In this document: piece by piece, positions 1 through 64,000 of the stretch
How the letters are laid out: each line of letters opens with the position of its first letter
Numbering within the stretch: the first letter of the stretch is position 1
Assembly (NCBI RefSeq): GCF_001511835.1
Contig: NZ_LN997848.1
Location: 1,550,001 to 1,614,000, forward strand
Direction of reading: 5' to 3'
Origin: Magnetospirillum sp. XM-1
GTDB taxonomy: Bacteria; Pseudomonadota; Alphaproteobacteria; Rhodospirillales; Magnetospirillaceae
Length of the DNA: 64,000 nucleotides
Translations under genes and position numbers: made by a program
The notes under the pieces: generated by a model
Seen by the model: the letters and a program-made list of their open reading frames with translations, nothing else
What the model was told of the DNA's origin: nothing
The model's database searches: none

Positions 1-2321
1 GCGACGCCGGTGGTGGTCAGCGCGTTCAGCTGGGTCGCCGTCAGGGTGGCCAGCTCGGTGGTTTCCACGCCGCTCAGCTGGGTGGTGGTCAGCGCGCCCA
101 CTTGGGTGGTGGTCAGGGTCTTGGCCTGGGTGGCGGTCAGGCCGCCGATGCCGGTGGTCGACAGCGCGTTCAGGTTGGTGGTGCTGAGCGCCGCCACCTG
201 GGTGGTGTTAAGCCCGGCCACCTGGGTGGTGGACAATTGGCCGGCATTGGTGGTGGTCAGCGCGTTCAGCTGCACCGTGGTCAGGGCGCGCAGCTCGGTG
301 ACCGTCAACGACGAGGCGTTGGTGGTGGACAGCGCGGAGATCTGGGTGGTGGACAGCGCATTGATCTGGGCAGCGTTCAGCGCCGCGATGTCGGTGGTTT
401 CGAACGCGTTCAGCTGGGTGGTGCTCAGCCCGGAAATCTGGGTGGCGTTCAGCGCACGGACCTGGGTCACGGACAGCGCGCCCACATTGGCGCCGGCCAG
501 GGCGTTCAGCGTGGTGGTGTTCAGGCCGGAAACCTGCGCCGCGGTCAGGGCGCTGGACTGGGACGTGGTCAGCTCGCCCACATTGGTGGTGGTCAGCGCG
601 TTCAGCGCCGTCACCTTCAGATTGGCGACGTCGGTGGTCTCCAGGGCGCCCAGCGTGGTGGTGTTCAGGCCGCCCACCTGGGTGGAGGTCAGGCTTCCGA
701 CCTGGGCGATGCTCAGGCCGGCGACGCTGGTGGTCGATAGGGCGTTCAGGGCCGAGGTCGACAGGCTGCCGACCTGCGAGGTCTGAAGGGCGCCGACCTG
801 GGTGGTGGACAGCTCGGCCGCCGCGGTGGTGGACAGATTGGCCAGCTGGGTGCCGCTCAGCGCCTTGATCTCGGTGGCGGTGAGGCTGCCCGCCAGGGTC
901 GAGCTCAAATTGGCCAGCTGGGTGGTGGTCAGCTGGGCGACCTGCGCGGTGCTCAGGCCGGCGAAGTCGGTGGTCTCGAGCGCATTGACCTGGGTGGTGG
1001 TCAGGCCCTGCAGCTGGGTGCCCGTCAGGGCGCGCACCTGCGTCAGGCTCAGCCCGGCGATGCTGGTGGTCTTGAGCGCGTTCAGCGTGGTGGTGTTCAG
1101 GCTGCCCAGCTGAAGGGTGCCCACCGAACTCAGCTGAGACGTGGTCAGCGTGTTCAGCGCGGTGGTGCTCAGGGAGTTGATCACCGCGGCGGAGAGCGCC
1201 CCGGTCTGGGTCGAGCTCAACGACGACACCTGGGTCGAGGTCAGCGAGGCCGACTGGGTGGTGGTCAGGCCGCGCAGCTGCAGCGTGTTCAGCGCCGCCA
1301 GGGCGGTCGAGGACAGCTGTCCCAGATTGGTGGTGTTGAATCCGGCCAGCAGGGCGGAATTGAGGCCGCCCACCTGGGTCGCGGTCAGCTGGCCGACATT
1401 GGTGGTCGACAGGGCGTTGAGCAGGGTGACGCTCAGCGCGCCGATCTCGGCGCTGGTCAGGGCGCCGAGCGAGGTGGTGGTCAGCGCCCCCGACTGGGTG
1501 GTGGTCAGGCTGCTCAGCGACGAGGTCGCCAGCGCCGCCAGATCGGTGGATTCCAGGGCGTTCAGGTTGGTGGTGTTCAGCGAGCCGACCTGGGTCGAGG
1601 TCAGACTCTGGGCCTGGGTGGTGGTCAGGGCCGCCAGATTGGTGGTGTTCAGCGCGTTCAACGCGGCGCTCGACAGCCGCGCGACCTGGGTCGCGCTGAG
1701 GCCGGAGACCTGCGAGGAGGACAGGCTGGCAAATTGGGTGGTGGACAGGCCGCCGATCTGGGTAGCGGTCAGGGCATTGAGTTCGGTGGTCGACAGCGCA
1801 GCCGTCTTGGTGGTCGACAGGCCGGACAGCTGGGTGGTGGAAAGACCGGCGACCTGGGCGCCGCTCAGGCTGGACAGGCCGGTGGTGGTGAGCGAGTTGA
1901 GGCTGGTGGTCGAGAGGGTGGCGACGTGCGAGGTCTTGAGTGCGGCGAGCTGGGTGGTGCTGAGGACGGCGACGTCGGTGGTTTCAAGCGAGCCGATGAG
2001 CGTGGTGCTGATCGAGGAGAGCTGGGTGGTGGTCAGGCCGGCGACGGCCGTGGACGACAGCGCCGCCATGTCCGACGTCGAGAAGACGCCGAGCTGGGTG
2101 GCGTTGAGCACCCCTAGCTGGGCCGCGTCGAACACGATCTGCGTGTTGTCGAATGCCGCGACCTGGGTCGAACTGAGCACACTCAGCTGAGATGTGCTGA
2201 GTGCGGCAATGTCGGTGGTTTCCAGTGCCTGGATCTGGGTGACGGTGAGCTGCGTGAGCTGCGTCGAAGCCAGAGCCGCGATGTCTGTGGTGTTCCAGCC
2301 CGCGACTGTCGTAGTCGACAA
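1..2321 (-). repeat. 24-bp tandem coding repeat array (about 96 units)
   Basis: The DNA repeats with a 24-base period matching the eight-residue protein repeat. Units are diverged in sequence but almost perfectly constant in length: only one unit (around 2130-2150) is one codon short. The array creates long spurious open frames on the plus strand. Confidence 0.85.
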
Positions 2322-2366
2322 CCCCGGAATCGCTGTTGCAGCGAGGAATGTGACTGAAGAAACCAC
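1..2366 (-). CDS. Giant octapeptide-repeat protein, 5' part (runs off left edge)
   Basis: An open minus-strand frame of 788 codons enters from the left edge with no stop in the window. The start is a GTG at 2364-2366, five bases after a purine-rich AAAGGGGG ribosome site; a TAA lies in frame just upstream, so no earlier start exists. After about 15 residues the whole visible protein is an eight-residue tandem repeat (24 bp period), consensus L-[ST]-T-T-[QND]-[VLI]-x-[AGS], about 96 copies with one seven-residue unit near residue 72. Variant units of the form LETTD[IVLF]Ax recur at uneven spacing. Cys is absent from the part read and aromatic and charged residues are scarce. Regular Leu/aliphatic positions suggest a repetitive solenoid or fibre, possibly surface exposed. 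The family is not recognised and the C-terminal domains lie outside the window. The open frame is certain; the function is unknown. Confidence 0.85.
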   Translation of the reverse strand, partial: MVSSVTFLAATAIPGLSTTTVAGWNTTDIAALASTQLTQLTVTQIQALETTDIAALSTSQLSVLSSTQVAAFDNTQIVFDAAQLGVLNATQLGVFSTSDMAALSSTAVAGLTTTQLSSISTTLIGSLETTDVAVLSTTQLAALKTSHVATLSTTSLNSLTTTGLSSLSGAQVAGLSTTQLSGLSTTKTAALSTTELNALTATQIGGLSTTQFASLSSSQVSGLSATQVARLSSAALNALNTTNLAALTTTQAQSLTSTQVGSLNTTNLNALESTDLAALATSSLSSLTTTQSGALTTTSLGALTSAEIGALSVTLLNALSTTNVGQLTATQVGGLNSALLAGFNTTNLGQLSSTALAALNTLQLRGLTTTQSASLTSTQVSSLSSTQTGALSAAVINSLSTTALNTLTTSQLSSVGTLQLGSLNTTTLNALKTTSIAGLSLTQVRALTGTQLQGLTTTQVNALETTDFAGLSTAQVAQLTTTQLANLSSTLAGSLTATEIKALSGTQLANLSTTAAAELSTTQVGALQTSQVGSLSTSALNALSTTSVAGLSIAQVGSLTSTQVGGLNTTTLGALETTDVANLKVTALNALTTTNVGELTTSQSSALTAAQVSGLNTTTLNALAGANVGALSVTQVRALNATQISGLSTTQLNAFETTDIAALNAAQINALSTTQISALSTTNASSLTVTELRALTTVQLNALTTTNAGQLSTTQVAGLNTTQVAALSTTNLNALSTTGIGGLTATQAKTLTTTQVGALTTTQLSGVETTELATLTATQLNALTTTGV

Positions 2367-2592
2367 GGCTACCCCCTTTCTGGAGATTTATGCGCCGCTT
2401 CGGACGCCCGCTCGCAAAAAATATATTGGCACTCAGGTTAATTAACTACCAAAACGCAGGCCCGTAAGCAATGAATTTATCCGGGCTCGAGTCGAGCAAT
2501 CCCATTGGAATCTCCCGGTTTCTGCCGACGGCGCAATAAGACACGATACTTTTTGCATAGCGCCCGCGAGGCCCGAAATTGGGTATGTCGGG
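2367..2592. other. AT-rich intergenic region upstream of the repeat-protein gene
   Basis: These 226 bp lie between the radical SAM gene and the start of the repeat gene. The stretch 2415-2480 is far more AT-rich than its surroundings and holds a perfect palindrome GTTAATTAAC (2437-2446) and an AATATATT box on the minus strand, consistent with a promoter or operator for the repeat gene. No confident -35/-10 pair can be assigned and no gene is seen. Confidence 0.4.
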
Positions 2593-3939
2593 TCAAGCCT
2601 GTAGGGCGCGCATCTTCTCGATTTTCAACTGACCATCGGTCTCGCGGCTGTAGTTCTCGTCCATCCTGGCGCCGGGATAGGCTTTCATGTTCGATGTCCG
2701 GCCCAGCGTATGCAACGGCGCGCCCTCGATCTCGGCGCAGCCCGATTTCTGGCACGAATCCAGCGGCAGCGAGGCCATGTAGTCTTCCGTGTCCTGCATC
2801 TGCGCCGCCGTTTCGCCGGGCAGGCCGAAGGTGAACGTTCCGTGCAGCGTCATTCCCACCCGCTTGATCTCGAAGGCGACTTTGCGGGCTTCTTCCAGGT
2901 TCAGCTTCTTGTTGACGATATTGTCGACCACGTCCTGGTTGCCGCTCTCGAAGCCGATCTTGACGCCGAAGCAGCCGCTGTCCTTCATTTCCTGCCACAT
3001 GCCGAAGCTGACGGTGTCGGCACGGCACATGGCCGACCACGGCACGTTCAGCTTGCGCATGACCTTGCACATCTTCTCGACGTGGCGATCACCCAGGTTG
3101 AAGGTGTCGTCGTCGAAGTAAATGGAGCGGAAGCCGTACTTCTGGACCAGCTCGGTCAGGAAGGCTTCCATGTAATCGGCCGAATACTGGCGCACGATGC
3201 GCTTGCCGCCGCCGTCCGGATCGTTGGAGGTCATGGTGGCGGGCCAGACGCAGAAGATGCACTTGTAGGGGCAGCCTCGGCTGGACAGCACCTGGGCCTG
3301 GGGGAATTGCTGGCCGTGCGGATTGGTGTCGCAATAGCGGTGCGCGATGATGTCGTCGAAATAGGGGAAGGGGGCCGAATTCATCTCGGCGACGCTCAGC
3401 AGGTCGAAATCCACCACGCCGTTGGCGCCGTTCAGCGCCTTGATGACCCCCTTCTCGTACTCGCCGCGCACGGTGGCCTGGATGTTGGGGGCCTCGTCCA
3501 GCAAGGCCTCGCCGTGGCTGGTGATGGGGCCGGTGACGATGAAGCGGGTGTGGGGCAGCCGCCGGGCGATCTCGGCGATCACCCCCTTGTCGTGGTCCCA
3601 GCTGGGTGAGGCGGATTCCATGACGATGTATTGGAAGCGCTCGGCTTCCAGATACTCATAGTATTTATCGTAGGATTCGCGCATGGCGATGGAATCGCGG
3701 AACGCCACCTGCGCTCCCGATTCCCTGGCGCACCAGGTGGCGGCGTGGCCCAGGAAGAACGGATAGGGCAGGTAGGAGCCGAACTGCCACTCGTCGGGGC
3801 CGTGGGGCAGATAGAAGGTGAAGGGCCAGCGCGAACCGGCCCGCACGCCGGCGCGGTGCACCAGGGCTTGGGCGCCGTTGGGCAGGGGGTAGAGGGCTTG
3901 GCCTTGCCACCACGGGGGATTGCTGAACAGGACCTTCAT
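2593..3939 (-). CDS. B12-binding-domain radical SAM protein
   Basis: 448 residues. The N-terminal 190 residues look like the cobalamin-binding Rossmann-type domain of B12-dependent radical SAM enzymes. The radical SAM core follows with the 4Fe-4S motif Cx3Cx2C at C223, C227 and C230 (RGCPYKCIFC). A later GFESG segment and GTFTFGLPGET match the conserved core strands. The start ATG has GAAGGAGG nine bases upstream. It is the last gene of a minus-strand cluster with a glycosyltransferase and two sugar-nucleotide epimerases, so a role in modifying (for example methylating) a surface sugar or lipid is inferred. The substrate cannot be read from the sequence. Confidence 0.85.
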   Translation of the reverse strand: MKVLFSNPPWWQGQALYPLPNGAQALVHRAGVRAGSRWPFTFYLPHGPDEWQFGSYLPYPFFLGHAATWCARESGAQVAFRDSIAMRESYDKYYEYLEAERFQYIVMESASPSWDHDKGVIAEIARRLPHTRFIVTGPITSHGEALLDEAPNIQATVRGEYEKGVIKALNGANGVVDFDLLSVAEMNSAPFPYFDDIIAHRYCDTNPHGQQFPQAQVLSSRGCPYKCIFCVWPATMTSNDPDGGGKRIVRQYSADYMEAFLTELVQKYGFRSIYFDDDTFNLGDRHVEKMCKVMRKLNVPWSAMCRADTVSFGMWQEMKDSGCFGVKIGFESGNQDVVDNIVNKKLNLEEARKVAFEIKRVGMTLHGTFTFGLPGETAAQMQDTEDYMASLPLDSCQKSGCAEIEGAPLHTLGRTSNMKAYPGARMDENYSRETDGQLKIEKMRALQA

Positions 3940-3954
3940 GGGTGCCGTCCTCCT

Positions 3955-5175
3955 TCAAGGGGCCGTTTGCCAGGACAGCAGGGTGTCCACCAGGCATTTG
4001 GCGCCGCGGGTCTCCCCCCATCGGATCGATGCCTGCCGGGCGAGGCCGGCCAGTCGGTCGTAGTCGTCGAGGGCGGCGACGATGGCGGCGAAAACACCGT
4101 CGGCTCCCTCTTCCCTGAATATTGTGCCGGGCTCTTCGAATTCACGGATCACCGAATGCATGGTGGTGCCCTCGGGAACCACCACCGGGATGGCGTTGGC
4201 CATGGCCTCGCTGACCACCGCGGAATAGGACGCGATGAAGCGGTTGCGGTTGTAGGGGCAGACGATCAGGTCGGACTGCTCCAGCAGGCTTGCCCACAGG
4301 GCGCTGTCGGCGGCCCGTTCGTCCAGCACCAGCCGGGAATCGGCCGCCGCCATGGCGCGCAGCTCTGCCTGCGGGGCGGTCATGCCCTGGGGCTCGCCGT
4401 TATGGACCAGGACCCGGACGTCGTCGCGCTCGGCCAGCAGGCGGGCGACGATGGCCGGCACCTTGTCGAAGCCCTTGTCCGGCCGCTGGTGCCCCAGGAA
4501 GGACACGGTCAGCGGCCGCGCCGCCCCCCGGCGGTCGAGGCGTTGGCAGATCGCCTGTTGCGGCAGCGGCAGCGTGCCGACGGGGAAATCCAGCAGCATC
4601 TGGTAAACGGACGAGGACTGGGCGTCGAAGGTGGCCAGCCGCAGCCATTTCCGGTCGGTCTCGGACAGGGTGCGGGCGGTGTAGCGGTACAGCACGGCGC
4701 GGGAATCGATCCGGGGGTCCATGGCGGCGAAGCGCAGGCCGTCGGGGGTTTCCGAAGCCAGAAGGCCGGGATCGGTGCCGAACTCCACGACCACCGTCGG
4801 GCGCTGGTCCTCGGGGCGCGACTGGGCCCAGCGGACCACTCCCATGAGCTGCGGCGGCTGCACCGAGTTGAAATAGAGCATGTGCTCGGGCCCGATGCCC
4901 TCGATGCGGTTCAGGTCGTCGGCCAGGCCCTGGGCGACGATCTGGAAATTGGTCAGCCAGCCGCACACCGGGTCCGTGTCGTAAAGCCCGTAGGTGTGGA
5001 AGCGGAACCACGGAACCGCCGCCAGCTCGTCGCGCAAGGCGGATTCCATCTCGGCGTGGCCGAACACCGCGCAGCCCATGTCGCGCCCGCGCACCTCGGC
5101 CGAAATATGGCGGGCCGAATTGGCGTGGTGGCCAAGGTTGTTCATCAGTCCGGTGTCGAAGTAGACCAGCATCAT
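3955..5175 (-). CDS. GT-B fold glycosyltransferase (group 1-like)
   Basis: 406 residues. The C-terminal half has the GT-B nucleotide-sugar binding pattern: [14 protein letters not shown] (about 235-250) opening the second Rossmann domain, then [20 protein letters not shown] and a conserved [15 protein letters not shown] stretch with the family Glu. The N-terminal half is atypical. The start ATG at 5173-5175 overlaps the TGA of the upstream epimerase in an ATGA, so the two are translationally coupled. Part of the four-gene glycan cluster. Acceptor and donor are unknown. Confidence 0.8.
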
Positions 5176-6254
5176 CCGGCCGTCCCGTTGCGCGGCAGCC
5201 GTTCCGCCATGGCGTCGTGGATCTCGGCCAGGATGCGTCGGATGTCGTAGGTGAAATTCCAGCCAGGGTAATCGGCCTTGAAGCGCTCGACGCTGCTGAT
5301 CCACCAGATGTGGTCGCCGACGCGGTTGGTGTCGGAATAGGTCCAGTTCATGGGCCGCCCGGTCAGTTCCTCGCACAGGGCGATGGCTTCGAGCATGGAG
5401 CAGTTGGAGTGGCGCGAGCCCCCCATGTTGTAGACCGCCCCCGATTTCGGCGACTGGAAGACGTGCCAGAAGGCGTTGACCAGATCGGCGGAATGGATGT
5501 TGTCCCTGACCTGCTTGCCCTTGTAGCCGAGCACCGTATAGGGATCGCCGGTGACGGCGCATTTGACCAGATAGGACAGGAAGCCGTGCAGCTGCGCCCC
5601 CGAATGGCCCGGCCCGGTCAGGCAGCCGCCGCGGAAGCAGGCGGTCTTCATGCCGAAATAGCGGCCGTATTCCTGGACCAGAAGGTCGCCGGCCACCTTG
5701 GACACTCCGAACAGCGAGTGGGTGCAGGCGTCGATGGGCATGCTCTCGTCGATGCCGTGCTTCGCCCAGGGATGGGCGGGGTCCAGCTCCCAGCGGGTTT
5801 CCCGCTCCACCAGCGGCAGGGCGTTGGGCGTGTCGCCATAGACCTTGTTGGTGCTGCAATGGATGAAGCAGGCATCCGGGCAATGCTTGCGCACCGCTTC
5901 CAGCATCACCATGGTGCCGTTGGCGTTGACGGTGAAATCCACCTGCGGCTCCTGGGCCGCCCAGTCGTGGGACGGCTGGGCCGCGGTGTGGACCACCGCC
6001 TGGATGGCCTTGCCGTAGCGGGCGAAAATGGCGTCGATGGCGGCACAATCGCGGATGTCGGCCTCGCAATCCACATAGCCCTTGACGGTGCGGCGCAATT
6101 CGCCGCGCGCCCAGGCGGTGCTGGCCGTCTCGCCGAAGAAATAGCGGCGCATGTCGTTGTCGATACCGACCACGGTGAAGCCGCGGGCGCCGAAGAAGCG
6201 GGTCGCTTCGGCGCCGATCAGCCCTCCCGAACCGGTAATGATGACGACGCTCAT
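5172..6254 (-). CDS. Extended SDR sugar-nucleotide epimerase, CDP-paratose 2-epimerase-like
   Basis: 360 residues. The NAD-binding TGSGGLIG motif is at residues 7-14, followed by an acidic residue pair for NAD ribose (GIDND). The active-site Ser strand reads [10 protein letters not shown], which resembles CDP-tyvelose/paratose 2-epimerases. The usual catalytic YxxxK is FGVSK in a [10 protein letters not shown] context: the DNA reads TTC (Phe) where Tyr is expected. GGAGG stands five bases before the ATG. It lies between a second epimerase and a glycosyltransferase in a surface-glycan operon. Family assignment is firm; the reaction is uncertain because of the Tyr-to-Phe change. Confidence 0.85.
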
Positions 6255-6270
6255 GGTTCCTCCCGGCGGC

Positions 6271-7341
6271 TCAGGCGAACATCGGGGCCAGCATGGCCCG
6301 ATGGTCCAGCAGCCAGGCGTGGATGTCGCCCAGCACGGTTTCGACGTCGCGCCGCGGCGTCCAGCCGCTGGCTTCGGTGATGGCGGCGTTGTCGGTGACG
6401 TAATAGGGGACGTCGGCGTCGCGGGTCTGGGGGGCCGAGCCCAGCGCCACCTCGCGCCCCGAGATGCGGCGGCAATGACCGGTCAGCTCGCGCAGCGAGA
6501 CGGAGACGCCCGGGCCGCCGCCCACGTTGAAGACGCCCTGGGAAAAGCGCTCCATGTCGGCCATCTGCAGGCGCACGAGATCGTAGAGATCGTCCACGTG
6601 CAAGATGTCGCGCACCTGGCGGCCGTGGCCGCCGAAACCCATGTAGCCCAGCGGGCCGCCGAACACGTGCCGCGCCATCCACAACACGATGACGCCCTGG
6701 TCCACCTTGCCCATCTGCCAGGGGCCGGTCAGCACGCCGCAGCGGTTGATCACCGCCTTCAGGCCGTAAAGCGCCCGGTATTCCTCGATCAGCAGTTCCG
6801 AGGCCAGCTTGGTGGCGCCGTAGATGGAGCGGCTGCCCGACAGGGGGAAGTCGGCCGTGATGCCGGCTTCGGACCAGCCCGGTCCATGGGCGCCCGGCGG
6901 AATCACCAGCCGCTCGCCCCGTTCCTCGAGCGGAATGGCCCGCAGGCTGGCGATGGGATAGACCCGGCTGGTGGACAGGAACACCATGGCGGCCCCCGAG
7001 CGCCGCGCGTATTCCAGGCAGTTCACCGTGCCCAGCAGGTTGGTGTTGACCACATAGGCCGGGTTGCCGTCATAGCCGGCATGGACGCTGGGCTCGGCCG
7101 AGCATTCGATCACCAGGTCGGCGGGACCCAGGGCGGCCAGATCCTCGGCGCAGCGCACGTCGCCATGCTCGAACCCGACGCCGCCCTGGCGCAGGCGCGT
7201 CAAGGTCAGTTCGCTGCCGCGGCGCTTGAGATTGTCGAAGGCCACCACCTCGGCATCGCCCATGTCGCGCTTCAGCGCCATGGCGATATTCGAGCCGACG
7301 AACCCCGCTCCACCCGTTACGACTATTCTTGTCCGGTTCAT
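6271..7341 (-). CDS. NAD-dependent epimerase/dehydratase (extended SDR)
   Basis: 356 residues from the ATG that places the Rossmann motif [12 protein letters not shown] at residues 9-20; an in-frame ATG 75 bases upstream would add a basic, unconserved tail and is disfavoured. STSRVYP carries the catalytic Ser region and [11 protein letters not shown] the intact Tyr-x3-Lys pair. Resembles GDP/dTDP/CDP-sugar epimerase-dehydratases. First gene of the minus-strand glycan cluster; the next gene starts 16 bp downstream. No strong ribosome site is visible for the chosen start. Likely makes the activated sugar used by the downstream glycosyltransferase (inference). Confidence 0.85.
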
Positions 7342-7601
7342 GCTGGAGGCTCTGGAAACCGGCCGGTCATTCTTCCGGCCATCGTTGAAACTCGCCTTTA
7401 TCGCCCGGGAATCCATAAGACTTCATTAAGTGGGCGGGACGGGTGGGATTGGAATAATACCATTTTAAATATGGGAATTATGGTAATTCGGTACCGGTAT
7501 GCGTATTTTGCATCGACGCATGCGAATTGGTCGATTCTCGGCCCAAGGTGGTCGCCGTAAGGTGGGGGCAAGCGAAAAACACCAAGACCGAGGACCCCGC
7601 C
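7342..7601. other. Divergent intergenic region, AT-rich
   Basis: 260 bp between the leftward glycan cluster and the rightward small gene. Positions 7450-7530 are AT-rich and palindromic (ATACCATTTTAAATATGG, then ATGGTAATTCGGTACC), which is compatible with back-to-back promoters and a regulator site. No gene is seen. Confidence 0.4.
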
Positions 7602-7775
7602 ATGACCCTGCACCAGCTGACCCACTCTGCCACCGTCGAGTTCGACTTCCGCCTGGGCGACATTGCGCGCCGCGTCGTCGCCAAGCTCCGGGATTTCGCC
7701 GCCGCCCGCCGCCTGGAGCGCGAGCTGGCCATGCTCGACCACCGCGAGATCGCCGACCTGACGTACCGCCGCTAG
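7602..7775 (+). CDS. Small DUF1127-like basic protein
   Basis: 57 residues. The C-terminal half (RRLERELAMLDHREIADLTYRR) has the pattern of the short Arg-rich DUF1127/YjiS-type proteins common in alphaproteobacteria, in which a helix with an L-D-R-E-L-A-D-L-like motif is conserved; some members bind RNA or regulators. The ATG has GAGG eight bases upstream. An in-frame ATG at 7527 would give 82 residues but lacks a ribosome site. A clear terminator follows at 7817, so it is a single-gene unit. Confidence 0.7.
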   Translation: MTLHQLTHSATVEFDFRLGDIARRVVAKLRDFAAARRLERELAMLDHREIADLTYRR

Positions 7776-7816
7776 GACTTTTCCTTCGCGTTCATCCTCC
7801 CCCCAGGATGACCTTA

Positions 7817-7852
7817 GGCCGGTTCCCTCGACGGGAGCCGGCCTTTTCTTTG
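7817..7852 (+). terminator. Rho-independent terminator
   Basis: An 11-bp stem (GGCCGGTTCCC pairing with GGGAGCCGGCC, one G-T pair) with a 5-base loop is followed by TTTTCTTT. It ends the small DUF1127-like gene. Confidence 0.85.
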
Positions 7853-7908
7853 CCCGCCGCCGCGATGCGGGGTTAGAATCCCCGTATGCCGGCTTCACGC
7901 GGGGATTG

Positions 7909-9225
7909 ATGAGCGACCAGGATTTCCTAGCCGTCCTGCAGCAGGGCTATCAGGCCCTCAACGAGCAGCGCGTCGCCGACGCCGCGCTTCTGCTCGAGCC
8001 GCTGATCGCCGCCCACCCCGACGAGCCCAACCTGCGCCGTCTGGCCGTCCTTCTGCGCTTTGGCCAGGGGCGGACGGAGGAGGCGGCCGGGGCCCTGCTG
8101 GAACTGGGGCGGGACGCGCCCGGCGACCAGTGGGTCTGGGCGACGCTGCTGCAGTACCTCGCCGAGGCGGGGCAGGGGGCGCGGGCCATCGCCCTGTGCC
8201 GTGAGGCCCTGGCCGCCCAGCCGGGCATGAGCGACGTGGTCCGGCGGGTGGCGGCGGCGGCGATCAGGCTGGGCGATTACGACACGGTGCGGCGCATGGT
8301 GGCCATCGGGCCGGCGGGCGATCCCGCGCTGCGCTATTATCTCGGCAATCTGGTGCTGCGCAGCGGCGACTGGGCGGGCGGGTTCGAGCTTTACGAGAAC
8401 CGCTGGGCGGCCGAGGGCGCCGAACGCTTCCAGCCTGACTGGACCGGCGCGCCCGATCCCACCGGCATCCTGCTGGTCTATGACGAGCAGGGCTTCGGCG
8501 ACACCTTGCAGTTCCTGCGCTATCTGCCGGCGTTGAAGCGGCGCTTCGAGGGCCGGGTGGTGCTTCGCGTGCAGGCGCCGCTGGTCCCGCTGGTGGAAGA
8601 GATGGCCGATCAGGTGATCGTGCGCGGCCAGCCCGCCAGCGTCATCGTCAAGCCGCCGGGCACCACCTCCATATCCTGCACGCCGCTGATGTCGGCGCCC
8701 TGGCTGCTGAACCGCCTGGGCGAGTGGGTCGGCGTCGCCTCGCCGCCCTATTACCGGCCGCCCAAGGCCCTGGTGGAGCGGGCGGCGGCCCTGCTGGGGC
8801 CAAAGGGGCGGCGCCCCCGGGTGGGGCTGGTCTGGAAGGGCGTGTCCCGCGCCATCCCCTTCGCCACGTTGGCGCCCCTGCTTGACGACGACAGGGTCGA
8901 ATGGGTCAGCCTGCAATATGGCGAGCAACCGGGGAACCCTGCGCTGCGCGACACCATGGGCGGCAACGGGTTGGAGCAGGTGGCGGGCCTGTGCGCCCAT
9001 CTCGACCTGGTGGTGACGGTGGACACCTCGACCGCCCATCTGGCCGCGTCCCAGGGGGTTCCCACCTGGATCATGCTGGACAAGGTGTGTTGCTGGCGTT
9101 GGACCGACCGGGGCGAGACCAGCGAATGGTACGAAAGCGTGCGGCTGTTCCGCCAGGAGGTCCAGGGCGACTGGCCGGGCGTGGTCGCCCGGCTCCAGAC
9201 CGCCCTGGCCGAACGGTTCAGCTGA
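7909..9225 (+). CDS. TPR protein with GT9-like C-terminal domain
   Basis: 438 residues. The first 170 are helical repeats of TPR type. The C-terminal half has DEQGFGDTLQFLRYLP and a VDTSTAHLAASQGVPTWIML segment, the signature of the heptosyltransferase-like (GT9-like) domain fused to TPRs in many alphaproteobacterial glycan or flagellin-modification proteins. The ATG at 7909 follows GGGG; a TTG one codon earlier is possible. The 3' end overlaps the convergent rRNA methyltransferase gene by 8 bp. Proposed role: sugar transfer in surface glycan assembly; the acceptor is unknown. Confidence 0.75.
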   Translation: MSDQDFLAVLQQGYQALNEQRVADAALLLEPLIAAHPDEPNLRRLAVLLRFGQGRTEEAAGALLELGRDAPGDQWVWATLLQYLAEAGQGARAIALCREALAAQPGMSDVVRRVAAAAIRLGDYDTVRRMVAIGPAGDPALRYYLGNLVLRSGDWAGGFELYENRWAAEGAERFQPDWTGAPDPTGILLVYDEQGFGDTLQFLRYLPALKRRFEGRVVLRVQAPLVPLVEEMADQVIVRGQPASVIVKPPGTTSISCTPLMSAPWLLNRLGEWVGVASPPYYRPPKALVERAAALLGPKGRRPRVGLVWKGVSRAIPFATLAPLLDDDRVEWVSLQYGEQPGNPALRDTMGGNGLEQVAGLCAHLDLVVTVDTSTAHLAASQGVPTWIMLDKVCCWRWTDRGETSEWYESVRLFRQEVQGDWPGVVARLQTALAERFS

Positions 9226-10540
9226 TCGCCTTTTCCAGCACGGCGGCGAAGAAGCCGTCGGTGCCGTGGGCCAGGGGCGACAGCCGCAGCCAGGGCCCCG
9301 GCACCGGGCAGGGCGTGCCCGCCAGCTCGGTCCAGATCTCGGGTACCGGAACCGGGCGGTAGTCGGGATGGGCGGCCAGGAAGGCCTCGACCCGTTCCTC
9401 GTTCTCTTCGCGCATGATGGAGCAGGTGGCGTAGATCAGCCGCCCGCCCGGCTTGGTCAGGCGCGCCGCGCTTTCTAAGATGGCGCCCTGGCGGGCCACC
9501 AGTTCCAGCAGGTCGGTCTCGGCAAACTGCCATTTGGCGTCGGGGTTGCGGCGCCAGGTGCCGGTGCCGGTGCACGGCGCGTCCACCAGCACCCGGTCGA
9601 AGGACCCGGCCGAGCGCTTGATCCACTTGTCGGACTCGCCCTCGATCACCCGGCGGGTGACGTTGTGGACGCCGGCGCGGCGCAGGCGGTCCTGGGCACG
9701 GTCGACCCGCCACTCGGCCACGTCGCAGGCCACCAGACGCCCCTTGTTCTGCATGGACGCAGCGAGCGCCAGGGTCTTGCCGCCGGCGCCGGCGCAGTAA
9801 TCCACCACCGCCTGTCCCGGCTTGGGATCGGTGAGCAGGGCCACCAGCTGCGAACCCTCGTCCTGCACCTCGATCAATCCGTTGCGCCATGCCTGGACCT
9901 GAACCAGGGGCACGCGGGCGTAAAGGCGCAGGCCGATGGGCGACAGGGCGGTGGGCTCGGACTTGATGCCTTCCTTGGCCAGGGCGCGGATGGCATCTTC
10001 GCGCGTCGCCTTCAAGGTGTTGACGCGCAGGTCCAGCGGCGCCTCGTCGCGCATGGCGCCCATCTCGGATTCCAGCCGCTCGCCGAACAGGGCGGCGAGG
10101 CGCGGCGTCATCCATTCGGGATACTCGCCGCGCACATGGGGCGGCATGTCGCGGTGGAACAGGCTCTTTTGCCCCGCCAGCATGTCCAGCACCCGGCGCT
10201 CGGGCGGCTCGGGCGGGTAGGCGGAGTGGGGGCCCTTGAACAGGTCGGGCTCGGGCCGGATGCCTTCGAACACCATGTCGGCCAGCACGCGGGCCCGCGC
10301 CCCGCCCCTGCCCTCGGCATCGGGGCGCTCGGGATGCTCCAGATGCTCCAGCCACCAGTCCAGGCGGGCCCGGCGGCGCAGCACCCGCCACACCGTCTCG
10401 GCCACGGCGCGGCGGTCCTTGGCGCCGATATAGCGGCGCTGCTTGAAATAGAACGATGCCACCGAATCGGCCGGCTTGGCCGACTTCTCGATTTCGGAAA
10501 GCACCTCGATGGCGGCCTGAAGGCGTGCGGCGGGAGTCAT
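9218..10540 (-). CDS. RsmB/NOP2-family rRNA (cytosine-C5) methyltransferase
   Basis: 440 residues. An N-terminal NusB-like helical region (1-150) precedes a class I SAM-dependent domain: SAM loop DYCAGAGGKTLALA near 244-257, then the two catalytic cysteines in DAPCTGTG and YATCS that mark m5C RNA methyltransferases. Probably the RsmB-type enzyme acting on 16S rRNA, although other NOP2-family members are possible. Convergent with the TPR gene, sharing 8 bp at the 3' ends. Confidence 0.9.
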   Translation of the reverse strand: MTPAARLQAAIEVLSEIEKSAKPADSVASFYFKQRRYIGAKDRRAVAETVWRVLRRRARLDWWLEHLEHPERPDAEGRGGARARVLADMVFEGIRPEPDLFKGPHSAYPPEPPERRVLDMLAGQKSLFHRDMPPHVRGEYPEWMTPRLAALFGERLESEMGAMRDEAPLDLRVNTLKATREDAIRALAKEGIKSEPTALSPIGLRLYARVPLVQVQAWRNGLIEVQDEGSQLVALLTDPKPGQAVVDYCAGAGGKTLALAASMQNKGRLVACDVAEWRVDRAQDRLRRAGVHNVTRRVIEGESDKWIKRSAGSFDRVLVDAPCTGTGTWRRNPDAKWQFAETDLLELVARQGAILESAARLTKPGGRLIYATCSIMREENEERVEAFLAAHPDYRPVPVPEIWTELAGTPCPVPGPWLRLSPLAHGTDGFFAAVLEKAIS

Positions 10541-10730
10541 ACCGGCGAAACTTTGTCCTGAGAATCGCCGGTATCAGCCGCCATTGCGGCGGCGGCCAAG
10601 CGCCCGGAGGGGCGCGCCCGGCGAGGGGCAATACGGCGAGCCGATTCGGCTCGCCAGCACAAGGCCCGATAGATGCGGCAATTCCGCCCGCACTGCAAGC
10701 CCCGCATGCCCCCCTGGACGGGAGGCTGCG
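10541..10730. other. Divergent intergenic region
   Basis: GC-rich spacer between the rRNA methyltransferase and the binding-protein gene; the promoter of the latter is listed separately. No small gene is supported here. Confidence 0.4.
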
Positions 10731-10758
10731 TTGACAGGATCGCTGGGGCGGGTATCTA
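10731..10758 (+). promoter_or_regulatory. Sigma-70-type promoter of the binding-protein gene
   Basis: A perfect -35 TTGACA (10731-10736) is followed after 16 bp by TATCTA (10753-10758) as -10. It lies 35 bp before the ATG of the periplasmic binding protein, a sensible position. Confidence 0.6.
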
Positions 10759-10793
10759 GTTTTCGCCGATTAATCTCATTGGACTAAATCGAG

Positions 10794-11702
10794 ATGAACG
10801 CGATCCGCACCCTTCTGCTCCTGGCTCTCGCCCTGGTCCCGGCCGCCGCCCAGGCCGGGCCGGAAGCCACCCTGGACAAGGTCAAGCGGAGCGGAACCCT
10901 GGTTCTCGGCGTGCGCGAGGCCTCGTATCCGCTGTCCTATCTCGATGGGGCGAAGCAGCCCATCGGCTATCACGTGGACATCTGCCGCAGCATCGCCGAG
11001 GCGGTGAAGACCCGTCTGGGCCTCGCCGCCCTCGATGTGCGCACCGAGGTGGTGACCTCGAAGACCCGCATTCCGCGCATGGTGGAGGGCGCCATCGACC
11101 TGGAATGCGGCTCGACCACCAACAACGCCGCCCGCCAGGCCCAGGTGGCCTTCGCGCCGACCACCTATGTGGCTTCGGTGCGCATCGCGGTGAAGAAGTC
11201 GGCCGGCATCTCCAAGCTGGCCCAGCTGGACGGCAAGGCGGTGGTCACCACCGCCGGCAGCACCAGCGTGCAGCTGCTCAAGGCCCGCGTCCAGGGCCGC
11301 AACATCAAGGTGACCGAGGCGTTCGGCAACGATCACGCCGAATCGTTCAAGATGCTGGAAAGCGACCAGGCCGCCGCCTTCGTCATGGACGACAACCTGC
11401 TGGCCGGACTGATCGCCAGTTCGGCCGCGCCCAAGGACTACGAGATTCTGCCCCAGACGCTGAACACCGAGCCCATCGCCATCATGCTGCGCAAGGGTGA
11501 TCCCGCCTTCAAGGCGCTGGTGGACCAGACGGTCAAGGCGATGATGGCCTCGGGCGAGGTGGGGCGGCTGTACGCCAAGTGGTTCCTCTCACCCATTCCG
11601 CCCATGAACGCGGCGCTGAACTTCCCCATGAGCCCGGTGCTGGCCAGCCTGATCAAGTTCCCCGGCGACGATCCGGCCGAGGCCTTCAGGCCGGAGGAGT
11701 AG
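10794..11702 (+). CDS. Periplasmic amino-acid-binding protein (ABC transporter family 3)
   Basis: 302 residues. A Sec signal peptide with hydrophobic core LLLLALALVPAA ends in AQA, giving cleavage near residue 22. The mature protein opens with LDKVKRSGTLVLGVREASYPLSY, the typical first strand of glutamate/aspartate-type solute-binding proteins, and ends with VGRLYAKWFLSPIPP, as in GltI-like proteins. It would bind an amino acid in the periplasm. No permease or ATPase gene is adjacent, so it is an orphan in this window. It is preceded by a good promoter. Confidence 0.85.
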   Translation: MNAIRTLLLLALALVPAAAQAGPEATLDKVKRSGTLVLGVREASYPLSYLDGAKQPIGYHVDICRSIAEAVKTRLGLAALDVRTEVVTSKTRIPRMVEGAIDLECGSTTNNAARQAQVAFAPTTYVASVRIAVKKSAGISKLAQLDGKAVVTTAGSTSVQLLKARVQGRNIKVTEAFGNDHAESFKMLESDQAAAFVMDDNLLAGLIASSAAPKDYEILPQTLNTEPIAIMLRKGDPAFKALVDQTVKAMMASGEVGRLYAKWFLSPIPPMNAALNFPMSPVLASLIKFPGDDPAEAFRPEE

Positions 11703-11705
11703 GAG

Positions 11706-11765
11706 GATGCGGGCGGGACGCCCGCGCCCCAACACGTTTCGGAGCGCGGGCGTCCCGCCCGCATC
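11706..11765. repeat. GC-rich palindromic repeat / bidirectional terminator
   Basis: Perfect 22-bp arms (11706-11727 and 11744-11765) are separated by 16 bases. The sequence is of the GGGCGGGACGCCCGCGC type, a dispersed palindrome that often lies between convergent genes. It fills the gap between the convergent binding-protein and guaB genes and can terminate both. A read-through frame in it encodes the 'RDARAP' string that marks spurious annotations. Confidence 0.8.
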
Positions 11766-11768
11766 TCC

Positions 11769-13253
<1,485 letters not shown>

Positions 13254-13421
13254 TTAGTGGCGCGCCATCATACACATTCGGGGCTATGGCTCAAGCATCG
13301 CCTCGCCGGGAGCCATGTGCCGGAAGGAAGGCCGCCATGCCCTTTCCCGTCCGGCCCGCTTCCGGTGGTATAATCGATGGCGGTGGGAAGCATGGTTCGT
13401 CAATCCGCGAGGGAGGGTCAA

Positions 13422-13871
13422 ATGCCCAAGCCCTGTATCTGGATTTGCGTCGCCGATGGAACCCGTGCCCGGTTCTTTCATTGCGACGGTCCCGGACGGG
13501 ATATCGTGCCGGCCTTGAACTACATGCTGGCGGCGCCGTCTCGGGCTCACAACATCAGCATGACCGCCGACCGCCCTGGACGGACCTTCGATTCCGCCGG
13601 TGCGGGCCGTCACGCCTATGACGAGGGTGACTGGCAGGACGAGGAGAAGGGCCGCTTCGCCGGCCGGGTGGCCGCCCAGTTGGACCGCGCCGCCCTCGAT
13701 CACCAGTTCGAGCGGCTGGTGGTGGTCGCTCCTCCGGCCATGATGGGCGAATTGCGCAAGCACTTCACCGGCATCCGGCACCGTATGGAGGTGGTGGAGG
13801 TGGTCAAGGACCTGACCCATGCCACCCCGCGCGAGATGCAGAGCCATCTGAGCGAGGCGCTGCGGCACTGA
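13422..13871 (+). CDS. Host-attachment-type protein (baeRF family)
   Basis: 149 residues. The opening IWICVADGTRARFF, the GRFAGRVAAQLDRAA helix and the RLVVVAPPAMMGELRK strand match the 'protein required for attachment to host cells' family, now grouped with bacterial relatives of eukaryotic release factor 1 (baeRF family 12). The biochemical role is not settled. The start is chosen at the ATG with GGGAGGG four bases upstream; an earlier in-frame ATG at 13377 lacks a site. A terminator follows. Confidence 0.8.
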   Translation: MPKPCIWICVADGTRARFFHCDGPGRDIVPALNYMLAAPSRAHNISMTADRPGRTFDSAGAGRHAYDEGDWQDEEKGRFAGRVAAQLDRAALDHQFERLVVVAPPAMMGELRKHFTGIRHRMEVVEVVKDLTHATPREMQSHLSEALRH

Positions 13872-13882
13872 GCCGATGGCAT

Positions 13883-13922
13883 GAAAGCGTGATGCATTCC
13901 ACGCTTTCGCTTCTTTTTTTTT
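13883..13922 (+). terminator. Rho-independent terminator
   Basis: Nine-bp arms GAAAGCGTG (13883-13891) and CACGCTTTC (13900-13908) are followed by a run of about ten T. It ends the baeRF-family gene. Confidence 0.85.
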
Positions 13923-14010
13923 CGCCCTCGCCGGGCGGGCGCGTCCGCGCCCTTGGCCGCTCGCTCAATGCTGGCATGAGCGCCGCGCCTCGTATGCGGG
14001 GCCCGGCGCT

Positions 14011-14748
14011 CTATTCGGTAGAACCGCGAAAACCCGTGGCCACCACATAGGTCTCGGCCGAGCCCTGGCGGGACGCCGGGGGCTTGGCGTGGCGGACCGT
14101 GGTGAAGTTCTTCTTCAACTGGTCCAGCAGGGTCTTCTCGGTGCCGCCCTGGAACACCTTGGCGACGAAGGTTCCGCCCGGCGCCAGCACCTCCATGGCG
14201 AAATGCAGCGCCACCTCCACCAGGCCGATGATGCGCAGATGGTCGGTGGAGGGGTGCCCGGTGGTGGGCGCCGCCATGTCGGACAGCACCACGTCGGCGG
14301 GGCCGTCCAGGGCCTCCTTCAGGCGGTCGGGGGCTTCGTCGGCCAGGAAGTCGCCCTGCAGCGTGATGGCGCCGGGCAGCGGGTCCCATTCCAGGATGTC
14401 CATGCCCACCACCTTGCCGCCGCCCTTGGGGCGAAGCGCGCCGACCTTGTCCACCGCCACCTGGGTCCAGCCGCCGGGCGCGGCGCCCAGGTCGACGACG
14501 CGCAGGCCGGGTTTCAGGATGTGGAAGCGCTCGTCCAGCTGGATCAGCTTGAAGGCGGCGCGCGAGCGAAAGCCCAGGCGCTTGGCCTCGTGGACATAGG
14601 GGTCGTTGAGCTGGCGCTGCAGCCACAGGGTGGACGACAGCTTACGCTTCTTGGCGGTCTTCACCTTGACGGTGAGATTGCGCGAGCCGCCGCCCGGTCC
14701 TGATCCGGTGGTGCGTCCCGAACTCTTCTTGCCGCCACCCGTCGTCAT
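14011..14748 (-). CDS. rlmE: 23S rRNA (uridine-2'-O)-methyltransferase RlmE/RrmJ
   Basis: 245 residues. It methylates U2552 of 23S rRNA in the ribosomal A loop. The SAM-binding segment VVDLGAAPGGWTQVA and DVVLSDMAAPTTGHPSTDH are the FtsJ/RrmJ signatures; the K-D-K-E tetrad is consistent (FRSRAAFKL, SDMA, FVAKVFQGG, ETYVV). A Lys/Gly/Ser-rich N-terminal tail of about 30 residues is extra compared with E. coli. The ATG shares one base with the TGA of the upstream phosphatase gene, so the two are coupled. The mRNA end holds a GAGCGCCG/CGGCGCTC hairpin near 13978-14012. Confidence 0.93.
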   Translation of the reverse strand: MTTGGGKKSSGRTTGSGPGGGSRNLTVKVKTAKKRKLSSTLWLQRQLNDPYVHEAKRLGFRSRAAFKLIQLDERFHILKPGLRVVDLGAAPGGWTQVAVDKVGALRPKGGGKVVGMDILEWDPLPGAITLQGDFLADEAPDRLKEALDGPADVVLSDMAAPTTGHPSTDHLRIIGLVEVALHFAMEVLAPGGTFVAKVFQGGTEKTLLDQLKKNFTTVRHAKPPASRQGSAETYVVATGFRGSTE

Positions 14749-15749
14749 CAGTTCCGCGCTCCCAGGGTTCCGTCTTCGCGCATCATGTTCAGCAGCACGC
14801 CTTCGCGCACGCCGCGGTCCGCGACCTTGAGGCGGCCCAGCGGCCACAGCCGGCACAGCGCTTCCAGGATGGCGCAGCCCGCCACCACCAGGTCGGCGCG
14901 TTCCTGCCCGATGCAGGGATGGGCGGCGCGCTGGTCGTGGGTCATGGAGGCCAGCTTGCGGGTCACGGCGGCGATGTCGGCGAAGCCCAGCTCCAGCCCG
15001 TCCACCTGGGCGCGGTCATAGCGCTCCAGCCCCAGATGCAGGGCACCGAGCGTGGTGACGGTGCCCGACGTGCCCAGCATCTGCACCATGTTGCCGGCCA
15101 GCATGGCGCCGATGGTGTGCAGCGCCTCGAACGGACGGAAGGCGGCGCCGATGTGTTCCACCACCTTGGCGTAGCCGGTGTTGGAGGCCAGCTCGTGCGC
15201 CCATTGCTCTGCCAGGGTGACCACGCCGGTGGGAATGGATTGAATGCCGACCACATGCTGGCCGAGCGGCGAATTCTGCACCCAGACCAGCTCGGTGGAG
15301 CCGCCGCCGATGTCGAAGACCAGCGCCCAGGGCACGTGCGGGTCCAACAGCGAGGCGCAGCCGCCCAGCGCCAGTCCGGCCTCCTCGCTGGGGCTGATGA
15401 TGTCGGGCTTGAGGCCGGTGCGCTCGGTGATGCGCGCCGTGAACTCGGCGCCGTTGCGGGCGCGGCGGCAGGCCTCGGTGGCCACCAGCCGGGCGCGGCC
15501 GACCCGGTTGCGCTCCATCTTCTCGGCGCAGGCTTCCAGCGCGTCCAGGGTGCGGGCCATGGCCGCCTCGGACAGCACGCCGCTGGCGCTCAACCCCTCG
15601 CCCAGGCGGGTGACGCGGGAAAAGGCGTCGATCACCTTGAAGGCGCGGCCCTGGGGACGCGCCACCAGCATCCGGCAATTATTGGTGCCGAGGTCGAGGG
15701 CGGCGTAAACCGGCGCGCTGCGGGAGGAAGACGACGAGGCGTAAGCCAA
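14748..15749 (-). CDS. Ppx/GppA family phosphatase
   Basis: 333 residues. An acetate-kinase-fold exopolyphosphatase/guanosine pentaphosphate phosphatase: phosphate-1 motif ALDLGTNNCRMLVA near 17-30 and DIGGGSTELVW in the second half. It matches the short alphaproteobacterial form without the C-terminal HD-like domain. The start is a TTG at 15747-15749 with no obvious ribosome site; no ATG or GTG is available upstream in frame, so the start is uncertain. Coupled to rlmE by stop-start overlap. Confidence 0.88.
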   Translation of the reverse strand: MAYASSSSSRSAPVYAALDLGTNNCRMLVARPQGRAFKVIDAFSRVTRLGEGLSASGVLSEAAMARTLDALEACAEKMERNRVGRARLVATEACRRARNGAEFTARITERTGLKPDIISPSEEAGLALGGCASLLDPHVPWALVFDIGGGSTELVWVQNSPLGQHVVGIQSIPTGVVTLAEQWAHELASNTGYAKVVEHIGAAFRPFEALHTIGAMLAGNMVQMLGTSGTVTTLGALHLGLERYDRAQVDGLELGFADIAAVTRKLASMTHDQRAAHPCIGQERADLVVAGCAILEALCRLWPLGRLKVADRGVREGVLLNMMREDGTLGARN

Positions 15750-15973
15750 AACGGGGAACTCTGCAATTCGGGGCGGCGGATGTTACCCCCAAACGGGCTC
15801 GGCTGGGAAGCATCCAGTCCCAATGCCAGGATTTCCCCGGATTTCCGCCCCTTTGCGGCCAATTTCGCTCCTCGCTCTTTCGCCATTGATCCCGCCGAAG
15901 GCCTGTGTTAGAAGGTGCGCCTCTCGTGGTCACCCCGGTCTTCGCCGGGAACACGGACCACCAGCCAGACTGG

Positions 15974-16047
15974 TGGGGGATCGTCTAACGGTAGGACAGC
16001 GGACTCTGACTCCGCCAGTCTAGGTTCGAATCCTAGTCCCCCAGCCA
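15974..16047 (+). tRNA. tRNA-Gln (anticodon CUG)
   Basis: The 7-bp acceptor stem TGGGGGA/TCCCCCA closes, the anticodon stem GCGGA/TCCGC holds loop CTCTGAC with anticodon CTG, and the T arm is CTAGG-TTCGAAT-CCTAG. Discriminator G and CCA are encoded. It reads CAG codons. A Tn7-like element is inserted 24 bp past its 3' end. Confidence 0.96.
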
Positions 16048-16071
16048 ACTCACCCGGCATTATGTAGCAAG

Positions 16072-16076
16072 CTCAC
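16072..16076 (+). repeat. Left target-site duplication CTCAC
   Basis: CTCAC directly precedes the left TGTCGG end of the transposon and is repeated immediately after the right CCGACA end at 20030-20034. A 5-bp duplication is the hallmark of Tn7/Tn5053-type transposition. Confidence 0.85.
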
Positions 16077-16120
16077 TGTCGGTTTCATCTATAGACCGGA
16101 TTTTGTACCTATAGTCCGGA
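16077..16120 (+). repeat. Transposon left end with two TnsB-type sites
   Basis: The terminus TGTCGG is followed by CTATAGACCGGA (16089-16100) and CTATAGTCCGGA (16109-16120), spaced 20 bp start to start. The same paired arrangement is found inverted at the right end. Confidence 0.75.
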
Positions 16121-16405
16121 CAGCGACAGGCATAACGCGGACGGATTCTGGCCCCGCCTCCCAGGCATTATCCTTGTAAGACAAGACGATAGGGCCGCCG
16201 ATCCGGTCCAGATGACGTTCGCATCGTGCCGCAGGCACATCATTGATGACGAACGTGCTTTCTCGGATTGGTCCGGCTTAAAGGGCTATCCGTTGGAGGC
16301 AGTCCCGCCCTCGTCTGCGCAGGCCGTTGAGTCCTCTCCTCCGCCCCCGGTTCGGGCCAATCGTGCTATGATCTTCGGCCTCCACTTCGGTTGGAGGCAG
16401 GGCCG
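16121..16405 (+). promoter_or_regulatory. Leader region of the tniQ-tnsA-tnsB operon
   Basis: There is no credible gene in this 285-bp leader. It holds a small inverted repeat CTTGT-AAG-ACAAG (16173-16185), possibly an operator, and an extended -10 promoter, TGC then TATGAT (16364-16372), about 34 bp before the tniQ start. The -35 match is poor. Confidence 0.45.
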
Positions 16406-17752
16406 ATGCGCGACGATGACCGCTGGCCAGGGCACCCCAGATTGCTGCCCGACGAGTCTGTATCTTCATGGTTCACCCGAACCGCTGCCGCCAACGGTCT
16501 GCGGCCGGGCGAGCTTTACCGCATTGTCCAGCCCGGCGGAGACCGTAATCCCCGCGATTTCGACCGCCATGCCGACGACTGCCTGCTGGACCTGTTGGCC
16601 GACAAGACGGGACTCCCGGTCGAAGGCCTGAAGCTCGCCACCTTTCGCCGCTGGTCCGGCCGGTTGTTCGAGCATGACGACGGCCTCAACAAGCTGGCAT
16701 GGCTGCCGCCGGCCGGGCGCGAGGGTGGCAGGCGCTGCTTTGGCCAGCAGATCTGCCCCTGGTGCCTGCGGGCGGATGCGCAGCCGTATTTGCGCCTCAA
16801 CTGGCGGCTCTCCTTCTTCACCACTTGTCCGATCCACGGACGCCTGCTGCTGGACCGCTGTCCCTCCTGTGCCGAGCCGTTCAGTATTCTACGCCAGGAC
16901 GGGCGCGGCGCCATCTGCTGCCCAGGCTGTGGCGCTGATCTCCGCGACTTGACCGGGGACGAGCCCGCCCTTGATACCGTCTCTGTACAGCGCGACCTGC
17001 TGGACTTGATCCGGGAGGGATGGCGGGACCTCGGCGAATATGGGCCGGTCTATTCCTTCGCGGTGTTCGAGCTGCTGGCAGTGATCACCCGCCTTCTCGC
17101 TGGTGGCAAGCACGCCTACGCACTCAGAACCAGGATCGCCGAGCATGAGGCAGGCCTGTCGGTGAGGCCCGAGGCCGTTCCCCGTGCCCGTGACGGTGCG
17201 CTACTGACTCCACGCGCCCGAGGCGTGCTGGTCGCCATGGCGCATTGGCTGATGGCGGACTGGCCGCACCGCTTCGTCGAGGCCGCCAAGGCGGCGGGCA
17301 TGGCCAGCACCGATCTGCGCAAGCGCCCCGTGGGCGAGTATCCCTTCGCCTACGCCCATGCCGTGGACTGGTACCTGAAGCAGCCGCACAAGGGCGACGC
17401 CACGGCAGAGATCATGGTGGCGGCCCAGGTGCTCCACGACCACGGCCAGTCGGCCAGCCACCGCAATCTTGTGGCCCTGTGCGGAACCAAGCTCGGCTCC
17501 ATGGGCGGAGTGGCCGAGCCCGTAGCCTCTGGCCTGCCCTGGGGCAAGGGTCGCTATTGGAAGCTGGATGGCGTTTCCCCCGAGGTGAAGGCCGCCGCCC
17601 GCCGGGCCGCGCATGGTGCCGGCGAAGACGTGGGGCCATGGCTGGATGCCCTGCTTCGCCGGACGCTTGGTCTTGGTGCCATCAAAACACCTTTTGATGG
17701 TCATGATCCCGACACAATCACGCCTGACGGTAACGTTGGTTGTGAAGAGTGA
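16406..17752 (+). CDS. tniQ: TniQ/TnsD-family transposon target-selection protein
   Basis: 448 residues. The N-terminus RWPGHPRLLPDESVSSWFTRTA is the canonical TniQ opening. Four zinc-ligand pairs follow: CPWC (117-120), CPIH (141-144), CPSC (152-155) and CPGC (172-175). The C-terminal 250 residues form an extended region as in TnsD rather than the short TniQ of CRISPR-associated elements. The ATG follows GGAGG-CAGGGCC; an in-frame TTG 15 bases upstream is less likely. TniQ/TnsD proteins pick the insertion site and recruit the AAA+ regulator TnsC. First gene of the operon, 13 bp before tnsA. Given the insertion point, the tRNA-Gln 3' end is its probable target (inference). Confidence 0.9.
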   Translation: MRDDDRWPGHPRLLPDESVSSWFTRTAAANGLRPGELYRIVQPGGDRNPRDFDRHADDCLLDLLADKTGLPVEGLKLATFRRWSGRLFEHDDGLNKLAWLPPAGREGGRRCFGQQICPWCLRADAQPYLRLNWRLSFFTTCPIHGRLLLDRCPSCAEPFSILRQDGRGAICCPGCGADLRDLTGDEPALDTVSVQRDLLDLIREGWRDLGEYGPVYSFAVFELLAVITRLLAGGKHAYALRTRIAEHEAGLSVRPEAVPRARDGALLTPRARGVLVAMAHWLMADWPHRFVEAAKAAGMASTDLRKRPVGEYPFAYAHAVDWYLKQPHKGDATAEIMVAAQVLHDHGQSASHRNLVALCGTKLGSMGGVAEPVASGLPWGKGRYWKLDGVSPEVKAAARRAAHGAGEDVGPWLDALLRRTLGLGAIKTPFDGHDPDTITPDGNVGCEE

Positions 17753-17765
17753 TGGGGGACACTCC

Positions 17766-18410
17766 ATGCCCGTGCGCAAAATCGGTCTTTGCTATCGCAG
17801 TGTCAGTGGGCGGGTGCCCATGGGACAGGGGGGCCCCGGCGTCCAGGTGGAATCGACCCTTGAGCGGGATTTCGCGCTGCTCTGCCGCTTCGATCCGTCC
17901 GTCGCCGGCATCGAGGAACAGCCGTTACGGATCGAATACGACGATGCCGACGGCCGTGCCCGCTCCTACGTGCCCGACTTCCTGGTGGCCTATCGCAGCG
18001 CTCGGTCCGTGCCCCGTCTGGTCGAGATCAAATATTCCACAGATCCCATGCTGATCTCCGGGCAACTGGACGGCCGCGCCTATGCTCGCCGCCATGGTTG
18101 GCGCTTCCAGGTGGTAACCGAGTTGGAAATCCGCACACCCCGGCTGGAGAACGCCACCTTCCTGCTGCCGTTCCGAGGCCGTCCCGTTGCGCCTGATCTG
18201 CGGGAGGCCTTGCGCTCGGCCCTGCGGGATGGTGGCCAGAAGAATGTCGCGTCGCTCGCCGACGAGATGGCCGTGGCGCTGGGCCTGAACCGGCCGGAGG
18301 TTCTGCCCGGCATTTGGACCATGGTGGCGGAGTTCAAGGTAATGACCGACCTGGATCGTCCCCTGACCATGAGCAGTCTCGTCGCACTGGCAAAGGAGAA
18401 GCGGTCATGA
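17766..18410 (+). CDS. tnsA: TnsA-type transposon endonuclease
   Basis: 214 residues. The opening MPVRKIGLCYRSVSGRVP and VESTLERDFALL are typical of TnsA N-terminal endonuclease domains. The restriction-enzyme-like catalytic set is visible: Glu29/Glu33, Asp71 in YVPDFLV, and Glu87-x-Lys89 in LVEIKY. TnsA cuts the non-transferred strand at the 5' ends so that the element moves by cut-and-paste. The start ATG has GGGGGA about eight bases upstream. The TGA overlaps the tnsB ATG (ATGA). The gene itself looks intact. Confidence 0.88.
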   Translation: MPVRKIGLCYRSVSGRVPMGQGGPGVQVESTLERDFALLCRFDPSVAGIEEQPLRIEYDDADGRARSYVPDFLVAYRSARSVPRLVEIKYSTDPMLISGQLDGRAYARRHGWRFQVVTELEIRTPRLENATFLLPFRGRPVAPDLREALRSALRDGGQKNVASLADEMAVALGLNRPEVLPGIWTMVAEFKVMTDLDRPLTMSSLVALAKEKRS

Positions 18411-18844
18411 ACAATGGCTTCAGCTTTCAGCCCGGCGCCTCCGTTCTCTGGCGCGGCAAGCGCTGCACCATCGTCGAGGCGGTGACGGCCTCCTCGGTCC
18501 TGCTCGACGTCGGGGATGGTCAGGACAAGAAAGTGGTGCCCGTCTCCAAGCTGCGTCCAATCAGGGATGCCGAAGCCGTTCAGGCCGACCGCAGCCTTGA
18601 CGCACTGGTTCCCGAAGATCTGGCCGAGGCCAAACGGCGCTTTGCTATCATCAAACCACTGGTGCGTTGCGAGCGTCGGCGGGAGAAGGACGTCCTTGGA
18701 ATCGCCGAGGCCAATGGAATCAGCCGAACGACGATCTATGACTGGATCAGGCTGTACGAAGGGCGGCGTCGGGTCAGCGATCTCGCGCCGAGGCGAAAGG
18801 GGCGCAAAATGCCCAAGCGCCTGTCGCCCGTGACCGAGGCGAAG
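18407..18844 (+). pseudogene. tnsB: tnsB transposase, truncated after 145 codons
   Basis: AAGGAG precedes the ATG, which overlaps the tnsA stop. Residues 1-145 match the N-terminus of TnsB/TniA-type DDE transposases: a small beta-domain, then a helix-turn-helix (GIAEANGISRTTIYDWIRLYEG, about 98-119) and the linker SDLAPRRKGRK..RLSP. Similarity stops after LSPVTEA, where IS3-derived sequence begins in opposite orientation. The catalytic domain (several hundred residues) is gone. By chance the frame stays open to 19741, so a gene caller would report a 444-residue chimera; only its first third is transposase. Confidence 0.82.
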
Positions 18845-19075
18845 AACTTTATGGTCATCGACCACGGCCAGGATGCGGAACCGTCGCCCGTCGCTGAACG
18901 CGTGGGAGGCAAAATCCAACGATCAGCGTTGGTTCGGCCCCATAGGGGGCGCCATCGGCGCCCACGTGCCCTGGGCACGCTTGCTGCCCGTGCGGCGAAC
19001 GGCGCCAGTTTTTCCTCCCGGTACAGCCGCAACAGCTTGTTGCGGCTGCGCTTCATTCGGCCGTCACCTGTCGTC
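18845..19075 (-). mobile_element. IS3-family (OrfB) fragment, degenerate
   Basis: On the minus strand the sequence reads KLLRLYREEKLA, then after a one-base frameshift VRRTGSKRAQGTWAPM..GPNQR, then a TGA where IS3-family transposases have Trp, then SLDFASHAFSDGRRFRILAVVDDH. This is the start of the IS3-family integrase domain (IS407-like). It stops at the tnsB junction near 18845-18852. Frameshift, nonsense codon and truncation show that it is dead. The outer boundary near 19075 is approximate. Confidence 0.75.
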
Positions 19076-19117
19076 GACGGACTCTACCTCAGGACGGATA
19101 CATTTTCGGGGAACAGG

Positions 19118-19564
19118 TCAAAGGCAGAACACTTTTCCGAAATGTCGGAGTGCATGCTTATAGCCACTGGCGTCAAACCGGTTGGTCGCCGACACCTGAA
19201 TCGCCAAGCCCCGACTATCCTTGAGTGCCCTGATAGATCGGCAGACTGCCGGGTCGTCGTCCAGCAGCACCCATGCTTTGACATCGACGTGATCTTTGAG
19301 CCATGCGGCCACGTCCTCGGCTTTTATCGAGAACTCACTTTGCTCGGGCAGACAGCAAAATGGCTTTGTTATTCCTTGGGCGATAAGCTCGCGGATGGTT
19401 TCTTCCGCACCGAGATGCCGCCGCCAAGACGAATGGACCACGATATCTGCTTGTGCATCACGGACCAGCTTGTTGACCCATTCGACGGCAGCCTGGTCAA
19501 AGCGGTCGGCGCCAGCCGGCAGCAGCACGTCATCAATGTCCAGAAAGACTACCGCTGCGGTCAT
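19118..19564 (-). CDS. HAD-like phosphatase, 'Swiss army knife RNA repair' type; transposon cargo
   Basis: 148 residues. VVFLDIDDVLLP gives the HAD DxD motif (D9, D11), IVVHSSWRR the motif II Ser region, and WVLLDDDPAV the acidic motif IV. The layout fits the small HAD domain found in SAK-type RNA repair proteins and in many mobile elements. The ATG has a weak GGTGAT upstream. It is the only complete non-transposition gene inside the Tn7-like element, so it is its surviving cargo. Substrate unknown; a role in nucleotide or RNA end processing is speculative. Confidence 0.72.
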   Translation of the reverse strand: MTAAVVFLDIDDVLLPAGADRFDQAAVEWVNKLVRDAQADIVVHSSWRRHLGAEETIRELIAQGITKPFCCLPEQSEFSIKAEDVAAWLKDHVDVKAWVLLDDDPAVCRSIRALKDSRGLAIQVSATNRFDASGYKHALRHFGKVFCL

Positions 19565-19909
19565 TACGTATCACCACGAAAGCCATCGCTCATTGGAGCT
19601 GCTAAGACCAAGCTGCGCTCTTCAAGACATCCGATTCTGATAGGCATAAATGGGGCTCCGCTTTGCGAAGCCGGGTGTTTGAAGGAGCCGCCCCTGGCGC
19701 CGGTTGGCCCTGGTCGGTGGCGGTCACATCCACACGGTTAGGCCATCCACGGGCACATGATACTCAGCCCTGTCCGATTAAAATCCGCACGTATTGACGA
19801 TCGCATAATCATCCAACCTATTGATAGCCTCCTTCTGAATTGCCTCATGCAGGCGTTACGTTGCTGGCCGATGCAAGGATTGTCCTCGTTCCAGTGTGAG
19901 CTGTGTCTG
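19565..19909. other. Non-coding or eroded interior of the transposon
   Basis: About 345 bp between the HAD cargo gene and the right-end repeats. All six frames are broken or lack family patterns. No trace of tnsC was recognised. Confidence 0.5.
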
Positions 19910-20029
19910 TCCGGTCAATAGGTTGTGTTTCCGGATATATCCGCCTTAAAGGCGCCGGGCAGTCAGGATTAAAGGTGCAAATTGCCGCCTCTCACTGGGT
20001 TTTCGTCCGATCCATCCTCAAATCCGACA
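19910..20029 (-). repeat. Transposon right end with three TnsB-type sites
   Basis: Read on the minus strand from the terminus at 20029: TGTCGG, then GGATGGATCGGA (20017-20006), and further in GATATATCCGGA (19941-19930) and CTATTGACCGGA (19921-19910). The inner two are spaced 20 bp, as at the left end. Confidence 0.72.
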
Positions 20030-20034
20030 CTCAC
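20030..20034 (+). repeat. Right target-site duplication CTCAC
   Basis: CTCAC immediately follows the right terminal CCGACA and matches 16072-16076. Confidence 0.85.
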
Positions 20035-20074
20035 CACGCCCCGGATGGCCAGCCGCTGCCATTTGCGGGCGAGA

Positions 20075-21229
20075 TCAGTCGGGTACGGGCAGTGCGAAAT
20101 GGAAGACGCTGCCTTGATCCGGTGTTGATTCGGCCCAGATCCGCCCACCGAGACGCTGGACGATCCGTTTGCAGATCGCCAGTCCGCTCCCCGTGCCGAT
20201 GCGTCGGTCGCTGGGGCTCAATTGACGGAACAACTCGAAGACGTCTTCACCCTCGGCATTGAATCCGATGCCGTTGTCGGTGACGGCGAAATGCCATTCC
20301 GTCCCGATGGGCCGGGCCGAAACCTCGATTCGGGCGCGGCGCAGCGGATGGCGGAATTTCAGCGCGTTGCTGATCAGGTTCTGGAACACCTGCAGCAGCA
20401 ACACGTCGTCCGCCTCCACCTCGGGGAGGGGGCCGACAACGAGTTCGGCCCCGGATTCCTCGGCGAGCGCGGAAAGGTTCTCCAGCGCCGCCTTGCAGGC
20501 GAACGCGGCCGACACCGGATGCAGTTGCCCGGCATTGAGGGAGACATTGGCGTAGGTCAGCAGGCTGCCGATCATGTCGTAGATCCGCGTCGCGCCCTCG
20601 ACCAGATAATCAAGGTACTGCCGTTCGTTCTCGTCCAGCTTGGCTACGCTGCGACGTTGCAGCATCTGGGCATACATGCTGACCGAGCGGATGGGTTCGC
20701 GCAGGTCATGGGCCGCGACCATGGTGAAACGTTCCAGTTCCGTGTTCATGACCGTCAGGCGGTCGATGGCGGACTGCAAGGCGGCGGCGTTGCGCTGGTG
20801 CTCGGCCACCCGGGCCTCGAGGACGGCGACTTCGCGTCGGCGGCGTTCGGTTTCGCGCCGGCCCAGCAGGTTGCCGACCCGCGCCAGGACCACCCCGGGA
20901 ATCAGGGGCTTGCGAACGAAGTCGTCGGCGCCCAGGGCGATTCCGCGTTCCTCGTCGCCGGTGCCGTCCAGGCTGGTGAGGAAGATGATGGGAATGTCGC
21001 TGGTCGCCGCCTCTTCCTTCAGGCGGCGGCACGTTTCGAAGCCGTCCATCCGGGGCATCACCACGTCGAGAAGAATCAGGTCGGGATTGGGGCCGGCGGC
21101 CAGTCGCTCGAACAGTTCCGATCCATCTCCGACGCTTTCCACCCGGTAGAGCTTCGACAGCAGATCGACCAGAATGAGGATGTTGTCCGGCTGGTCGTCC
21201 ACGACCAGGACGATGGGGCGCTGATCCAA
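20075..21229 (-). CDS. Receiver-histidine kinase fusion
   Basis: 384 residues. The receiver domain at 1-125 has phospho-acceptor D55 (LILLDVVMPRMDG) and Lys in VRKPL. A coiled-coil linker (125-165) leads to the H-box FTMVAAHDLREPIRS (H174) of the phytochrome-kinase type, then an ATPase with N-box NLISNALKFR and G-boxes DNGIGF and GTGSGLAI. No membrane segment. The start is taken as TTG at 21227-21229, five bases after GGGAGG; no ATG fits the frame. Last gene of a five-gene signalling operon, starting 12 bp after its neighbour. The transposon right end lies only 45 bp past its stop. Confidence 0.85.
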   Translation of the reverse strand: MDQRPIVLVVDDQPDNILILVDLLSKLYRVESVGDGSELFERLAAGPNPDLILLDVVMPRMDGFETCRRLKEEAATSDIPIIFLTSLDGTGDEERGIALGADDFVRKPLIPGVVLARVGNLLGRRETERRRREVAVLEARVAEHQRNAAALQSAIDRLTVMNTELERFTMVAAHDLREPIRSVSMYAQMLQRRSVAKLDENERQYLDYLVEGATRIYDMIGSLLTYANVSLNAGQLHPVSAAFACKAALENLSALAEESGAELVVGPLPEVEADDVLLLQVFQNLISNALKFRHPLRRARIEVSARPIGTEWHFAVTDNGIGFNAEGEDVFELFRQLSPSDRRIGTGSGLAICKRIVQRLGGRIWAESTPDQGSVFHFALPVPD

Positions 21230-21240
21230 GGCATCCTCCC

Positions 21241-22140
21241 TTATTCCACAGAAACCCGCCCGTGGGCGCGGGTGCGGGCGACGACCTCGTTGCCGTTGCC
21301 GCGATATTCCAGCTGAGAGAAGCTGAGCGTGTTGGCGAGCGCGATGCCGCGTCCGTGCACGTCGAAGGCGCGCTTGGGGTCGAACTGCAGGTATTGCTGC
21401 CAATCGAAGCCCGCTCCCTGGTCGACGATCGTGAACTCGACGTCTTCACCCAGGTGGTTGATTCCGATTCGGGCGACGCGTTCCGACCACGGCGATGCCG
21501 CAAGGCGGGATTCGATCTCCTGTTCCCACCGCCAGCTTCGCCGCAACGCCGTCTTCTCGTCGTAGCTGATGCCGAGATTGCCGTGCTCGACGGCGTTCAT
21601 CATCAGTTCGAACAGGCCCAGGCCGGCGTCGTCGGGGTTGTCGCAAAGCTGTGCCAGGCCGGCGGCGAGGGACTGGGCCTCCTGCGGCGTGCGAAAGGTG
21701 AACTCGCCTCCCGTCATCAGTCTTACGGTGGCGGTCAGGGCGTCACCGGCCTGGCGCAGGCTGTTGCTCTCGGCACGGTCGGAGACCACGCTTGCCACAA
21801 GGAGCCGCAGCACGTCCGGCGAGAACGGCTTGGACAGATAATAGTGGGCGCCTGCTTCCAGGCCCTGGCGGATATCGTCCTGAGCCGTCGCGGCGGTTTC
21901 CATGATAACCGGCGTCCTGGCCAGGCTCGGCGTCGCCTTCATGCGCTTGAGCAGGCTGAGGCCGTCCAGGCGCGGCATCATCCGGTCGAGCAGAACCAGA
22001 TCATAGGGTTGGCCTGCCAGCATTTCCCATGCCTGCTCGCCGTCCACGGCCTGGTCGACCATGTATCCCGCGTCGGCCAGGGTGTCGGTGAGCACCAGCA
22101 TGCTGACGGGATCGTCATCGACGGCAAGAATACGAACCAT
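21241..22140 (-). CDS. Response regulator with anti-sigma-type ATPase output
   Basis: 299 residues. The receiver (1-120) has D52 in LVLLDRMMPRLDG and the conserved Lys in YLSKPF. The C-terminal 140 residues form a GHKL ATPase of the RsbW/HATPase_c_2 type (LGLFELMMNAVEHGNLG; FTIVDQGAGFDW; GRGIALANTL). No DNA-binding domain, so output is probably by protein binding, as in partner-switching systems. The gene lies 6 bp after the hybrid kinase and 11 bp before the receiver-kinase. Weak ribosome site. Confidence 0.85.
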   Translation of the reverse strand: MVRILAVDDDPVSMLVLTDTLADAGYMVDQAVDGEQAWEMLAGQPYDLVLLDRMMPRLDGLSLLKRMKATPSLARTPVIMETAATAQDDIRQGLEAGAHYYLSKPFSPDVLRLLVASVVSDRAESNSLRQAGDALTATVRLMTGGEFTFRTPQEAQSLAAGLAQLCDNPDDAGLGLFELMMNAVEHGNLGISYDEKTALRRSWRWEQEIESRLAASPWSERVARIGINHLGEDVEFTIVDQGAGFDWQQYLQFDPKRAFDVHGRGIALANTLSFSQLEYRGNGNEVVARTRAHGRVSVE

Positions 22141-22146
22141 GGCGGC

Positions 22147-25100
22147 TTATTCTCCATTCAAGCGGTCGGCCAGGCTGTCCAGCAGCGTGGCGAAGGAATC
22201 GGCAAGGGTTTGTGCGAAAGTGGCGGCGCCGGCATCGTTTTCTCTCGCGGCATGCTCGGTGGCGGCCGCTTTTTCCCGCAGGCGGTCGGCTCCCAGATTG
22301 CCCGCCGTGCCTTTGACCGTGTGGGCCAGCATGGCCAATTCCGGCAGGTCGCCATTGACGGCGGCACGGCGCAGCTTGTCCGGCAGGTCGCCATGGGCGG
22401 AAAGCACAGTCTCGACCAGTTTGCGGACAAAATCCTTGCGCCCGCCATAGCGTGCTTCCAGCTTGGACCAATCGAAGGCCGGCGGCGGCGGACTGTCCTC
22501 TGGCGGCGTGGCGTGGCGCAGAACCACGGCGATCAGGTCCTCCAGCTCCACCGGCTTGGCCACGTGCTCGACCATGCCGGCTTCCAGGCAGCGTGTCCGT
22601 TCCTCGATCATGGCATGGGCCGTCAACCCGATCACCGGCAGGGACGGAGCCGCCGCCGCCATGGCGCGCGCCAAACCGTAGCCGTCCATTTCCGGCATCT
22701 GGACGTCGGTCAGGACCAGATCGAAAGCCGCTTCCCCCTGCCGCAGCACCTCGTCGAGGGCGAGGCGGCCATTCTCGCACAAGGTGACTCCGGCCCCTTC
22801 CCCCGTCAGCATGTCGTCCACCACGAGGCGATTGATCTCATTGTCCTCGGCCACCAGCACCCGCAGACCGCTCAGGCGCTTGTCCGTCCGGTGGACCGAG
22901 GCGGCCGGTTCGGGCTGGGCCAGGACGGCCAGGAGGTGGCGGGTCCGCACCGGTCGCTCGGTGACGGCGACATGGTTGACGAACCGTGCCGGCAGGGGGC
23001 CGTGAGCCGGCGGAACCACCGCCACCAGACGGCCGCCGCGCGCGAGTATCGCTTGGGCCTGGTCCCCCGAGCGGGGATCGTCCAGCACCGCGCGGTCGAC
23101 CACCACCAGACAGTCGTCGGCGGAAACATGGTCGAGCTTCGTCTCCACCCGGCAGTGGGGGAAGGCGCGGGCGACGATGGCCGATTCGGCCGCCGGCAAC
23201 CCCAACAGCAGCAGATCGGGCAGGGGCCTCGGCTCGCGGGCGGTTGCATCGTGGATCGGCAGGCGCACCGTGAATGTGCTGCCCTGGCCGACCACGCTGC
23301 GCACGGCCACCGAGCCGCCCATCATCTCCACCAGCTGCCGCGAGATCGCCAATCCGAGACCGGTGCCGCCGAACCGGCGCGTGGTCGACAGGTCGGCCTG
23401 CTCGAACGGCAGGAACAAACGGTCTGCCGCCTCGGCGGCGATGCCGATGCCGGTGTCGCCGATGTCGAACACCAGCTGGTCGGCCTGCCGCGAGACGGAC
23501 AGCGCGATGGCTCCGCCGTCCGGCGTGAACTTGGTGGCGTTGCTCAGCAGGTTGACCAGCACCTGCTGCAGGCGGGCCGGGTCGCCCAGGCAGGATTCCG
23601 GCAGGTCCGGGGCCTCCTCGACGGTGAAGGATTGGTGCTTGGCGTCGCCTCGCAACGCCACCAGCTGTACGGAGCGGTCGATGACTTCGCCCAGAACCAT
23701 GGGAATGCTCTCGATGGTCAACCGGCCGGCCTCGAGCTTGGAGATGTCGAGGATGTCGTCGAGCACCGTCAGCAGGCCCTTGCCGGATTCCATGATGCGC
23801 TCGAACTGCTGCCAGTTCTTGCGGCCATGGGAATCCCGCATGCCGAGCTGGGCCAGCCCCAGCACGGCGTTCAGCGGCGTGCGGATTTCGTGGCTCATAT
23901 TGGCGAGGAACGAGCTTTTGGCGCGGGTCGCCGCCTCGGCCGCCGCCTTGGCCTCTTCGAGTTTCCGTTGCGCCTCGCGGCGTGCGCTGATGTCTGTGAC
24001 GAAGGCGATGACCTTGCCCGAACCACCCGACATGCCGGCAAAATAATACGCGGTCACTTCGACGGGGATGCTCCGGCCGTCGCGTGTGGCGCGTTCCGTC
24101 TCGAACCTCAGGCTTCCCTGCCGGCGAATGCGCTCGTTGATACGCCTGAACTCCTCCATCGGAACCGAGGGGGTGACGTCGGGGACGCCAAGGCGGTTGA
24201 TCTCCTCGACGCTGTAGCCCAGCATCTTGGCGGCGGCCTCGTTGCTGTAAAGAAAGCGCCCGGTCTCGCAATCGATCCAGTGAACGCCGATGCCGACGCT
24301 GTCCATGGCGAACTCGATGTCTTGCAGCTTGCCGTAGGCGGATTTCAGCTCGGCGGTGCGTTCGTCGACCAACTGCTCCAGATGGTGGCGATGCTGCTGG
24401 ATTTCCGCCTCCAGGCGCTTGCGCTCGGTGATGTCCTCCTTGACCGCGACGTAATGGGTCATGGTCCCGTCCGGCTGCCGGATGGGGGTGACGACCGCGA
24501 ACTCGATGTACTCTTCGCCATCCTTGCGCCGGTTATGGAACTCGCCCTTCCAGGTCTCGCCCCGCCTCAGGGCCTGCCAGAGCGCCGCGAAATTCTCGGG
24601 CGCCGTCTTGCCCGACTGCAGGAGGCGCGGGTTTTGGCCGATGACCTCGTCCCGCGTATAGCCGCTGATTATCAGGAATGCGTCGTTGACGTATTCGATC
24701 GTCCCGTCCAGGTCGGTAATCACGATGCTGTCCGGGCTTTGCTCGACCGCCAGGGAGAGCTTGCGCACGGTTTCAAGGGCGGATTCGGCGCGGGCCCGTT
24801 CGGCCTGCGCGTCTTCCATCAGGCTGAGCGCCGCCAGTTGGGCGTGCCTTTGCTCGTCAAGGGCGGTCCGCAAGGCATCCTCGGCGATTTTTCGCCGTGT
24901 GATGTCTTCCGAGAAGATGACGATACCCCCGACATCGCCGCCGGTGGTGCGCCACGGCCGCAATTCCCAGTGCAGCCACAACACGCTGCCGTCGTCGCGT
25001 TCGAAGCGGTCCTCGGCCGCGGACGCGACCTCGCCGAACAGGCCGCGCCGATATATCTCCTTCCAGCGGTCGGGGGTGTCGGGGAATATCTCATAGTGCG

Positions 25101-26661
25101 AATGGCCGAGAACCTCCCGGTCGCCGAGGCCGTAATCGCTCAGCCAGCGATGGCTGACGGCGATGTAGCGCATGTCGCGGTCGAACATGGCCAGAGCCGC
25201 CGGTGCGTGGTCGACGAGCAGTTGCAGGCGTTCCTGGCTTTCCTGCAAGGCCGCCGCCATCCTTTCGGCGGAGCGGCGCGCCGCGTTGACGTCGTCCAAC
25301 TGATTGAGCGTCGCCAGCCGCGCGGCCTTCTGCTGGTTGAGAAGGAGGCGCGTGACCTGTTCCGCGCGGTGACGGGCGGTGATGTCGAGAAAGCCGGTCA
25401 GCACGCCTTCCGGCACCATGATGCCATTGATCTCGACCAGACGCTCGCCCCCATCCTTGCACACGACACGAAATTCACCGATTTCGATGCTGCCGTTGGT
25501 TTCGGCCGATGCGTGCAGGGCGGCGTCCCATCTGGCGATCACTTTGCTGCGGTAGGCCGGGTCGGGATAGGCCAGCGACCACCACGCCTCGATGGTCGGT
25601 ATTTCCGCCGACGTATAGCCGAAAAGCATTTCGAAGCGGCGGTTGTGCGCAAGGATGCGACCGTCGGGGGCGGTCAGCCGGAAGGCCGCCGGCGCATCGT
25701 CGAACAGGCGCCGGAACCGCTCCTCGCTGTCCGCAAGCCGCTCGCGGTTTTCCCGGTTCTCGGCGAGGCGCAGCTGCGCCAGCCTGGCGTAGAGCGCCCC
25801 ATTCTCCTGCAGCAACATGAAGAAGACCAGGCTGCCCGCAACCAGCCCCTCGGCGCGTCCCAGATACCAGCCGATGTCGAAACGGCTGTGATTGAGCACG
25901 GCGGCCAGGGCGCTGTCGAAGATCCAGATGCAGACCGTCACGGTCAGCCACAGATCCAGAAGCGTGCCCAGCCGGCGGCGCCACAACGCCGTCGCGGCGG
26001 CCAGACTCAGCAGCCAGGTGAGATTGGCGACAACCTGCTTGTTCGAGGCGTCCAGGTCACCGACCATGATCCGGGGCAGCCAGTCGTGGCCCGCCGTAGC
26101 CAGCAGCGTCAGCCCCCCGGCCAGCGCTGAGGTCGTCAGAGCCATCGTCCCGATGGCGGTGGAGATATTGGCCGTTGGCGGCAGCGCATCGTGCCGGCCG
26201 CCACGGAGCAACGCGTAAGCCGCGATGCCCAGGGGGAACCCGCCGTGCCAAAGGAAGTACAGCCAGGCCGTGGTCTGTACCCCGGCCCCGAGCAGCCCGG
26301 TCGGGGCGAACAGGCCGGGAAAGCTCAAGGCATGGGCGATCGCCATCAGCACGTCGAAGAAATAGGCGCCGGCGAGCACCAGCAATGCGCGCGAGCGCAG
26401 CAAGCGGAACTGGCCGAGCAGCAACACGGCCGTGATCAGCGAGATTACGATGTAGGCGGATTGGTAGAGGGGCAGAAAGGCCCAGTACTGCGGCCATTGC
26501 ACCTTGGCGAAGGGCGCGGCGGCGAGAAAGCCGGCGGCCGCCGCGGCAAGGACCGCCAGGGCGATGCGGCGCTCCCCCGGTTCGGGGGGGATGGTGGCCA
26601 GGCACGGGGGCTCCGCCGACTCGAGCGCGGCCAAGGACGCCGTATCGGAGGGGGCGGTCAC
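22147..26661 (-). CDS. MASE4/PAS hybrid sensor histidine kinase with receiver and Hpt
   Basis: 1504 residues. Membrane-spanning MASE4-like sensor at about 30-285; PAS domains at about 310-430, 480-590, 635-750 and 780-895, each ended by D-I-T-x-R/E-R-K type linkers; dimerisation domain with H924 (FLANMSHEIRTPLN); ATPase with NLLSNATKF, DTGIGI and GGTGLGLAI; a degenerate receiver-like stretch near 1145-1250; a true receiver with D1319 (LVLTDVQMPEMDG); and a C-terminal Hpt with H1447 (LAHTVKGTAGNLG). All elements for a full His-Asp-His relay are present in one chain. The start is GTG, overlapping the upstream stop as GTGA. Central gene of the five-gene signalling operon. Confidence 0.9.
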   Translation of the reverse strand: MTAPSDTASLAALESAEPPCLATIPPEPGERRIALAVLAAAAAGFLAAAPFAKVQWPQYWAFLPLYQSAYIVISLITAVLLLGQFRLLRSRALLVLAGAYFFDVLMAIAHALSFPGLFAPTGLLGAGVQTTAWLYFLWHGGFPLGIAAYALLRGGRHDALPPTANISTAIGTMALTTSALAGGLTLLATAGHDWLPRIMVGDLDASNKQVVANLTWLLSLAAATALWRRRLGTLLDLWLTVTVCIWIFDSALAAVLNHSRFDIGWYLGRAEGLVAGSLVFFMLLQENGALYARLAQLRLAENRENRERLADSEERFRRLFDDAPAAFRLTAPDGRILAHNRRFEMLFGYTSAEIPTIEAWWSLAYPDPAYRSKVIARWDAALHASAETNGSIEIGEFRVVCKDGGERLVEINGIMVPEGVLTGFLDITARHRAEQVTRLLLNQQKAARLATLNQLDDVNAARRSAERMAAALQESQERLQLLVDHAPAALAMFDRDMRYIAVSHRWLSDYGLGDREVLGHSHYEIFPDTPDRWKEIYRRGLFGEVASAAEDRFERDDGSVLWLHWELRPWRTTGGDVGGIVIFSEDITRRKIAEDALRTALDEQRHAQLAALSLMEDAQAERARAESALETVRKLSLAVEQSPDSIVITDLDGTIEYVNDAFLIISGYTRDEVIGQNPRLLQSGKTAPENFAALWQALRRGETWKGEFHNRRKDGEEYIEFAVVTPIRQPDGTMTHYVAVKEDITERKRLEAEIQQHRHHLEQLVDERTAELKSAYGKLQDIEFAMDSVGIGVHWIDCETGRFLYSNEAAAKMLGYSVEEINRLGVPDVTPSVPMEEFRRINERIRRQGSLRFETERATRDGRSIPVEVTAYYFAGMSGGSGKVIAFVTDISARREAQRKLEEAKAAAEAATRAKSSFLANMSHEIRTPLNAVLGLAQLGMRDSHGRKNWQQFERIMESGKGLLTVLDDILDISKLEAGRLTIESIPMVLGEVIDRSVQLVALRGDAKHQSFTVEEAPDLPESCLGDPARLQQVLVNLLSNATKFTPDGGAIALSVSRQADQLVFDIGDTGIGIAAEAADRLFLPFEQADLSTTRRFGGTGLGLAISRQLVEMMGGSVAVRSVVGQGSTFTVRLPIHDATAREPRPLPDLLLLGLPAAESAIVARAFPHCRVETKLDHVSADDCLVVVDRAVLDDPRSGDQAQAILARGGRLVAVVPPAHGPLPARFVNHVAVTERPVRTRHLLAVLAQPEPAASVHRTDKRLSGLRVLVAEDNEINRLVVDDMLTGEGAGVTLCENGRLALDEVLRQGEAAFDLVLTDVQMPEMDGYGLARAMAAAAPSLPVIGLTAHAMIEERTRCLEAGMVEHVAKPVELEDLIAVVLRHATPPEDSPPPPAFDWSKLEARYGGRKDFVRKLVETVLSAHGDLPDKLRRAAVNGDLPELAMLAHTVKGTAGNLGADRLREKAAATEHAARENDAGAATFAQTLADSFATLLDSLADRLNGE

Positions 26662-27893
26662 TCGGGCACCTCGTCCGTGAAGCCCATGGCATAGGGTGGT
26701 GCGCGGCCCAGTTCCTGGGCCAGCGCATTCACCTCGCGCTTGAGTTCGATCATTCGCAGCTCGCGGCCGACCGTCAGCTGATCGAAATGTTCCAGCTCCT
26801 CGTTGCGATGCCGCAGGTCGTCCTCGACGCGCTTGCGCGCGGTGATGTCCTGCATGGTGCCACGCAGGGCGACAACCTGCCCGGCGGCGTCGCGGATGGC
26901 CTGTCCACGCACGGTGACCCAGTGGTGCGTGCCGTCCGGGCGCACCAGTTCGGCATCGCATTCGTATGGCAATCCGTCGGTCACGGCTCTTTTCACCATG
27001 GCGGAAAGCCTTGCCCAGCTTTCCGCCACGAAGTACGGCTCCATTTCGGGCAAGGCGACTGGCGGCAGCGCCGGATCTCGCCCAAAATACGTATGGATTT
27101 CCTCCGACCACGTCTGTGCGCCCGAATGCGGGTCGCAACTCCAATGCCCCAGGCTGGCCAGGGCCTCGGCCTGACGTAATTGCGCCTCGCTTTCGCGCAA
27201 CGCCGCCTCCGCCGCCTTGCGCTTCGAGATGTCCTCGATCACCGAGATGAAGTGGTCCGGGACGCCATCGGGCGTGCGAACCAGCGAGACGGTCAGATTG
27301 GCCCAGATGACGTCGCCATCCTTGTGGAGATAGCGCTTCTCCATGGTGTAGGTGTCGATCTCTTTCGCCAGCATGCGACGAACCAGTTCGAGGTCGGCAT
27401 CGAGATCGTCGGGGTGCGTGATGTCCTGAAAGGTTTTGGCCAGCAGCTCTTCCCGGCTGTATCCGATGATGGCGCAGAGTTTCCGGTTGACGCGCAGCCA
27501 CCGGCCATCGGGGGCCACCAGGGCGATGCCCACCGCCGCCTGGTCGAAGGTGGCGTCGTAGCCCGCGCGGGCAAGCTCCTGTGTCTTGCGCAAGCGCTCG
27601 AAGAACCAGGACAGAAGGCAGCCCTGGAGGACGAAGATAACGATGGCGAAGATCGACGACGCCTGTTCCAGCGCAAGGGAAAAGCGCGGCGGCATGAACA
27701 CGGACCAGACCAGCAGCGCGCTGATCAGCGTGCCGCCGATGCCGCCTCGCTTGCCGCCAAGCCAGGCGGAACCGAAGGCGGTGGGGAAGAACAGGAACCA
27801 CACATAGGGTTTGATCAGGTCATCCCACAGCAGCAACTGCAAGCCGCAGGCGGCGAAAGGAAGCAGCAGGGCAAGCAGCAGGCGGGGCGTCAT
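26658..27893 (-). CDS. Membrane PAS-PAS sensor protein without kinase domain
   Basis: 411 residues. Three or four N-terminal membrane helices in a DUF4118/KdpD-like arrangement (5-95) are followed by two PAS domains (about 110-230 and 245-360) and a coiled-coil tail (365-400) with GRELRMIELKREVNALAQELG. There is no H-box or ATPase, so it must act through a partner, presumably the co-encoded kinase. ATGA overlap with the upstream gene and GTGA overlap with the downstream kinase. Confidence 0.85.
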   Translation of the reverse strand: MTPRLLLALLLPFAACGLQLLLWDDLIKPYVWFLFFPTAFGSAWLGGKRGGIGGTLISALLVWSVFMPPRFSLALEQASSIFAIVIFVLQGCLLSWFFERLRKTQELARAGYDATFDQAAVGIALVAPDGRWLRVNRKLCAIIGYSREELLAKTFQDITHPDDLDADLELVRRMLAKEIDTYTMEKRYLHKDGDVIWANLTVSLVRTPDGVPDHFISVIEDISKRKAAEAALRESEAQLRQAEALASLGHWSCDPHSGAQTWSEEIHTYFGRDPALPPVALPEMEPYFVAESWARLSAMVKRAVTDGLPYECDAELVRPDGTHHWVTVRGQAIRDAAGQVVALRGTMQDITARKRVEDDLRHRNEELEHFDQLTVGRELRMIELKREVNALAQELGRAPPYAMGFTDEVPE

Positions 27894-30460
27894 GACGTCG
27901 GCCTTCCGTGCTCGTCTTGCAGAAAGGACAGCGGATAGGGCGGGGCGCGGCCGAGTTCCGCCGAGAGGGCGTTGATGGTCTTCTTCATGGCGAGGATGTC
28001 GATCTCCCGGCCGACCATGGCGCTGTTGAAACGCCTCAGATCCTCGTTGCGCGCCATGAGGTTCGCTTCGATGGACTTGCGCTCGGTGACGTCAACGACA
28101 ACCAGCAGCATGTCGGCGCCCAGATTCCGCCTGCTCAGGAGCACTGTCTTGGTTGAACCGTCGCGGCATCGCACGGTTTGCTCGTGAAACTCCATGGATG
28201 ACGAATGGCCGGATTCGCCTTTCCAGTTATTGGCCCGGTCAAGGGATTCGAATTCACGCTGCTGCGGATCGACCAGGACCAGTCGCCGCCAGTCCTCGAC
28301 CGTCTGCATTTCGGCGGGTGTGTAGCCGAACAAGTTGATGAAGGACGAATTCATCAGCGCGATGCGCCCGTCCCGGTCGCTGGTCGACAGGGCGATCGGC
28401 GCGTGCTCGAACAACTGCCGGAAACGCTCCTCGCCCTCACGAAGGGCGACACCGGCCTGTTTGCGGTCGGTGATGTCGTGGTTGATCCCGTGCCGTCCCA
28501 GATGGGCGCCATCGGCGGCATGGACCGGCCAGCAGCGGTGGGCCACCCAATGTATGGCGCCGTCGGGATGGACGACGCGGAATTCCATCTCCCCCACATG
28601 GTTGTCCGCTTCGGCCAGATGCCTGACATAGGCGTCCCGGTCGTCGGGATGGATGATGGCGGTCATCAGGTTCGGGTCCGCCAGGAAATCTTCCACCGCA
28701 CGCCCGAATACGTGCCGGCAGGCCGGCGAGAGGTAGCGCAGGCGCTGCTGTGGATCGGCCCAGAAAATGACATCGATGGCGTTTTCGGCCAGCAGGCGGA
28801 ATTTCTCCTCGGAATCGCTCACCTGATGGAGGAGGAGCTCCATCTCTTCCGCCCTGTGGCGCAGAGCCTCCTCCGCCTGCCGCCGTTCGGTGACATCGAC
28901 GAAAATGGCCAGCGCGCCGTCATCGACGGCAATGCCCGAGACCTCGAAAAGGCGCCGGCGCCCGTCGCCGCAGACGATCCAGACCTCGGCTGGCGCGATG
29001 GGGCCCCGTTCAGCGATGGCTTGGGCAAGCCTTTCGCTCCACGAGGCCTTCGCCTGCTCCCGGTATTCGGGATCGGGATAGGACTGGCGCCACCAGTCGT
29101 CGATGGTGGCAAGCTCCGTCGCCGTACGGCTGAACACCGAATCGAAATGGCGATTGCGGGCCAGAATCCGGCCGTCAAAGGTCGAGAAGCCGAGGGCCAC
29201 GGGCACCGCCTCGAACAGGCGGGCGAAGCGCTCCTGGTTGTCGCGGATCTGCTCGGCCGCCAGGTCGAGACGCTGACGGACCCGGACGATTTCGGCGATG
29301 GTCGGGGCCGCCGCGTTTTCCTCTCCGTCGGCCAGGCTCGAGATCTGGCGATCGATGGTGCGGCTGGCCCACAGGCCGCCCAGAACGCTGCCGCCTCCGG
29401 CCAGCAGCAGGCCCAGCCCCAAAAGGATCGAGGCGGCAATCGCCGGTGCATTGCGGACGTCCCGGGGAATGGTCAGCGCCACCGTCCATCCGGCGACCGA
29501 GGATGGCGCCGAAAGGTGATTGCGGCCGTCCGCCACGTCGTCCCCGCCGCGGCCGCGCGAGGCGATTGTCGAGCCCCGGCCGTCCCGCACGGCGAGCGAC
29601 CACCCGGCCGGCAGCCGCAGCCGGTCGAGGTGCTGCTGGAACTGCCCCGTCTCGATGGTGGTCAGAACGATGTGTCGGGTCGCGGCGCCCGCTCTCACGG
29701 CCGGGACGGCGATGGCGATCAGGGGGCTTTTCGATACCGGCCCCATGAAGGAGTCCCCGACGACCGGCTTGCCGGTGGCCAGGGCCTCCGGGGCGGCGGC
29801 CCTGCCTTGAGGGCGCGGCAATGGCGGCAGCGGCGTGCCCAACGGTTCGCGGGTGTTCATCACCATGCGCATGGGATCGCCCGTCTCGGCCAAAATCACA
29901 TGGCTGCCGAAGCCGGCCTTGAACTCCTGGGCCAGCCGATAGAATTGCGGCCACAACGCCGGCTCGTCGAGCAGCGGGGAATTGGCCAGCATGCCCAGCG
30001 CCCCCAGGCGCGAGGACAGCTTCTGATCGATCTCGGCCATCACGTCCCGGACTATGGACTCGGCCTGTGCCTCGCTCTCGGCCTCCCGGTCCCGGATGGT
30101 GAGGGCGCCCAGGACGACCGCCAGGGCCAGCAAGGGGGCGCCGCTCAGCAGGATCAGCCTGACCAGGTAATTTCGCAGCCTCATTCCCTTGACCATTCCA
30201 CCGACGGTCGAAGACAAGGAGGATATGTGCGGCGCACCGTCCGTATTCATCCCCCTGGCGGGAATGCGGAACATGGCCATGCCAAGAAGAGCCGCGGTAA
30301 CGGTGACGAAGGCCAGGCCCTTGATCTTGGCGAATCGGGTCATGGTCTCGGGGTCCAGCAACAGCGCCATGACCGAGTCCGACACGAGAATCCAAACCGA
30401 CGCCCCGATTGCGTAAGCCAGGACCGTGACGACCACGAAGCGGGTACGAGAGGGCATCAT
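27890..30460 (-). CDS. Cache-PAS sensor protein without kinase domain
   Basis: 856 residues. Membrane helices at about 8-30, 46-64 and 98-120, then a periplasmic Cache-like region (about 121-335), another helix (about 340-365), and three cytoplasmic PAS domains (about 405-530, 550-670 and 680-800). The chain ends in a coiled coil with GREIDILAMKKTINALSAELGRAPPYP, the same tail type as the next gene. No kinase, cyclase or GGDEF output domain is present. First gene of the operon. The first two codons are ATG ATG; either may be used. Confidence 0.85.
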   Translation of the reverse strand: MMPSRTRFVVVTVLAYAIGASVWILVSDSVMALLLDPETMTRFAKIKGLAFVTVTAALLGMAMFRIPARGMNTDGAPHISSLSSTVGGMVKGMRLRNYLVRLILLSGAPLLALAVVLGALTIRDREAESEAQAESIVRDVMAEIDQKLSSRLGALGMLANSPLLDEPALWPQFYRLAQEFKAGFGSHVILAETGDPMRMVMNTREPLGTPLPPLPRPQGRAAAPEALATGKPVVGDSFMGPVSKSPLIAIAVPAVRAGAATRHIVLTTIETGQFQQHLDRLRLPAGWSLAVRDGRGSTIASRGRGGDDVADGRNHLSAPSSVAGWTVALTIPRDVRNAPAIAASILLGLGLLLAGGGSVLGGLWASRTIDRQISSLADGEENAAAPTIAEIVRVRQRLDLAAEQIRDNQERFARLFEAVPVALGFSTFDGRILARNRHFDSVFSRTATELATIDDWWRQSYPDPEYREQAKASWSERLAQAIAERGPIAPAEVWIVCGDGRRRLFEVSGIAVDDGALAIFVDVTERRQAEEALRHRAEEMELLLHQVSDSEEKFRLLAENAIDVIFWADPQQRLRYLSPACRHVFGRAVEDFLADPNLMTAIIHPDDRDAYVRHLAEADNHVGEMEFRVVHPDGAIHWVAHRCWPVHAADGAHLGRHGINHDITDRKQAGVALREGEERFRQLFEHAPIALSTSDRDGRIALMNSSFINLFGYTPAEMQTVEDWRRLVLVDPQQREFESLDRANNWKGESGHSSSMEFHEQTVRCRDGSTKTVLLSRRNLGADMLLVVVDVTERKSIEANLMARNEDLRRFNSAMVGREIDILAMKKTINALSAELGRAPPYPLSFLQDEHGRPTS

Positions 30461-30901
30461 GACGGCATCTCACATACTTCGCATGAGGCAAGCCATCCCT
30501 GGCTGGCTCCTTTGGTTCGGAGCGGAGTCTGGACCCAGGCGCTCCTATCCTAAGTCGCAGACCTCGCAATCATCGTATTAATACCAAAGGAATATAAACG
30601 CGACAACAGATGGTGGTAAATGAATTTGCCGCGTATCATGTCTGGATTGTGAATGATGCCTCAGCCCCAGGGCTGAATCAACTCTTGGGCGATGCCTGTC
30701 CGCCGTTCCGATTGGGGCTCAAGGCCCTTGTAAACGCTCGCGAATGCTCACCTCGCCGTAATCCGGGCCGGGCGGAGCGCTATGGTGGGAGGCTGGATCG
30801 TTCTCGCGAGTTTGCCAGGGACCGTCGGAGCGGACCGCCGGAGGGCCCAACCTGGACGTAGAACCGCTCTTGGCAGTTCTTGGCTCGCTGAGAAATTCGC
30901 G
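30461..30901. other. Intergenic region upstream of the signalling operon
   Basis: 441 bp. An AT-rich patch at 30570-30605 (minus strand GGTATTAATACGATG) probably contains the operon promoter, but no clean hexamer pair is seen. A 83-codon open frame at 30610-30861 has no family pattern or ribosome site and is not called. Confidence 0.4.
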
Positions 30902-30977
<76 letters not shown>

Positions 30978-31048
30978 GTCGAGGCGCGAGGGCGACTTGA
31001 TAGCCGCCCCGGCGGGGAAAATCAAGGCCGTATTCGGACTTTTTCGTA

Positions 31049-32824
31049 TCAGCGTGCGATTGCCGCGTCGTCGACGATCAATTGGACCGACGAATTGCCC
31101 TGCCAGGTGTCGACGCGCAGGGTTCCGGCTAGGTGGAAGGCGGCGCCCGCCGAGGACAGCAGGGCGTGGCCCATCTCGGAATCGGCGGCGCGGAAGGCGA
31201 TGGCCTTCAGGCGCTTGCCGCCGGCGCCGGCCAGCATCAGGCGCACATGGCCCGAGCCCACCACATCGGCCCTGGCGATGCGGGCGCCCGAGATGGCGAA
31301 GCGCGGTTCCGGGTTGCCCGAGCCGAAGGGGCCGACCTGGGAGAGGGTTTCCACCAGTTCGATGCCTGCCGCGCCGGCGTCGAGCGCGCCGTCCAGTTCC
31401 AGCAGCGGCACCAGCTCGCCTTCCAACTGGGCCTGGAGGCGTTCGGCCAGGAAGTCGGACAGCGCGTCCAGCTTGTCGCAGGCCACGGTGAAGCCGGCCG
31501 CCATGGCGTGGCCGCCGCCGGCCCGAAGCAGCCCGGCCTGGCGCGCCGCGATGATGGCCGAGCCCAGATCGAGGCCGGACACCGAGCGGCCCGAGCCCTT
31601 GCCCTGGTCGCCTTCCAGCGCCACCACACACGCGACGCGGCCATAGCGCTCCTTGAGCCGGCCGGCGACGATGCCGATGACGCCGGGATGCCAGTTCTCG
31701 CCCGCCGCGATCAGAAGGGGACGGCCGTCGTCGGGGCGGCCTTCCACCTGTTCGATGGCGTCGTACAGCACGGCGGCCTCGATCTCCTGGCGGTCCTTGT
31801 TGTAGCCGTCCAGCTGGCGGGCGATCTCGGCGGCCTCGGCCGGATTGTCGGTGGACATCAGCCGGGTGCCCAGCTCGGCCTCGCCCACCCGGCCGCCGGC
31901 ATTGACCCGCGGCCCCAGCACGTAGCCGAGCGTATAGGAATCGGGGCGCTCCTTGACCCCGGCCACGTCGGCCAGGGCGGCGAGGCCCACATTGCCCCGC
32001 CGTGCCATCACCTTGAGTCCCTGGACCACCAGGGCGCGGTTGACGCCCACCAGGGGCACCACGTCGCAGACGGTGCCCAGCGCCACCAGGTCGAGCCAGC
32101 GCATCAGGTCGGGGGCGGGGCGCGACGCGTACCAGCCGGCCTGCTTGAGGCCGCGGTTGAGCCCCACCGCCAGCAGGAAGGCGACGCCCACCGCCGCCAT
32201 GTGTCCATGGGGGCTGGTCTCGTCCAGGCGGTTGGGGTTGATCACCGCCAGGGCGGCGGGCAACGCCGTCTCTCCCACATGGTGATCGACGACGATCATG
32301 TCGAGGCCGGCCTGGGTCGCGGTCTCCAGGGCGTCGAAGGCGGTGGTGCCGCAATCCACCGTGACCACCACGCCGACCCCCTCGTCCTTGAGGCGGAGCA
32401 AAGCGGGGGCGTTGGGGCCGTAGCCCTCCTTGATGCGGTCGGGGATGTAGACCCGCGTGCGGGCGCCCATGCCGTCCATGGCGTTTTTGAGCAGCGCCGA
32501 CGAGGTGGCGCCGTCCACGTCGTAATCGCCGAAGATGCCGATGGTCTCGGCCCGGGTCACCGCCCGGACCAGCCGCTCCACCGCCTGCTCCATGCCCTTC
32601 AGATGGCCGGGATCGGGCAGGAGGTCCTTGAGCGTCGGGTTGAGGAAGCGCTCGGCTTCGTCCAGGCCCACGCCGCGCGACGCCAGGACGCGGCCCACCA
32701 GTTCCGGCAGGCCGAGGCGCTGGGACAGCGCCAGGGCGAGGCGTTCGTCGCCGGGCCGCGCCAGCCAGCGCCGCCCGGACAGCGAGCGCTCCACCCCCAG
32801 GAAGGCGGGCTGGGTATGGCTCAT
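31049..32824 (-). CDS. recJ: Single-stranded-DNA-specific exonuclease RecJ
   Basis: 591 residues. A 5'-3' exonuclease of recombination and mismatch repair. DHH-family motifs: IGIFGDYDVDGATSSALL (about 94-111), VTVDCGTT, MIVVDHHVG (DHH), and the DHHA1 motif GGGHAMAAGF. An OB-type domain ends the protein. The ATG overlaps the TGA of the upstream glpX (ATGA). Last protein gene of the aminotransferase-hom-glpX-recJ cluster; tRNA-Glu follows 71 bp downstream. Confidence 0.95.
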   Translation of the reverse strand: MSHTQPAFLGVERSLSGRRWLARPGDERLALALSQRLGLPELVGRVLASRGVGLDEAERFLNPTLKDLLPDPGHLKGMEQAVERLVRAVTRAETIGIFGDYDVDGATSSALLKNAMDGMGARTRVYIPDRIKEGYGPNAPALLRLKDEGVGVVVTVDCGTTAFDALETATQAGLDMIVVDHHVGETALPAALAVINPNRLDETSPHGHMAAVGVAFLLAVGLNRGLKQAGWYASRPAPDLMRWLDLVALGTVCDVVPLVGVNRALVVQGLKVMARRGNVGLAALADVAGVKERPDSYTLGYVLGPRVNAGGRVGEAELGTRLMSTDNPAEAAEIARQLDGYNKDRQEIEAAVLYDAIEQVEGRPDDGRPLLIAAGENWHPGVIGIVAGRLKERYGRVACVVALEGDQGKGSGRSVSGLDLGSAIIAARQAGLLRAGGGHAMAAGFTVACDKLDALSDFLAERLQAQLEGELVPLLELDGALDAGAAGIELVETLSQVGPFGSGNPEPRFAISGARIARADVVGSGHVRLMLAGAGGKRLKAIAFRAADSEMGHALLSSAGAAFHLAGTLRVDTWQGNSSVQLIVDDAAIAR

Positions 32825-33813
32825 GCGGGCAGATGGCTCCGGCTGAGGTCGTGCTGGACGCTTAAGTGGCGGATGGTGCCGGTGGCCGAGCGCATGACCA
32901 GGGAATGGCTTTCCGCCCGGTTGCCGGGGAACAGGCGGGCGCCCTTCAGCACATGGCCGTCGGTGATGCCGGTGGCGGCGAACATCACTTCGCCGCGCAC
33001 CATGTCGTCGATGTTCCACTTGCGCCGCGTGTCGCCGATGCCGACCCGGCGGGCGGCGGCGTGATCGGCTTCCGAGCGGCACAGCAGGCGGCACTGCATC
33101 TGGGCGCCCAGGCATTTCAGCCCGGCGGCGGCCAGCACGCCCTGGGCGGCCCCGCCCGAGCCCATGTAGACGTCGACGCCCGAGCCGGGCAGGCCGGCGG
33201 CCAGCGCGCCGGACACGTCGCCGTCATCGAACAGGGTGACCCGCACGCCGGCGGCGTAGAGGCGCTCGATCAGCTCTGCGTGGCGGGGGCGGTCGAGAAC
33301 GCTGACGGTCAGTTCCGAGATGGTCAGGCCCTTGGCCTCGGCCAGCCGCGACAGGTTCTCCTCGGGCGTGGAATCCAGGTCCAGCAGGCCGGCGGGCAGG
33401 CCGGCGCCGACCACGATCTTTTCCATGTAGGAGTGCTGTGGCACCTTGAGGAAGCTGCCTTCCTCGGTCATGGCCACTACCGACAGGGCGTTGTGGGCGC
33501 CGCGCGCGCAGATGGAGCGGCCCTCCAGCGCGGTCAGCACGATGTCGACCTTGGGGCCCTTGCCGTTGCCCACCTTCTCGCCGGTGTGCAGCGGCTGGCT
33601 GGGGTCGTCGCCTTCGCCGTTGACGATGACGCCTTCCATGGCCAGGCCGTTCAGGGCGTGCTGCATGGCCGAGCAGGCGGCCTGGTCGGCGGCGCGTTCG
33701 TCGCCACGTCCGGTCTGGCGGGCGGCGGCCAGCGCGCTGGATTCGGTGACGCGCACCACCTCCAGCGCCAGGTTGCGGTCAAGGACGGGCAGGGTGGCGG
33801 AATAAATGGACAT
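32821..33813 (-). CDS. glpX: GlpX-family (class II FBPase-like) protein, divergent active site
   Basis: 330 residues, normal length. GlpX enzymes remove the 1-phosphate of fructose-1,6-bisphosphate. TGRGDERAADQAA (34-46) keeps the first metal Asp and YMEKIVVG and GSGGAAQGVL are typical. However, the signature GEGERDEAPMLYIGE is GEG-DDPSQPLHT-GE here, and DPLEGT is TALEGR (94-99): the metal-binding Asp and the following Thr are lost. Whether it is still a phosphatase is doubtful. It overlaps recJ (ATGA) and lies 12 bp from hom. Confidence 0.85.
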   Translation of the reverse strand: MSIYSATLPVLDRNLALEVVRVTESSALAAARQTGRGDERAADQAACSAMQHALNGLAMEGVIVNGEGDDPSQPLHTGEKVGNGKGPKVDIVLTALEGRSICARGAHNALSVVAMTEEGSFLKVPQHSYMEKIVVGAGLPAGLLDLDSTPEENLSRLAEAKGLTISELTVSVLDRPRHAELIERLYAAGVRVTLFDDGDVSGALAAGLPGSGVDVYMGSGGAAQGVLAAAGLKCLGAQMQCRLLCRSEADHAAARRVGIGDTRRKWNIDDMVRGEVMFAATGITDGHVLKGARLFPGNRAESHSLVMRSATGTIRHLSVQHDLSRSHLPA

Positions 33814-33825
33814 AGCCCAAAGCCT

Positions 33826-35115
33826 TCACAGGGACTCGATACGGATCAGCTGCAGGTCGGTGACCGAGACCAGCGCCCGGATGCGCTCGACGGCGCGCAG
33901 CATGGAGGCCTCGTCGGTCTCGTGCACGGTCATCACCACCGGGACCACCTCGGACGGCGCGCGGCCGCGCTGGATGATCTGCTCCATGGAGACCTTCTCC
34001 TGCTTGAGCGCGGCGGCCACGTCGGCGAACACGCCGGGCTCGTCCCTGACCATCAGGCGGATGTAATAGGCGCTGCGATGGGCGCCCGAGGGGGCGGCGG
34101 GCCGGGGCTTCAGCGCCTCGACCTTCAGGCCGAAGGTGGGCATGGTCCGGCCCGAGGCCAGGTCCATCAGGTCGGCGACCACGGCCGAGGCGGTGGGGCG
34201 CGCACCCGCGCCCCTTCCTTCCAGCACGGTGCGGCCGACGAAATCGCCCTCGGTGACGATGGCGTTGAAGGGGCCGCTCACATGGGCCAGCGGGAAACTC
34301 AGCGGCACCATGGCGGGGTAGACGCGGGTCTCGACGCCCTGGTCCGAGACCGAGGCGACGCCCAGGAGCTTGATGCGGTAGCCCAACTCGTCGGCATAGC
34401 GGATGTCCAGCGCGCTGACGTTGCGGATGCCCTCGCACGACACGCCGTCGATATTGGTCGGCATGGCGAAGGCCAGCGACGCCAGGATGGCCAGCTTGTG
34501 GGCGGTGTCGGTGCCGTCGATGTCGAAGCTGGGGTCGGCCTCGGCATAGCCGAGCGCCTGGGCCTCGGCCAGCACGTCGGAGAAGTCGCGCCCCGTTTCG
34601 CGCATGGTGGTGAGGATGTAGTTGCAGGTGCCGTTGAGGATGCCCATCACCTTGGTGACGCGGTTGCCGGCCAGGCCTTCGCGCAGGGACTTGATCACCG
34701 GGATGCCGCCGCCGACGCTGGCCTCGAAGCCGATATTGCCGCCCTTGGCCTCGGCGATCCGGGCCAGTTCCAGCCCATGGTGGGCGATCATCGCCTTGTT
34801 GGCGGTGACCACGCTCTTGCCCCGTTCCAGCGCCGTCCTGACCACGTCGAGCGCGATGCCCTTGGCGCCGCCGATCAGCTCGACCAGCACGTCGTAATCG
34901 CAGGTCTTGGCCATGTCGCGGGCGTCGGCGAAGAAGGCCACGCCGTCCAGCGGCAACTCCGGCGGCTTGACCAAAGCGGCGGCGCCCACCAGGGCCAGCG
35001 GGCGCCCGGCGCGGGCGGCCAGCAATTCGGCCTGGTCGTGCAGCAGCTGCACGGTGCCGCCGCCGACGGTGCCCAAGCCGGCGATGGCGATTTTGAGGGG
35101 ATTGGCTTTGGTCAT
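33826..35115 (-). CDS. hom: Homoserine dehydrogenase
   Basis: 429 residues. It reduces aspartate semialdehyde to homoserine for threonine and methionine synthesis. Rossmann motif IAGLGTVGGGTVQLL at the N-terminus; VTANKAMIAHHG; catalytic region GILNGTCNYILTTM and EADPSFDIDGTDTAHKLAIL with the active-site Asp and Lys. A C-terminal ACT domain (about 345-429) implies feedback control, usually by threonine. The ATG overlaps the upstream aminotransferase stop (ATGA), with AGGAA as ribosome site. Confidence 0.96.
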   Translation of the reverse strand: MTKANPLKIAIAGLGTVGGGTVQLLHDQAELLAARAGRPLALVGAAALVKPPELPLDGVAFFADARDMAKTCDYDVLVELIGGAKGIALDVVRTALERGKSVVTANKAMIAHHGLELARIAEAKGGNIGFEASVGGGIPVIKSLREGLAGNRVTKVMGILNGTCNYILTTMRETGRDFSDVLAEAQALGYAEADPSFDIDGTDTAHKLAILASLAFAMPTNIDGVSCEGIRNVSALDIRYADELGYRIKLLGVASVSDQGVETRVYPAMVPLSFPLAHVSGPFNAIVTEGDFVGRTVLEGRGAGARPTASAVVADLMDLASGRTMPTFGLKVEALKPRPAAPSGAHRSAYYIRLMVRDEPGVFADVAAALKQEKVSMEQIIQRGRAPSEVVPVVMTVHETDEASMLRAVERIRALVSVTDLQLIRIESL

Positions 35116-36350
35116 CGTTCCGTTCCTGCCATGCGCTGTTTTTCGGAAGCCTCGAGCACCTGTCCGGTGTTGCCGAGGAAGGTCTTGATGTTGCGCACCG
35201 CCTGACGGGTGCGCTGGACGTTTTCCACCAGTCCGATGCGGACGTGGGAATCGCCGTATTCGCCGAAGCCGATGCCGGGCGCCACCGCCACCTGGGCCTC
35301 GCGCATCAGGAGCTTGGAGAATTCCAGCGAGCCGAGATGGGCGAAGGCCTTGGGGATGGGGGCCCAGGCGAACATGGTGGCGGGCGGGCTGGGGATGTCC
35401 CAGCCGGCGGCGCTCAATCCCTCGATCAGGGCGTCGCGGCGGCCTTTGTACAGCGCGCGGATCTCGTCGACGCAATCCTGCGGACCGTTCAACGCGGCGG
35501 TGGCCGCCACCTGGATGGGGGTGAAGGCGCCGTAATCGAGATAGCTCTTGATGCGGCCGAGTGCCGCGATCAGCGTCTTGTTGCCGGCGGCGAAGCCGAT
35601 GCGCCAGCCCGGCATGTTGTAGGTCTTGCTCATGGAGGTGAACTCGACCGCGATGTCCTTGGCGCCGGGAATCTGCAGGATCGAGGGCGGCGGGGCCACG
35701 TCGAAATAGATCTCGGAATAGGCCAGGTCGGACAGGATCCAGATGCCGTGATGGCGGCAGAACTCCACCACCTGGCCGTAGAAGTCGAGATCGGCCAAGA
35801 GCGCGGTGGGGTTGGACGGATAGTTCAGCACCAGGGCGATGGGCTTGGGCACCGAATGGCGCACGGCGCGGTCCAGCGCCTTCAGGAATTCGGCGTCGGG
35901 GGTCACCGGCACGAAGCGGCACGAGCCGCCGGCGATGATGAAGCCGTAAGGGTGGATGGGATAGCTGGGATTGGGTACCAGCACGATGTCGCCGGGGCTG
36001 GTGATGGCGTTGGCCAGATTGGCCAGCCCCTCCTTGGAGCCCAGCGTGACGATGCACTCGGCCTCGGGATCGATGTCGACGTTGAACCGGCGCTGGTAAT
36101 AGGCCGACAGCGCCTTGCGCAGGCCGGGGATGCCGCGGCTCATGGAGTAGCGGTGGGCGCGGGGATTGCGGGCGGCTTCCACCAGCTTGTCGACGATGTG
36201 GGCGGGGGTGGGCTGGTCGGGGTTGCCCATGCCGAAATCGATGATGTCCTCGCCGGCGGCGCGGGCGCGGGCCTTCATGGCGTTCACCTCGGCGAACACA
36301 TAGGGCGGAAGGCGCTTGATCCGATGGAAGTCGTGCTGCTGGCTGCTCAT
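35112..36350 (-). CDS. PLP-dependent aminotransferase, LL-DAP/AlaC type
   Basis: 412 residues, fold type I. The PLP lysine is in FTSMSKTYNMPGWRIGF; NYPSNPTA and LSDLAYSEI bind the cofactor. This class is usually annotated LL-diaminopimelate or alanine aminotransferase and commonly sits just upstream of hom in Rhodospirillales. It is the first gene of the coupled cluster, so it may supply or consume an amino acid of the aspartate family; the true substrate is not evident. Confidence 0.9.
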   Translation of the reverse strand: MSSQQHDFHRIKRLPPYVFAEVNAMKARARAAGEDIIDFGMGNPDQPTPAHIVDKLVEAARNPRAHRYSMSRGIPGLRKALSAYYQRRFNVDIDPEAECIVTLGSKEGLANLANAITSPGDIVLVPNPSYPIHPYGFIIAGGSCRFVPVTPDAEFLKALDRAVRHSVPKPIALVLNYPSNPTALLADLDFYGQVVEFCRHHGIWILSDLAYSEIYFDVAPPPSILQIPGAKDIAVEFTSMSKTYNMPGWRIGFAAGNKTLIAALGRIKSYLDYGAFTPIQVAATAALNGPQDCVDEIRALYKGRRDALIEGLSAAGWDIPSPPATMFAWAPIPKAFAHLGSLEFSKLLMREAQVAVAPGIGFGEYGDSHVRIGLVENVQRTRQAVRNIKTFLGNTGQVLEASEKQRMAGTER

Positions 36351-36426
36351 GGGCCGAACCTAATCTGCTGCGAGGCCCCCCTCGAAGGGGACCCTAATGC
36401 GGCAGCGGTTAAGAATCGATGGCTAT

Positions 36427-36465
36427 TTGAACGGACCCAGACATGCACGCCTGGAATCCGTTCAA
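36427..36465 (-). terminator. Stem-loop after the OmpA-like lipoprotein gene
   Basis: Nine-bp arms TTGAACGGA (36427-36435) and TCCGTTCAA (36457-36465), extended inside by CCAG/CTGG. It begins 13 bp past the stop codon. There is no T-run, so it may be a 3' stabiliser or a weak terminator. Confidence 0.55.
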
Positions 36466-36478
36466 TTCAGCCGGGCCA

Positions 36479-37630
36479 TCAGTATTCGATGGAGACCTTG
36501 GCGCCGCTGTCGTCGAAGGCGGACGGCGCCACCGGGTCGGCGGCCACCATGATCTTGCGGGCGGGCACGCCCAGGCTGGCCAGCGACTTGGCCACCGCCC
36601 TGGCGCGGCCCATGGCGACGGAAGCGTCGTCCTGGCCGACGAAGGACACGGCGCCCGGCGAGGGATAGCCGACGATGCGGACCACGCCGCCCGTCTGCTT
36701 CTGCAAGGACGCCACTTCGCGCAGCTGGGCGCCGTCGGCGGCGGTGAGCGCGCCGCTGGGGCCGAATTGCAGCGAGGCCACCTCGAACTGGGCGGCGGGG
36801 CCCTTGGGAGCCACCATGCCCTTGGCGCCGCGCAGGCCCTTGGGGGGCGTCAGGTTGACGGCCCGCTCGCCGGTGTCGGCGGCGAACTGGGGTGAACGGC
36901 TCATGCCCACCGGCGGCTGGGCCGGCACGGCGTAGGTATGGGCCGGCTGGTTGTACGACGCCTGGGTGCGGGGCGCCGGAACGCCGGTGAAGGGGTCGCC
37001 CTTGTTGGTGGCGACGGCGGATTCGGCCAGACGCTTCTGGAAATGCTCGGCCAGCAGGCCACGGCGGGTGGGCACGCTGTCGGGAATTTCGGCGCGGGCC
37101 GGCGGGCCGCCGGGAGCGGTCCGGGGCGGAGCGCTGGGGCCTTCGTCGCGGGCGGCCTGCATGCGGCGGTCGAGCGACGGCTGGTAGGAGCCCTTGCCCG
37201 ACGCGTCCTGGGCGGCGGCGGGAGCCTGGGCCACCTGGGGGGGCTGCGCCTGGGCGGGGGCTTCGGCCACCTGGGTCTGGGTGGGCTGGGTCTTCTTGGC
37301 AAGCTGCTTGGTGGGCGCGGGTTCGCGCCGCACCGATTCGGCGTATTTGGCGTTGCCCTTGTCTCCGGCCAGGCCCTTGCCCGACGGGGCGGTCTTGGCG
37401 CCGGCCTCGTTGACGTTGGGGAACGAGCCTTCGGGGCGGCGGGGCGCGGCCACCACGGGGGGCTCGTCGCCTTCGAACACGCCGGCGACGCCCTTGTACC
37501 ACTCGACGGGATTAAGGGCGTCGGGAACGTAAGAGCAGCCGGCAATCAGAGCGGCGATAGCGACGCTCCGGCCAACGGCCAGAGTGCGGCGCTCATGACG
37601 ACGGCGCCAAGCCTCGATGCAATCGAACAT
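36479..37630 (-). CDS. OmpA-domain lipoprotein, Pro/Ala-rich
   Basis: 383 residues. A lipobox LIAGC places the lipid-bearing cysteine at C32 after a basic N-terminus. SYVPDALNPVEWYKG follows, a motif shared by alphaproteobacterial envelope lipoproteins. A low-complexity Pro/Ala/Gln region (60-270) leads to an OmpA-like C-terminal domain (about 285-383: VASLQFGPSGALTAADGAQL..VRIVGYPS) that may bind peptidoglycan. Divergent from phaC. The ribosome site is weak. Confidence 0.75.
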   Translation of the reverse strand: MFDCIEAWRRRHERRTLAVGRSVAIAALIAGCSYVPDALNPVEWYKGVAGVFEGDEPPVVAAPRRPEGSFPNVNEAGAKTAPSGKGLAGDKGNAKYAESVRREPAPTKQLAKKTQPTQTQVAEAPAQAQPPQVAQAPAAAQDASGKGSYQPSLDRRMQAARDEGPSAPPRTAPGGPPARAEIPDSVPTRRGLLAEHFQKRLAESAVATNKGDPFTGVPAPRTQASYNQPAHTYAVPAQPPVGMSRSPQFAADTGERAVNLTPPKGLRGAKGMVAPKGPAAQFEVASLQFGPSGALTAADGAQLREVASLQKQTGGVVRIVGYPSPGAVSFVGQDDASVAMGRARAVAKSLASLGVPARKIMVAADPVAPSAFDDSGAKVSIEY

Positions 37631-37847
37631 GGACGAACTGCTGCCCCCGGTATCGAGAAACTATTTTTGTCTGGACCGATTTTTACGGCAAGTTCACGTT
37701 TATCAGGCCATGGTTCGAAAGTATATAGGTCTATGGAACGGGCGGAAAGGATGGGCGTGCATCCGCCGGACCGCCGGGCGAGGGGACAAGCTCCCCATAG
37801 CCGTGTATGGTTGCACTCTGGATGCACCGTAAATTAAGGGGAAGCTG
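37631..37847. other. Divergent promoter region of the OmpA lipoprotein and phaC
   Basis: 217 bp, AT-rich at 37655-37735, containing TATATAGG-type boxes. Promoters for both genes must lie here; none can be fixed with confidence. Confidence 0.4.
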
Positions 37848-39644
37848 ATGGCTGAGCAGACGGGCGCCGATTCCAAGATGATCGATCCGGCGGAACTCTC
37901 CAAGGCGATGACCAACATCGCCGAACGGTCCCAGCGCATCGTGACCGACTTTCTCACCCGTCAGGCGGCGGACCCCTCGGCGGCCACGGCCGATCCGCTG
38001 AACATCGGCAACGCCTTCATGGAGATGACGGCCAAGCTGATGAGCGACCCGGCCAAGCTGGTCGAGGCCAATCTCAACCTGTGGCAGGACTACATGTCGC
38101 TGTGGCAGAACACGGCGCGCCGCATGATGGGCGAGGAGACCCAGCCGGTGGTTGCCCCCGATTCCGGCGACCGCCGCTTCAAGGACGAGATGTGGCAGGA
38201 AAACGAGATTTTCGACTTCATCAAGCAGTCCTACCTGCTGTCCGCCCGCTGGATGCAGGGCATGGTGAAGAACGTCGAGGGCCTGGACGACCACACCGCC
38301 AAGAAGGTGGACTTCTATACCCGCCAGTTCGTGGACGCCATGGCGCCCAGCAATTTCGTCCTGACCAACCCGGAGGTGCTGCGCGCCACCGTGGAGAGCC
38401 GGGGCGAGAACCTGCTGAAGGGCCTCAACAACCTGCTGGACGATCTTGAGCGCGGCAAGGGCAACCTGGCCATCAAGATGACCGATTACGACGCCTTCAA
38501 GGTGGGCGACAACATCGCCGTCACCCCGGGCAAGGTGGTCTTCCAGACCGACCTGATGCAGCTGATCCAGTACGATCCCACCACGGAACAGGTTCTGGAA
38601 AAGCCGCTGCTGATCCTGCCGCCGTGGATCAACAAGTTCTACATCCTGGATCTGCGGCCCAAGAACTCGCTGATCAAGTGGGCGGTGGACCAGGGCCACA
38701 CGGTGTTCGTCATTTCCTGGGTCAACCCGGACGAGAAGCTGGCCCACAAGGGCTTCGGCGACTACATGCTGGAAGGCCCGCTGGCTGCCATCGACGCCAT
38801 CGAGAAGGCCACCGGCTCCAAGCAGGTCAACGCCGCCGGCTACTGCCTGGGCGGCACGCTGCTGGCCTGCACCCTGGCCTATCTGGCCGCCAAGGGCGAG
38901 GACCGCATCGCCTCGGCCACCTTCTTCACCACCATGACCGACTTCAAGGAGCCGGGCGAGCTGGGGGTGTTCATCGACGAGGAGCAGCTCTCGGCGCTGG
39001 AAACCCGCATGAACCAGGCGGGGTACCTGGACGGCCGCGACATGGCGACCACCTTCAACATGATGCGCGCCAACGACCTGATCTGGTCGTTCGTGGTCAA
39101 CAACTACCTGCTGGGCAAGGATCCGTTCCCCTTCGACCTCTTGTACTGGAACTCGGATTCCACCCGCATGCCCGCCGCCATGCACAGCTTCTACCTGCGC
39201 AAGATGTACCAGGAGAACCGGCTGATCGAGGCCGGCGGCATCGAGCTCAACGGCGTCAAGATCGACCTCGGCAACATCAAGACCCCCATCTACATGCTGT
39301 CGACGCGCGAGGACCACATCGCGCCGTGGCAGAGCACCTACGCGCTCACCCAGCATGTTTCCGGGCCGATCAAGTTCGTGCTGTCGGCCTCGGGCCACAT
39401 CGCCGGCGTGGTCAACCCGCCGGCGGCCAACAAGTACTGCTACTGGACCAACACCAAGAAGCCCAAGAACCCGGAAGTCTGGCTGGCCGGCGCCACCCAG
39501 GTGGACGGTTCGTGGTGGACCGACTGGCAGAAGTGGGTCGAGAAGTTCGCCGGCAAGCAGGTTCCCGCCCGCGTGCCGGGCTCGGGCAAGCTCAAGGCCA
39601 TCGAGGCCGCTCCGGGCTCCTATGTCCGGGTTAAGGCGGTGTAG
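37848..39644 (+). CDS. phaC: Class I polyhydroxyalkanoate synthase
   Basis: 598 residues, usual length. It polymerises (R)-3-hydroxyacyl-CoA into storage PHA/PHB granules. The lipase-like box GYCLGG carries catalytic C333; D489 (STREDHIAPW) and H517 (SASGHIAGV) complete the triad. The PhaC N-terminal domain is present (LWQDYMSLWQNTARRM). AAGGGGAAG precedes the ATG. A strong terminator follows, so it is a single-gene unit with no phaA, phaB or phasin gene next to it. Confidence 0.96.
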   Translation: MAEQTGADSKMIDPAELSKAMTNIAERSQRIVTDFLTRQAADPSAATADPLNIGNAFMEMTAKLMSDPAKLVEANLNLWQDYMSLWQNTARRMMGEETQPVVAPDSGDRRFKDEMWQENEIFDFIKQSYLLSARWMQGMVKNVEGLDDHTAKKVDFYTRQFVDAMAPSNFVLTNPEVLRATVESRGENLLKGLNNLLDDLERGKGNLAIKMTDYDAFKVGDNIAVTPGKVVFQTDLMQLIQYDPTTEQVLEKPLLILPPWINKFYILDLRPKNSLIKWAVDQGHTVFVISWVNPDEKLAHKGFGDYMLEGPLAAIDAIEKATGSKQVNAAGYCLGGTLLACTLAYLAAKGEDRIASATFFTTMTDFKEPGELGVFIDEEQLSALETRMNQAGYLDGRDMATTFNMMRANDLIWSFVVNNYLLGKDPFPFDLLYWNSDSTRMPAAMHSFYLRKMYQENRLIEAGGIELNGVKIDLGNIKTPIYMLSTREDHIAPWQSTYALTQHVSGPIKFVLSASGHIAGVVNPPAANKYCYWTNTKKPKNPEVWLAGATQVDGSWWTDWQKWVEKFAGKQVPARVPGSGKLKAIEAAPGSYVRVKAV

Positions 39645-39671
39645 TCCACCGGTCTCGGCCGAACGTTAGAG

Positions 39672-39702
39672 AAAGGCGGCTCCTGCGGGGGCCGCCTTTT
39701 TT
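39672..39702 (+). terminator. Rho-independent terminator of phaC
   Basis: AAAGGCGGC pairs with GCCGCCTTT around a ten-base loop, followed by T6. It lies 28 bp after the phaC stop. Confidence 0.88.
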
Positions 39703-39769
39703 GCTGTGCGGACGGCGCGGATGGCCGGGTCGAGCCCGGCCATGACGCAAGGGGGGGGAAGGGAAGGGG

Positions 39770-42700
39770 CTACGTCCCGATGGCGGGCAGCGAGATGGTG
39801 AAGGTGCTGCCTTCGCCGGCGGTGGAGGCCACCCGGATCGAGCCGCCGTGGCGCTCGACGATCTTGCGGCACACCGCCAGGCCGATGCCGGTGCCTTCGT
39901 ACTGCCCGCGTCCGTGCAGGCGCTGGAAGATCATGAAGATGCGTTCGAAATATTCCGGCTCGATGCCGATGCCGTTGTCGCGGATGGCGATGTCCCAGAC
40001 GTTTTCCGAGCGTGTGGCGTTCAGGGTCACCACCGGCGCGCGGTCGGCGGAGCGGTATTTCAGCGCGTTGCCGATCAGGTTCTGGAACAGGCGGGTCAGT
40101 TCCATGCGGTTGCCGTGGGCGATGGGCATGGCGGTGCCGCAACTCACCGAGGCGCGGCTTTCCGCGATGGTGGCCGACAGGTTGGCCAGGGCGTCGGCGA
40201 TGACCTCGCCCAGTTCCAGGTCCTCCATCTCGCGGTCGGCGTGGCCGATGCGTGAATAGTCCAGCAGGTCGCGGATCAGGATGTCCATGCGCCGGGCGCC
40301 ATCCACGGCGAAATGCAGGGATTCGGCGATGTCGTCGTTCAGCTTGTCCTTCAACTGGCGCTCGAGCAGTTGCAGATGCCCGGTGATGGCCCGGAGCGGC
40401 TCGCGCAGGTCGTGGGAGGCCACATAGGCGAACTGCTCCAGTTCGGCGTTGGAGCGCGCCAGGTCGGCCAGGGCCTTCTCCACCGTCTTCTGGGCATTGC
40501 GCTGCAAGGTGACGTCGCGGGAGAACACGGCGATCCGGCCGATGGTTCCGTCCGCATCGCCGATGGGATAGACGCGGTTGTCGAAGATGGCGCCGTCCCG
40601 TTCGTCGTGGGTGTGAAGCGGCGCCTTCGCCTCCAGCACTTGGCTGAGCTGGGCGCGGCGGGCTTCGGCCAGGGCGGGCGGCAGCCAGTCGAAGAAGCTG
40701 GTTCCCGCCATGGCGGCGGGCGTGCGGGCGAAGCGGGCGGCCAGGGACTCGTTGGCGGCCAGGATGCGCCCCTCGGGAGTGAGCACCAGGGCACCGTCGA
40801 TGGTGGCGTTGAGCAGCGTCTTGGACAGTTCCTCGCTGTCCCTCAGGGTCTGCTCGATCTGCTTGCGCCGGATGATGCCCGCCAGGGTGTCGGCGACCAT
40901 CTTGAGGAAACGCTCCTCCTCTTCCAGCCACTGGTGATTGTGGCCCACATAGGTGTTGAGCACGCCGAGCAAGTCGCTGCCGTTCATGATGGGGACGCAG
41001 TAGTGACCGTGCGCATGCATGTCCGCCACCTGGATGTGGTGGCGTTCGTCCACATGGGCGGCGAAGATCACCTCGCGCCGTTCGGCGGCGGTGCCGCACA
41101 GGCATTGGCCGAGGCGGATGGTCGCACAGCTCTGCGCGATGCTCGGCGCCAGATTGTGCTCGGCCGCCAGCCGCAGGGTCTGTCCCCCGGGCTCGGTCAG
41201 GAAGATGCTGCCCCGCTCTTCCAGGTTGAGCCAGGGCAGGCTGAGGATTTCCACCAGGGAATCATGGAGGATGTCGGCCAGCGGCCGGTCCTCGAGGGAA
41301 TGCCGCAGAATGCCGCCCAGCGCGGTGGTGACCGCCAGGCTGCGGGCCGCCTCGCTTTCCACCCGAATGCGCCGGGCGATGTCGCGGAACAGGGTCACCG
41401 CGCCGGTGATGTGGCCGTTTTGGATGATGGGGGCGCTGGTGAACTCCACCGGGATGGAGGTGCCGTCGCGCCGCCAGTGGACGTCGCGGGGAATGTGGCG
41501 GGTGTTGCCGTCGTGCAGGGTCTGCCACACCGGGCAGGCGACGGCGGGAAATTCGCTGCCGTCGGCGCGGTGGTGATGAACCTCTTCATGCAGGTTGAGG
41601 CCGATACCCTCGGTCTCGCCCCAACCCAGCAGGCGGCGCGCCGTCTGGTTGATGAAGGTGATCCGCCCCTCGGTGTCGACGCCGCAGATACCTTCGCCGG
41701 CCGAGCCGAGAATCAGCTCCAGGCGGCGGCGGGCCTCCTCGGTCTGGGCATGGGCTTCCGCGACGGCCAGGGCGGTGCGGTGGCGGTTTTGCCAGCCGCG
41801 CAGGAACATCGCCGCCATCGCCAGGCTGAGCAATGAAAAGGCGGAAGCCAGAATCACCAGAATGCGGACCTGCCGGTTCCAGTCGGCGAGATAGTCTTCC
41901 TCGGCCAGGCCGACGACGACCCACAGGGGCATTTTGCCTACGCGGTTGACGTGGACGCTCCGCTTGATGTTGTCGATGCCGGAATGGGCGCTATAGGCCG
42001 CATTGTCCGCCCCGGACTCGATCACGGCGCGCAGTTCCGCCGATGGCTTGGGCGCCTTGGCCAGCACGCCGCCGGGACCGTCCATATCGGGGGCGCGGGC
42101 CAGGGCCGACGGCCCGTCGTCCCACAGGCTGACCACGCCGCGGGGGCCGACATTGACGCTGTTGAAGCTTTCGGTCAGCCGGTCCAGCGGCACCGCCACA
42201 TGCACGTCGCCGGCGAAGGAGCCGTCCGGGTGGTCGAGACGGCGGCTCAGCGTGATCATCCAGGTCTGGGCGGCGCGGCCCAGCACCGGCTTGGAGATCA
42301 CCAGCCCGGCGTTGGGATCGTCGCGCATCTTGATGAATTGCGGCCGGTCGGCGATGCTGGCCTGGGCCACCTTGATGCCGGTGACGCCGTGGCGGATGAT
42401 CCCGGCCGCGTCCACCACCCGCAATCCCAATGCCTCGGGCATGCGCGCGTCGTGGCGGCGCAGGACCTCCTCCAACTGGGGGGTGTCGATGCCGCCCGTC
42501 CGCTCCTGACGGCCGATCTCGTCGGCCACGGCCTGCAGGGTGATGTCGATCTTGGTGATGGTTCCCAGCAGGCTGGTCCGCAGCACGGTGGACAGGTTCT
42601 CCACCTGCTGGTCGGCCATCTGCCGGTGCTGCTCCTGCCCGATGGAGATGATGGTCGCCACGACGGCGGCGATGGCGAGGTTGAGGGCCAGAACGGCTGC

Positions 42701-42817
42701 GAACAGGCGAAAGGCGATCTTCCCTGTCTGCGGCGCGTGCGTTCCGGGAGATTGTTCCGGCGCAATATGAACGCCAGGGTTTTGTTTGGGCCGGAGTGAC
42801 ATTATGCCAAACGCCAT
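39770..42817 (-). CDS. Cache-PAS-GAF-PAS sensor histidine kinase
   Basis: About 1015 residues. One membrane helix near 34-58, a periplasmic double-Cache region (about 60-310), a second helix near 320-345, PAS (about 365-485), GAF (about 510-680), PAS (about 690-790), then the H-box FAYVASHDLREPLRAI and an ATPase with NLIGNALKYR, DNGIGI and GTGIGLAV. Kinase type matches the receiver-kinase at 20075. No receiver is fused and no regulator gene is adjacent. The exact start is uncertain: two in-frame ATG codons lie five codons apart, neither with a good ribosome site. Confidence 0.88.
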   Translation of the reverse strand: MAFGIMSLRPKQNPGVHIAPEQSPGTHAPQTGKIAFRLFAAVLALNLAIAAVVATIISIGQEQHRQMADQQVENLSTVLRTSLLGTITKIDITLQAVADEIGRQERTGGIDTPQLEEVLRRHDARMPEALGLRVVDAAGIIRHGVTGIKVAQASIADRPQFIKMRDDPNAGLVISKPVLGRAAQTWMITLSRRLDHPDGSFAGDVHVAVPLDRLTESFNSVNVGPRGVVSLWDDGPSALARAPDMDGPGGVLAKAPKPSAELRAVIESGADNAAYSAHSGIDNIKRSVHVNRVGKMPLWVVVGLAEEDYLADWNRQVRILVILASAFSLLSLAMAAMFLRGWQNRHRTALAVAEAHAQTEEARRRLELILGSAGEGICGVDTEGRITFINQTARRLLGWGETEGIGLNLHEEVHHHRADGSEFPAVACPVWQTLHDGNTRHIPRDVHWRRDGTSIPVEFTSAPIIQNGHITGAVTLFRDIARRIRVESEAARSLAVTTALGGILRHSLEDRPLADILHDSLVEILSLPWLNLEERGSIFLTEPGGQTLRLAAEHNLAPSIAQSCATIRLGQCLCGTAAERREVIFAAHVDERHHIQVADMHAHGHYCVPIMNGSDLLGVLNTYVGHNHQWLEEEERFLKMVADTLAGIIRRKQIEQTLRDSEELSKTLLNATIDGALVLTPEGRILAANESLAARFARTPAAMAGTSFFDWLPPALAEARRAQLSQVLEAKAPLHTHDERDGAIFDNRVYPIGDADGTIGRIAVFSRDVTLQRNAQKTVEKALADLARSNAELEQFAYVASHDLREPLRAITGHLQLLERQLKDKLNDDIAESLHFAVDGARRMDILIRDLLDYSRIGHADREMEDLELGEVIADALANLSATIAESRASVSCGTAMPIAHGNRMELTRLFQNLIGNALKYRSADRAPVVTLNATRSENVWDIAIRDNGIGIEPEYFERIFMIFQRLHGRGQYEGTGIGLAVCRKIVERHGGSIRVASTAGEGSTFTISLPAIGT

Positions 42818-42934
42818 ACAGGTCTGGATGAAAGCATAAGGTGTGTGCCTGACGCGGGCAAGGGAATATACGTACGAACGGCCGGGGTTGTCGCGAAATG
42901 GGCGGCTGTCGGACGAAATATGACGATGATGTCG

Positions 42935-43915
42935 TCAGTAATTGGCGATGGCGCAGGACTGGCCCTTGCCGCGCAGCGCCCGGCACAGGGTTTCGGCATC
43001 GGCCCCCGACAGCGGGCCGGCCATCAGGCGGTAGGTCGTTCCCAGGTCGGGAATGTCGGTCTTGACCGCCTTGAACTCCAGGGGCGCCAGTTCCGGAAAT
43101 TCCTTCTTCAGGGCCTCGACCGCCTTGTCGGTGGTGGTGGGCGACGCCATGGACAGCAGGTGCAGCCCCAGCGTTCCCTTGGGATTGAACGGCTGCACTC
43201 CGCCCGGGATGTCGCCGGGCTTGGTGGCGCCGGGGACGCCGCCGTCGGGGACGGGCGGCTTCTTCCTCGGCTTTTTCTTGGGCGGCGGCGGAGGTGGGGG
43301 CGGCGCGTTGGCCAGAGTCCGTTCGGCGGCGACGATGGCGGCCATCTCGCGCTGGAACTCGTCGTGTTCGAGCAGCCCCAGACGGCCCAGATCCTCGGCG
43401 CGGCGCCGGCCGGTGGCCAGGGCTTCCTTTTCCTGCCGCGCCGGCGGCGCCCGCAGGAGGGGCTCGGCGGGCAGCAGGGTGTCCATCAGGAAGTCGCGTT
43501 CGGCCTGGCGGACCGAGGCCGGCTGCCCCGCAACCGGCACCGACAGGCGGGACAGCCGGTCGGCGATGTCGCGCAGCGCCACCGGTCGGCTCAGGCCGGC
43601 GGCGGGCGGCGGGGCGGAAAAGGGCAGCAGGGCGCCGATATTGGCGGCACGCCGGGTTCCGGCCTCCTCGGGGGTGACCAGCCCGGCCTCCACCAGCTGG
43701 CGCAGCAGCAGGAAGCGCTGGGCCTCGGGGTCGGAGGCGATGAAGGCGGGAACGTTGAGGCGGATTTCGGGATAGCGGACGGGCTCGCGCGCCATTTCCT
43801 GGGGTGGCGACGGCCAGGATTCGGCGGGCGGCGGAACGCCGACGATGCCGCCGCATGCCGCCAGCGCCGAAAGCATCGCCAGAAGCGAAGCGATACGCGA
43901 TGCACCACGCGACAT
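42935..43915 (-). CDS. SPOR-like lipoprotein
   Basis: 326 residues. The start is chosen at the ATG after GGGGAA, giving a signal peptide with lipobox LAAC (C21); an upstream ATG would spoil the signal. The middle is helical and Ala/Arg-rich, then a run of Pro and Lys (about 220-250), then a C-terminal SPOR-like fold (LGLHLLSMASPTTTDKAVEALKK...YRLMAGPLSGADAETLCRAL) that would bind denuded peptidoglycan. Likely in the outer membrane or periplasm. Confidence 0.75.
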   Translation of the reverse strand: MSRGASRIASLLAMLSALAACGGIVGVPPPAESWPSPPQEMAREPVRYPEIRLNVPAFIASDPEAQRFLLLRQLVEAGLVTPEEAGTRRAANIGALLPFSAPPPAAGLSRPVALRDIADRLSRLSVPVAGQPASVRQAERDFLMDTLLPAEPLLRAPPARQEKEALATGRRRAEDLGRLGLLEHDEFQREMAAIVAAERTLANAPPPPPPPPKKKPRKKPPVPDGGVPGATKPGDIPGGVQPFNPKGTLGLHLLSMASPTTTDKAVEALKKEFPELAPLEFKAVKTDIPDLGTTYRLMAGPLSGADAETLCRALRGKGQSCAIANY

Positions 43916-44028
43916 TACCGTTCCCCTTGATATCCCATGCATGAAGGGTATGCGCTCGGTCGGCAATGTCAACCTCCGGTACGGCGTGCTAGGGTGGCGG
44001 ACGCTTTGATTTCAGTTGGGGAAGTGGC

Positions 44029-44568
44029 ATGACTGAAGCTGTTCCCGCGCGCTACGACGCCGTGGCGCGGATACTTCACTGGGTGATGGCCGCGGCCATC
44101 CTGGCCCTGTGGGTGGTTGGACACATGATCGACGCCCTGCCCAAGGGGCCGGTGCGGTCCGAGGTGATCGGCCTGCACAAGGCCATCGGCGTGATCCTGC
44201 TGGTGATGGCGGTGGCCCGTCTGGCCTGGCGCCTGACCCGGCCGCAGCCGGCCTTGCCCGTGTCCATGCCCGCCATCGAGCGTCTGATGGCCTCGGCCGG
44301 ACATGTGGGGCTCTATCTGCTGATGGTGCTGATTCCGCTGGACGGCATCCTGCTCAGCCAGAGCGCCGGCCGCGAGGTGTCGGTGTTCGGCCTGGCGCTG
44401 CCCGTCCTGGTGGGCAAGGACGATGCCCTGAAGGAAGTGCTGAAGGGCGGCCACGTGGCGCTCGGCTGGATCCTGGCGGCGGTGCTGGTCGGGCATGTGG
44501 CGGCGGCGCTTCGCCACCGCTTCATCCTCAAGGACGATATCATGGCCCGCATGCTGCCGGGACGGTGA
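44029..44568 (+). CDS. Cytochrome b561 family protein
   Basis: 179 residues with four membrane helices. Candidate haem-ligand histidines: H17 (ILHWVM), H50 (LHKAIGV), H142 (GGHVALGW) and H156 (VGHVAAAL), the b561 pattern. It opens with YDAVARILHWVMA, the canonical family start. GGGGAAG precedes the ATG. It is an inner-membrane electron carrier, perhaps from quinol to a periplasmic acceptor. Single gene, convergent with the kinase-like gene. Confidence 0.9.
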   Translation: MTEAVPARYDAVARILHWVMAAAILALWVVGHMIDALPKGPVRSEVIGLHKAIGVILLVMAVARLAWRLTRPQPALPVSMPAIERLMASAGHVGLYLLMVLIPLDGILLSQSAGREVSVFGLALPVLVGKDDALKEVLKGGHVALGWILAAVLVGHVAAALRHRFILKDDIMARMLPGR

Positions 44569-44575
44569 GCTTTAG

Positions 44576-44603
44576 CCGGGGGGGCGTTTAGCCGTCCCCC
44601 CGG
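44576..44603. terminator. Bidirectional GC-rich hairpin
   Basis: CCGGGGGGGCG pairs with CGTCCCCCCGG (one wobble) around TTTAGC, between the convergent b561 and kinase-like genes. Confidence 0.6.
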
Positions 44604-44612
44604 CGCCGGACC

Positions 44613-45320
44613 TTACACTTGGGCGTGGACCAGGTCGCCGCGCAGCACGCGGCCGGAATGGACGGCTTCGGCCATCACGATGATGGTCTCCACCACGTCT
44701 TCGAAATCATCCATACGGTCGGTGTTGATGGTCAGGTCGAACTGGCTGGCGTCGGACAGGCGCGAGCCGAAGGCCTCCCACACGAACTTGCCGCGGCGGT
44801 GGTTCAATTCCTGGGCCTGGGCCATCAGGTCGGCCTCGTTGCCGTGACCGGCCGCCGCCATGCGCTTGGCGCAGACTTCGGGGCTGCCCGCCACCCGGAC
44901 GCGCAACGCGCATTCGCCCGCCAGGATGATGTGGGCGCCGCGCCCGACGATGACGCCGCCCAGGCGGCCCAGGCTCATCACCACCTTGATCAGGGTGTCG
45001 CGATAGGCGTCGGGGCTGATGTCCTTGCCTGAGAACAGGCGGTAGAGCCACATGTCCTTGGCCCGGCCGAAGCCTTCGTCCAGCAGCCGCACGATGGCGG
45101 GGTCGTCGTTCAGGCGGCCCGACACCTCGCGCAGCAATTCCTCGTCGTAAAGGGGCAGTTTCAGGCGCTGGCACAGCCGGGTGGCGATGACGTCGCCGCC
45201 CGAGCCGAAATCGCGCGACAAGGTGATCACCGGTTGGCGGGGGCGCAAGTGCTCTCCCTGACGAGGAACGGTTGCTACCTCGGCCATTGCGGAGATTACG
45301 GAAAGGATATTGGTCGTCAT
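44613..45320 (-). CDS. Cytidylate-kinase-like family protein
   Basis: 235 residues. ITLSRDFGSGGDVIATRLCQRLKLPLYDEELL is the modified P-loop and CMP-kinase-like opening of the 'cytidylate kinase-like' family (Cytidylate_kin2). GGVIVGRGAHIIL and LRVRVAGSPEVCAKRM match the core. The N-terminal 28 residues are extra. GGAGG lies five bases before the ATG. The true substrate of this family is unproven. Confidence 0.82.
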   Translation of the reverse strand: MTTNILSVISAMAEVATVPRQGEHLRPRQPVITLSRDFGSGGDVIATRLCQRLKLPLYDEELLREVSGRLNDDPAIVRLLDEGFGRAKDMWLYRLFSGKDISPDAYRDTLIKVVMSLGRLGGVIVGRGAHIILAGECALRVRVAGSPEVCAKRMAAAGHGNEADLMAQAQELNHRRGKFVWEAFGSRLSDASQFDLTINTDRMDDFEDVVETIIVMAEAVHSGRVLRGDLVHAQV

Positions 45321-45454
45321 GGAAGCCTCCCTGCGGAATGCCTACCTATCGGCAATGATACGCCCAAGACGAAGAGGCCGCCATCCCCCGCGTGGAGAAT
45401 GCGGCCCCGGCAAAAAAGCGGCTTTGGCAACGGTGTGCCGCCGAATGGTTGCGC

Positions 45455-45483
45455 GTCACGGCCGGGGCGGGCCCGGCCGTGAC
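45455..45483 (-). terminator. GC hairpin after the chemoreceptor gene
   Basis: GTCACGGCCGGG pairs with CCCGGCCGTGAC around a short loop, 14 bp past the stop codon. No T-run follows. Confidence 0.5.
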
Positions 45484-45497
45484 CGTATCGGCGATGA

Positions 45498-46910
45498 CTA
45501 AATCCGGTAGCCCAGGCGGATGCCGCCCCAGTGGCGGCCCTGCACGGTGATGGGGGCGGAGACGTCCTTCATCATGATGAACTGCCCGCCGCCCATGTCG
45601 CGGCGATAGGTCTGCAGCAGGAACGGCTTGGTGTTGCGTCCCGCCGACAGGCCGGTGCGGTCGTTGAACATGCGCCGGTTGCGGCAATTGGCGTTGTTCC
45701 ACACCGGGTCGGCGCCCTGGGGGTGCGACACCTTCTTGTTGTGGGTGGCGATGTAGCCGTTGCGGTCGATGGTGACGCAGAAGGCCACGCGCGAATCGAG
45801 GCCGAGCAGCGGTTCCTGGATGTCGGGCAGCATCTGGTCGGTGAAGGCGACATAGCGCGAGGTGTGCTGCTGCGGATTGGTGCCGGCGATGGGCTGGTAG
45901 GCCTCGTCGAACAGGTCGGAGACCGAGATGCGGCCGGACGTGATTCCCTGCTCGAACAGGGCGGATACCTTGCGGGCGGCCTCCTGGATGGCCTCGATGA
46001 ACGGCGTGTCGGCGGTGCGGAAGCCCGAGGCGGCGATATAGCCCATCAGTTCTTCCGAACTGCCCAAGAGCGAGGCGATGCGCTCGTCGGCCTTGCGCAG
46101 GCTTTCGCTGGTCATGGCGATGCCTTCGAAGAACTTGTCGATCTCGCCGATCACGTCGCCGCACTGGGTGAGCGAGGCGGACGCCGCCTGGGAGATGTCG
46201 CCCACCTTGCTTTCCACCGATTCGATGACGTTGCCGAACACCGAAACCGCCTCGTTGATGACGCCCACGCCGGAACCGACCGAATCGGCCATCTTCAGGG
46301 TGTCGGTGGAGGTCTCGATCAGGTCGGTGACCGAACCGGACAGCTTGTGGACGGTGTCGTCGATGCCGCTGGTGACGTCGGCGGTCTGGCGCGCCAGGGT
46401 CTTGACCTCGGTGGCGACGACGGCGAACCCTTTTCCGGCCTCGCCGGCCCTGGCCGCCTCGATGGTGGCGTTCAAGGCCAGAAGGTTGGTCTGGCGCGCG
46501 ATCTTCTGGATGTTGCGCGACATGGTGCTGACCTCGCCCAGCGCGCCCTCCAGGCCCTCCAGGCGTTCCTCGATGCCCTGGACGGCACCGACCAGCTGGT
46601 TGACGCCCGACAGGGCCTCTTCCACCGTGCGTAGCGATTCCGAGGATTGGTGCCCGGCCTGGATGGTCATGTCGCGGGTTTCGCGGCCGGCGGCGTCGAT
46701 CAGCCCGATGGTGTCGGCCATGGTGTGGGCGATCATCTTCAGATGGCCGAACAGCTCTTCTTGGTGTTTCACGAAGCGGGTCAGGCCGTCCATGGTGCCG
46801 GCGATGTCGGCGACCTCGAGGCTGAGACTGTCGATTTGCTTCAAAACCTCGGTGGCGAACGAGTCAACGCTCTCCGCCGTCGGGGAGGCCCCGCCGCGCT
46901 CAGCCGTCAT
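45498..46910 (-). CDS. Soluble methyl-accepting chemotaxis protein with C-terminal sensor
   Basis: 470 residues, with no membrane helix. The signalling domain occupies about 20-310 with the hairpin tip IARQTNLLALNATIEAARAGEAGKG. A sensor-like region follows at the C-terminus (about 325-470), with FCVTIDRNGYIATHNKK..NRRMFNDRTG..FLLQTYRRDMGGG, resembling a single Cache/PAS-like domain. Domain order is thus the reverse of classical receptors, and sensing should be cytoplasmic. The start is taken at the ATG with GGGAG eight bases upstream; an earlier ATG at 47012 is possible. Confidence 0.88.
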   Translation of the reverse strand: MTAERGGASPTAESVDSFATEVLKQIDSLSLEVADIAGTMDGLTRFVKHQEELFGHLKMIAHTMADTIGLIDAAGRETRDMTIQAGHQSSESLRTVEEALSGVNQLVGAVQGIEERLEGLEGALGEVSTMSRNIQKIARQTNLLALNATIEAARAGEAGKGFAVVATEVKTLARQTADVTSGIDDTVHKLSGSVTDLIETSTDTLKMADSVGSGVGVINEAVSVFGNVIESVESKVGDISQAASASLTQCGDVIGEIDKFFEGIAMTSESLRKADERIASLLGSSEELMGYIAASGFRTADTPFIEAIQEAARKVSALFEQGITSGRISVSDLFDEAYQPIAGTNPQQHTSRYVAFTDQMLPDIQEPLLGLDSRVAFCVTIDRNGYIATHNKKVSHPQGADPVWNNANCRNRRMFNDRTGLSAGRNTKPFLLQTYRRDMGGGQFIMMKDVSAPITVQGRHWGGIRLGYRI

Positions 46911-47058
46911 TCCGCTTTCTCCCAGAGTACAATTCACCCATTTTACGGCACCTCTTTTGGGCGCCTTCGTTTGTTGGGATTCACTAAAACCTATTGCCAG
47001 GGGATGCGTCAACGCCTGCGTTCATAGGACAGCAGGCCATTTGGTTGAGATATGGGAG

Positions 47059-47259
47059 CTAAGCGGGGGGTTCGCCATCCTCATCGGCGAGCTCGGCCGT
47101 TGTGTACTCACCTTGCGATTTCACAGGCCGGTTCTTCGCCGGATTGGAAAAGCGGAAGCGTCCGGCCAGCACGCAGCCCTTCATGCCCGGATCGCAGGGC
47201 CTTCCGGCCACCCGCGTGCAGGTGCCGTGATCATCGTGGGCGCAGCCCCATCCGCTCAT
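47059..47259 (-). CDS. Small Cys-rich conserved protein
   Basis: 66 residues. GAGGAGG five bases before the ATG gives strong support for translation. Cys residues occur in GWGCAHDD, GTCTRV, RPCDPG and KGCVLAG, enough to bind a metal or form disulfides; the rest is polar and acidic. Family not recognised. It lies downstream of ksgA on the same strand, 45 bp from its stop. Confidence 0.65.
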   Translation of the reverse strand: MSGWGCAHDDHGTCTRVAGRPCDPGMKGCVLAGRFRFSNPAKNRPVKSQGEYTTAELADEDGEPPA

Positions 47260-47304
47260 GTGGCCCTCCTCTTGGCAAGAACGGCACGATAGCACGGTCG
47301 GCGT

Positions 47305-48135
47305 TCAGGAACCCTGACGCTCATCAAGAGCGCGGGCCAGGGCGCAGAATCCCTCCACCGGAATCTCCTCGGCCCGGGCGGTGGGGGCAAGGCCGGTGCG
47401 TTCCAGCAGTTCCTCGGCGTCGCCCAGGGATTTCAGGCTGGAGCGCAGCATCTTGCGCCGCTGGCCGAAGGCGGCGGCGGTGACCCGTTCCAGGGTGGCG
47501 AACCGGGCCGGCGCCAGGGGCTCGGACCGCGGCACCAGTTCCACCACCGTCGAGGTGACGGCGGGCGGCGGCGTGAAGGCGCGGCGGTCGACGTTGAACA
47601 GCGGGCGCACCTCGCACAGCCACTGGGTGATCACCGACAGGCGGCCGTAATGGTCTGACCGGGGCGGCGCGGCCAGGCGGTCCACCACTTCCTTCTGGAA
47701 CATCAGGATCAGGCGTTCGAACGCCTCGGCGCGCTTCAGCCAGCCCAGCAGCAGGGCGGTGGAGATGTTGTAGGGCAGGTTGGCGACGATGCGGCGCGGC
47801 GTCTCGCCCAGACCGGCGGCGTCGATGGCCATGGCGTCGGCGGCCATGATCTCCAGGCGGCCGGGAAAGGCTTCGGCGATTTCGTTCTGGATGGCGATGG
47901 CGCGGTCGTCGCGTTCGATGGCGATGACGTGGCGGGCTCCGGCATCGAGCAGGGCGCGGGTCAGGCCGCCGGGGCCCGGGCCGATCTCGATCACCGAGCC
48001 GACAGAGAGGTCTCCCGCCGCCCGGGCGATGCGCCCCGTCAGATTGAGGTCGAACAGGAAGTGCTGGCCCAGCGACTTGCGGGCGTCGAGCCCGTGGCGG
48101 GCGATGACCTCCCTGAGCGGCGGCAGCTCAGCCAT
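47305..48135 (-). CDS. ksgA: 16S rRNA (adenine-N6,N6)-dimethyltransferase KsgA/RsmA
   Basis: 276 residues. It dimethylates the two adjacent adenines of the 3' 16S helix 45. KSLGQHFLFDLNLTGRI opens the family fold; SAM motif IEIGPGPGGLTRALL; catalytic NLPYNIST; C-terminal helical domain with AAAFGQRRKMLRSSLK. The ATG lies 8 bp inside the end of pdxA, so it is coupled. End of the conserved lptF-lptD-surA-pdxA-ksgA order. Confidence 0.96.
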   Translation of the reverse strand: MAELPPLREVIARHGLDARKSLGQHFLFDLNLTGRIARAAGDLSVGSVIEIGPGPGGLTRALLDAGARHVIAIERDDRAIAIQNEIAEAFPGRLEIMAADAMAIDAAGLGETPRRIVANLPYNISTALLLGWLKRAEAFERLILMFQKEVVDRLAAPPRSDHYGRLSVITQWLCEVRPLFNVDRRAFTPPPAVTSTVVELVPRSEPLAPARFATLERVTAAAFGQRRKMLRSSLKSLGDAEELLERTGLAPTARAEEIPVEGFCALARALDERQGS

Positions 48136-49135
48136 GGTGCCCCGCGCGGTTGGCGGCGATGGCGGCGGCCATGGATAGCGCGGCCAGCAGGCTGCCGGCA
48201 TTGGCCTTGCCCGTTCCCGCCAGATCGAAGGCGGTGCCGTGGTCGGGCGAGGTGCGCACCACCGGCAGGCCGAGGGTGACGTTGACGCCGCCATCGAAAT
48301 CGATGGTCTTGATGGGGATCAGCGCCTGGTCGTGATACATGCACAGCGCCGCGTCGTAGCCGGCCCGAGCCCTGGGGTGGAACAGGGTGTCCGAGGGCAG
48401 GGGGCCGAAGGCGTCGATGCCTAAGGCCCGCAGTTCGGCCACGGCCGGGGCGACCATGTCCTCGTCCTCGCGGCCCATGGCGCCGCCCTCGCCGGCATGG
48501 GGGTTGAGCCCGGCCACGGCGAGGCGGGGCTTAGGGATGGCGAAGTCCACTTCCAGCGCCCGGGCGGTGACGCGGCCGATTTCGACGATGTCGGCGCGGG
48601 TCAGCGTGCGGATGGCCTCGGCCAGTCCCAGGTGGATGGTCACCGGCACCACCCGCAACTGGGGGCAGGCCAGCATCATCACTTCGCGCAGGCCGGGGCG
48701 GCCCAGCAGGGCGGCCAGGAACTCGGTGTGGCCGGGAAAGGCGAAGCCGCCCTGGTACATGACGTGCTTGTGGATGGGATTGGTGACCAGCCCGGCCACC
48801 TCGCCGGCCAGGGCCAGGGCGACGGCCCGCTCGATGGCCGCCTTGACCGCCGGCACATTGGCCGGATCGGGCTTGCCCGGCTCGACCGGAACGGCCAGGG
48901 GCTGATGCAGGACGGGAAGCGCCGCGGCGAAGACGGTTTCGGCCTGGGCGGGGGACGACACCTCCTGAATGGGAACGGCGATCCCCAGCCGTGCCGCCAG
49001 TTGCCGCAGCCGTCCGGCATCGTCGATCACCACAAAGGGCGGCGTGCCGCCATCGGTCCGCTGGCTCCAGGCCTTGAGCGCGATATCCCCTCCGATCCCG
49101 GCGGGCTCGCCCATGGTCAGGGCGAGAATGCTCAC
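48128..49135 (-). CDS. pdxA: 4-hydroxythreonine-4-phosphate dehydrogenase
   Basis: 335 residues. It catalyses the NAD-dependent oxidation step of pyridoxal phosphate synthesis. LTMGEPAGIGGDIALKAW opens the family; metal and substrate residues appear in NPIHKHVMYQGGFAFPGHTEFLA, LNPHAGEGGAMGRED and CMYHDQALIPIK; the end reads RTSPDHGTAFDLAGTGKA. GTG start overlapping the surA stop (GTGA). Confidence 0.96.
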   Translation of the reverse strand: MSILALTMGEPAGIGGDIALKAWSQRTDGGTPPFVVIDDAGRLRQLAARLGIAVPIQEVSSPAQAETVFAAALPVLHQPLAVPVEPGKPDPANVPAVKAAIERAVALALAGEVAGLVTNPIHKHVMYQGGFAFPGHTEFLAALLGRPGLREVMMLACPQLRVVPVTIHLGLAEAIRTLTRADIVEIGRVTARALEVDFAIPKPRLAVAGLNPHAGEGGAMGREDEDMVAPAVAELRALGIDAFGPLPSDTLFHPRARAGYDAALCMYHDQALIPIKTIDFDGGVNVTLGLPVVRTSPDHGTAFDLAGTGKANAGSLLAALSMAAAIAANRAGHHG

Positions 49136-50400
49136 AGCCGGAAGTCGATGAAGGCGGCGCGGCGCAGGTCGCGGAGATAGCGGCGCGACATCATGTCGAG
49201 ACGTTCGTCCTCGATTGCGCGCTTTATGGCTTCGCGGGAGGGCAGGCCGCTCTTGTTGGTGACGGCCTCCTCGCGGGCGCAGACCATCACAACCAGCAGG
49301 GCGTCGCCGATATTCATGGGGGCGCTGGCCTTGTTGATGGCAAGGGCGCTCACCACGGGGCGCATGGCCTGCGGCAGGACCGACAGGGTCAGGCCCTCGC
49401 GTATGCCCGAGCGCTCGGAATTGAGCTTGCGCCCCATGTCCTCCATCTCGGTGCAGGATTTCAGCGGCGAGGTCAGTTCCGCCGCCTTGGCCGCCAGTTG
49501 CTGGATCGGCGGGGCGCCGGGCGGCACGGGGAAGAAGACCTGGGCCAGGGTGAACTTGGGCTCGGACGTGGTGCTCTCGCCGGTCACCCGCTTGTCGATC
49601 ATGGCCAGGATGGCGTAGCCGGAACCGGTGCGGACCAGGGTGCTGACCTGTCCCTTGTCCAGGCGCATGGCCACGTCGCGGATGTCGTCATCGAGCGCGG
49701 CGGGGGCCGTCCAGCCCAGCACGCCGCCATTGGCGGCCGTGCCGCTTTGGGAGAACTGGCGGGCCAGGGCCTGGAAGGGGGCGCCGGCGCGCAATTGTTC
49801 GATCAGGCGTTCGCCCAGGCGCCGCGACTCTTCCTCCTGGCGCGGGGATTCCACCGGCAGGAAGATTTCGGCCAGCATGAATTCCGGCTGGCCGAATTGC
49901 AGGCGGATGGCCTCGATGCGGTCGGTGATCTCGTCCTCGCCGACCCGGATGGTGGGCTGAAGCGAACGCATGATCAGCTTGACCCAGGTGATGTCGGCCT
50001 TGACCTGATCCTTGACGGCGTCGGGATCGACGCCGGCCTTGATAAGCGACGGCAGCAGCGAACCCGGCGGCATGCGGTTCTGGTTCTCGATATTGGCCAG
50101 GCCGCGCATCACCTCGTCACTGCCGACCGAGACCTTGAGGCGCGCGGCTTCCTGCGACTGCAGGCGCTCGTCGATCATCTTGCGCAGCACCTGGGGCACG
50201 GCGCGCCGCCGGTTCTCGATATTGTCGGGCAGGCCCGAGACGGTGATGGCCAGCTTCATCCGGGCGTCAAGGTCGCGGAGCGAGATGATCTCGTCGTTGA
50301 CCACGGCGGCGATGCGGTCCACGTCCTGGGCCGAGGCCTGGCCAAATGGGAGATGCGAGATCAGGACTAAGGTCAGGACGATTGCAGCGCGGGCCAGCAT
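49132..50400 (-). CDS. surA: Periplasmic chaperone/peptidyl-prolyl isomerase SurA
   Basis: 422 residues. A signal peptide ends at ASA near residue 24. The SurA N-terminal domain (VDRIAAVVNDEIISLRDLDARM) is followed by parvulin-type repeats; the one with AEIFLPVESPRQEEESR..AGAPFQALARQFSQS..GGVLGW is clear, the second is degenerate. It escorts outer-membrane proteins, including LptD, the gene 17 bp upstream. GGGAGG precedes the ATG. Confidence 0.92.
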   Translation of the reverse strand: MLARAAIVLTLVLISHLPFGQASAQDVDRIAAVVNDEIISLRDLDARMKLAITVSGLPDNIENRRRAVPQVLRKMIDERLQSQEAARLKVSVGSDEVMRGLANIENQNRMPPGSLLPSLIKAGVDPDAVKDQVKADITWVKLIMRSLQPTIRVGEDEITDRIEAIRLQFGQPEFMLAEIFLPVESPRQEEESRRLGERLIEQLRAGAPFQALARQFSQSGTAANGGVLGWTAPAALDDDIRDVAMRLDKGQVSTLVRTGSGYAILAMIDKRVTGESTTSEPKFTLAQVFFPVPPGAPPIQQLAAKAAELTSPLKSCTEMEDMGRKLNSERSGIREGLTLSVLPQAMRPVVSALAINKASAPMNIGDALLVVMVCAREEAVTNKSGLPSREAIKRAIEDERLDMMSRRYLRDLRRAAFIDFRL

Positions 50401-50417
50401 TCTCGGGTTACCTCCCA

Positions 50418-53192
50418 CTAAAAGACGCTGACGGGCGCTTCGCCCAGCGACTTCAGGACCACGGTCAGACTCAAGTGATATCCGGACAGCAGACCGCTGA
50501 CGTCCGAGTGGTAGCGGGTGAATGCGCCGATGATCGCGATGCATTCGTCGCTGTACATGGAATTGGCGCTCCAACTGACGGTGCCGCCATTGCTGGCCAG
50601 ATCCTGCTGCAGGGCCAACTGATTCCGCCAATGCTGCGTCGTGGTCGACGTCAGGCCGTAATTGACGTATTGCCGCTTCGGGTAAATGGCGCTGGTGTTG
50701 CTGGCGCTGGGCGACATCATGCCGTAATCGGCGCTGAAGGTCAGCAATGGCGGTCCGATCGACAAGCCGGCTTCGTTGCGGCGCACTTCCAGCGTGTCCT
50801 TGTCGAGACGGACCCGGTCGCGCAGCATTAAATAGCCGATGGGCGTGATGTCCACGCGGCCGACGTAATCGGAAAGGGTGTCGGCGAAACCGCTGCCGGT
50901 GCCGAAGGTGGATGTCTTGTGCTGGCGCCAGCCCTGGGCCGCCTGGGCGACGATGGCGCCGCCCCGGGCAGGATAGGCCGCCCAGCGCAGGCCGTAGGCG
51001 CCGCGCACGCCGCCCTCGACCTGATCGAGGCCGGGCAGACGGTTGGGGCGCATCACATTGGTCTCGTCCAACTCAAAGCTGATGGAATCCTCGTTGGGAA
51101 TCCGGGCATCGGTGCCGGCATTGGGACTTACCGCCACCATGGCCAGGGGCTCGACCACCTGGGTGACGGTACGGCCCGGACGGGTGAAGGGGTATCGCCA
51201 GTTGACGGCCACTTCCGGAATGGCGCGTCCGCTGCTGCTCGAACTCTTGCTGGTATTGGTCAGATGGTCGGCGTGATAGCCGTCGCCGCGCACCGAGGTG
51301 GTAATGGCATAGACTTGCCCATCGGGCGAGATGAGGGGCAGGTTCCAGGCCACCTTGGTGGACAGGCGCTGGGCCTGGGTGCCCACATCGCGGGTATAGG
51401 CCAGGACGTCGGATTCCGTGGACCAATAGCTGCCCGCCCAGCCTGGCGCGCTGATGGTGCTGTAGACCATGTGCGGCAGGACCACCGGCGACTTGCTGGA
51501 ATCCTCGACGACCCGCTTGCCCTCGAAGGACATGGCTTCCATCATGGCGTAGCCGCGCCGGCTGAACCCTTCCACATAGGGGCGGTTCATCAGCCAGGGG
51601 CGGTCTTCCTCGGTGCGGACCCGGTAAAGCGAGCGGTAATTCAGATCCGACTGGTGCTGGATCTGCCAGCCGGTCCGCCATGTGCGGTCCAGTTCGACCA
51701 GACCCTTGGATTCCAGGTGTCCGCGGATGTCGCCGGTGGTCTTGTCGGCGGTGATGCTGCCCGAGGTGACCGACTCGCCGTGGATGCCGCGCCAGCGGTG
51801 CTGACCCGACAGTTGCATCCGTCGCAGCACCGATCTGGGGACATCCTTGTCCGGAGAGTCGATCTTGCTGATCTGGTCGAGCATGAAGCGCGGCGTCAGC
51901 GTGAAATCCTCGCCCTCGGAAACCACCTGGTAATAGGGGGTGGCGATGGACGCGCCGAGCGTGCTGTTCATGCCGAACACCGGCGCCAGCATGCCGCTCT
52001 GGCGCTTGATGGTCGGGTCGGGGTGGGACATGTAGGGGGTGTAGGCGACCGGGACGCCCTTGATCTCCAGCCAGGCGTCGCGGTACTCCACCTGCGCCTC
52101 GGCCTGGTTGTGGGTGACCCGCTGGGCCTTGACCTGCCACAGCGGCTCGGCGTCCGGCTTGTCCTTGCAGGGCTCGCAGGCGGTGTAGACGGCGCGGTCG
52201 AAATCCGTGCGGTCGCCGCCCACCCGCTGGGCGCTTTGCGCCGCCACGCGGGAATTGTCCGCCAGGATGGTGCGGATGTCCCTGGCCACGCCGTTCTTGA
52301 AATCGCCGGTCAGCTCGAAATAGTCGGCATGGGTGACCTCGCCCGACGGTTCGGTCAGCACCACGTTGCCGGACGCGCCCATGACGTCCTGCTTCATGTT
52401 GTAGCTGACGGTGTCGGCGGAAATGGTCCGGCCGTCATGCATCATCTCGACGCGGCCCTTGGCGGTGACCACGTTGAATTCGCGGTCGTAGATCACCTGG
52501 TCGGCCACCATGTGGACCGGTTCGACGCCGTCCTCGGTGGTCTTCAGGCCGCGCATGGCCCGGGGGATGACCCTGGGCGGCCGCTTCAGGCCGACGGCGT
52601 CGCCGCTTTCATCCTCGCCGCGCATGATCACCGAGGCGCGTTCCATGGCCCGCGAAGCCGACCGCTGGACCTTGGCCGCCGGTGTGGCGTCAGCCCGGAT
52701 GGCCGGTTGGGGGGCGGCCGGCTGGGTCGCGGCGGGGGCGGGCCGGGGCGCGTCCTGGGCGGTAACGGGCTCGGGCTGAACGATGGTCGAAGGAATGGAG
52801 CGGCTGCGGACCGGTGGCGGCGCGGCGGGCTCGTCGTCGCCCCAGGCCTGTCCCCAGGATCCGGTTTCGGGATAGGCGGCGCCCATCTCGGTGACCGGCA
52901 AGGGCTGGGCGGCGGGGACCGGGGCCGGGGCGGCGGCCGTGGCCGGGCGGCTGGGCAGGGCGGCGGCGGGCGGCGGCGGGACGTAGCCGGGCGCCGTCTG
53001 GGGCGCGGGGGCGCGGGGGCGCGAGGGCGCGGCGGCGGGGTCGTCGTCGCCCCAGGCCTGTCCCCAGCTTCCCGCTTCGGGCCAGGCCTTCTGCTCGGTC
53101 ACCACGTCGGCGCGCGCCGGTGCGGTCAGCGCCGTGGTGGCCGACAGCAAGGTGATGAGGAGGAGGTGGCGGGACGACGGCACGATGGTCAC
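50418..53192 (-). CDS. lptD: LPS-assembly protein LptD
   Basis: 924 residues. Signal peptide to about residue 28. A disordered Pro/Ala-rich segment (30-200) contains two copies of GSWGQAWGDD (41-50 and 111-120), exactly 70 residues apart. Then an OstA/LptA-like jelly-roll (about 220-340), a CEPC motif, and the barrel (about 380-924) with VPVAYTPYMSHPDP. It inserts LPS into the outer leaflet with LptE. GTG start; a second GTG lies three codons on. Confidence 0.94.
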   Translation of the reverse strand: MTIVPSSRHLLLITLLSATTALTAPARADVVTEQKAWPEAGSWGQAWGDDDPAAAPSRPRAPAPQTAPGYVPPPPAAALPSRPATAAAPAPVPAAQPLPVTEMGAAYPETGSWGQAWGDDEPAAPPPVRSRSIPSTIVQPEPVTAQDAPRPAPAATQPAAPQPAIRADATPAAKVQRSASRAMERASVIMRGEDESGDAVGLKRPPRVIPRAMRGLKTTEDGVEPVHMVADQVIYDREFNVVTAKGRVEMMHDGRTISADTVSYNMKQDVMGASGNVVLTEPSGEVTHADYFELTGDFKNGVARDIRTILADNSRVAAQSAQRVGGDRTDFDRAVYTACEPCKDKPDAEPLWQVKAQRVTHNQAEAQVEYRDAWLEIKGVPVAYTPYMSHPDPTIKRQSGMLAPVFGMNSTLGASIATPYYQVVSEGEDFTLTPRFMLDQISKIDSPDKDVPRSVLRRMQLSGQHRWRGIHGESVTSGSITADKTTGDIRGHLESKGLVELDRTWRTGWQIQHQSDLNYRSLYRVRTEEDRPWLMNRPYVEGFSRRGYAMMEAMSFEGKRVVEDSSKSPVVLPHMVYSTISAPGWAGSYWSTESDVLAYTRDVGTQAQRLSTKVAWNLPLISPDGQVYAITTSVRGDGYHADHLTNTSKSSSSSGRAIPEVAVNWRYPFTRPGRTVTQVVEPLAMVAVSPNAGTDARIPNEDSISFELDETNVMRPNRLPGLDQVEGGVRGAYGLRWAAYPARGGAIVAQAAQGWRQHKTSTFGTGSGFADTLSDYVGRVDITPIGYLMLRDRVRLDKDTLEVRRNEAGLSIGPPLLTFSADYGMMSPSASNTSAIYPKRQYVNYGLTSTTTQHWRNQLALQQDLASNGGTVSWSANSMYSDECIAIIGAFTRYHSDVSGLLSGYHLSLTVVLKSLGEAPVSVF

Positions 53193-53204
53193 TCTTTCGT
53201 TCCG

Positions 53205-54323
53205 TCACGCGGCGCTGGGGACCGGCGCGGTCCGGCGGCGCGGCCACGGCGGGCGCGCCAGGACCCACAGGCTAAGCGTGATGGGAAGGGCGGCGTTGAT
53301 ATAGATGAACGGGACGAAGGCCAGGTTGCCGGCCGACAGGTTCGATGCGCCCAGCGCCAGGGCCTGGACGGCGACCATCAGGGCGGTGGCGACCATCACC
53401 TGCATGGTCTGGCCGCGCCGGTCGAATCCCGAGGTCAGCAGCACGGCGGCGGCCAGCAACGGAAAGGCCAGGCTGTAAAGGGGAGAGGCGAGGCGGGAAT
53501 GGAGCTCCGACTTGAACCGGCGCAGGTCTCCCTTGTTCTCCATGCTGTCGTCCATGGCCAGCAATTCCAGGGTCGGGCGTTCGCGCGCGTCGCGGAAGCG
53601 GTCGGGCTTGTTGCCGGTGGCGGTGTTGAAGTCCACGGTGTAGTTGTCGAAATAGAGCAGCGACATCTTGCCGGTGCCGGGCGTCACTTCCTGGCGGTTG
53701 CCGTTGACCATCAGCACCCGGGGGCCCTGTTCGGTGTAGACTATGGCGCCGCGCTCGGCCATCAGGGTGACCGGCTTGTTCGGGTGGCGCTTGTCGTGGA
53801 CCAAGAGGCCGGTGAGCTCGCCGTTGGGCGTGCGCGAGCGGACGTAGATGGTCAGACCCTCGCCGAATTTGTTGAACATGCCTTCCTGCAGCAGCACGTT
53901 GCCGATGTCGTTGCGGATGGTCCACTGCATTTCGTGGAAGCTGCGCACCGTGATCGGGATGATCCAGCAGCTGAGCAGATAGCCCACGGCGCCCACCGCC
54001 AGTCCGAGGATGATCGCCGGCCGCGCCAGGGCCAGATGGCTTAGGCCCGCGGCGCGAAGGACCACCAGCTCCCGGTCCGCAATCAGGCGGTTGTAGGTGA
54101 AAAGCACTACGGCGAAAAGGGAAATCGGGATGATCACCACCAGGAAGCCCGGCATCAGCAAGATGGTGAGCTTGAGGAAGGCGCCGATGGACAGTCCCTT
54201 GTTGACGATCATCTCGACGAAGCGCAGCGACTGGGTCAGCCACAGGACGCAGGCCAGCGCGGCGGAGACGAAAATCATCCCCACCAGCATCTGGCGCATC
54301 ATGTATCGCGTGATCCCCGACAT
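53205..54323 (-). CDS. lptF: LPS export ABC transporter permease LptF
   Basis: 372 residues with six membrane helices, three at each end, and a periplasmic beta-jelly-roll between. The N-terminus LVGMIFVSAALACVLWLTQSLRFVEMIVNKGLS and NRLIADRELVVLRAAGLS (the coupling helix to LptB) are of LptF type. In most relatives lptG follows, but here lptD starts 12 bp later and no lptG is present. It works with LptB and LptG to extract LPS from the inner membrane. Confidence 0.88.
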   Translation of the reverse strand: MSGITRYMMRQMLVGMIFVSAALACVLWLTQSLRFVEMIVNKGLSIGAFLKLTILLMPGFLVVIIPISLFAVVLFTYNRLIADRELVVLRAAGLSHLALARPAIILGLAVGAVGYLLSCWIIPITVRSFHEMQWTIRNDIGNVLLQEGMFNKFGEGLTIYVRSRTPNGELTGLLVHDKRHPNKPVTLMAERGAIVYTEQGPRVLMVNGNRQEVTPGTGKMSLLYFDNYTVDFNTATGNKPDRFRDARERPTLELLAMDDSMENKGDLRRFKSELHSRLASPLYSLAFPLLAAAVLLTSGFDRRGQTMQVMVATALMVAVQALALGASNLSAGNLAFVPFIYINAALPITLSLWVLARPPWPRRRTAPVPSAA

Positions 54324-54386
54324 GGCGCGGGATTATAGACACGTGGCCTGCGGCGGAACAGCGAAAGGTGAGGGCCTGTCGACGAT

Positions 54387-55790
54387 TCAGCGCAGGATCT
54401 TGCCCGGGTTCATCAGACCCCTGGGGTCGAGCGCCCCCTTGACGCGGGCCATCAGGTCCAGATCGACGCCCGGCTTGTAATGGGCCAGTTCCTCGACCTT
54501 CAGCCGTCCGATGCCGTGCTCGGCCGAGATGGAGCCCTCCATGCCCACCACGATGTCGTGGACGATGCGGTTCATCTCCTCCCAGCGGGCCAGGAAGGCG
54601 GTCTTGTCGGCGTCTTGGGGCTGGGTCAGGTTGAAGTGGGTGTTGCCGTCGCCCAGATGGCCGAAGGGCACCACCCGCACGCCGGGCATGGCGGCCTCCA
54701 CCGCGTGCGTGCAGCGGCGGATCATCTCGGGCACGCGCGACGTGGCGACCGAGACGTCGTGCTTGATGGAGCCGCCTTCCTTCTTCTGGGCCTCGGGGAT
54801 GGCCTCGCGGATGCGCCAGAAATCGGCGCGCTGGCTTTGGCTTTCGGCGATCACCGCGTCCAGGGCCAGCCCGTCCTCGACCGCCTGGGCCAGCACCTCC
54901 TCCAACGCCTCCCTCAGGCCGCCGGGCCGAGAAGACGACAGCTCCAGCAGCAGCATCCAGTCATGGGGGGCGGCGAAGGGATCGCGCACGCCCGGCACAT
55001 GGCGCATGCCCAGTTCCAGGCCGATGCGTGGCACCAGTTCGCAGGCGGTGACCGAATCGCCGCTGGCTTTGCGCGCCCGGGAGAACAAGGGCAGGGCGGC
55101 TTCCAGGTCGGCGAGCGCCACCATGGCGGTGGCCACTTCGCGCGGGCGGGGGAACAGCTTCAGCACGCAGGCGGTGACGATGCCCAGCGTGCCTTCGGCG
55201 CCGATGAACATGTGCTGCAGCGCGTAGCCGGTATTGTCCTTGCGCAGCCGCTTCAGCCCGTTCCAGATCCGCCCGTCGGGCAGCACCACCTCCAGGCCCA
55301 GCACCAGATCGCGGGTGTTGCCGTAGCGCAGCACATTGGTGCCGCCCGCATTGGTCGAGATGTTGCCGCCGATGCGGCACGATCCTTCCGCTCCCAGGCT
55401 CAAGGGGAACAGGCAATCCGCTTCTTCCGCCGCCTGCTGCAGGCTGGCCAGCACGCAGCCCGCCTCGGCGGTGAGCGTGAAGTCCACCGGATCGACGGCG
55501 CGGATACGGGTGAGGCGCTCGGTGGAGATCACCACGCTTCGCCCATCCTCGGACGGCACGCCGCCGCCGCACAGTCCCGTGTTGCCGCCCTGGGGCACCA
55601 TGGGGATGCCGGCTTGGGCGCAGGCCTTGACCGCCTCGGCGACCTCGGCGGTGGAGCCGGGGCGGATCACGGCCAGCGCCGCGCCGCGATACAGGCCGCG
55701 CTCCTCCACCAGATAGGGGGCGAGGTCGGCTGCTTCGGTGATGACGTTGCCGGGGCCGACGATGGCGGCGAGAGTGTCAAGAATGCTCAC
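54387..55790 (-). CDS. FAD-binding oxidoreductase, D-2-hydroxyacid (D-lactate/D-2-HG) dehydrogenase type
   Basis: 467 residues. A vanillyl-alcohol-oxidase-fold FAD domain with VPQGGNTGLCGGGVP and GGNISTNAGGTNVLRYGNTRD binds FAD. The C-terminal substrate domain shows VVPFGHLGDGNTHFN and ISAEHGIGRLK, where metal-ligand histidines lie. This matches GlcD/D2HGDH-like enzymes that oxidise D-2-hydroxy acids and pass electrons to a carrier. GTG start overlapping the upstream stop (GTGA). The exact substrate is uncertain. Confidence 0.9.
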   Translation of the reverse strand: MSILDTLAAIVGPGNVITEAADLAPYLVEERGLYRGAALAVIRPGSTAEVAEAVKACAQAGIPMVPQGGNTGLCGGGVPSEDGRSVVISTERLTRIRAVDPVDFTLTAEAGCVLASLQQAAEEADCLFPLSLGAEGSCRIGGNISTNAGGTNVLRYGNTRDLVLGLEVVLPDGRIWNGLKRLRKDNTGYALQHMFIGAEGTLGIVTACVLKLFPRPREVATAMVALADLEAALPLFSRARKASGDSVTACELVPRIGLELGMRHVPGVRDPFAAPHDWMLLLELSSSRPGGLREALEEVLAQAVEDGLALDAVIAESQSQRADFWRIREAIPEAQKKEGGSIKHDVSVATSRVPEMIRRCTHAVEAAMPGVRVVPFGHLGDGNTHFNLTQPQDADKTAFLARWEEMNRIVHDIVVGMEGSISAEHGIGRLKVEELAHYKPGVDLDLMARVKGALDPRGLMNPGKILR

Positions 55791-56755
55791 GATGGGCTCC
55801 GTGGCGCGGCGGCGCGGCGCAGGCGGTCGTTGATGGCCAGGCCCAATCCTTTTTCCGGGATGGGCATCACGGCGATGCCCCGGTAATCGGGGCGGTCGAG
55901 CGCGCGCAGCATGGCGAACAGATGGGCGGCGGCCTCGGAGAGGTCGCCCTTGGGCGACAGGTTCAGCACGCAATCGGGGGCGGCGCCGAAGCCCAGCAGC
56001 GCCTCGCCGGGCTCGGCCCCCTGGGCGTTGAGCCGGACGGGCAAGGCGGGGGCGTAGTGGCTTTCCAGCTGGCCGGGCGAGCGCGGCGCGTCCGGCGTTT
56101 CCAGGGCGCGGCGGATGGGGTGGCCCAGCACCTCCTCCAACTCCTCGGCGGTGATGCCGCCGGGGCGCAGCAGGGTGGGGGGCTGCTCCGACAGGTCCAG
56201 CACGGTGGATTCGACCCCGACCCGGCAGGGGCCGCCGTCCAGCACCATAGCGATGCGGCCTTCCAGGCATTGGGCCACATGCTCGGGCCTTGTGGGGCTG
56301 ACGCGGCCCGAACGGTTGGCCGACGGCGCCGCCAGGGGGCGCCCGGCGGCCTTGATCAGGGCCAGGGCGACGGGGTGGTCGGGCATGCGCACCGCCACCG
56401 AATCCAGCCCGGCCGAGGCCAGCAGCGACACCGGCGAATCGGCGCGGCGCTTCAGCACCAGGGTCAGCGGGCCGGGCCAGAAGCGTTCGGCCAGACGATG
56501 GGCGTCGTCGCACAGTTCGACCAGGGCGGCGGCCTGGTCCAGGCTGCTCACATGGGCGATCAGCGGGTTGAAGCTGGGGCGGCCCTTGGCCTTGAAGATG
56601 GCGGCCACCGCCGAATCCGAGGTGGCGTCGCCGCCCAGCCCATAGACCGTCTCGGTGGGAAAGGCCACCAGCCCGCCCTCGGCCAGCACGCGCCCGGCCC
56701 GGGCGATGGCGGCGGGATCGGCGGGCAGGACGGAAACGGGCACGGGCTTGCTCAT
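55787..56755 (-). CDS. L-threonylcarbamoyladenylate synthase (Sua5/YwlC type)
   Basis: 322 residues. It makes threonylcarbamoyl-AMP for the t6A37 modification of ANN-decoding tRNAs. GLVAFPTETVYGLGGDA, KGRPSFNPLIAHV, RFWPGPLTLVL and PLAAPSANRSGRVSPT form the YrdC domain; the extra C-terminal domain (about 220-322) with SPGQLESHYAP marks the Sua5 long form. The start is taken at 56755; an ATG six codons upstream is equally possible. Neither has a strong ribosome site. Confidence 0.93.
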   Translation of the reverse strand: MSKPVPVSVLPADPAAIARAGRVLAEGGLVAFPTETVYGLGGDATSDSAVAAIFKAKGRPSFNPLIAHVSSLDQAAALVELCDDAHRLAERFWPGPLTLVLKRRADSPVSLLASAGLDSVAVRMPDHPVALALIKAAGRPLAAPSANRSGRVSPTRPEHVAQCLEGRIAMVLDGGPCRVGVESTVLDLSEQPPTLLRPGGITAEELEEVLGHPIRRALETPDAPRSPGQLESHYAPALPVRLNAQGAEPGEALLGFGAAPDCVLNLSPKGDLSEAAAHLFAMLRALDRPDYRGIAVMPIPEKGLGLAINDRLRRAAAPRSPS

Positions 56756-56804
56756 GCCCGGACCATAAGCCATTCCCGGTCCGGCGGGGAAGGGGGGAGC
56801 ACTC

Positions 56805-57116
56805 TCAGTCCCTCTTGCCGTGGGCCTTCACATAGGCGGCCAGCACCGCGTTCATGCGCGACTGATAGCCCGGCCCCTGGCTCTTGAACCAGTCCAGCAC
56901 CTCTCGGTCGACGCGGATGGAGATGGGGGCCTTGGGCTGGGGCATGACCAGTTCGGCGGTGCGGAACCATTCCTCGTCCAGGACGGGGGCGGCGTCCGGG
57001 TCGGCCGCGATGGCGGCGTCGATGGCGGAATCGGGCAGCGCCTTGACCCGCGCCCAGTCGGTCTTGCTCTTGCGGCGCTCAGTGAGACTGCGCCTGATGA
57101 TACGCTCTTCGCTCAT
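56805..57116 (-). CDS. brnA: BrnA-type antitoxin
   Basis: 103 residues. The C-terminal ribbon-helix-helix-like segment APISIRVDREVLDWFKSQGPGYQSRMNAVLAAYVKAH is the BrnA signature; the N-terminus is basic then acidic (LDEEWFRTAELV). BrnA neutralises the RNase BrnT and represses the operon. The gene overlaps the 3' end of brnT by 38 bp in another frame, the usual brnT-then-brnA order. Confidence 0.9.
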   Translation of the reverse strand: MSEERIIRRSLTERRKSKTDWARVKALPDSAIDAAIAADPDAAPVLDEEWFRTAELVMPQPKAPISIRVDREVLDWFKSQGPGYQSRMNAVLAAYVKAHGKRD

Positions 57117-57315
57117 TTGTCCGTGCCCTTCGCGCCGAGATCAAGCGCTTGGCTGTTCCGCGCTCGGTATAGACCACCGCGATCTCTACGCCATCGCGAG
57201 GACTGGGGTTGACCAGCACAGGTCCCTCCCAGATGGCGATGGCATCCTCGAAATTAATGCCGTGCTTCTCCAGGTTCGACGCGTTCTTGGCGTCGTCCCA
57301 ATCGAATTCCAGCAT
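57079..57315 (-). CDS. brnT: BrnT-type toxin, short form
   Basis: 78 residues. FDWDDAKNASNLEKHGINFEDA is the BrnT opening, and VVYTERG..RLISARRARTNERRAYH the conserved C-terminal core with the His/Arg/Glu residues of the ribonuclease fold. BrnT proteins are usually about 90 residues; between VNPSPRDG and VEIAVVY the strand around the common ERF..IG motif seems to be missing, so activity is uncertain. A promoter with TTGACA lies upstream. Confidence 0.85.
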   Translation of the reverse strand: MLEFDWDDAKNASNLEKHGINFEDAIAIWEGPVLVNPSPRDGVEIAVVYTERGTAKRLISARRARTNERRAYHQAQSH

Positions 57316-57361
57316 GTTTCCGCCCCCCTCTCATCAGGCCCTCCTTGGCGGTTGTATTTAT

Positions 57362-57390
57362 ATAATGTATATACGTGCCCATACTGTCAA
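57362..57390 (-). promoter_or_regulatory. brnTA promoter with overlapping palindrome
   Basis: On the minus strand TTGACA (57390-57385), 17 bp, then CATTAT (57367-57362). The spacer and -10 hold GTATATAC and related AT-rich palindromic bases, a likely BrnA operator. The -35 overlaps the last codon of the upstream gene. Confidence 0.65.
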
Positions 57391-58622
57391 GGAGCTCCCG
57401 CCACCGTGTTGAGCGCCCGGATGAAGGCGCCGAGGCCGGAGCGGCGCACCGGGACGAAGGGTTTTTCCCAACGGCGGCACAAACGCTTGACCTCGTCGTG
57501 GGCGGAATGGCTGACGCTGTCCACCGGGAACAGCACGGCGTCGGCGCGGCCGAACAGGGAATGCAGGCGGCCCATGCTTTCCTCGAAGCCGCCGTCATGG
57601 TGGGCGAAGGTGCCGCCCGCCTCCTCCACCAGCCGGCGGAAATGGGGCAGGTGCTGGTTGCGCCCGCCCACGAACAGGATGCAGCGGCCGCACAGATCCA
57701 GCCGGGCGCAATCCTCGTCGCATTGGCCAAGGCCGTCGGCGGCGGCGGAAGGCGGAGAGAGGGTCTCGGCCAGCCGGGCTTCCGAGGCGGCCAGTTCGCC
57801 CTGCATGTCGCGCAGCTCGCGCTCGAGGCGTTCGGTCTCCTGCTCCCGGTCGCGGGCCTGGGCCTGCAGCCGGCGGCTCTCGTCCTCGGCCACCTGGCGG
57901 AAGGCGGTTTCCACCTCCAGCAGATGGCGCAGCTCGCCCAGCTCGCGCTGCAGCTGCTCCATTTCCCGCGCCGCGCTGGCGGCATGGGCGAGGCGGCGCG
58001 ATTCCGACGCCTCCTGGTCGAGCAACTGGCGCAGCTCGCGGATTTCAGTGTTGCGCCGGCCGATCTCGGTCTTCATGCGTTCCTGCTGGCGGGCGACCTT
58101 GGCCTCCAGTTCGGCCTTCTCGCGCTCCAACTGGTGGATGGATTTAAGGTCGGCCCGGGCGGCCGCGCCCACCTGATGGGACAGCATGTGGATGTCGCCG
58201 AAGATGCGGCTGCGCAAGCCGTCGGTGGCGTCGGGATGGCTCATCACCGCCCAGCAGGCCGAGGCTACGTCACCCTTGGCCAGGGCTTCCTCCCACAACT
58301 CGGCCAGCGCGTCCTCGCCGTCCAGCGGCTTGGCGCGGTTGATGGCGGCGGCGTGCTTGCGGTCCAGCATCTTGGTCAACGCCTTGCCCACCAGCCTTTC
58401 CCGCGAGGCCAGATGAATCATGCCGGTATGGATCTCGTAGGGGCTGGGCTTGGCCGAGCGCATCTGCACCTTGAGCCGCGTCGCCGCCCCTTTGAGCTCG
58501 CCCAGGCTGAGGCAGGTGCCGATGACGGTGCAGTGCCACTGGCTGTCGATTTCCCACAGCCGGGCGCGGCGGCGGGTGGTGTCGACGGGGGCGGCCAGGG
58601 CGGGGTGGCATTGCTCGCACAT
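57387..58622 (-). CDS. DUF2325 coiled-coil protein
   Basis: 411 residues. The N-terminus has CEQCHPALAAP and CTVIGTCLSLGELK, as in DUF2325 proteins of alphaproteobacteria. A long coiled coil (about 155-290) leads to the C-terminal DUF2325 domain (about 313-411) with CILFVGGRNQHLPHFRRLVE, HHDGG and DAVLFPVDSVSHSAHD. AGGAG nine bases before the ATG. A Fur-box-like palindrome lies 20 bp upstream, suggesting iron control (inference). Function not established. Confidence 0.82.
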   Translation of the reverse strand: MCEQCHPALAAPVDTTRRRARLWEIDSQWHCTVIGTCLSLGELKGAATRLKVQMRSAKPSPYEIHTGMIHLASRERLVGKALTKMLDRKHAAAINRAKPLDGEDALAELWEEALAKGDVASACWAVMSHPDATDGLRSRIFGDIHMLSHQVGAAARADLKSIHQLEREKAELEAKVARQQERMKTEIGRRNTEIRELRQLLDQEASESRRLAHAASAAREMEQLQRELGELRHLLEVETAFRQVAEDESRRLQAQARDREQETERLERELRDMQGELAASEARLAETLSPPSAAADGLGQCDEDCARLDLCGRCILFVGGRNQHLPHFRRLVEEAGGTFAHHDGGFEESMGRLHSLFGRADAVLFPVDSVSHSAHDEVKRLCRRWEKPFVPVRRSGLGAFIRALNTVAGAP

Positions 58623-58641
58623 GGGACGGGCTCCTGAGATG

Positions 58642-58665
58642 CAAATGCGAATGACTCGCAATTTG
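58642..58665 (-). promoter_or_regulatory. Fur-box-like operator
   Basis: A 24-bp imperfect palindrome whose 19-bp core AATGCGAATGACTCGCAAT (58644-58662) matches the Fur-type pattern AATGAGAATGATTCTCATT at 14 or more positions. It sits 20 bp before the DUF2325 ATG, where repressor binding would block transcription. Confidence 0.6.
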
Positions 58666-58685
58666 TATCCGAGGCGGCCTCCCTG

Positions 58686-59282
58686 TCAAGCGCTCTTCGC
58701 CAGCCCCGTCGCTTCCAGCAGCGGTTCGACGGCCGAGTGCCCCACCAGCATGGTGCTGTAGGAATCCATCATCTCGGCCCAGTCGTGGAACACCGCGAAC
58801 AGGCCGGTGCTGATTTCCTCGGTCACCGTCACCGGGTCGGGCGGCGGCAGGTCCAGGAAGGCCTCGGCCTCGCCGCCTTCGAAATGCACCGTCATGCCGC
58901 TGCGCCGCGCCAGGGCGACCATGGAGCGGTTGTCCGACAGGCACAGGGTGTAAAGCTTCTCGGCCCGGCGGTTGCGGGCGAAGGCGGCGGCCTGGCGCAG
59001 CAGCTTGGAGCCGATGCCGTCGGTTCGGTGCCCCTCGTCGACGCTCACCCCCACTTCGGCCAGCGAACCGTTCAGCGCCACGTGGGCGGCGCCCACCATT
59101 TCGTCCTCGGCGAAGGCGGCCAGGATCAGGTCGCCCACCGCGATGGCGGCGACATAATCCTCGATGACCTGGTCGCACACGCCGGAGCGGGCGAAGCGCA
59201 GGCGGCGGTCCTCGGCCGACAGCCGCTTCAGGTGGGCGGCATAGGTGGGGCGTTCGTGAAGATAGAGTCTGCGGATCAGCAT
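58686..59282 (-). CDS. GNAT-family acetyltransferase
   Basis: 198 residues. The acetyl-CoA loop is in VDEGHRTDGIGSKLLRQAAAFA, the R/Q-x-x-G-x-G/A pattern, followed by LYTLCLSDNRSMVALARRSGM. Domain at about 10-150 with a 45-residue C-terminal extension. GGAGG lies six bases before the ATG. A 29-bp palindrome stands about 40 bp upstream. Substrate unknown. Confidence 0.85.
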   Translation of the reverse strand: MLIRRLYLHERPTYAAHLKRLSAEDRRLRFARSGVCDQVIEDYVAAIAVGDLILAAFAEDEMVGAAHVALNGSLAEVGVSVDEGHRTDGIGSKLLRQAAAFARNRRAEKLYTLCLSDNRSMVALARRSGMTVHFEGGEAEAFLDLPPPDPVTVTEEISTGLFAVFHDWAEMMDSYSTMLVGHSAVEPLLEATGLAKSA

Positions 59283-59319
59283 GGCCGACCTCCATCACAT
59301 GGTCTGACCATGAGATGGG

Positions 59320-59348
59320 AAGTTTATGCTGCAGCGCAACATAAACTT
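59320..59348. promoter_or_regulatory. 29-bp palindrome upstream of the GNAT gene
   Basis: Outer arms AAGTTTATG and CATAAACTT pair perfectly; inside lies TGC-xxx-GCA. Only five positions break symmetry. It is probably a dimeric repressor site in the promoter of the acetyltransferase gene. Confidence 0.55.
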
Positions 59349-59424
59349 ATGTGTCAGGGATGCATGGGGCCATGCGGACGCGCTGATTCACTGCCAAGGA
59401 CATCAAGAGGGTGTTTCAGGCGCC

Positions 59425-59535
59425 GTCATGCCCGGACTTGATCCGGGCATCCACATGTTTCCGCCAAGTCCGTTGCTTCTTGCGATGTCCGGGCGGAACC
59501 GCGTGGATCACCGGGGCATGCCCGGTGATGACGGG
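59425..59535. repeat. REP-like dispersed palindromic repeat
   Basis: Two palindromes, ATGCCCGGA/TCCGGGCAT (59428-59450) and ATCACCGGG/CCCGGTGAT (59507-59529), bracket about 55 bp, and the outer bases GTCATGCCCGG and CCCGGTGATGAC resemble each other inverted. This type of sequence is widespread between genes in alphaproteobacteria and gives the spurious peptide VMPGLDPGIH. Confidence 0.6.
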
Positions 59536-59625
59536 GACGTTGGACGGTGCGACCTGCTCTGTTCTCTTGGTGGTCTTTTCCTACCCTCGCGTCGGTGGGG
59601 GGGCGGCTGAATATCGCCCTAAGCG

Positions 59626-59656
59626 AAAAGGCCGCCGGACGAGCCGGCGGCCTTTT
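59626..59656. terminator. Bidirectional rho-independent terminator
   Basis: Perfect 13-bp arms AAAAGGCCGCCGG and CCGGCGGCCTTTT around five bases, with A and T runs at both ends, so it works for either strand. Confidence 0.8.
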
Positions 59657-59869
59657 CTGACGCTTCTTGCAGGGACGGTCCCAGGGGCGGCGTCGCGCGC
59701 CGCCACAACCCCTTTGGGTTGTGAACCATCTCCAAGTCACCGTACGTGCATTACGGCGGCTGTTAGGTGGCGGGAACCCCCGTCACCCAAAAAGAATGGC
59801 GCAAAGCAGCCAAAAAAGCAAGGTCTTTTCCCTATGTCCATGGTCGGGTGCGCGCCCTCATTGGGGGAA

Positions 59870-60646
59870 TTAGCCTTTTCCCCTGGCGATGAAGTCGGGA
59901 TTGCGGAACGTGGGCGTCTTGCCATAGCCCATGGGGCGGCCGTCGAAGTCGGTGACGCTGCCGCCGGCCGCCAGCAGCACGGCGCTGGCCGCCGCGATGT
60001 CCCATTCGCTGGTGGGGCCGAAGCGGGGGTAAAGATCGGCGGCGCCCTCGGCCACCAGACAGAATTTCAGCGACGAGCCGGCGAAATCCAGCGAAGCGCC
60101 GGGAAACTGCTCCATCCACTTGGCCAGGGCTTCGGGCTCGCGGTGGGAGCGCGACGTCATCACCACGGCGCCCGAGGCGGGAATCGGGCGGCAGGCGATG
60201 GGGCGGCGGCCCTGGGCGTCTTCCTTGAAGGCGGTGGTTCCGGTCCCCGACCACAGCTCGCCGCGCGCCGGGGCCAGCACCACGCCCAGCACCGGCACGC
60301 CGTCCCGGATCAGGCCGACATTCACGGTGAACTCGCCGTTTCTCTTGACGAATTCCTTGGTGCCGTCCACCGGGTCCACCAGCCAGAAGGGGCCGGACCC
60401 GATGTCGGGGATGCGCCCGGCCGCCACGGATTCCTCGGCCACCACGGGAATGCCGGGGGTAAGCAGGGCCAGGCCGGGCAGGATGATGGCCTCGGCCCGT
60501 TCGTCGGCCTCGGTGACCGGGGAAGAATCGCTTTTGCCGCGGACGGCGAAGTCGGACTGGTAGACCTCCATGACCACCACGCCGGCCCGGCGGGCCAGGT
60601 CTTCCAGAGGGCGAAGCAGGGGCGACAGGTCTTGGGGCAGGCTCAT
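59870..60646 (-). CDS. cysQ: 3'(2'),5'-bisphosphate nucleotidase CysQ type
   Basis: 258 residues, inositol-monophosphatase fold. Metal motifs PVTEADERAE, VAEES and WLVDPVDGTKEFVKRNGEFTVNVGLI (the DPxDGT signature), then SEWDIAAASAVLLAAGG. KEFV after the DGT motif is typical of CysQ, which removes the 3'-phosphate of PAP in sulfur metabolism. The ATG overlaps the upstream stop (ATGA). It is coupled to a molybdenum hydroxylase subunit, an unusual partner. Confidence 0.9.
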   Translation of the reverse strand: MSLPQDLSPLLRPLEDLARRAGVVVMEVYQSDFAVRGKSDSSPVTEADERAEAIILPGLALLTPGIPVVAEESVAAGRIPDIGSGPFWLVDPVDGTKEFVKRNGEFTVNVGLIRDGVPVLGVVLAPARGELWSGTGTTAFKEDAQGRRPIACRPIPASGAVVMTSRSHREPEALAKWMEQFPGASLDFAGSSLKFCLVAEGAADLYPRFGPTSEWDIAAASAVLLAAGGSVTDFDGRPMGYGKTPTFRNPDFIARGKG

Positions 60647-62841
60647 GCGCTCTTTCCGGCAAGGATGTTCCACACCGCCAGCGGCGTGGCGGGCATGTCC
60701 ATATGGCGGATATGGAGCGCGTTGCATAGGGCGTTGATCACGGCGGGCGCCGCGCCGATGGTGCCGGCCTCGCCGGCGCCCTTCAGGCCCAGGGGATGGG
60801 TGCGGCAGGGCACCTCCACCGTGGAGAAGTCGATGTCGGGGATGTGCGCGGCCCTGGGCAGGGCGTAGTCGATCAGGCTCGACGTCAGCGGCTGGGCGCT
60901 TTCGGGGTCGAAGACGGCGTGCTCCAGCAGCGCCTGGCCGATGCCCTGCACCGCGCCGCCGACGATCTGGCCCTTGAGCAGCAGGGGATTGAGCACGGTG
61001 CCCACGTCATCGACGATGGTATAGCGCAGGATTTCGGTCTCGCCGGTCTCGGGGTCAACCTCCACCTCGCAGACATGGCAGCCGTTGGGAAAGGTCGAGG
61101 CCGGGGGCTTAAAGCGCAAGCTGGCGGAAAGGGGCGTTCCGGCCTCGGCCAGCACCTGGGCGAAGCTGATGGAGCCCCCGGCCGAGCGGTACCGGCCCGA
61201 ATCGAACTCGGCCCGCTCGGCCTGCAGCAATCCGGCGGCTTTGGGCCGCAGATGCTCGATGAAGGATTCCACCGCCGAGGCGATGGCGCCGCCCTGTTGC
61301 GACAGCGAGCGCGAGCCGCCGGTGCCGCCGCCATCGGCGATGCGCCTGGTGTCGCCCTGGATGACCCGGATGTTCGCCATGTCCAGGCCCAGTTCGGCGG
61401 CCACCATCTGGGCGTAGGCGGTCTCGTGGCCCTGGCCGGTGGATTGGGTGCCGACCAGGATTTCCGCCGTTCCGTCGGGGGCAAGCGTCAGGGTCACGTC
61501 CTCGCCCGAGGTGCCGCCGCAGATCTCGATGTAAGTGGCCAGCCCGATGCCGCGAAGCCTTCCCCGCGCCTCGCTTTCCGCCTGCCGCGCCGGGAAGTCC
61601 GCCCAGTCCGAACGTTCCAGCGCCCGGTCCATGACAAGGGCGAACTCGCCGGAATCATAGGTGTGGCGGCCGGCGGTGGCGTAGGGGAAGGATTCAGGCG
61701 GAATGAAGTTGCGCTTTCTGATCTCCACCGGCGAAAGGCCCGAATCGCGGGCCGCCGCGTCCACCAGCCGCTCGATCAGATAGGCGGCCTCGGGCCGCCC
61801 GGCGCCGCGATAGGCGTCCACCGGGGTGGAATGGGTGTGAATGCAGCGCACCCGGGCGTGGAAGGCGGGGATGTGGTAGACCCCGGTCAGCATGCCGGTC
61901 CCCGCCAGGGTGGGGACGAAGGCGCCGTAATTGGAGATGTAGGCCCCCAGGTCGGCCACGGTCTCCACCTGAAGGCCGAGGAAGCGTCCATCCGCGTCAA
62001 GGGCCAGGCGGGCGGTGCTGACATGGCCGCGCCCGTGGGTGTCGGTGAGGAAGCTTTCGGTGCGCTCGGCGGTCCACTTGACCGGTCGGTCGAGGATACG
62101 CGCCGCCACCAGCGCCATGGCCTGTTCCGGGAACGGGCTGATCTTCAGGCCGAAGCCGCCGCCCACGTCGGGGGTGATGACGTCGAGGGTTCCGGGCGCG
62201 ATGCCCAGCACCGGGGTGAGGCGGTCCCTGATCTCGTGCACCCCCTGACTGCCGGAGGTCAGCTCCAGCCGTCCGCCGGGCAGCGGCCGGGCCAGGCAGG
62301 CGCGCGGCTCCATGGCGGTTGGCGCCAGGCGGTTGTTGATCAGGTCCAGTTCCACCACCCGGGCGGCGCGGGCGAAGACCTTGGCCACGCCGGCCGCGTC
62401 GCCCATCTCCCAGACGAAGGCGTCGTGGGGCGTGGCCGGCAGCGTGTGGTAGTCCACCAGCACCGCCTCGGCGGCGTCGCGGGCCTGGGCCAGGGTCTCG
62501 GCCACCACGAAGGCCACCGGCTCGCCGGCATGGCGCACCCTTGGACCGGCGATGACGGGGCGCGGCGGCGGCGGCTTGGCGCCTTCGGGCAGGAAGCCGC
62601 AGACCATGGGGCCCACGCCCTGCTCCGCCATCTCGGCATGGGTGAGGACCAGCAGCACGCCGGGCATCTCGCGTGCGGTGCTCGTATCCACCGTGATGTC
62701 GGCATGGGGCAGCAGCGAGCGTACCACCATGCCGTATGACTGACCGGTCAGGTTTATGTCGTCGCCATAGCATCCCCGCCCGGTGAGGAAGCGCTGATCC
62801 TCGACCCGGGTGCGCGATTGTCCGAAGCCGAAGCGCTTCAC
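60643..62841 (-). CDS. Molybdenum hydroxylase large subunit (xanthine dehydrogenase/CoxL-like family)
   Basis: 732 residues. GGGFGLKISPFPEQ and the active-site loop VDAYRGAGRPEA are those of the family; AYRGAGR is the 'form II' variant, not AYRCSFR of true CO dehydrogenase. QSTGQGHETAYAQ, GGTGGSRS and LKGAGEAGTIGAAPAV bind the Mo cofactor and include the catalytic Glu. The FAD and 2Fe-2S subunits normally encoded beside it are absent here. GTG start overlapping the upstream stop (GTGA). Substrate unknown. Confidence 0.9.
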   Translation of the reverse strand: MKRFGFGQSRTRVEDQRFLTGRGCYGDDINLTGQSYGMVVRSLLPHADITVDTSTAREMPGVLLVLTHAEMAEQGVGPMVCGFLPEGAKPPPPRPVIAGPRVRHAGEPVAFVVAETLAQARDAAEAVLVDYHTLPATPHDAFVWEMGDAAGVAKVFARAARVVELDLINNRLAPTAMEPRACLARPLPGGRLELTSGSQGVHEIRDRLTPVLGIAPGTLDVITPDVGGGFGLKISPFPEQAMALVAARILDRPVKWTAERTESFLTDTHGRGHVSTARLALDADGRFLGLQVETVADLGAYISNYGAFVPTLAGTGMLTGVYHIPAFHARVRCIHTHSTPVDAYRGAGRPEAAYLIERLVDAAARDSGLSPVEIRKRNFIPPESFPYATAGRHTYDSGEFALVMDRALERSDWADFPARQAESEARGRLRGIGLATYIEICGGTSGEDVTLTLAPDGTAEILVGTQSTGQGHETAYAQMVAAELGLDMANIRVIQGDTRRIADGGGTGGSRSLSQQGGAIASAVESFIEHLRPKAAGLLQAERAEFDSGRYRSAGGSISFAQVLAEAGTPLSASLRFKPPASTFPNGCHVCEVEVDPETGETEILRYTIVDDVGTVLNPLLLKGQIVGGAVQGIGQALLEHAVFDPESAQPLTSSLIDYALPRAAHIPDIDFSTVEVPCRTHPLGLKGAGEAGTIGAAPAVINALCNALHIRHMDMPATPLAVWNILAGKSA

Positions 62842-64000
62842 TTGCCGATCTCCACCGCCTGGAAGCGGGACGCCTTGAAGCCGGGCGACCAGTGATCCTT
62901 GGGCATGCCGGCCTTGGCCTTGAGATGGGCGAGGAAGGCGTGCTTGTCGGGCAGTTGTTCCCACACCGAGGGCAGGAACAGGGCGCGCTTAGCCCCATCC
63001 TCGATGACCAGGCCGTCGATGCGGGGACGAAGCTGTTCCAGCATGTCTTCCTGGTCCCTGAAGGCCATGGGAACGGGGGGCGTTAACACCGACAGCGACA
63101 GGGAAAGGCCCTCCAGCTCCTCGGGACGCAAGGGCGGAAAGCGCGGGTCCTTGAAGGCCGACTTGAAGGCGTTGTCCACCACGTCCTCGGCCAGCGGCCG
63201 CCAGGCGATCACCGAGCCGATGCAGCCGCGCAAGGCTCCCTGGCGGTTCAGGGTGACGAACACCGCGCCGGGCCGGGCCAGGATGCCGGGCCGGTCCGCA
63301 GGCGGGGCGGCGGGCGCGCCGGTCTCCAGCCCGTGGCGGATGGAGGCCCAGGCCAGTTCCACCAGCGTCTGCCCGGCGGTCTTGATCTCGTCGGCTTCGC
63401 TCATGCTCTTCTCCGTCTCGAACATGGCCCAGGACCCATAGCCCACCACCCGGTTCTTCGGCCCGGCGGTGTCGCCGGAATTGCGCACGTCCAGGGTGAC
63501 GATCTCCAGATTCCGGCGCTTGGCGGCGGTCAGCAGCCCGCCCACCGGAATGCGGCCGCAGGCCCCTTCGCGGGAAATGGCGGTGGGCTCCATGTGCTCG
63601 ATGGCCGCCACCGTCCGGGAATCGGTGCCCTTGCACTGATCGTAAGGCAAGTAGTGGGACAGGTCGGTGGAGATGACGATCAGCGTCTCGTCCCCGCCCC
63701 ACAGGGCGTCCAGCAGCCCGGCCACCATGTCGGGGCTGGAATCGCCGATCACCACCGGCAGCAGGGTGAACTCGCCCAGGGTGGCTTGCAGGAAGGGGAC
63801 ATGCACCTCGAGCGAATGCTCCTGGGCGTGGGCCTGATCCAGCACGCCGACGCCATGGACGCCCGCCAGCCGCGACCAGTCCTTGTCCAGCGGCACCGCG
63901 CCCAAGGGCGAGGCCCACTGGTCGGCGGACGACAGGGCCATGCCCTGGAAGGCGACCCGATGGCTGGGGCCCAGCAGCACCACCCGTGACCAGCTGCCCC
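62838..64000 (-). CDS. Memo-AMMECR1 fusion (AmmeMemoRadiSam B+A), 5' end cut
   Basis: The frame is open to the right edge, so the start lies outside. Visible N-terminal part: Memo domain with VVLLGPSHRVAF, EHSLEVHVPFLQ and ISTDLSHYLPYDQC, holding the family's metal-ligand His and Cys. After about residue 190 comes an AMMECR1 domain with ALRGCIGSVIAWRPL and KDPRFPPLRPEEL. In many bacteria these occur with a radical SAM partner as the AmmeMemoRadiSam system. It overlaps the Mo hydroxylase gene. Confidence 0.88.
   Translation of the reverse strand, partial: GSWSRVVLLGPSHRVAFQGMALSSADQWASPLGAVPLDKDWSRLAGVHGVGVLDQAHAQEHSLEVHVPFLQATLGEFTLLPVVIGDSSPDMVAGLLDALWGGDETLIVISTDLSHYLPYDQCKGTDSRTVAAIEHMEPTAISREGACGRIPVGGLLTAAKRRNLEIVTLDVRNSGDTAGPKNRVVGYGSWAMFETEKSMSEADEIKTAGQTLVELAWASIRHGLETGAPAAPPADRPGILARPGAVFVTLNRQGALRGCIGSVIAWRPLAEDVVDNAFKSAFKDPRFPPLRPEELEGLSLSLSVLTPPVPMAFRDQEDMLEQLRPRIDGLVIEDGAKRALFLPSVWEQLPDKHAFLAHLKAKAGMPKDHWSPGFKASRFQAVEIGK

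Follow-up and report, generated by a model that had tools for sequence, protein, structure and literature searches.

A decayed Tn7-like element behind tRNA-Gln in Magnetospirillum sp. XM-1 and a TniQ branch that appears to home to tRNA genes

Tn7 carries several TnsB sites at each end. Its selector TnsD contains a CCCH zinc motif, as described in the available part of PMC2918618. Other Tn7 relatives are already known to home to tRNA genes, and tRNA-homing TnsD proteins have been published for CAST I-B2 and I-D. In the available part of PMC10293859, CyCAST (CAST I-D) has a large TnsD and inserts 30-33 nt downstream of tRNA-Leu. Integration downstream of tRNAs is also mentioned in the accessible sections of Benler et al. 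2021 (PMC8649781) for Tn7-like elements with defence cargo.

Here, we analyzed a window of 64,000 nucleotides from Magnetospirillum sp. XM-1 (NZ_LN997848.1, positions 1,550,001 to 1,614,000), in which an earlier note had placed a Tn7-like transposon just past tRNA-Gln. With a probability of roughly 0.88, we regard this copy as a decayed member of a Tn7-like branch, known here from alphaproteobacteria, in which a long TnsD-type TniQ directs insertion at a near-fixed distance beyond the 3′ end of tRNA genes; among close kin, this distance is about 28 nt.

Ends, genes and decay of the window element

The limits and ends of the element are as follows.

16072..16076, + strand: CTCAC, left copy of the 5-bp target duplication
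16077..20029, no strand assigned: Tn7-like element, 3,953 bp, TGTCGG...CCGACA (end-pair script)
16088..16100, + strand: left-end TnsB-type site 1, TCTATAGACCGGA
16108..16120, + strand: left-end TnsB-type site 2, CCTATAGTCCGGA
19910..19922, - strand: right-end TnsB-type site
19940..19952, - strand: right-end TnsB-type site
19963..19975, - strand: right-end TnsB-type site
20030..20034, + strand: CTCAC, right copy of the 5-bp target duplication

The element opens with TGTCGG at 16077 and closes with CCGACA at 20029, and no other end pair flanked by a matching 5-bp duplication was reported by the script in the 9-kb stretch of the window scanned. The termini and the CTCAC duplication of the earlier note were both read at these positions, and the element combines TGT...ACA ends, a 5-bp duplication and several TnsB-type sites, as a Tn7-like element should. 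The TnsB-type sites lie at offsets of 12 and 32 from the left end and of 55, 78 and 108 from the right end; therefore, the ends are asymmetric and not mirrored. An outer site at a 12-bp offset had been claimed for both ends; it was found at the left end, but at the right end this position fell below the match threshold. Likewise, the supposedly mirrored 20-bp site spacing describes the left end and is wrong for the right. The observation as a whole held in the main, with these corrections.

The following genes and fragments lie between the ends.

16406..17752, + strand: tniQ, 448 aa, presumed target selector (Pfam TniQ, 3.9e-32)
17766..18410, + strand: tnsA, 214 aa, endonuclease subunit (PF08722, 1.4e-15; PF08721, 1.6e-9)
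18407..18842, + strand: tnsB 5′ fragment, about 145 codons, helix-turn-helix, without the catalytic part
18850..19037, - strand: transposase gene fragment, presumably IS3-type, starting where tnsB breaks off (86% identical to G000:C1:2440359-2440547)
19118..19564, - strand: cargo gene, HAD_SAK_2 domain protein, 148 aa (PF18143, 4e-19)

The window TniQ matches PF06527 at 112 bits, as expected of a TniQ/TnsD selector, and is 91% and 89% identical to the TniQ proteins of two relatives, L004 and L005. Its length of 448 residues was confirmed, and the four zinc-ligand pairs remarked on earlier (C117/C120, C141/H144, C152/C155 and C172/C175) do not vary among 10 aligned relatives. Judged by dN/dS values of 0.11-0.14 in three pairs, tniQ is under purifying selection. 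A structure model of TniQ built from five rows reached a pLDDT of 37 and was discarded. Both TnsA domains scored above the cut-off.

Of the proposed operon tniQ-tnsA-tnsB, the first two genes are intact in the window copy, whereas tnsB is only an N-terminal fragment that breaks off at about codon 145, before any DDE transposase domain. DNA similarity to L004, L005 and L006 ends at 18842, and that to L007 already at 18175. No tnsC/TniB ATPase gene was found in the window element. The "intact ends" of the earlier note are correct, but "intact element" would be wrong; with most of tnsB and all of tnsC lost, we call this copy a remnant, and it is probably immobile. The fragment at 18850..19037, which we take to be IS3-type from the look of its translation and its 86% DNA match elsewhere in the same genome, had no Pfam or NCBIfam match, and the HAD_SAK_2 protein had no PADLOC match. 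Supply of TnsB and TnsC in trans from the same genome was considered: the TnsB encoded at 2.995 Mb shares only 27-28% identity with that of L005, and another at 4.04 Mb did not match it. Because these proteins are so dissimilar, rescue in trans seems unlikely.

Insertion behind tRNA-Gln and the empty sites

The surroundings of the element are as follows.

15974..16047, + strand: tRNA-Gln(CTG) gene, presumed attachment site (ARAGORN)
16055..16076, + strand: edge of cassette X (CGGCATTATGTAGCAAGCTCAC), the DNA that received the element
20035..20067, + strand: right flank, cassette X continuing as in empty sites, end approximate

Past the 3′ end of the tRNA, the target duplication begins at 24 nt and the element at 29 nt, so that the insertion distance of 24 bp given previously holds for the start of the duplication. 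Cassette X without the element occurs in G023, G025 and G044. An empty site homologous to both window flanks with a single CTCAC was present in two genomes, which bears out the prediction that the flanks should join around one CTCAC, and a third genome has the left flank and CTCAC of the empty site. The full relative sought beyond tRNA-Gln was found in L004, which carries tniQ, tnsA, tnsB and tnsC behind tRNA-Gln(CTG) at the same distance as the window element. The end types of the two differ, yet both begin at an identical nucleotide, 29 nt beyond the tRNA, suggesting that they inserted separately.

To survey such insertions, we searched for the left-end DNA in 55 family genomes, disregarding flanks, and found 18 places (an extra local BLAST row in L164 was left out). 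Ten of the 18 left ends lie 27-30 nt past the 3′ end of tRNA-Gln(CTG), including three known beforehand (the window and two query loci), and one lies 26 nt behind a tRNA tail. Three are in tandem behind the right end of another element, two adjoin cassette X, their retrieved flanks containing no tRNA, and two are away from any tRNA, namely L169 (a 26-bp match) and L171 (a mutated TGTAGG end). TGTC[AG] occurs here at 0.0019 per position per strand, or about 0.8% per given 4-nt slot, and the ten ends at 27-30 nt are therefore beyond chance. Insertion thus recurs at a near-constant distance past the tRNA 3′ end. Additionally, in L005 a second left end follows the duplication (TTAGC) without a gap, and in G039 the second left end is one base off from such a position.

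What the occupied sites share bears on the choice of target. The last 45 nt of tRNA-Gln(CTG) are common to 11 of the 12 occupied Gln-CTG sites, save one G/A position, and the twelfth retains just a 17-nt tRNA tail. The 5 nt preceding the element vary between sites; therefore, the insertion point seems not to be chosen by its own sequence. If the element instead selected the CGGCATTATGTAGCAAGCTCAC motif, with the tRNA as a bystander, occupation of this motif in four genomes (G000, G045 and G041 at CTCAC, G024 about two bases earlier) would be explained. However, G032, G037, G039, G046, G049 and G028 are occupied without the motif and have the tRNA in common, the motif stands unoccupied in the three genomes with an empty cassette X, and the variable 5 nt argue against it as well, which makes selection of the motif highly improbable.

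Hardly less improbable is a secondary tRNA link, in which an island carrying a tyrosine integrase integrated at the tRNA and brought the transposon along. Islands do occur at the same tRNA-Gln, with the integrase gene starting within about 0.13 kb (above the Pfam cut-off in G039, just below it in G049), similar island integrase genes are found in six further genomes, and at four occupied sites the element follows a 3′ half of the tRNA. Against such carriage, the 5-bp duplication and transposon ends are present, the same distance is kept behind intact tRNA genes in the window, L004, L007, G046, G028 and G024, and the stretches searched behind the transposons contain no island integrase.

The long-TniQ clade and its putative targeting mechanism

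Long-TniQ relatives lie behind tRNA-Gln(CTG), tRNA-Gln(TTG), tRNA-Ser(GGA) or tRNA-Val(CAC) at 18 of 21 loci, with Val-CAC represented by one locus only. In the tree, 19 of 22 long TniQ rows are behind a tRNA and three have none in reach; no tRNA was found at L006 and L144 (1.4-2.3 kb of upstream DNA) or at L136 (about 9 kb). L024, whose TniQ is frameshifted, also lies behind a tRNA and was included in the locus count and excluded from the tree; L027, with a broken TniQ on a 4.4-kb contig that shows no tRNA, was excluded from the tree and from all counts. Among the tRNA-linked ends, 22 of 24 are 26-38 nt from the tRNA, and the other two are at 65 and 67 nt, a hairpin-like stretch intervening. 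In distant relatives, the end was sought immediately beyond the tRNA, a partly circular approach, with tniQ at a distance of 0.1-13.5 kb from the tRNA; the tRNA link there therefore amounts to nearness and orientation. Among those of these relatives in which a partner end was sought, a plausible one was found only for L024. L023 seemingly has its opposite end towards the tRNA, and a duplication pair in L036, located within its tnsB, is considered fortuitous.

With four kinds of tRNA gene as targets, the clade appears from these sequence comparisons to home to tRNA genes and not to tRNA-Gln alone. The earlier proposal of a TniQ/TnsD that uses tRNA-Gln(CUG) as its site is right in that insertion there is recurrent, but too narrow, as the clade also sits at Gln-TTG, Ser-GGA and Val-CAC. 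The same TniQ at unrelated sites was not encountered among long-TniQ copies with a reachable tRNA side. Taken as a whole, that interpretation is partly supported. Two sister TniQs (support 100/99) of one genome differ in their tRNA, one lying at Ser-GGA and the other at Gln-TTG. A short-TniQ side branch, which lacks the C-terminal part of TniQ, is located elsewhere, at one dxs-adjacent site. The TniQ of L147 may be only apparently short, since a stop lies inside its match. Complete tnsABC sets were found in relatives; in L004, TnsB matches Mu-transpos_C at 36.2 bits, above the cut-off, and rve at 31.4 bits, just below the cut-off of 32.6, and TniB (TnsC) scores 230 bits. Cargo in relatives includes Gabija, Dsr1 and type II methylase/Vsr genes.

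We propose a putative mechanism for this branch. TniQ would recognize the tRNA gene at the DNA level, binding its 3′ half, and the bound TniQ would recruit TnsC. The TnsA/TnsB transposase, acting on the TGTCGG ends, would then insert the element downstream, duplicating 5 bp of the target and sparing the tRNA. We infer by analogy with Tn7 that the tRNA DNA is read by TniQ itself and that TnsC is recruited in this way. Targeting would be protein-only, as TniQ homology, the example of Tn7 and the lack of any Cas gene seen suggest; the earlier note's statement on Cas genes stands for the window element in so far as its four main ORFs have no Pfam Cas match. Type V-K CASTs reach tRNA sites through a guide RNA, according to the available part of PMC11406308, and guides matching tRNA genes could in principle act here too. 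However, besides those four ORFs, no Cas model was among the PADLOC matches listed for 15 cargo proteins of relatives, and the long TniQ is more like TnsD than like short TniQ. Guide-RNA targeting is the least probable of the explanations considered.

We further speculate, as a tentative and rather unlikely extension of TniQ-directed homing, that a single TniQ clade retains the 3′ half of tRNAs as its type of target while swapping the tRNA, and that the same selector offers a safe place in the chromosome as well as transport on islands, the short-TniQ side branch having left the tRNA. Islands that integrate into the same tRNA would bring this 3′ half along for their own attachment, placing the point 28 nt past it inside the island. 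Such a life would resemble the two pathways of Tn7, but with a single selector. A transposon inside an island with the integrase behind it was not found in the stretches searched.

Comparison with known systems

Our literature search found no paper combining TniQ and tRNA-Gln, and for Tn7-like elements with tRNA-Ser the sole match concerns, in its available part, Thaumarchaeota. Hsieh and Peters 2022 reportedly list tRNA sites, which may include related targets. The accessible parts of Benler et al. 2021 on tRNAs (PMC8649781) give no account of tRNA-Gln or of the present lineage. Our analysis adds an apparently tRNA-homing Tn7-like branch in which TnsA and TnsB are separate proteins and no cas genes were seen. 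The sister TniQs at Ser-GGA and Gln-TTG offer a natural system for finding the residues that set target choice, and, if confirmed, the branch might yield a small protein-only tool for safe-site insertion.

In the available parts of their descriptions, CAST I-D (CyCAST, tRNA-Leu) and I-B2 (PmcCAST, tRNA-Val) likewise show TnsD-directed insertion past a tRNA, in CyCAST at a spacing comparable to that of most ends here. The same parts describe fused TnsAB, CRISPR-Cas and a second TniQ (PMC11406308, PMC10293859). In contrast, tnsA and tnsB are separate genes in the window and in L004, no CRISPR-Cas genes were found among the four window ORFs or, in relatives, among the matches listed for the 15 cargo proteins, and the tRNA targets are Gln, Ser and Val. 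Profile similarity of TniQ to the TnsD of PDB 8v32 is confined to the zinc region (profile positions 115-181). Like Tn7, whose TnsD acts at glmS, the branch combines TnsA, TnsB, TnsC and a TniQ/TnsD selector with insertion downstream of a conserved gene and a 5-bp duplication; unlike Tn7, the element described here targets a tRNA gene and has tniQ first in the operon.

Boundaries and decay of the window element

The features of the window discussed here are as follows:
15974-16047: tRNA-Gln(CTG), with its 3′ end at 16047
16055-16076 and 20035-20067: cassette X, the DNA into which the element inserted
16077-20029: decayed Tn7-like element, 3,953 bp
18842: position within tnsB at which DNA similarity to the close relatives L004, L005 and L006 ends

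The contig that holds the window is 4.83 Mb long, in a genome of 4.99 Mb. Past tRNA-Gln(CTG), 24 nt are followed by CTCAC and then by TGTCGG, the first bases of the element; its other end is CCGACA, with CTCAC behind it; the TGTCGG-type termini and the 5-bp target duplication (TSD) claimed in the earlier note were thus read at both ends. The mirrored spacing of TnsB-type sites claimed alongside them fails at the right end, where sites matching the relative-derived motif CCTTTAATCCGGA (background at equal threshold, 0.2 per 200 nt) lie at offsets 55, 78 and 108, compared with 12 and 32 at the left end. The 12/32 left-end spacing recurs in L005, L007, the first element of genome G039 and G041.

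The element codes for TniQ (448 aa) and TnsA (214 aa). Of tnsB it keeps a fragment, no tnsC was found in it, and it also encodes a HAD_SAK_2 protein. Directly after the break in tnsB lies an IS3-like fragment, which we take to be part of an IS3-type transposase gene, with a second copy elsewhere in the genome. The tniQ gene is under purifying selection (dN/dS 0.11-0.14). By DNA search, the type-1 left end occurs once in this genome, in the window element. The same genome carries a second, distant Tn7-like set (TnsA, TnsB, TniB and TniQ; L029, G000:C1:2985000-3001000), whose TnsB is 27-28% identical to that of L005.

Insertion sites in the family

The fairest test of siting was a DNA search of 55 family genomes with two left-end types that ignored the flanks. 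The two types matched in 12 and 4 genomes, respectively. Ten of the 18 left ends, including the window and both query loci, lie 27-30 nt past the 3′ end of tRNA-Gln(CTG), four of them (G037, G039, G041 and G049) behind the tRNA 3′ half only. Another (L168) starts 26 nt past what remains of a tRNA, a tail of 17 nt, and three (L170, L173 and L175, the last with a one-base gap) lie behind the right end of another element. Two (L163 and L165) have an inverted cassette in front of them, set off by a spacer of approximately 30 nt, and no tRNA was seen there; the remaining two (L169 and L171) are located elsewhere.

An empty site was expected to join the flanks through a single CTCAC. This arrangement was found in G023 and G025, where the window left flank is followed by one CTCAC and DNA homologous to the right flank (18/20 and 17/20 of the first bases after CTCAC identical, respectively), although no tRNA is seen beside the site in these two genomes. 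G044 has tRNA-Gln, an equal left flank and one CTCAC, with a diverged right side.

The L004 element (approximately 26.8 kb, TSD CTCAC) differs from the window element at both ends, yet is inserted at the identical nucleotide past the tRNA. A further left end abuts the right TSD copy of the L005 element (11,392 bp, TSD TTAGC), and another element lies behind the first G039 element (9,410 bp, TSD CTTCT), one base off. Because different and tandem elements share one address in these cases, the insertion point seems to be set by distance from the tRNA and not by the sequence at the point hit.

Cassette X starts CGGCATTATGTAGCAAG and looks mobile. In some genomes it is placed immediately past tRNA-Gln, and in others it is found in inverted orientation beside transposon ends (L080, L163, L165 and the window); the single frame scanned gave no Pfam match. 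Islands in G037, G038, G039, G043 and G049 (L107, L182, L074, L081 and L101) have a gene for a tyrosine integrase a short distance behind tRNA-Gln(CTG), which they split at the anticodon region, leaving the 3′ half approximately 9-21 kb away.

Distant relatives and their targets

TniQ matches, counted with the window's own genome, occurred in 11/55 family genomes (E <= 1e-20), 5/385 class genomes (E <= 1e-30), 19/317 order genomes (profile search, E <= 1e-60) and 2/398 phylum genomes. L004, L006 and the second G039 element each match TniQ, TnsA, TnsB and TnsC, as does L005, but the tnsB frame of L005 near the 3′ end differs from that of L004. Of the 16 distant loci with a long TniQ, 12 also have the full set; L024, L136 and L144 do not, and L140 is ambiguous. 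Cargo includes Gabija (GajA, GajB), a JetD-like gene and a dGTPase in L004, Gabija in L024, a type II methylase with Vsr in L005, and a Dsr1 gene (first 919 residues scanned) in the first G039 element.

Nineteen of the 22 tree rows with a long TniQ (396 aa or more) lie behind a tRNA. Counted as loci, with the frameshifted L024 added and tandem pairs counted once, 18 of 21 are tRNA-linked (Gln-TTG 7, Gln-CTG 6, Ser-GGA 4, Val-CAC 1); L006, L136 and L144 showed no tRNA within the sequence available. The tRNA-to-end distance is 26-38 nt in 22 of 24 linked ends, some of them remnants without tniQ, and 65 and 67 nt in two, a partly circular measure for distant elements, whose ends were chosen by inspecting the DNA past the tRNA. 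The two outliers, L037 and L148, have a terminator-like hairpin in the intervening stretch. In distant elements 0.1-13.5 kb separate tniQ from the tRNA, and where a partner end was sought, only L024 had a plausible one (TSD GGGCT, 6,871 bp). In L023 (G006:C107), where the search found none, the end facing the tRNA seems to be the tniQ-distal one, the reverse of the other elements. Genome G483 holds two tRNA-homing elements, L142 and L143, at tRNA-Ser(GGA) and tRNA-Gln(TTG), with sister TniQs (support 100/99); in L142, tniQ is oriented opposite to tnsABC.

Five short-TniQ rows (323-337 aa) had no tRNA within the 14-20 kb examined around them. Three such elements, L025 (G046:C58), L026 (G049:C73) and L028 (G045:C79), occupy one common conserved site beside a gene that is presumably dxs, judging from its translation. 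Their TniQs (327-335 aa) lack the C-terminal part, and tnsABC is full or partial; a target switch linked to this loss is possible.

Putative targeting mechanism and known systems

By homology with Tn7, TniQ/TnsD would bind the target, TnsC would act as a bridge, and TnsA and TnsB would cut and join. At the occupied Gln-CTG sites, 45 nt of the tRNA 3′ half are common to 11 of 12, with one G/A position varying, and little beyond is common to all; on this ground TniQ may recognize the 3′ half of the tRNA gene. In Tn7 TnsD, a CCCH zinc motif is required for binding (PMC2918618).

Our literature searches returned no paper combining TniQ with tRNA-Gln, or TniQ, tRNA, Tn7-like and alphaproteobacteria. 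Integration downstream of tRNAs is mentioned for Tn7-like elements in PMC8649781, and PMC10293859 describes TnsD-dependent CyCAST insertion 30-33 nt downstream of tRNA-Leu, compared with 26-38 nt in most tRNA-linked ends of the window family.
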